From Phlegmacium glaucopus (taxonomy: Eukaryota; Basidiomycota; Agaricomycetes; Agaricales; Cortinariaceae): 21,378 bases of DNA. This document shows, in pieces, positions 1 through 21,378 of this stretch (within the stretch, counting starts at the first letter, position 1; each line of letters opens with the position of its first letter). Where the stretch lies: NCBI GenBank assembly GCA_015039465.1, contig MU130477.1:637046-658423 (forward strand). The letters run 5' to 3'. The notes beneath the pieces are model-generated. The model had not been told where the DNA came from. It saw only the letters and a program-made list of their open reading frames with translations, and did no database searches. The position numbers and the translations under genes are program-made.

Positions 1-1065
1 CCTGTCCTGGAACATTCTGTCCACTCATCATGAGTTTGCAATCTCTGGTGCCTCAACAGGCAGTAAGTCATTGATTCCTGTCCTGGAACATTCTGTCCAC
101 TCATCATGAGTTTGCATTCTCTGGTGCCTCAACAGAGAGTAAGTGATTGATTCCTGTCCTGGAACATTCTGTCCACTCATCATGAGTTTGCATTCTCTGG
201 TGCCTCAACAGAGTGTAAGTCATTGATTCCTGTCCTGGAACATTCTGTCCACTCATCATGAGTTTGCATTCTCTGGTGCCTCAACAGAGAGTAAGTCATT
301 GATTCCTGTCCTGGAACATTCTGTCCACTCATCATGAGTTTGCATTCTCTGGTGCCTCAACAGTTAGTAAGTCATTGATTCCTGTCCTGGAACATTCTGT
401 CCACTCATCATGAGTTAACATTCTCTGGGTGCCTCAACAGTATGTAAGTCATTGATTCCTGTCCTGGAACATTCTGTCCACTCATCATGAGTTTGCTTTC
501 TCTGGCACCTCAACAGGGAGTAAGTCATTGATTCCTGTCCTGGAACATTCTGTCCACTCATCATGAGTTTGCATTCTCTGGTGCCTCAACAGGAAGTAAG
601 TCATTGATTCCTGTCCTGGAACATTCTGTCCACTCATCATGAGTTTGCATTCTCTGGTGCCTCAACAGTATGTAAGTCATTGATTCCTGTCCTGGAACAT
701 TCTGTCCACTCATCATGAGTTTGCATTCTCTGGTGCCTCAACAGAGAGTAAGTCATTGATTCCTGTCCTGGAACATTCTGTCCACTCATCATGAGTTTGC
801 ATTCTCTGGTGCCTCAACAGGAAGTAAGTCATTGATTCCTGTCCTGGAACATTCTGTCCACTCATCATCAGTTTGCATTCTCTGGTGCCTCAACAGGAAG
901 TAAGTCATTGATTCCTGTCCTGGAACATTCTGTCCACTCATCATGAGTTTGCATTCTCTGGTGCCTCAACAGGAAGTAAGTCATTGATTCCTGTCCTGGA
1001 ACATTCTGCCCACTCATCATGAGTTTGCATTCTCTGGTGCCCCAACAGCAAGTAAGTCATTGATT
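1..1065 (+). repeat. 76-bp tandem array: intron-like units separated by 3-nt variable triplets
   Basis: Fourteen units start at 1, 77, 153, 229, 305, 381, 458, 534, 610, 686, 762, 838, 914 and 990; the first is cut by the window edge. Each unit reads as a 73-nt intron: donor GTAAGTCATTGATT, a possible branch site CTCAT about 32 nt before the end, and acceptor CCTCAACAG. Exactly three bases separate each CAG from the next GTAAGT. All 14 donors and all 14 acceptors are intact. By eye the intron part carries about 10 substitutions and one inserted base in roughly 1,020 nt. The triplets are GCA (60), AGA (136), AGT (212), AGA (288), TTA (364), TAT (441), GGA (517), GAA (593), TAT (669), AGA (745), GAA (821), GAA (897), GAA (973) and CAA (1049); 18 of their 42 bases differ from the column majority. 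None is a stop codon. A plain minisatellite is the alternative reading. Confidence 0.95.
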
Positions 1066-1883
1066 CTTTTCTTGGGTTATCATGATTTGAAATTTCCAAC
1101 TTTTCTTTTTAGATTGTAATTATTTTAGTTTTACTTGTTCACCATTCTCAATGTTTAAATTCATTGGATATGATAAACCAGGCATGTTTATTATGTGTTT
1201 ATTCTTATTTTTTTTTGCATTTCTTCATATATTATTCACCAGGATGTGAGTGCAATGACTATCTGTCTCAAAGAAGAATTGTTGGTATGTACTTTTGCAA
1301 TTTCCTCAAAAATGTTACATCCATGAAATTCTTTTTCTACAGTTTTATGGCAAAATTCCTGTGTCTATCTAGTTAAGATATCTGAACCAACTGGACATCC
1401 AATTCTTATCAGTGAGTGTTCTTAATCATGGCTGATTTTTGCAGTCTCAGAATATTATTTATTCTTAGATTGGTTCTCCTTCTGCAAAGCAACAAATTGC
1501 TGGGTTTGGTATTGGTCTGTCATTATCCATGATTTCCATTTTATTCTATTTTCATTTCAGTACAGCATTTGCTATCATTCTGGAGTATTCATTTCACTTG
1601 TGGGACCCAGCACCATCCTCCAATATCAAGTACTTGACCTCCGCAATAGATGTTTACAAGTCATCTGGAAAGCATGTGACTGTCACCGCAGCTGTAGAGA
1701 ATATTTTTGAAGAAGAGAAAGGGCTCTTATTTGGGGAAGTTGAAGACATCGAGAATTCTGGCAAGTCCACTTTTGCTCAGAAGCTCATACAGATTGCTTT
1801 GGAGAACCGTGTATGTATGTTCCACTCTGCATTGGTGAATTTGATCTGTCTGACCTGTACTTTACTAGCTTCATCTCAAATAG
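60..1883 (+). CDS. Putative multi-exon gene with single-codon exons, 5' end outside window
   Basis: Unrecognised gene inferred from splice signals and open frame. If every array intron is removed, the 14 triplets form one reading frame. It continues through a diverged intron (1052-1112, ending CTTTTTAG), another triplet ATT (1113-1115) before GTAATT, an acceptor CACCAG at 1242, exon 1243-1284 (DVSAMTICLKEELL), an acceptor at 1372, exon 1373-1411 (LRYLNQLDIQFLS), intron 1412-1468, and an exon from 1469 (IGSPSAKQQIAGFG). After a small intron ending at 1560 comes the long exon 1561-1810, then donor GTATGT, acceptor TTACTAG (1868) and a five-codon last exon ending in TAG at 1883. A second model, with array introns splitting codons after base 2, acceptor 1128, a GC-AG intron 1182-1242 and acceptor 1342, is also stop-free. 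Both share the C-terminus. Near residue 60 of the long exon, DIENSGKST resembles a P-loop lacking its first glycine. Exact exon edges are uncertain. Confidence 0.5.
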
Positions 1884-2878
1884 AATGAGTGCAAGGGAAA
1901 TATATGGGATATTCACTGTGGTGTGAGAGAGCAATATCAGATTGATTTTGATTGATTGGGGTTTTATCCATCCTGTGTAATGCAGTTATCAGAATTTGGA
2001 AGCAATTTGGAAGTTTGTACTTCTACTGCTAGAAAGACTGAGATATTCACAAAAGTAATACCTGTTCTCATTGTAAGGTGGATTCTTTTGTTCTGATGTT
2101 CTCAGTCCCAGCTATCTGTTGGTAAACAATTGAGCAACTTAAACTGTGTATTTTGAATTGCTCATCCAACTCACTAATCTGACTTCTACTATTATAATTC
2201 ACTTATGATATGTCAATTGTAACTTTAAAAATAACATTCATTACAATAATAATAAATTGACCATCGCAAATTGTACCCTAGGTTTATTCAGTATGCAATG
2301 TTCAACATGCATCAAGGCTATCATTCTCATGATCTATTAGGCCATTCTTCATCAAGAACTCCCTATGACAATAAATCTTTCATTGTGAGGCCATGTCATC
2401 CACATCAGCAAAACCCCAGCCGTCTGGCTTGTCTGGTGCCAGACATGCCAGACGCTACCAGACTGCCATATCTGGTGTGGCAACATAATAATGCTCCTGA
2501 TGCCATAATGGTTTCATGCCCCACAACTGGATTCCAATGCCGGAAATTTTTCTGGCAACATAAATAATTTCTGATTGAGTTGTGACTGAGATGTAATTAT
2601 ATGTATCATAAGTTTCCATTCTGTCAGTTCATATCAGGAATCTAGCTTTTGTGACAGTTTTTGTGACAGTTTAGGGGACAGTTTTCGGAATCAAATCATT
2701 GTTAATGGGCTAGGGGATGCAGGAGAGATACATAACATGACAGGTATAGACTGTATAGTATTGGATGAGGACATTAGCGTGTGCTGAGATGAGTCGAGTT
2801 CCATTCATGAGTCCTATCAGTGTCAGAGTCAGAGACTGAGAAGTTCCATGACATACCTGTTAACCAGCCTACCGAACG
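1884..2878. other. Non-coding stretch with a short strong hairpin
   Basis: No convincing gene on either strand. The first few hundred bases would be the 3' UTR of the gene ending at 1883. At 2422-2453 two 15-bp arms with one mismatch and a 2-nt loop (GTCTGGCTTGTCTGG against its complement) can form a hairpin. It is followed by further CCAGA/TCTGG pairs to about 2478. These GTCTGG/CCAGAC words also occur in the MITE at 15670, so this may be a decayed piece of a similar element. The open frame at 2271-2567 has no protein-like features. Confidence 0.5.
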
Positions 2879-4174
2879 CTACACAGCTTCATCCTCTGGC
2901 TCAGACAATAGCTGCACAAGGTCTTTGGGATCTTCCATTTCACTATCATCAGCAGTTGTGTTGACCTCAACCGACCCAATAACCGATAACGAGGCCTCGT
3001 GGATCTCACCCCACACCCGTTTTGACAGGGTGGAAACAACTTTATAGTGTGCTGCAGTCTGAACAGCCCATGGTTTACGGACAAAGCTCTTCTTGATGTC
3101 CTTGGTGGGCACATTACCAGTTTGCCATAACTTGAGCGCTCGCTCATGCTTAAGTAAAAAAATCGACAGTCAGAAATAGTAAAATATAAGAATGACTCCT
3201 TTGGACACACCGCTGCAGCGCACAGTGACAGTGCGCCCACTCCATAGCCATAAAAGTCATCCGTTTTCATAATAACCTGTTGGTGAACTGCATACACTTC
3301 CATCAATGCAGCAGAGCGGTATGCTCCAGACTAATAGCCCACGGATTAGCTATGTGTTTTGGAATAAATTAATACCTTTACCTTGGTTACTGGATCACGG
3401 TAGATGTAAGATAGCCCCTTCAGTTCGTTCTCGACATATTCCTTGCATTGATTCTTTGAGTTCTTGAATGGTTCGGCAGCAAAAATTTTTGTGAGACGCA
3501 GGAGAGCGTGCTTGCCAATGGCACTTCTCCAGTTCCGGATCGCTGAACTTGCCTGGAAGTGATGACAATAATTATATCAGTAATAACCACTGAATGCAAC
3601 ATATCTTCCGACTTACCACAGCCTGGACGGCATCGTCAGCAGGTATCTCTGGGAATTCTTCATTCCAGCTGTCTTCAACAATATCCTGGAGATTGGGATG
3701 AAAATTCACAGCAAAGGGCTCCTTGAGTGTCCTGGCCCAATCAATAATGGCAGGAAGGACTGCATTGCGCCAAGTTGCAAGGTCACAAGCGGGGTTGTCG
3801 AATGGGAGGTGGCCGTTTTTGTAGCATGGCTTGGCTGGACAATGCATGGAGACTTGATGTTTTACAGCAGAAATTTCTGCTGTCTTCAGCTTAATGCCCA
3901 TCTAAATACATGTGAGGAAGGTTTTGAGTGATTTTGATTAACTCCGACTTACACTCTTTGTTCCATGTTTGTGGTATTTCCTCACTTCTGCGGAAGCTTC
4001 TTTGACTTTACTCTTCCTCATGGCTGCAAGAACCTCCTCATCTTTGTCCGCGCCTATCTCCCCACCATCATCACTATCCAGATCATCGCCATCGCTTCCT
4101 GGGCTTGGATGCCGATCTCGACCACCTGTGCTCAAATTTTCAGGAGCCTGAGGATGAGCACTGGCAGTGGTGGA
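2879..4174 (-). pseudogene. DUF6532-like gene, 3' half (split by retrotransposon)
   Basis: C-terminal half of a minus-strand gene of unknown function. Exons with canonical sites: 4174-3953 (acidic linker, DDLDSDDGGE), 3901-3617 (PAIIDWARTLKEPFAV, ending AVQAV), 3552-3382 or 3376 (IRNWRSAIGKHALLRL, then YIYRDPVTK), 3330-3211 (MEVYAVHQQV, then YGVGALSLCAAA) and 3148-2879 (ERALKLWQTG, then an acidic tail ending EPEDEAV and TAG). All these introns fall between codons and measure 51-64 nt. The order of a YxDP-type segment, a segment on plant-homeodomain-free helices and ERALKLWQTG recalls the basidiomycete DUF6532 domain; this is family recognition from memory, not a search. The 5' side stops exactly at the left end of the retrotransposon, next to the duplicated GTGGA, and the N-terminal half lies beyond it at 16501-17230. 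Confidence 0.6.
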
Positions 4175-4610
4175 TGTTATGAATGTCTGGTACATGCATA
4201 GCCCCCTACTCTTTTTCTCCCCTTTCTTTACTGTACATTATATCTTCCCTCATTGTTCCCTTCTTACACCACCTTTCCCCAATTTGCCCTTTGCCCTGAA
4301 CCTTCCTTGTACTATATATAACCATCGCTTCCGCTCTCCCTATCTCTGACTTGTACCGACTTGTACCTAGCACAGACCATGGACTATCTCTGACTTGAAC
4401 CCTTACTATATAAGAGCCATACCCATAGCTACAGTTCTCTAGTTTAGACCTTCTGTATTCCCTACGGTCTTAATCTACCTAGCTTGCTCAGAACCTCTTG
4501 GATGTCTAAGTCTCCTTTGTGATAATGATTGCAGTTGTATATAAGTCCCTAGTTATTTGGTCTATCGGCTCAGCACCGAACACAAGTGCAAGCTTATAGT
4601 CGCTGTAACA
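4175..4610 (+). repeat. 5' LTR (436 bp)
   Basis: Starts TGTTATGAATGTCTGG and ends CGCTGTAACA. It matches 15549-16500 along its whole length, apart from the insertion at 15670-16178 in that copy. TG...CA termini lie inside a 5-bp TGTTA/TAACA inverted repeat. Confidence 0.95.
4314..4414 (+). promoter_or_regulatory. TATA-like motifs in 5' LTR
   Basis: TATATATA near 4314-4320 and CTATATAAG at 4406-4414 are conserved in the 3' LTR and are the likeliest core promoter signals for the element. Which one is used cannot be told from sequence. Confidence 0.4.
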
Positions 4611-4821
4611 AAAGGTCTAAACTACTCTTGCATCCACTTCTCTAAGCGCAGATGAACCTTACCTTCTGGAGCCCAACAAAACATGCACTAGCCAACAAAA
4701 CCAGCAAGTTACTTGGATCATCCTTGTAACCTGAACTCGTGTGGTTGCCTATACCAACGGAGTCATAAGAAAGATTGTGTGGTCGCCAATACCAACGGAT
4801 CCCAGGAGATAACACACCACA
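4611..4821 (+). other. Retrotransposon 5' leader
   Basis: Untranslated stretch between the 5' LTR and the gag start. The bases directly after the LTR (AAAGGTCTAAACTACTC) do not match a tRNA-complementary primer site that I recognise. A phrase meaning the same 12-base word ACCAACGGA recurs near 4755 and 4792 in a short imperfect duplication. Confidence 0.5.
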
Positions 4822-5874
4822 ATGTCACAAGGCAAATACAAAGCCCCTATTGAGTCATTGGAAGAAGAAGAAGACACAACCGGAAGCAGTCAATACAACA
4901 CCGACAATGAAGAACCTCCTAAAGAAAAACTTCCCGAGCCTGAACGTATGAGCCACAGCTCTACAACACAGCCAAGACAAGAATGAGTAGGAAGAACCTA
5001 TCAACCAACCGCAGTAGACCAACCAGTCCCCCAGACACCATCAGCTCCTCAGCCTTCTACCTCAGGAAAAGTCAAAACCCCAGTATACACACCACCCATT
5101 GCCCCCTCCCCATTCCAAACACCCGTTCCATTACCACCCACTTCCTTTGGACCTGAAACCCCTGTTCAACAGCCGAAAACCGATTGGGATATAACTAGTG
5201 ACCACAAAGACGACGACAATATGTCTAAAGAAGTATGCATCAACCCCCCACAGCCATACCATGGAGATCAAGATGGATTCCTGTCCTTCCTTCAAGACTG
5301 TTGAGTATACCTCTCTCTCAACGATTCAATCTACAACTCTGACGGCAAACAGATCATATTCATCCTCTCATTCCTCACTGGCGGAACCGCTAAAATCTGG
5401 AAAGAAGCCTTCCTCAATGAATGTCTTGCTAGTACTCCTCCAGACTTTGGAAAATACCCGGACTTCATCAAGAAACTCAAAGAAGCATTTGCCGACGCTG
5501 AAGGAGAAGCCAGAGCCCAATTGCGCCAACTCAGACAAGGAGCCAACCCAGTAGATGACTACATCACACAATTCAGAATCCTCGCTGGACGATCAAAGAT
5601 CAAAGACGACTCAACCCTCATCAATTATTTTTCGGAAGGAATCCACACCACTCTCCTCCAGAAAATCTATGGACTCGAGAACGTCCCTACAGCCATCAAG
5701 GACTGGTATGCTAAAGCCTCTCAATTCAATCTTCAGTACAAACAATGCAAGGAAATAACTCAGCGAAAAACTGGAAGCACCCCACAAGCCAAAAAGACTT
5801 ACCCTGCGCCACGCTATGTTAATCATCATCATGATCCCAATGCTATGGATATTGACACAACTGAGATTGACCGC
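4822..5874 (+). pseudogene. gag: Gag polyprotein, N-terminal and capsid-like part
   Basis: One frame runs from ATG 4822 to the solo-LTR insertion at 5875. The first part is acidic, then proline/threonine-rich. The retrotransposon-gag domain follows from about 5230: PQPYHGDQDGFLSFLQ, LTGGTAKIWKEAF, FIKKLKEAFADAE and LRQGANPVDDYITQFRIL. It would form the particle shell that holds element RNA. Two in-frame TGA codons (4984, 5302) interrupt it. The frame continues after the inserted LTR at 6704 with the zinc knuckle. There is no other stop in 1,053 bases, which argues for recent loss of function. Confidence 0.85.
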
Positions 5875-6699
5875 TGATGAACATCGAGATTTTTTCACCT
5901 ACAAAATTATCACCTTTCAGCTTACTTCATTGAGCATTTGTTTTAATTCTTCTCTTCATTTTACTTATATATTTTCTTATTCCAGCAGCTCATACAGCGC
6001 TTTTCATTTCGTTGTCCTATAACTGTTCCACATAAGGTCACATGATTGTGTCACAAGACTTATGTCATTATCCCACGTTTGCAGATTATTCAATGATCTA
6101 TAATATCATTTTGCATACATTTTCTTTTGTTTTTAGTCATTTTTCATACTCTCTTTTATTTTATGTTCCGGAACCGGATCTTATTTTTGTACCTTATGAC
6201 ACTGACAGTGCGCAGCTTTATTCCTTGCAGCTGTGTTATTTTACCCAGGTTCCTTTTTTTGCTAAGCTTTCATTTACATTCTATTTCTTGACAACCACAG
6301 CCTTTAATTCATTTTAAGTTACATATTTTAACCACATGTTTTGTACCTAGCTCCTTTTAGTTTGTAACGGTTTAGTATAAAGAGTGTATAGTGAGCGCAT
6401 AAAAGAACAATAACAATTCATACCCCTTTTCACCTCTGCATTTAGTAGCTTTAATTCCAAGAGACAGCATTTTGCGGAATTAGCATAACAGTCTCATATT
6501 CACATTTTGCGTTTTGTACGCATAAACTACAACTTTCCCCTCCGCACCTCCTTTCCATCCGCACATTTTATCATCAACTGCACATATTTGACTTGAGTCA
6601 TTCCGCTAGAACTCGACTCAGTGTTTAGGCCATCTAAAACCCCAAACTCGCTATGCTTAACTTATAGCTTGACTTGGTCAACGCTACACAAGCGTATCA
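5875..6699 (+). mobile_element. Solo LTR in gag (825 bp, 4-bp TSD CCGC)
   Basis: Starts TGATGAAC and ends AGCGTATCA, so the ends form TGAT/ATCA. CCGC occurs just before (5871-5874) and just after (6700-6703). Removing the element and one CCGC rejoins gag as EIDR followed by LTIEEREQ in the same frame. AT-rich with a TATA-like TATAAAGA at 6376-6383 and no ORF of interest, which fits a single LTR left after recombination. The orientation is set by that TATA box and is tentative. Its ends and 4-bp duplication match those of the solo LTR at 9472. Confidence 0.85.
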
Positions 6700-6703
6700 C
6701 CGC

Positions 6704-6982
6704 CTCACTATAGAAGAACGCGAACAACACATGAAAGAACAAAGATGCTTCCACTGCCACAAGATAGGACACTTCGCCTGCGAATGCCATTCTAAGCAAA
6801 ACAATGCCATGAACTCAAGCCTGAGCTATATCAAGCCAAACAACAACTATGCCAAGAAATACGACGGATTCAAGAAAACCACAACCACTGCCCGAGCTAT
6901 GATATGAAACTTAGTTGAAGATATGGACATTGAAGAAAAAGAGAAGTTGATAGACGAAGTAGTCAAGGATCAGGATTCTTAG
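6704..6982 (+). pseudogene. gag: Gag C-terminus with CCHC zinc knuckle
   Basis: Continues gag after the inserted solo LTR. CFHCHKIGHFACEC fits C-x2-C-x4-H-x4-C, the nucleic-acid-binding nucleocapsid knuckle. An in-frame TGA at 6905 sits where arginine is likely (MI-stop-NLVEDMD). The frame ends at TAG 6980-6982, a few bases before the protease frame. It is unclear whether this TAG is the natural gag end, with protease reached by a frameshift, or a one-base lesion in a fused gag-pol. Confidence 0.85.
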
Positions 6983-6999
6983 GCAAGCACACAGTTTCA

Positions 7000-7470
7000 A
7001 TGTCTGTGTTGCTGATGATTTCTTCTGTATTAGTAGCCGAGATGGGAAAACAATCTATGATCTTACAGACCCCCATCACGTGCAAAACTGAGAAAGAGAA
7101 CAAAATCATTGACGCCCAAATTCTTATGGATACCGGAGCAGGTGGACTTTTCATGAATGCCGGCTTTGCCAAACAACACCAAATACTTTTATATCCCCTC
7201 AACAAACCCATACTCCCCCAAAATGCAGACGGATCCCCAAACTCAAATGGGAAAATCACGCATTATACCTGGATCAGATATCAACAAGGCAACAGTTGGA
7301 TGATGGAACGACTTCACATTGTCACAATCACCAGCGCCGACATTATATTTAGACTCCCCTGGTTCCAAGATCATAACCCTCAAATAGACTGGGAAACTGG
7401 ACGAATGCATCTTCCAATGGGAAAACACCAACTGGCCCTGACTTACAACCGAAGGAACCAACAACCACTA
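7000..7470 (+). pseudogene. pro: Retroviral-type aspartic protease
   Basis: Protease module of pol, which would cut the polyprotein. The active-site motif is LMDTGAGGLFM (DTGA at 7129-7140), and the conserved downstream flap/ILG-type segment reads IIFRLPWFQDHNPQIDW. These two landmarks are correctly spaced for a Ty3/gypsy protease. It lies one frame away from gag. No stop interrupts this module. The open frame runs on to 7584, but only through the 20-bp tandem repeat. Confidence 0.85.
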
Positions 7471-7570
7471 CAAGAAACGCAAAACACCCACAAGAAATGC
7501 AAAACACCCACAAGAAACGCAAAACACCCACAAGAAACGCAAAACACCCACAAGAAACGCAAAACACCCA
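7471..7570 (+). repeat. Five 20-bp tandem repeats between protease and RT
   Basis: Exact head-to-tail copies of CAAGAAACGCAAAACACCCA, with one C-to-T change in copy 2. Because 20 is not a multiple of three, each added copy changes the frame. Protease (before) and the RT linker (after, from ATG 7590) are now in different frames. The expansion or contraction is therefore a plausible cause of the frame break. Confidence 0.95.
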
Positions 7571-7589
7571 CACCACTACCTTAAATAGG

Positions 7590-9379
7590 ATGGAAATTGA
7601 CGAAACACGATACGACCAAGTAGAAGAGGAAATGAAAGAAATGATAGAGAAATGGAAAGAGAAGAGAAAGAAGAAAATTAAACCCTGAAGAAGCAATTCC
7701 CCAAATTGGAGAAAAAGAGAACAAGTCACCCTCACCCCCAAAACTCCAACTCTTCCAAAAGCCACAATAGAAGAAATTGAAGACGAGGAATCACCCCTCA
7801 ACTTGACACTCCTAAAATTGGACGACGAAAACAAAACCATTGAACTCAACCTCAACGACAGTGAAACCAAGCTAGTTGCCGCTTTTATCAACTATGTCAC
7901 GGACAACAAACTCTGGGTTAACAAAACCAATGTCTCTACCGCTCTAGCTAGTGAACAAAATGCAAAGAAAGATGAGAAAACCTTGGAAGAAATGATACCA
8001 CCGGAACTCATGGATTACTGGCGCATCTTTGACAAAGAAACCGCAGAATGATTCCCTGGAGCTAGACCTTACAATCATGCTATAGATCTCAAGGACAACT
8101 TCATACCTTGCAACTGCAAGGTTTACCCACTCACACTACTGGAACAAGCTGAACTGGACAAATTCCTCAAGGAAAACCTCGACAAGGGCTCCATATGACC
8201 ATCCAAGTCCCCCATGGCATCGCCATTCTTCTTCGTTGACAAGAAAGACGGAAAAGTATGTCCTACACAGGACTATCAAATGCTAAACGAAGGAACAGTC
8301 AAAAACACCTATCCACTCCCCCTCATCTCCGAACTCATAGACAAACTCAAAGGCACCAAATACTTCACCAAATTGGATATCCGATGGGGTTACAACAATG
8401 TACGCATTTGAGACGGAGACCAATGGAAAGCAGCTTTCAAAACCAACAAAGGATTATTCGAACCAACAGTCATGTTCTTCGGACTCTGCAACTCCCCTGC
8501 CACATTCCAAGCAATGATGGACGACATATTCATAATCGAAATCACCGAAGGATGAGTCGTCATCTATATGGACAACATCTTTATATTCACCAAAATGATC
8601 ACTGAAAACATGGAAAACACTCGATGAATTCTCCAACGTCTCGCCAACAATGACTTGTATCTTAAACCTGAGAAATGTGCTTTCTGGCAAACCAAAGTGG
8701 AATTCCTAGGACTAGTCATCAAAGAAAACAAACTCGCTATGGACCCTGTAAAACTCGCTGGAATTGCTGACTGGCCTGCACCAACCTCAATACATGAAAT
8801 CCGCTCTTTCTTAGTGTTGTTGAGGCTGGCTTGAGCAATTTTAGTATTTTTCAAATAACATGACACTATGTACTTTGATTTCTTAGTGTTGGGAGATGAC
8901 CCCTGGCTTATAGGGTCCTCTATATGTGTAAATATTTATAGACTTTTATAGGATTTATTAGAATTTATATTACCATCAAGCCATTTGCCAAGTGGCTTCA
9001 AGCCAGCCACCTGACCAAGTGGTTTGATGGAAATATCAATTCCAATAAATCCTATAAAATTCTATAAATATTATACACACATAGAGGACCCTATAAGCCG
9101 GGGGTCATCTTTCAACACTAAGAAATCAAAGTACATAGTGTCATGTTATTTGAAAAATACTAAAATTGCTCAAGCCAGCCTCAACAACACTACTCTTTCT
9201 TAGGCTTTGGCAACTACTATCGACGATTTATCCAAGGGTACGGCAACATGACAAAACCACTCAACAACCTACTTAAGAAGGATACAAAATTTGAATGGAC
9301 ATCCAAACAAAGCCAGGCTTTTGAAACACTCAAGAAGAAATTCACGGAATCCCCAGTTCTACGGATGCCTGACGCAACA
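7590..9379 (+). pseudogene. pol: Reverse transcriptase (interrupted by hAT MITE)
   Basis: One frame from 7590 through 8811, resuming at 9201 after the MITE. It begins with a charged linker. RT landmarks in order: [69 protein letters not shown] and FLGFGNYYRRFI. The catalytic box at 8565-8576 is YMDN, not YMDD. GAC to AAC after a C is a CpG-type G-to-A change and should abolish polymerase activity. In-frame TGA stops lie at 7686, 8049, 8196, 8409, 8553 and 8625; at most of these the family has arginine (for example before FPGARPY, before PSKSP and before DGDQWKAAF). Removing the MITE plus one CTCTTTCT restores EIRSFLGFGNYY. Confidence 0.93.
8812..9192. mobile_element. hAT-type MITE, near-perfect palindrome (381 bp)
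   Basis: Flanked by the 8-bp duplication CTCTTTCT (8804-8811 and 9193-9200). Both ends read TAGTGTTGTTGAGGC. The outer 80 bp of the two arms are identical by eye, and inverted similarity, with mismatches, continues almost to the centre near 9000. The terminal word TTAGTGTTG recurs at the inner edge of the identical zone. No coding capacity. The TAGTG end and 8-bp duplication fit the hAT superfamily, and the whole element could fold as one hairpin. Confidence 0.9.
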
Positions 9380-9961
9380 AAACCCTTCGAACTCAAGACG
9401 GATGCCTCTAAATATGCCTCAGGAGCAGTACTACAACAACAAGACAACAACAGAGACTGGCATCCTTGCGGTGATAGGACTGAAAGTTGAATACCTATGG
9501 ATTATTCAATTTTTCATAATATTATTCTTCAATTGAATCAACAAGATCAATAACCCAACCATGAATTAATCTACAAATTGATATTGTAAGGGTCAAAAGT
9601 GTTGACTACACTTGTTGATTAAACTGGAAATTGCATAGTAATAAATGTTAAAGCAGCAGATAACTATGATCTGAATTGATCTATTTATCATACTGTTAAA
9701 ACAACACTACAAAATGTTCAGACTCTAAACCATACAAAATCCATAATGGTCAAATGAACTACTTGCAATCTAAAGTAACTATCAAAGTCTACAACTATGA
9801 AGGATTGTTATACAAGTCCTAAGGATAACATCAGTAAATCAAATATCAATAAAAGGTCCTAATAATGAAGCATGTGATATCATGTGACATCATGTGACAT
9901 TTCGTGACATTTGTAACATTTTTGTAACATTTTGTAACATTTTGTGACATTATGAAACATA

Positions 9962-10213
9962 TGACATCATAAAACAATGACATCATCTAGAAACAAGACA
10001 TGACATCATAAAACAATGATCAGTCATCTAGAAACAAGACATGACATCATAAAACAATGATCAGTCATCTAGAAACAAGACATGACATCATAAAACAAGA
10101 TTTGTCATCTAAAAACAAGACATGACATCATAAAACAAGGATTTATCATCCAAAAACAAGACATGACATCATAAAATAGCATCAGTAATCATAAAACATA
10201 GACATGACATCAC
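9962..10213 (+). repeat. About six 39-41-bp repeats upstream of the solo-LTR TATA box
   Basis: Units begin TGACATCATAAAACA at 9962, 10001, 10042, 10083, 10123, 10164 and (partial) 10204. A simpler run of TGTGACATCA and TAACATTTT words precedes them from about 9872. In an LTR this position suits enhancer repeats. TGACATCA is close to a cAMP-response/AP-1-like site, but that role is inference. Confidence 0.85.
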
Positions 10214-10383
10214 AGACTCTTACCTAATTTTGTTTCTCATTTATGTATAAAAGTAGCTAGAAAGCACCAGTAAAATGAGTGAATTTGCACTCTTCCTTTC
10301 TTTCCCAAGTTTCAGCGCTCTGAATTGGCACAAGTTAGAATTGGAATTACAAGTGGACTTGCTTTGCTTCACTCAGTTCAAAG

Positions 10384-10660
10384 GGTATTAAATCCTAAAG
10401 GGACTTACCTTTGTTCTGTGTAAACCAAGAATATTAAATCCTTTAGGGACTTGTCTTGGAAGCAAGGATATTAAATCCTTTGTCAGAGTCTGAGGAGAAA
10501 TCCTTGTACTATAAAGCTGTCTCACAGTCTGCCTCAGGGACTTTAAATCATTTGTTGTGGATAGTCAAAGAATATTAATCCCTAAAGGGGCTTGTCTTTG
10601 TATTACCAAAATTGGTTATCATATAGACAAAGGATATTAAATCCTATAGGGACTTGCCTT
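10384..10660 (+). repeat. Dispersed repeats around ATTAAATCC in the solo LTR
   Basis: Six related copies of a word like GGATATTAAATCCTTTAGGG lie near 10384, 10430, 10466, 10540, 10570 and 10630. Most are followed by GACTTGTCTTTG or similar. They lie downstream of the TATA box, so they would be in the transcribed part. Confidence 0.7.
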
Positions 10661-11229
10661 TGTTCTATCAAAAAGCACTATATAATAGTCTAAGAAATTG
10701 GACTATAAACTTGTTATCAGAATCATAGTCTAGAGAAATTTGGACTTTAAAAGTGTATTGTTGTTTTATTCAAGAGTATACTGGTTATACTTTCAAGGAA
10801 ACCCCAACTTGCACAAAAACAGAGTTTGTTGGTCATTAAAGTTACTGGTTTCTGGATTTGTTGTAGACAATTCCTAAAATAGTAATCCTTTGATTACCAA
10901 ATAAAGCCAAACTCAATCATATCAGCGGATACCTATCCAAGTCATTTAACAACACGGAACAGAACTATGAAATTTATGACTGTGAACTACTAGCAATGAT
11001 CCGAGCTCTTAAAGAATGGCGACACTACTTGATGGGAAACCCATACCCAGTCACTGTATGCTCTGACCATAAGAACTTGACTTATTTCAAAACCGCTCAA
11101 AAACTCAACCAACAACAAGCTTGATGGAGCCTCTTCCTCTCCAAATTTGACATCCACCTCACACATGTCCCTGGCACTCAAATGGTCCAATCAGACGCCC
11201 TCTCATGACGCGCTGACCTTACTATTGGA

Positions 11230-12337
11230 ATGGAAAACAACAACGAAGACCGCACCTTACTCCCTGACAACCTCTTTGTTAACACTATTGACACGGAGCT
11301 TCAAAACCTTATAACCTCTACAAAACAAATGGACGATGTTGTCAAAACCGCTCTGCATGCGATCCTCCATGGTGGACCCCTCCCTATGCGCTCTGCCCTT
11401 AGTGACTGGCGAACCGACGGTGACTTGGTCTTTTATAAAAACCGCTGCTACGTACCTGATAACATGGACTTACACCGTAATATTGTTCGCAAACATCATG
11501 ACTCTATCCCTGCTGGACACCCTGGACGCCTCGTTACCCAAAATCTAGTCCAACACAATTACTGGTGGCCCGGGACAGCTACATTCATTCAAAACTACAT
11601 TGATGGCTGTGCCATATGTCAGCAACACAAGATAAATCGACACCCTATTTCCCCACCTTTACAACCTATCCGTCCTGAATAACTCCACCCATTCTCCCTG
11701 ATCACTATGGATTTCATCACAGATCTCCCGTCCTCCGATGGCTTTGACTCTATCATGGTCATGGTCAACCACAGGTCTATGAAGGGGGTAATTCTAACTC
11801 CATGCCACAAAACGATTGATGCCAACGGAACTGCCTCTATTTTACTTGACTCACTCTACAAAAGATATGGACTACCGGACAAAGCTATTTCTGATTGTGG
11901 CCCTCAATTTGCCTCTCATGTCTTTTGGGAATTAGGATGACTTCTTGGCATCAACCTAGTCATGAGTACAGCCCATCACCCACAGACAGACGGAGCCACC
12001 AAAAGAGCAAACCAAGAGATTGAAGCTTATCTATCCATCTTCTGCGCAAATAACCCTGACCAATGGCGACAATACCTCCCTACCCTCGAATTCTCTTACA
12101 ACACTAAACCGCATGCTACACAAAAAGAATCTCCCTTATTCCTCCAAATGGGTTACAACCCAACTGCTATCCCCACCACATTCCCTAGAACCAACATCCC
12201 TGATACCCAAGAATGCCTTATCAATCTCCAAGAAGCACGGAAAGAAGCCAATGCAGCTCACGAACTTGCACGACAAGTCATGACTGAACGCATTACCCGA
12301 GGTTTCACCCCATTCAAGATAGGAGATAAGGTGTGGC
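11230..12337 (+). pseudogene. int: Integrase: zinc-binding and catalytic domains
   Basis: Inserts the cDNA into the genome. The HHCC zinc domain is visible as VRKHHDSIPAGHPG and CAICQQHK. The catalytic core shows TMDFITDLP (first Asp), SDCGPQFAS (second Asp; family usually SDRGPQF) and DGATKRANQEIEAYL, where the third catalytic residue (family TER) is now Lys. That codon (12001-12003) is AAA after ACC, consistent with GAA losing G in a CpG. Stops: TAA 11680 (probably CAA originally) and TGA 11938 (ELG-stop-LLGI). The core ends at GDKVW, where a solo LTR is inserted. Confidence 0.93.
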
Positions 12338-13335
12338 TGTTACATTCCATTATACGTTACTCCGGTCTGGCTCTGTCAGAGCTGTCTCCGGTAGTCCGTA
12401 CTCCGTACAGTGCCTTACCTTATATCCCAAACTACTTTTCCTATGTTCAACTCCGAGACCTTTCCGTGTCATTCCAGTTCCTCCATCTATACTCCAAACC
12501 TGTTACCACTTCTTCACCACTACCACTATTCTTTGTCATCATCCTTCCCACCATCAGTCAGCATACCCACCATGGATTATTCACCCAATAATGCAGAACC
12601 TTTCCAGGAGCAGAACGCAGCACTTATATCTATATTCTATATTTCGGTTGTGTTAGGGGACACCCAACTTTAACCCAAACCTCAACCTTAGAATCATATA
12701 CCCTGCCTTTCCAACGACCTCCGACCTTCCGTCCAACTCTGCTTCCATCACCAGTTTACTCCGGAACCCTGTAGTTCCGCTCCAACTGTGATCCTCCATT
12801 TCACTCCATCTTTTATTTCTATTTTTCATATCACACCACTTCTTATTTAATTAATTAATTATTATCATATCATTCCTTTATTTATATCATATCTCCGTTA
12901 TGTCCATATTAGTACTTAAACACCCCCAGCCTAGCAGGGATCCCCATCCTTTCCTCTTTGGATCCCCTGCTAGGTAAGTCACTTGTAGATATCTTTTCTG
13001 AAATATTATTAACTTTGGATCCCCTGCTAGCTTGACTAAGTCAGCGTCACAGTTGCCCTAATAGGTTGCTATTCCTTTATTTATTTAAGTACTCGAAACT
13101 TGTATGTTTTCTTCAGTTCAAATATCAACTTTGTTTCCTCCTCTTGTTTGTCCTCTAAGTCACTGAGGTCTTCCATCTTATTCCTTCTTCTTCCAGTTCC
13201 GAAATTAGGACACTATAGGAGTTGGGTGGCACAGCACACACGCTGAGGCCAATGTCCTTTCTGATTACTTGTTCCGGTTCCATTCCATCCATTCCAGAGT
13301 AACTCTGACATGACTTCCTTGTTTTAAACTTAACA
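12338..13335. mobile_element. Solo LTR in integrase (998 bp, 5-bp TSD GTGGC)
   Basis: Starts TGTTACATTCC and ends ACTTAACA, with GTGGC at 12333-12337 and 13336-13340. Removing it and one GTGGC restores GDKVWLESRY. The termini equal those of the host LTR, but the interior is unrelated. Around 12930-13030 the words GATCCCCTGCTAG recur twice, with an inverted CTAGCAGGGATC. No gene seen. Confidence 0.88.
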
Positions 13336-13340
13336 GTGGC

Positions 13341-13740
13341 TCGAGTCACGATACCTTAAACTACAATATGAAACCAAGAAAATGGCACCTAAGCAAGAAG
13401 GCCCCTTCAAAATTATAGAAGTTCTAAGTCCCCTCAGCTACCGCCTGGAATTACCTCGCTCCTGGAGAATCCACCCAGTCATTCATATTATGCTACTTTC
13501 CCCTTACAAGACAAATGGAGTCTATGGCAATAACTTCCCACAACCACCTCCTGACCTTATCGAAGGACAACCGGAATATGAAGTCGAGTCAATAATCTCC
13601 CACAGATGACAAGGAAGAGGATACACCTTTCTTGTAAAATGGAAAGGATACTCAACTGCAGAAAACACCTGGGAACCTGAATGAAATGTCACCAATTCAC
13701 AAGAACTTCTTCAAAGCTACAAAATTCAACACCGACTCTA
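13341..13740 (+). pseudogene. int: Integrase C-terminus and chromodomain
   Basis: Continues integrase after the solo LTR. The GPY/F-type module is MAPKQEGPFKIIEVL and YRLELPRSWRIHPVIH. Then a chromodomain: PEYEVESIISHR, GYTFLVKWKGYS and NTWEPE. In chromoviruses this domain directs integration to marked chromatin. TGA codons at about 13607 and 13682 replace the residues after SHR and WEPE. The frame ends in TAA near 13740, overlapping the start of the next ORF. Confidence 0.9.
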
Positions 13741-14805
13741 ATGACAACAATAAAGAAAACATTCCCCCTCTGACCACTCCTTCCATGACCCCATCATTTA
13801 CCTCCACTCTCAGTACTACTGCATCACTCGCTACTATTCTCAAAAACAAACCCCTCTTAGACCATACCACGTTCCTTGCTATGCAATTCCCACTTCCCCC
13901 ATCTTCCCCCACAAGCTCTACTACCACCAACCAACAATTCAGAATCCAAGACATCACCCAGATATTTGATTCCCAATTCCCCACCTATTCCCACTACCAA
14001 ACCTATGTACAAGACCATCTTCGAGATTGGACCCACGACTCCAATTTCAAAACATTCGACATCGCCTACTGCCACCATCGACTGGTACTCCCTCAAGCTA
14101 ACACCCTAGAAAAGATAGCCGAAGGCCTTATCAAAATGGCACAAGAATTACGACAAACAAATGCAACTCAAGAACATAACATTTGACAACTTATCCCTTG
14201 TCTCGAAATCAATGGACTAAGTAAACAAATTGAACAAACCCTGACCCTGACGACCCCAACTGTCAACCTCTGGATCCCTGTTCCCCCTAACTCCCCTGCT
14301 ACGTTCCCGAACAATATCCCTCTCAGTAACCCTTCCGAAGAAACTGGAACTCGTATCTGCCCTCAGCCACTAACTCAACAACCATCTGAAGCTAACATCC
14401 CTCTTATCTGATCCATTCCATATACGACACGAGCACCCACTAGTCAACCCAAATGCTTTCAATGCAGCACTCTTGGACACCGCAAACAAGAATGCGGAGC
14501 CTATAAATGTCCCATTTGCAAATAAGTGGCCCCTGGACACTGGCCCAGTACTTGCCCCCAAGAACAAAGAAGAAGACAGAGCCCCCCTCCCCAAATGACA
14601 ACGACAAGAACCAGAACACTGTTCCAATTGTCGACTCCCCCTCTTCTATGATCATGTCACTTGGTGCCATGGACAAACCGATGGCAACACATGCCAATGC
14701 AAACCTAAAGTCAAAAAGGAAGAAGACTGTGATCCCGATATCTATGGAACTGGGTTTTACGGTGTCGACGGAGATGAAGATGGTAACCTTACCGGAGAAC
14801 ATTGA
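13686..14805 (+). pseudogene. Accessory ORF with CCHC zinc knuckles, 3' of pol
   Basis: Starts at ATG 13686 inside the chromodomain region in another frame. The N-terminus is Ser/Thr/Pro-rich. It then carries YVQDHLRDWTHDSNF, a gag-like CFQCSTLGHRKQEC (C-x2-C-x4-H-x4-C) and a second cysteine cluster CPIC...PGHWPSTC. Stops TGA 14184, TGA near 14406 and TAA near 14523 interrupt it. After about 14640 the sensible frame shifts: an acidic/glycine segment ending in GNLTGEH and TGA (14803-14805) looks native. Similar extra zinc-knuckle ORFs occur in some Agaricomycete gypsy elements (recalled, not searched). RNA or DNA binding is the likely role. Confidence 0.7.
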
Positions 14806-14923
14806 GTCATATGCTAAGAATACCCCTCCTCATATCTATGACTCTGCTCTATCTCTGACTCTATTTCTCCTTATAAGAACCCACGATCTATCCCTTCCCT
14901 TTCCCTATCACCTCTTCTACACC

Positions 14924-15532
14924 ATGGCTCTCGCACCTGCTGCTCGTATCACTTCTGTCAATATGGACTTTAACACTGCTGCCACTATGTACAAAGATAT
15001 TGACCAATTCCATGAATATGTCGAAGATATCATGCCCGAAAATGGCATTCCCATTTTCCGACCAGGCCAACTTCCCCCTATACTTCATATCGCAGGCAGT
15101 CACTTTTTCTTTCAAACTGAACACATTCGCTTCAAAGTTCATTGATACTTCTTCGACCGAGAATCCATCTGGCTCTCCGAACGACTAGCATTCGTTGATG
15201 CTGACTTAGCAGATGGACAAACAACAGCACAATCTATAATTTGAGGAACCAACATATTTGATGCCATCAAACTTCCCGGAATCACAGCCAAACAATTCCC
15301 CTCCCTCCTTTGGGTTATCTACAACCCTTGTTATGGAAGTCATCATGCCGCTACCACCCAAATCTGGAGAGACATTAACATTGTGGCAAAAGCACTCAAG
15401 ATGGATCAAATCATTGTACTTTCTGAACACAAGATCAAAGTAAGTCTATGAAAGGATCAACAACAGGCCAATCAACAGAAACAAGATTTGGAAGAATACT
15501 TCAAGGATAACAAAATCGAGGACAATCTTTAG
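14924..15532 (+). pseudogene. Accessory ORF resembling a basidiomycete BTB/POZ domain
   Basis: Runs from ATG 14924 to TAG 15530-15532 (203 codons) in one frame with three TGA codons (15143, 15242, 15449). The middle reads ILHIAGSHFFFQTEHIRFKVH, stop, YFFDRESIWLSERL, then FDAIKLPGITAKQFPSLLWV and IYNPCY. The pattern of a short strand, FKVHRYFF, ES, and a late LLWVxYNP is how BTB/POZ domains look in mushroom genomes, and the first stop falls on the R of HRYFF. A BTB domain would mediate protein-protein contact, possibly with host chromatin or ubiquitin-ligase factors; that is inference. Its place between chromodomain and LTR marks it as part of the element. Confidence 0.65.
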
Positions 15533-15548
15533 GCTAACAGTGGGCTAA

Positions 15549-16500
15549 TGTTATGAACGTCTGGTACGCGCATAGCCCCCTACTCTTTTTCTCCCCTTTC
15601 TTTACTGTACATTATATCTTCCCTCATCGTTCCCTTCTTACACCACCTTTCCCCAATTTGTCCTTTGCCTGTGTACTTTACAGTCCCCCACGTTGTCTGG
15701 CCGGAGTCCACCAGACTGCCAAAAGTCCGGCAGAGGTCCGGCAGACTCCACTAAAATTCTGGTAAAATTCCGGTGAGAGTCCGGTGAGAGTCCGGTGAAA
15801 GTAGAAAAATGCCTGGACTGTATGTCTGGTCACAGTCCGGCAGACTTCCACCAGACATCCACCAGACTTTTGATGGAATTTAGGGTTATATTTAGATTTA
15901 GAGATTAGGCTTAGAGTTATATTTAGATTTAGGGCTTAGGCTTAGGATTAATATTTAGGGATGGGGATATTTTCTGTCCGCACGGTAGCGCATTCTTAGG
16001 TTAGGAGGGGATACAGGCATGTTTTGTACTTCCACTGGACTTCCGCCGGACTCTGACCGGACTCTGACTGGACTCTGACTGGACTTTTCTGGAGTCCGCT
16101 GGAGTCTGCTGGACTTCCGCTGGACTCCGGTCAGTCCGGCGGAATTCCGGCTGGACAATGTGGGGGAGTGTAAAGACCTCCTTTGCCCTGAACCTTCCTT
16201 GTACTATATATAACCATTGCTTCTGCTCTCCCTATCTGACTTGTACCGACTTGTACCTAGCACGGACCATGGACTATCTCTGACTCGAACCCTTACTATA
16301 TAAGAGCCATACCCATAGCTACAGTTCTCTATTTTATACCTTCTGTATTCCCTACGGTCTTAATCTACCTAGCTTGCTCAGAACCTCTTGGACGTCTAAG
16401 TCTCCTTTGTGATAATGATTGCAGTTGTATATAAGTCCCTAGTTATTTGGTCTATCGGCTCAGCACCGAACACGAGTGCAAGCTTATAGTTGCCGTAACA
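15549..16500 (+). repeat. 3' LTR, carrying a MITE (952 bp)
   Basis: Same TGTTATGAA start and GTAACA end as the 5' LTR. The extra 516 bp are the MITE (509 bp) plus its 9-bp duplication, minus a 2-bp deletion. The remaining sequence differs from the 5' LTR at about 15 positions, 13 of them transitions. Confidence 0.95.
15670..16178. mobile_element. MITE in 3' LTR with internal CCGGACT-type repeats (509 bp)
   Basis: Duplicated TCCTTTGCC flanks it (15661-15669, 16179-16187). The terminal inverted repeats of about 30 bp contain CTTTACAGTCCCCCAC on the left and, on the right read in reverse, CTTTACACTCCCCCAC, then TTGTC and GCCGGA in both. The interior holds many GTCCGGTGAGA and GACTCTGACTGG words in both orientations, and a stretch of TTAGGGTTATATTTAGATTTAG-type repeats near 15880-15955. 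No gene. An 8-9-bp duplication fits hAT or Mutator-like mobilisation. Confidence 0.85.
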
Positions 16501-17230
16501 GTGGATGTTGCAGGGGTGGTAGGTGGCGGTTGGAACAGAGAAGGGACTTGAGCCCTTTGCTTCCAATTGCTGTGTAACCCCTAGTTCTGTGGCTTTCCCA
16601 TTCAATCTGACAAAGAAGTCGCTTTTGTCAGCCAGGAGTACAACATGAGACGACACAACACTGCCACTCCCACCCAAACTTGGACGTACTTCACTTTCTT
16701 TCTTTGTTCATCTTTCTCCCTATCCAGTAACTGTGGGTCTGGGCAAGCATAAACTATCAGAGCAATTTGGTGATGTGCTTGAACCTCCGCTTGGAGCTTC
16801 CCTTTTTTCTGGATGTTCAAAAAGGTCAGCTCCTTCTGGCAGTCTGATGAACTAATGGAACAACACTTACCTTTTTCTTTTTCTCCCACCATTTTTGTGT
16901 TTCCCTGTTCGGCTGGACTATTGAGTCCTCTGACACGTCACCACCACTGGCACCTTCCTCTTTGTCATCTTTATGATCAGCAGGTTTGTACGCATCGTCA
17001 TCTTCATATTCAGAAATACCAAGACGAGCTCCATCAGAATTGGTGTCAACCATTGATTCAGGTGGGAGCTGCACTGGGGGATCAATATACATCTCATCCC
17101 AGTCGGTTTCCAGCTCATCAACCTCCTCCTGATTAATGATGGGCTGGATCTCGGCTGCTTTCTTCTTTTGAAGTTGTTCCTGGTACGTTTTCATTGTTTT
17201 GAGATCTGGGCACTCTGAAACAGATTTCAT
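16501..17230 (-). pseudogene. DUF6532-like gene, 5' half (split by retrotransposon)
   Basis: N-terminal half of the gene that continues at 4174. Exon 17230-16871 encodes 120 residues from a possible start Met: a lysine-rich coil (MKTYQEQLQKKKAAE), then a strongly acidic stretch (EVDELETDWDEMY, SEYEDDDAY) and RETQKWWEKKKK before donor GTAAGT. The acceptor is probably CATCCAG, giving a 62-nt intron with a CTGAC branch site, and an exon from 16808 (KLQAEVQAHHQIALIVYA). Splicing between about 16700 and 16570 is unclear. The last stretch before the insertion (QPPPTTPAT) joins in frame, through the shared TCCAC, to STTASAHPQAPENL on the other side. Low-complexity and acidic, it probably forms a disordered N-terminus. 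Confidence 0.6.
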
Positions 17231-17500
17231 TGCACGTGAGATGTTGCCACCTAATCAAGGGCCACTGCCTGGAGCTACCGTGGATGCCGATAACAATGAA
17301 GGAGGACCTATAGATGATGAGAAGGTCATGGCCGATGTCCAGCTGGCACGGATGAGAGGTATGCCTGCTGTTATTATTGTTCCTCGTGTTATACACTAAT
17401 ATATTAAATAAGAACACAAATACCCATCAGATGTCTATGAATTAGCCAATTACATTGAGACACCAACCTTTCCAGCCCTCCTCCATGCCTTCCTTGCAGG
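17222..17500 (+). CDS. Two-exon fragment, possibly from a transposon-related protein
   Basis: Exon from about 17222 (after acceptor GAAACAG) to 17358 encodes LPPNQGPLPGATVDADNNEG and VMADVQLARMR. The intron is 17359-17430 (GTATGC...CATCAG, 72 nt). The next exon, 17431-17500, gives DVYELANYIETPTFPALL and HAFLA and ends at a donor GTAGGG. The phrase with a hydrophobic YIxxPxFPxLL recalls C-terminal parts of Plavaka-like proteins of basidiomycetes, but this is a weak impression. The rest would lie beyond the CACTA-ended repeat that begins 7 bases later. It is head-to-head with the minus-strand gene start at 17230 and slightly overlaps it. Confidence 0.4.
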
Positions 17501-17506
17501 TAGGGA

Positions 17507-18480
17507 CACTACAGTGTATTGAATGATACGATTCCCAGAACGGACACACTGTGTCAAAAGATACAGATTCACGGGGCCCCATGAATGTGGGAATATGGTA
17601 TTCTATATTTGGATCTACACACTGTGTCGAAAGATACGGATTCACAGAATACCTACGGCACTAGACAATGCCGGGCAGGTCTATCAGCATGGCCGGGTGC
17701 TGTCAACCGATCTGTTTTGGTAGGGTGTATGAGCTGGCAGGAGTTTGTTGTACTGGTGATAGTTGGCCATCTATGACTGGGTGATGCTCAGATCAACCAG
17801 CTGTTACTGGGATGAACAGGGACGTGTACAGCTGGGATAGAGAGAGAGGCAGTAGGTGTCAAAAGGTATGAACCGGCACTGCATGATCAGGAGTGCAGGG
17901 TATGACATGGCAATGCCGGTATATGAACAGGCCGGCAACTCTATGGATGAGCCAGCATTACATATATGAACCGGCTATGACCAGGGCTGATAAACGGGCA
18001 GTCCAGACTGGCGGTACTACTGCTGGTATAAGCTGGGAATGTACAGTAAATATGGAAGTACAGATATCAGATGGTAATACTCATGACCTGGCTATGGCCA
18101 GTGATGCAGACTGATATTAAGCACTCAAGACAGCCCGGCATTAAAAGGAATAATCAGCACTGCCGGTACCTCGCAAGAATGTCTCAACCAGGACAGTATG
18201 AACCGGCAGTCTGAACCAGCACATTGTCTAAACCGGCAGATGATGTCTCAACTGGCACATTATAGCTGACCCAGCACATTATGTCTGAACCGGCACATAT
18301 CTGACCCGGCACATTATATCTCAACCGGCACATTATGTCTCAACTGGCACATTATCTCAGCCGGCACTGTGGGCCTACATGCATTTGGAATTGTCTGGGA
18401 TGAAATATGGAATATGTGGATTACTCTTCCCGGCTGAGTCCAGATATTCTATCCACAATGTAACTAACTAGTTATGGTGT
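17507..18480. mobile_element. CACTA-type terminal/subterminal region, copy A
   Basis: Begins CACTACAGTGTATTG; CACTA is the terminal signature of the CACTA/EnSpm superfamily. Subterminal motifs follow: ACACACTGTGTCAAAAGATAC with GATTCACGG appears twice near 17541-17655, and CCGGCA or TGCCGG words are scattered through the rest. The order of blocks matches copy B at 19839. GGA precedes the terminus and could be a 3-bp target duplication, but the right end is not seen. No gene inside. Confidence 0.65.
18191..18372. repeat. Short tandem repeats of AACCGGCACATTATGTCTC type
   Basis: About nine or ten imperfect 17-20-bp units. Each has an ACCGGCAC-like core (also ACTGGCAC and CCCAGCAC, as expected from C-to-T or G-to-A change) followed by ATTATGTCT. 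It lies in the subterminal part of copy A, where transposase-binding arrays are usual in CACTA elements. Confidence 0.8.
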
Positions 18481-18495
18481 ATGTACAAGTCAAGA

Positions 18496-19833
18496 TCAAT
18501 CTCCTTCCTCATCAGATGAATCCTCAAACAAATGATCTTGCAGGTAGGCGAAGTGTTCAGGACCATATGTGCGAAGTGGGGTTGAAACCGGCGTGTCAGC
18601 CAGAGTGAGGTTATCAGATAGTGGACAATAGGCATCCGTATCAAGGGGGACAGATGAGGAGGGGTCAAGTGTAATCCGTGAAGGGGAAACAATGAGTTGA
18701 GATCCATATGTATATTCGCTACATTCTGTTCCATTATCCCTTATGCTTGAATGGTCACTCCCACCGCACATGTCTTCCAGAAGGATGTCTGGTGCCGGTG
18801 CCAGTGCTGGTGAAGTCATGTCATTGCCGGACACTTCATTTTCATCCCAGTCATCGGTGAGCAGCAGGGCAATTGCGGTTAGAGGCTGAAAAATCTTATG
18901 GCCGCCAGGCTTGTCATTGTCACTCCAATTATCAGCCAGAAGCAAGGCAGGTGCCGGTGCCGCCTCGGCATCAGAGAACTGGACATCACTCCAGACGTCA
19001 GCGAGGCCAAGTGCACGTGTCTTGAGAGGTTCCTCTGGGTCAGAGGTATCACTATCAGTCCAGACGTCTGCTAGAGCAAGTGCTGGTGCTGGTGCTGGTG
19101 GCTCCGGGTCAAGGTCCGGCATGACCAACAAAGTGTTAGACAGATCCTCAGGAAGCGGGTCCTGAGGGATGATAAGAATGAGGTGGGAAGGTGACATTAG
19201 GGACGGCGTTGAACAGCCAAGGGGGTTGTATGAAACCCTGTCATGTTGCAACAGGTATGGAGGGATGCCGAGGTCAGTGATTGGTGGTGCAACACCAGCT
19301 TCTGTGGCTACATCCTCATTGCGGCCGTGGGAGGTAGGAGGGCTTGGTAGATCTTCGGTGTAGTCACCTGGCATTTTACCCTCCACCAATGAAAGATCAT
19401 ACCCAGAATGGGGCTGAGCACCCGGACGGGTGCCAGTTCGGCATAGAGCCAGTACCTTGGCCTTTGTAAGTGTTTCTCCCCAGGTCCATTTGTAGAACGA
19501 TGCCGGTAGGCTCTGCAGCCAGGTGAGTTCTGATGATGCCGTTCGAGCGACATTCCCAATGTGTTGCGCAGTTGTTGCTGAGGCCAGAGCTGAGCACCTG
19601 GCAGTCTCCTTCAGCAAAGCAGCCTCGTAAAGGAGGTGGAACGTAGAGGCCCAGTGTAGGCCTAGTTTCTACTGGGTCTCTGATGATGTGGCCATGACTG
19701 AGGACAGGTTTCGGAAAGTAATGACATCTTGGAGGACATCACTAAGGACTTCACGGTACTGAGTACATCTTGGGCAGGCGTAGTTGTCACCAGCACCGGC
19801 ACTCGATCGAGATCCGGCATCGACGTGACACAT
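18496..19833 (-). pseudogene. Unknown protein with CxxC motif and acidic LADVWSD repeats; one in-frame TAG
   Basis: One frame runs from ATG 19833 to TGA 18496-18498, interrupted only by TAG at 19671-19669. The N-terminal part has YACPRCTQYREVLSDVLQ. After the TAG comes KLGLHWASTFHLLYEAALL and a helical, Trp-containing stretch (LPASFYKWTWGETL). The C-terminal half is acidic and repeats a motif about every 25-30 residues: LADVWTDSD, LADVWSDVQ, LADNWSDND, LTDDWDENE and LEDMCGGSD. Such Trp-in-acid motifs can act as short interaction or activation motifs; that is inference. The ATG is only 5 bases from the CACTA end of copy B, so the true 5' end may have been cut off. The gene lies directly upstream of copy A, which suggests that it belongs to that element. 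I do not recognise the family. Confidence 0.6.
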
Positions 19834-19838
19834 AGGCA

Positions 19839-21000
19839 CACTACAGTGTATCAAAGGGTACGATTCCCGGAACGGACACACTGTGTTGAAAGATACGGAT
19901 TCACGGGGCCCTGTGAATCTGGGAATACGGTATTCTATATTTGGATCTACACACTGTGTCAAAAGATACGGATTCACGGAATACCTACGGCACTAGACGA
20001 TGCCAGGCAGGTCTATCAGCATGGCCGGGTGCTGTCAACCGATGTGTTTTGGTAGGGTGTATGAGCTGGCAGGAGTGTTTTCAACTGGTGATAGTTGGCC
20101 ATCTATGACCGGGTGATGCTCAGATCAACCAGCTGTTGCTGGGATGAACAGGGACTTGTACTCCTGGGATAGAGGCAGTAGGTATGAACCGGCACTCCAG
20201 GATCAGGAATGCAGGGTATGAAATGGCAATGCCGGTATCTGAACAGGCCGGCACCTCTATGGATGGGCCGGCAGTACATATATGAACCGGCTGACCCACA
20301 GAGCCGATGATAAACGGGCAGTCCAGACTGGGGGTACTACTGCTGGTATAAGCTGGGAATAGTACATTAAATAGATATCAGACGGTAATACTCATGACCT
20401 GGCTATGGCCAGTGATATAGACTGATGTTAAGGACTCAAGACAGCCCGGCATTAATTAGCACTGCCAGTGACTAGCAGGAATGTCTGAACCGGGACAGTC
20501 TGAACCGGCAGTCTGAACTGGCAGATTGTCTGAACCGGCAGATTGTCTGACCCGGCAGATTGTCTGACCCGGCAGATTGTCTGAACCGGCACACTCGACC
20601 GGCAGGTGTGGATGAGCCGGCATTACATATATGAACCGGCTATGACCCACAGAGCTGTGATAAACGGGCAGTCCAGATTGTAGTATCAATAGGCGGTGCT
20701 GTTGATATAAGCTGGGAATAGTACATTAATATGAAGCAGCAATCAAGAGAGCCTGGCATTAAAAGGATTAATCAAAATTGCCAGTATCTATGTTTCGTGT
20801 AAGCCGGGAATATATCCAAGCACTGCCAACTGGCACAATATGAACCGGCACGTCAGACTAACTAGCATTGCAAGAATCAACCCAGACTAGACGGCATTGG
20901 TGTGTCAATCCTCATTGTGTATGCCGGCAATATTTATATCAACCAGCATTTATCAACCGGCACTGTCCACGATTGAATCACATAGACTAGCTATTGGGTA
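19839..21000. mobile_element. CACTA-type terminal/subterminal region, copy B
   Basis: Begins CACTACAGTGTATCAAAG and follows copy A block by block for roughly 600 bp (the GATACGGATTCACGG motifs, GGCCATCTATGA, CAGATCAACCAGCTGTT and CTCATGACCTGGCTATGG). It then diverges into its own CCGGCA repeats. A segment around 20263-20400 (CATATATGAACCGGCT, then AAACGGGCAGTCCAGA) is repeated at about 20623-20740, an internal duplication. GCA precedes the terminus. It lies just 3' of the small gene at 21028, as copy A lies 3' of the gene at 18496. Confidence 0.65.
20475..20606. repeat. Tandem repeats of CTGAACCGGCAGATTGT type
   Basis: About seven 17-bp units (TGTCTGAACCGGCAGAT with variants), the counterpart in copy B of the array at 18191-18372 but with a different spacer word. 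The shared CCGGCA core and divergent spacers suggest selection on the core. Confidence 0.8.
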
Positions 21001-21027
21001 CAAACAATGCAATGTCTAATTTATACT

Positions 21028-21344
21028 TTAACTACTGCCAGGGCCATCATGTGGGGCAGTGCTTTCAATGATCTTGACCGACTTGTAAGCCATTGCGAGG
21101 GTCTTCTCCGTTGATCCTTGCAAAGTTACGAAGGCCTTGTACATCTTCTGATCTGTTTTAACTCTCTTGAGCTCCGCCATGTACAAACGATGGGCAGCGT
21201 CCTTGTATGATATTCCAAGGGTCTCTTGTAGTACCAGCACCTTGCTATGTGCCGAGAGACGTTCACGATCACTTGATCCCTAGAAATATGTTAGCCACAC
21301 TGGCATGACCTTCAAATTACACTCACAGGAACAGTTGGTGCCAT
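21028..21344 (-). CDS. Small helical protein, 89 aa, two exons, unknown function
   Basis: Start ATG at 21344-21342; exon 1 ends at 21327 (MAPTVP). Intron 21326-21280 (GTGAGT...TTTCTAG, 47 nt) falls between codons, and exon 2, 21279-21028, ends in TAA. The protein is mostly predicted helix with basic and Leu/Ala residues: GSSDRERLSAHSKVLVLQET, YKDAAHRLYMAELKR and STEKTLAMAYKSVKIIE. It has no signal peptide or membrane segment. It is intact, unlike most of the window. Position next to copy B, on the same strand as the other CACTA-linked gene, suggests that it is cargo or an accessory gene of the inner element. An upstream exon cannot be excluded because the window ends 34 bases away. Confidence 0.55.
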
Positions 21345-21378
21345 TACTTTTCTTCTCCAATGATATCAAAAAGAGGGC

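Follow-up and report, generated by a model that had tools for sequence, protein, structure and literature searches.

The first 1,066 bp of a 21,378-nucleotide stretch of contig MU130477.1 of Phlegmacium glaucopus, an ectomycorrhizal agaric, are occupied by a 76-bp tandem array of 14.0 copies (window 1-1066; the window is the whole stretch of DNA analysed), in which intron-like units are separated by three bases each. The locus raises the question whether these triplets are exons of a single codon, and how they could come to differ from each other while the introns between them remained nearly identical.

Anatomy of the array in the window

Each unit of the array consists of a 73-nt intron, GTAAGT...CCTCAACAG, followed by three bases. 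The window opens on the plus strand, to which all positions refer, with the 3' part of an array intron (1..59), the 5' part of which lies in an assembly gap. The 14 triplets follow as predicted one-codon exons in the order GCA (Ala, 60..62, between CAACAG and GTAAGT), AGA (Arg, 136..138), AGT (Ser, 212..214), AGA (Arg, 288..290), TTA (Leu, 364..366), TAT (Tyr, 441..443), GGA (Gly, 517..519), GAA (Glu, 593..595), TAT (Tyr, 669..671), AGA (Arg, 745..747), GAA (Glu, 821..823), GAA (Glu, 897..899), GAA (Glu, 973..975) and CAA (Gln, 1049..1051), the last being the final one of the homogeneous array. Every triplet is flanked by CAG on the 5' side and by GTAAGT on the 3' side. The first complete array intron (63..135) has 73 nt, and 12 more introns, each 73 or 74 nt long, separate the following triplets up to position 1048. 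With up to three mismatches allowed, 14 of the 18 matches to the donor 14-mer were located inside the array, 3.1 being expected across the whole window.

The original prediction had described 14 units with 73-nt introns, GTAAGT donors, CAACAG acceptors and a constant three-base spacing. Triplets, donors and acceptors were found as described, but only 13 complete array introns are present; 12 of them have 73 nt and one has 74 nt, and the window begins inside the intron 5' of the first triplet. CAA is followed by an intron (1052..1112) that is not of the array type either. It begins with the donor stretch of the array introns, has a different 3' part ending in TTTTTAG, is 61 nt long, and is followed by an additional 3-nt exon, ATT (Ile, 1113..1115). 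The predicted variability of the triplets (18 of 42 bases off the majority, eight kinds of triplet) was obtained again on recounting. The 12 introns of 73 nt differed pairwise by 1.6% and the triplets by 55.6%, a 35-fold contrast. The array directly adjoins an 8.7-kb stretch of N on its 5' side, and its true length may therefore exceed 14 units.

Behind ATT, a 127-nt intron (1116..1242) leads to the predicted exons DVSAMTICLKEELL (1243..1284), LRYLNQLDIQFLS (1373..1411; acceptor picked by frame and by likeness to the homolog P0010) and IGSPSAKQQIAGFGI (1469..1514; compare IGPPPKARQLVQLCI in P0010). These are followed by a large predicted exon for a C-terminal helical domain (1566..1810) and by a predicted final exon encoding LHLK and the stop (1869..1883). 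The homologs P0010 and P0054 end in NHRLSL and DNRLSL, respectively. No match to Rfam was obtained for the window, and the array unit had no match in the viral contigs or in the plasmid collection searched.

Host gene and exons behind the array

A search of the genome for the same units elsewhere, as the original prediction had proposed, returned at least eight further loci. In eight of eight further loci the array lies 3' of P-loop GTPase exons. The paralog L013 matched Pfam MMR_HSR1 with 22.3 bits (cut-off 21.9) and contains the P-loop and G motifs GRSNAGKTT and FTKFDAL, and 34 of 37 aligned relatives matched the same family (E<=0.01). The gene in the window (L010), whose own 5' half lies in the gap, is assigned through these paralogs and would thus be a member of the GTPase family.

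The open frame of L013 comprises a start codon, eight ordinary exons, a TTG exon, 24 array codons and ATT. On the 3' side of ATT it continues through five exons to the stop, with AG and GT at each boundary. A shorter model of L013, ending in FYGKIPVSI, was replaced by this model running into the C-terminal domain because the homologs have such a domain.

A strict text pattern of the window's tail matched none of seven paralogs, and the tail was then mapped by alignment in eight genes. It was whole in five of the eight (L010, L011, L013, L015 and L017). Frameshifting deletions were present in L012 and L014, and L016 had neither the stop nor one of the GT donors. The intron that closes the array measured 61 nt in the five genes with a whole tail, 52 nt in L012 and 58 nt in L014, and the ATT exon was identical in all eight genes compared. 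The large exon was free of stops and frameshifts in seven of the eight genes of this 73-nt intron family. Its dN/dS was 0.354 (28 paralog pairs), compared with 0.233 for the GTPase exon before the array (21 pairs), and it is under purifying selection in this family. In a second family, with 53-nt introns, dN/dS behind the array was 0.62 (15 pairs from the six of nine copies with enough coverage), and single-base gaps occurred behind the array in C3 and C145. Such selection on sequence 3' of the array would be expected only if splicing removes the array or runs through it. Together with the five whole tails, the purifying selection on the large exon makes splicing of the array very probable.

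Of nine P. glaucopus gene models examined, eight end at or just before the array (P0001-P0006, P0121 and P0124), while P0123 joins the flanking exons (YFPQIV to DSISKIMSPI) and leaves the array out. The array may therefore also be skipped as a whole. If the arrays are spliced as predicted, over a thousand exons would be absent from the gene models of this fungus. A protein search of the genome with the GTPase domain gave at least 215 matches, counted exon by exon. A protein search restricted by region, for linker and C-terminus, gave a single protein (P0002). In the JGI-sourced homolog P0160, WFPHI and SSPLEN are about 50 residues apart, and the genome-predicted homologs P0042 and P0025 have 20 and 24 residues to the matching point. 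In P0010 and P0109 the linkers are long and variable. The short JGI contigs, such as the one behind P0160, are, we infer, transcripts.

Arrays and intron families in the genome

All DNA-level data come from one P. glaucopus genome (60.5 Mb, 259 contigs). The pattern GTAAGT-N(40-70)-CAG-NNN-GTAAGT occurred 1081 times in it (600 and 481 by strand), compared with 79 matches for the control pattern read backwards. With a spacer of 4 nt the same pattern gave nine matches, and with 6 nt seven. For GTGAGT donors, 558 matches were obtained with the 3-nt spacer (control 69) and 60 with the 4-nt spacer (control 193); 31 of these 60 belong to backwards-written stretches of C203 and C249. In the loci that were fetched, 3-nt spacers formed chains of 4 to 25, while other lengths formed chains of at most 1. 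The exceptions were 6- and 9-nt spacers in L016 and L018, which represent backwards sequence or its complement.

The number of units per gene array ranged from 8 to 82. Units were 3 nt in 213 of 218 cases in one parse and in 359 of 382 in the parse of the 53-nt family, the remainder being mostly at the array ends. The longest array (L014 plus L049) contains 82 consecutive 3-nt exons from GAA to ATT, separated by introns of 56 to 81 nt. The parser allowed exons of 0-12 nt in this array, and the final parsed unit, AAT, with which the next exon begins, was left uncounted. Arrays with 53-nt introns, again with 3-nt exons, were present in nine parsed GTPase paralogs. Their place after YFPQIV, in the WFPH position, was shown for C62 and C171.

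Further families of GTGAGT introns were found among the matches listed, in C7, C17, C24, C28, C6 and C16. Tandem GTGAGT introns with 3-nt exons extend over C7:70494-72038, C17:13653-14987, C24:119771-121979 and C28:11850-12078, and those of C7 and C24 are near GTPase exon matches. In C6 the array lies behind an open frame in which NPHP3_N was matched with 99.6 bits (cut-off 24.8). NACHT scored 22.5 bits in this frame, under the cut-off of 26.7. Half of this NLR frame gave no Pfam match, and NPHP3_N appeared once the upstream piece was added. C16 contains a relative, 76% identical and in the same order by position, with one TGA within the NPHP3_N match. The consensus interiors of the 73-nt, 53-nt and NLR introns were no more alike than shuffles (p 0.44, 0.61 and 0.31). 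At least 150 NPHP3_N matches were counted in the genome as a whole, a large NLR repertoire.

Triplets as predicted codons, and splice signals

Stops and diversity were counted in 17 arrays with 560 triplets (73-nt family, 8 arrays with 214; 53-nt family, 9 arrays with 346). Not in this set are the NLR arrays, short loci that overlap, and L018, which has a single unit before its sequence turns backwards. Before counting, a 2-nt exon in L011 was dropped, as were parses at array ends and ambiguous parses of the 53-nt family; in that family 23 of 382 units were not 3 nt, although three in C62b and one in C145 are also readable as 3 nt. Only three stops were found in phase 0 among the 560 triplets, compared with about 50 expected. 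The 73-nt family had one (17.8 expected) and the 53-nt family two (32.2 expected). The expectation was obtained by shuffling bases within codon positions, and none of 5000 shuffles reached the low count of either family. Phases 1 and 2 contained 1 and 28 stops in the 73-nt family and 13 and 46 in the 53-nt family. As phase 1 also has a single stop in the 73-nt family, the test there favours phase 0 or 1. The upstream exon ends, and the downstream exon starts, in phase 0. The NLR arrays of C6 and C16 contained no stop in 77 triplets, compared with 10.6 expected, after three of 78 units had been dropped. As judged from their sequences, the triplets behave as codons. Lesions of frame or stop inside the arrays included the 2-nt exon in L011, a TGA in L017 and one TAG each in C8 and C15.

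Donors were GT in 556 and GC in 4 of the 560 cases, and acceptors were AG in 559; the parser favoured GT and AG. In the diverged array of L014, G1, A41, A72 and G73 were invariant among the 54 introns of 73 nt. The branch motif CTNAY around A41 was retained in the same introns (C in 51, T in 52, A in 54 and Y in 54), with N free. CTNAY was present in 71 of 80 introns of L014, yet also in 60 of 80 reversed strings. Although the introns of this array have diverged by 21% pairwise, donor, branch point and acceptor are still intact. The argument from splice signals leans on this 82-exon array, whose gene has a broken end.

Variation of codons and introns

The original prediction had named spacers of variable length, together with introns varying like the triplets, as a result that would speak against it. 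This result was not obtained. The spacers are 3 nt. Triplet pi was 0.53-0.73 in 17 of 17 arrays at an intron pi of 0.009-0.24, so that even in arrays whose introns differ by up to 24% the triplets are still 53-73% different. In L010, L013, L015 and L017 intron pi was 0.009-0.016 and triplet pi 0.56-0.66. Intron difference was 0.009-0.060 in the genes with a whole tail and 0.038, 0.082 and 0.207 in the broken genes. In none of the 64 paralog pairs did the similarity of the codon strings exceed that of shuffles (lowest p 0.057), with flanks up to 96.5% identical (a figure that excludes seven pairs with L010).

Adjacent units of the 73-nt family with identical introns shared the codon in only 3 of 43 cases. 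Over all distances in this family, the codon was shared by 40 of 347 pairs with identical introns and by 94 of 1543 pairs whose introns had at least 8 differences. Identical introns went with a shared codon in 15 of 31 pairs of the 53-nt family; codons therefore travel with introns there, and the decoupling of codons from introns is not complete. Synonymous codons were used as if each intron family had its own stock of units. The ratio of GAA to GAG for Glu was 13:0 in one intron family and 5:24 in the other, and that of AAA to AAG for Lys was 14:0 and 2:7. Codons ending in C were found 2 times in 214 and 0 times in 346, and whether the third base is A or G depends on the intron family. The scarcity of C-ending codons may be due to CpG decay at a C before GT, or to splicing. 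The array of C3 (L055) contains 18 adjacent identical codons, compared with 6.4 expected, and runs of GGA. These runs would represent a recent expansion of units and would yield a glycine-rich linker.

Explanation of the arrays

The triplets are probably one-codon exons in phase 0, which together would encode a hypervariable linker between the GTPase and the C-terminal helical domains. RNA splicing would join them in phase 0. The near-identical introns would serve as a substrate for recombination by which units are gained, lost and exchanged. Frame and splice sites would survive because the breakpoint falls in an intron, and the introns would thereby be homogenised. Diversifying selection would keep the codons different during this process. 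Single codons could be skipped in frame, giving more products, and skipping would make the few stops, like the 2-nt exon of L011, harmless. Finally, the linker may form the recognition surface of an immune-type receptor, a step supported by the NACHT-type NLR domains that precede similar arrays in the same genome. The gene with one-codon exons and homogenised introns that had been proposed originally is supported, and along with it the proposed hypervariable device that keeps the frame.

It is doubtful whether selection alone can explain changed codons beside unchanged introns in 40 of 43 cases, and a change targeted at the codons was therefore kept as a rival. By this account the exons are coding, but their codons are altered by hypermutation or untemplated filling-in and not by recombination and selection. 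We regard it as unlikely, although several observations fit it: adjacent 73-nt units whose introns are identical have different codons in 40 of 43 cases, a GTAAGTG change is common to four neighbouring L013 introns although these follow TTT, TCT, CAT and GTA, and the rules for the third base are family-specific (209 of 214 codons end in A or T in one family, and none of 346 ends in C in the other). Stops are avoided, from which it follows that selection acts whichever process changes the codons. Duplication of units along with the codon is, moreover, seen in L016, where AAT follows each of two 68-nt introns, and the 18 adjacent identical codons of C3 also speak against it. It is still less probable that the array is a non-coding minisatellite in one large intron, removed in a single splice, with the triplets as spacers. 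Tandem repeats are common in introns, and the gene model P0123 joins YFPQIV directly to DSISKIMSPI. Such a repeat would leave unexplained the avoidance of stops, the 3-nt spacers in diverged arrays and the conserved splice signals (donor, branch point, acceptor). Nor would it explain why the layout recurs with introns whose similarity does not exceed that of shuffles (p 0.31-0.61).

Introners occur as many near-identical introns per genome, dispersed over many genes, and the introns studied here are near-identical within and between several loci. The original prediction had considered an introner-like element behind each codon, which would mean a mobile intron repeatedly inserted into an ordinary exon. 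This explanation was abandoned as very improbable, since the GTPase arrays examined are at one place in the gene, the number of units varies about tenfold (8 to 82), and no codon string is common to paralogs whose flanks are 96.5% identical. Unrelated codon strings and a variable number of units mean that no shared pre-existing exon was cut up. We know of no cause for a 3-nt insertion rule in introners. The arrays are also tandem, in GTPase genes or behind NLR domains among the matches listed, unlike introners. That the arrays were created by the assembly is hardly credible, although parts of two of them were. Array sequence is written backwards without complement in L016 (about 3395-5225, gene orientation), beside a poly-T run, and in L018 (from about 5085), and the window array adjoins an N gap. 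Eight full units of the stretch in L016 matched the reversed string within three edits. Both stretches must be artefacts of assembly or gap filling; they probably explain much of the control counts with the backwards pattern, and details of L016 and L018 are therefore unsafe. The remaining arrays are continuous and differ among themselves; they mostly preserve frame and splice signals and are distributed over many contigs with unrelated introns.

Predicted protein

A structural model was obtained for the homolog P0010 (458 aa, mean pLDDT 81). Its GTPase and C-terminal helical parts were confident, while pLDDT was below 50 at residues 304-341 and 350-353, where the array would fall. The leading Foldseek matches were chains of mouse GM4951 and Irga6 (E from 6.5e-6), followed by bacterial dynamin-like proteins. 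The fold matches to GM4951 and Irga6 had low TM-scores of at most 0.44, an rmsd above 10 A and 10-14% identity. On the model, the likeness to immunity-related GTPases (IRG) is a lead and no classification. GM4951, one of the leading fold matches, is interferon-inducible.

A more far-reaching proposal can be put forward only tentatively. IRG-like GTPases and NACHT NLRs, as two receptor classes, might share a store of about 1600 one-codon exons across the genome, the introns around them being interchangeable. Mutation targeted at codons, or recombination sparing them, might be a dedicated process that, together with optional skipping of each exon, generates a repertoire of hypervariable linkers with a role comparable to antigen-receptor diversity.

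Comparison with known systems

The micro-exon genes of Schistosoma also contain arrays of tiny in-frame exons, the skipping of which changes the protein. Those micro-exons are longer and of several sizes, whereas the exons described here have 3 nt. A single 3-bp microexon is reported for Drosophila homothorax in the excerpt available (PMC7392893). This is one such exon in one gene, as far as the excerpt goes, compared with arrays of 8 to 82 here.

The claim that no such system had been described did not stand. Excerpts of PMC4986451, PMC10197012, PMC3689799 and PMC9815663 attribute many alternatively spliced 3-bp microexons to the NACHT-ANK ('nank') genes of Tuber melanosporum, first described by Iotti et al. 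(2012). To the extent of these excerpts, the genes of both systems belong to a rapidly evolving, receptor-type family in an ectomycorrhizal fungus and have codon-sized exons by the tens. The truffle is an ascomycete with NACHT-ANK genes, while the window gene is that of a GTPase in a basidiomycete. The trait of tens of 3-bp exons in one gene was found here with 8 to 82 per gene, 14 of them visible in the window. The NACHT domain is not part of the window's GTPase family, but NPHP3_N precedes two other arrays. No ankyrin repeats were detected by Pfam in the model of L013, which ends early. The WD40 repeats of the Podospora HNWD genes are another parallel; according to the excerpt of PMC9815663, concerted evolution keeps them alike with few highly variable positions. 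Repeats are near-identical within the gene and few codons are hypervariable in both cases. The constant part is protein in HNWD and intron here, where each repeat has one variable codon and no repeat domain is formed.

The closest precedent is thus the 3-bp microexons of the truffle NACHT-ANK genes, with the same anatomy, here in another phylum. Here the arrays are found in GTPase genes and also after NLR domains, the intron families are several and unrelated, and the contrast of homogenised introns and hypervariable codons was measured. No report of arrays of codon-sized exons in basidiomycetes was found in the open-access literature searched. If spliced as predicted, the arrays of this mushroom would diversify the proteins of two receptor-type gene classes residue by residue, with recombination acting on the introns. 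They would provide a test case for the splicing of 3-nt exons, for a homogenisation of introns that spares the bases between them, and for the question whether fungi hold a rapidly diversifying immune repertoire.

Other features of the window

No Pfam match was obtained for a 390-aa minus-strand frame that lies between two minisatellites. These consist of related CTGAACCGGCA-like units and are located about 2 kb apart at 18209-18367 and 20482-20591. Pieces of a Ty3/Gypsy-type LTR retrotransposon, in separate frames broken by stops, extend over 4987-13609, and Pfam identified gag, protease, RNase H, integrase zinc-binding and SH3 domains in this region.
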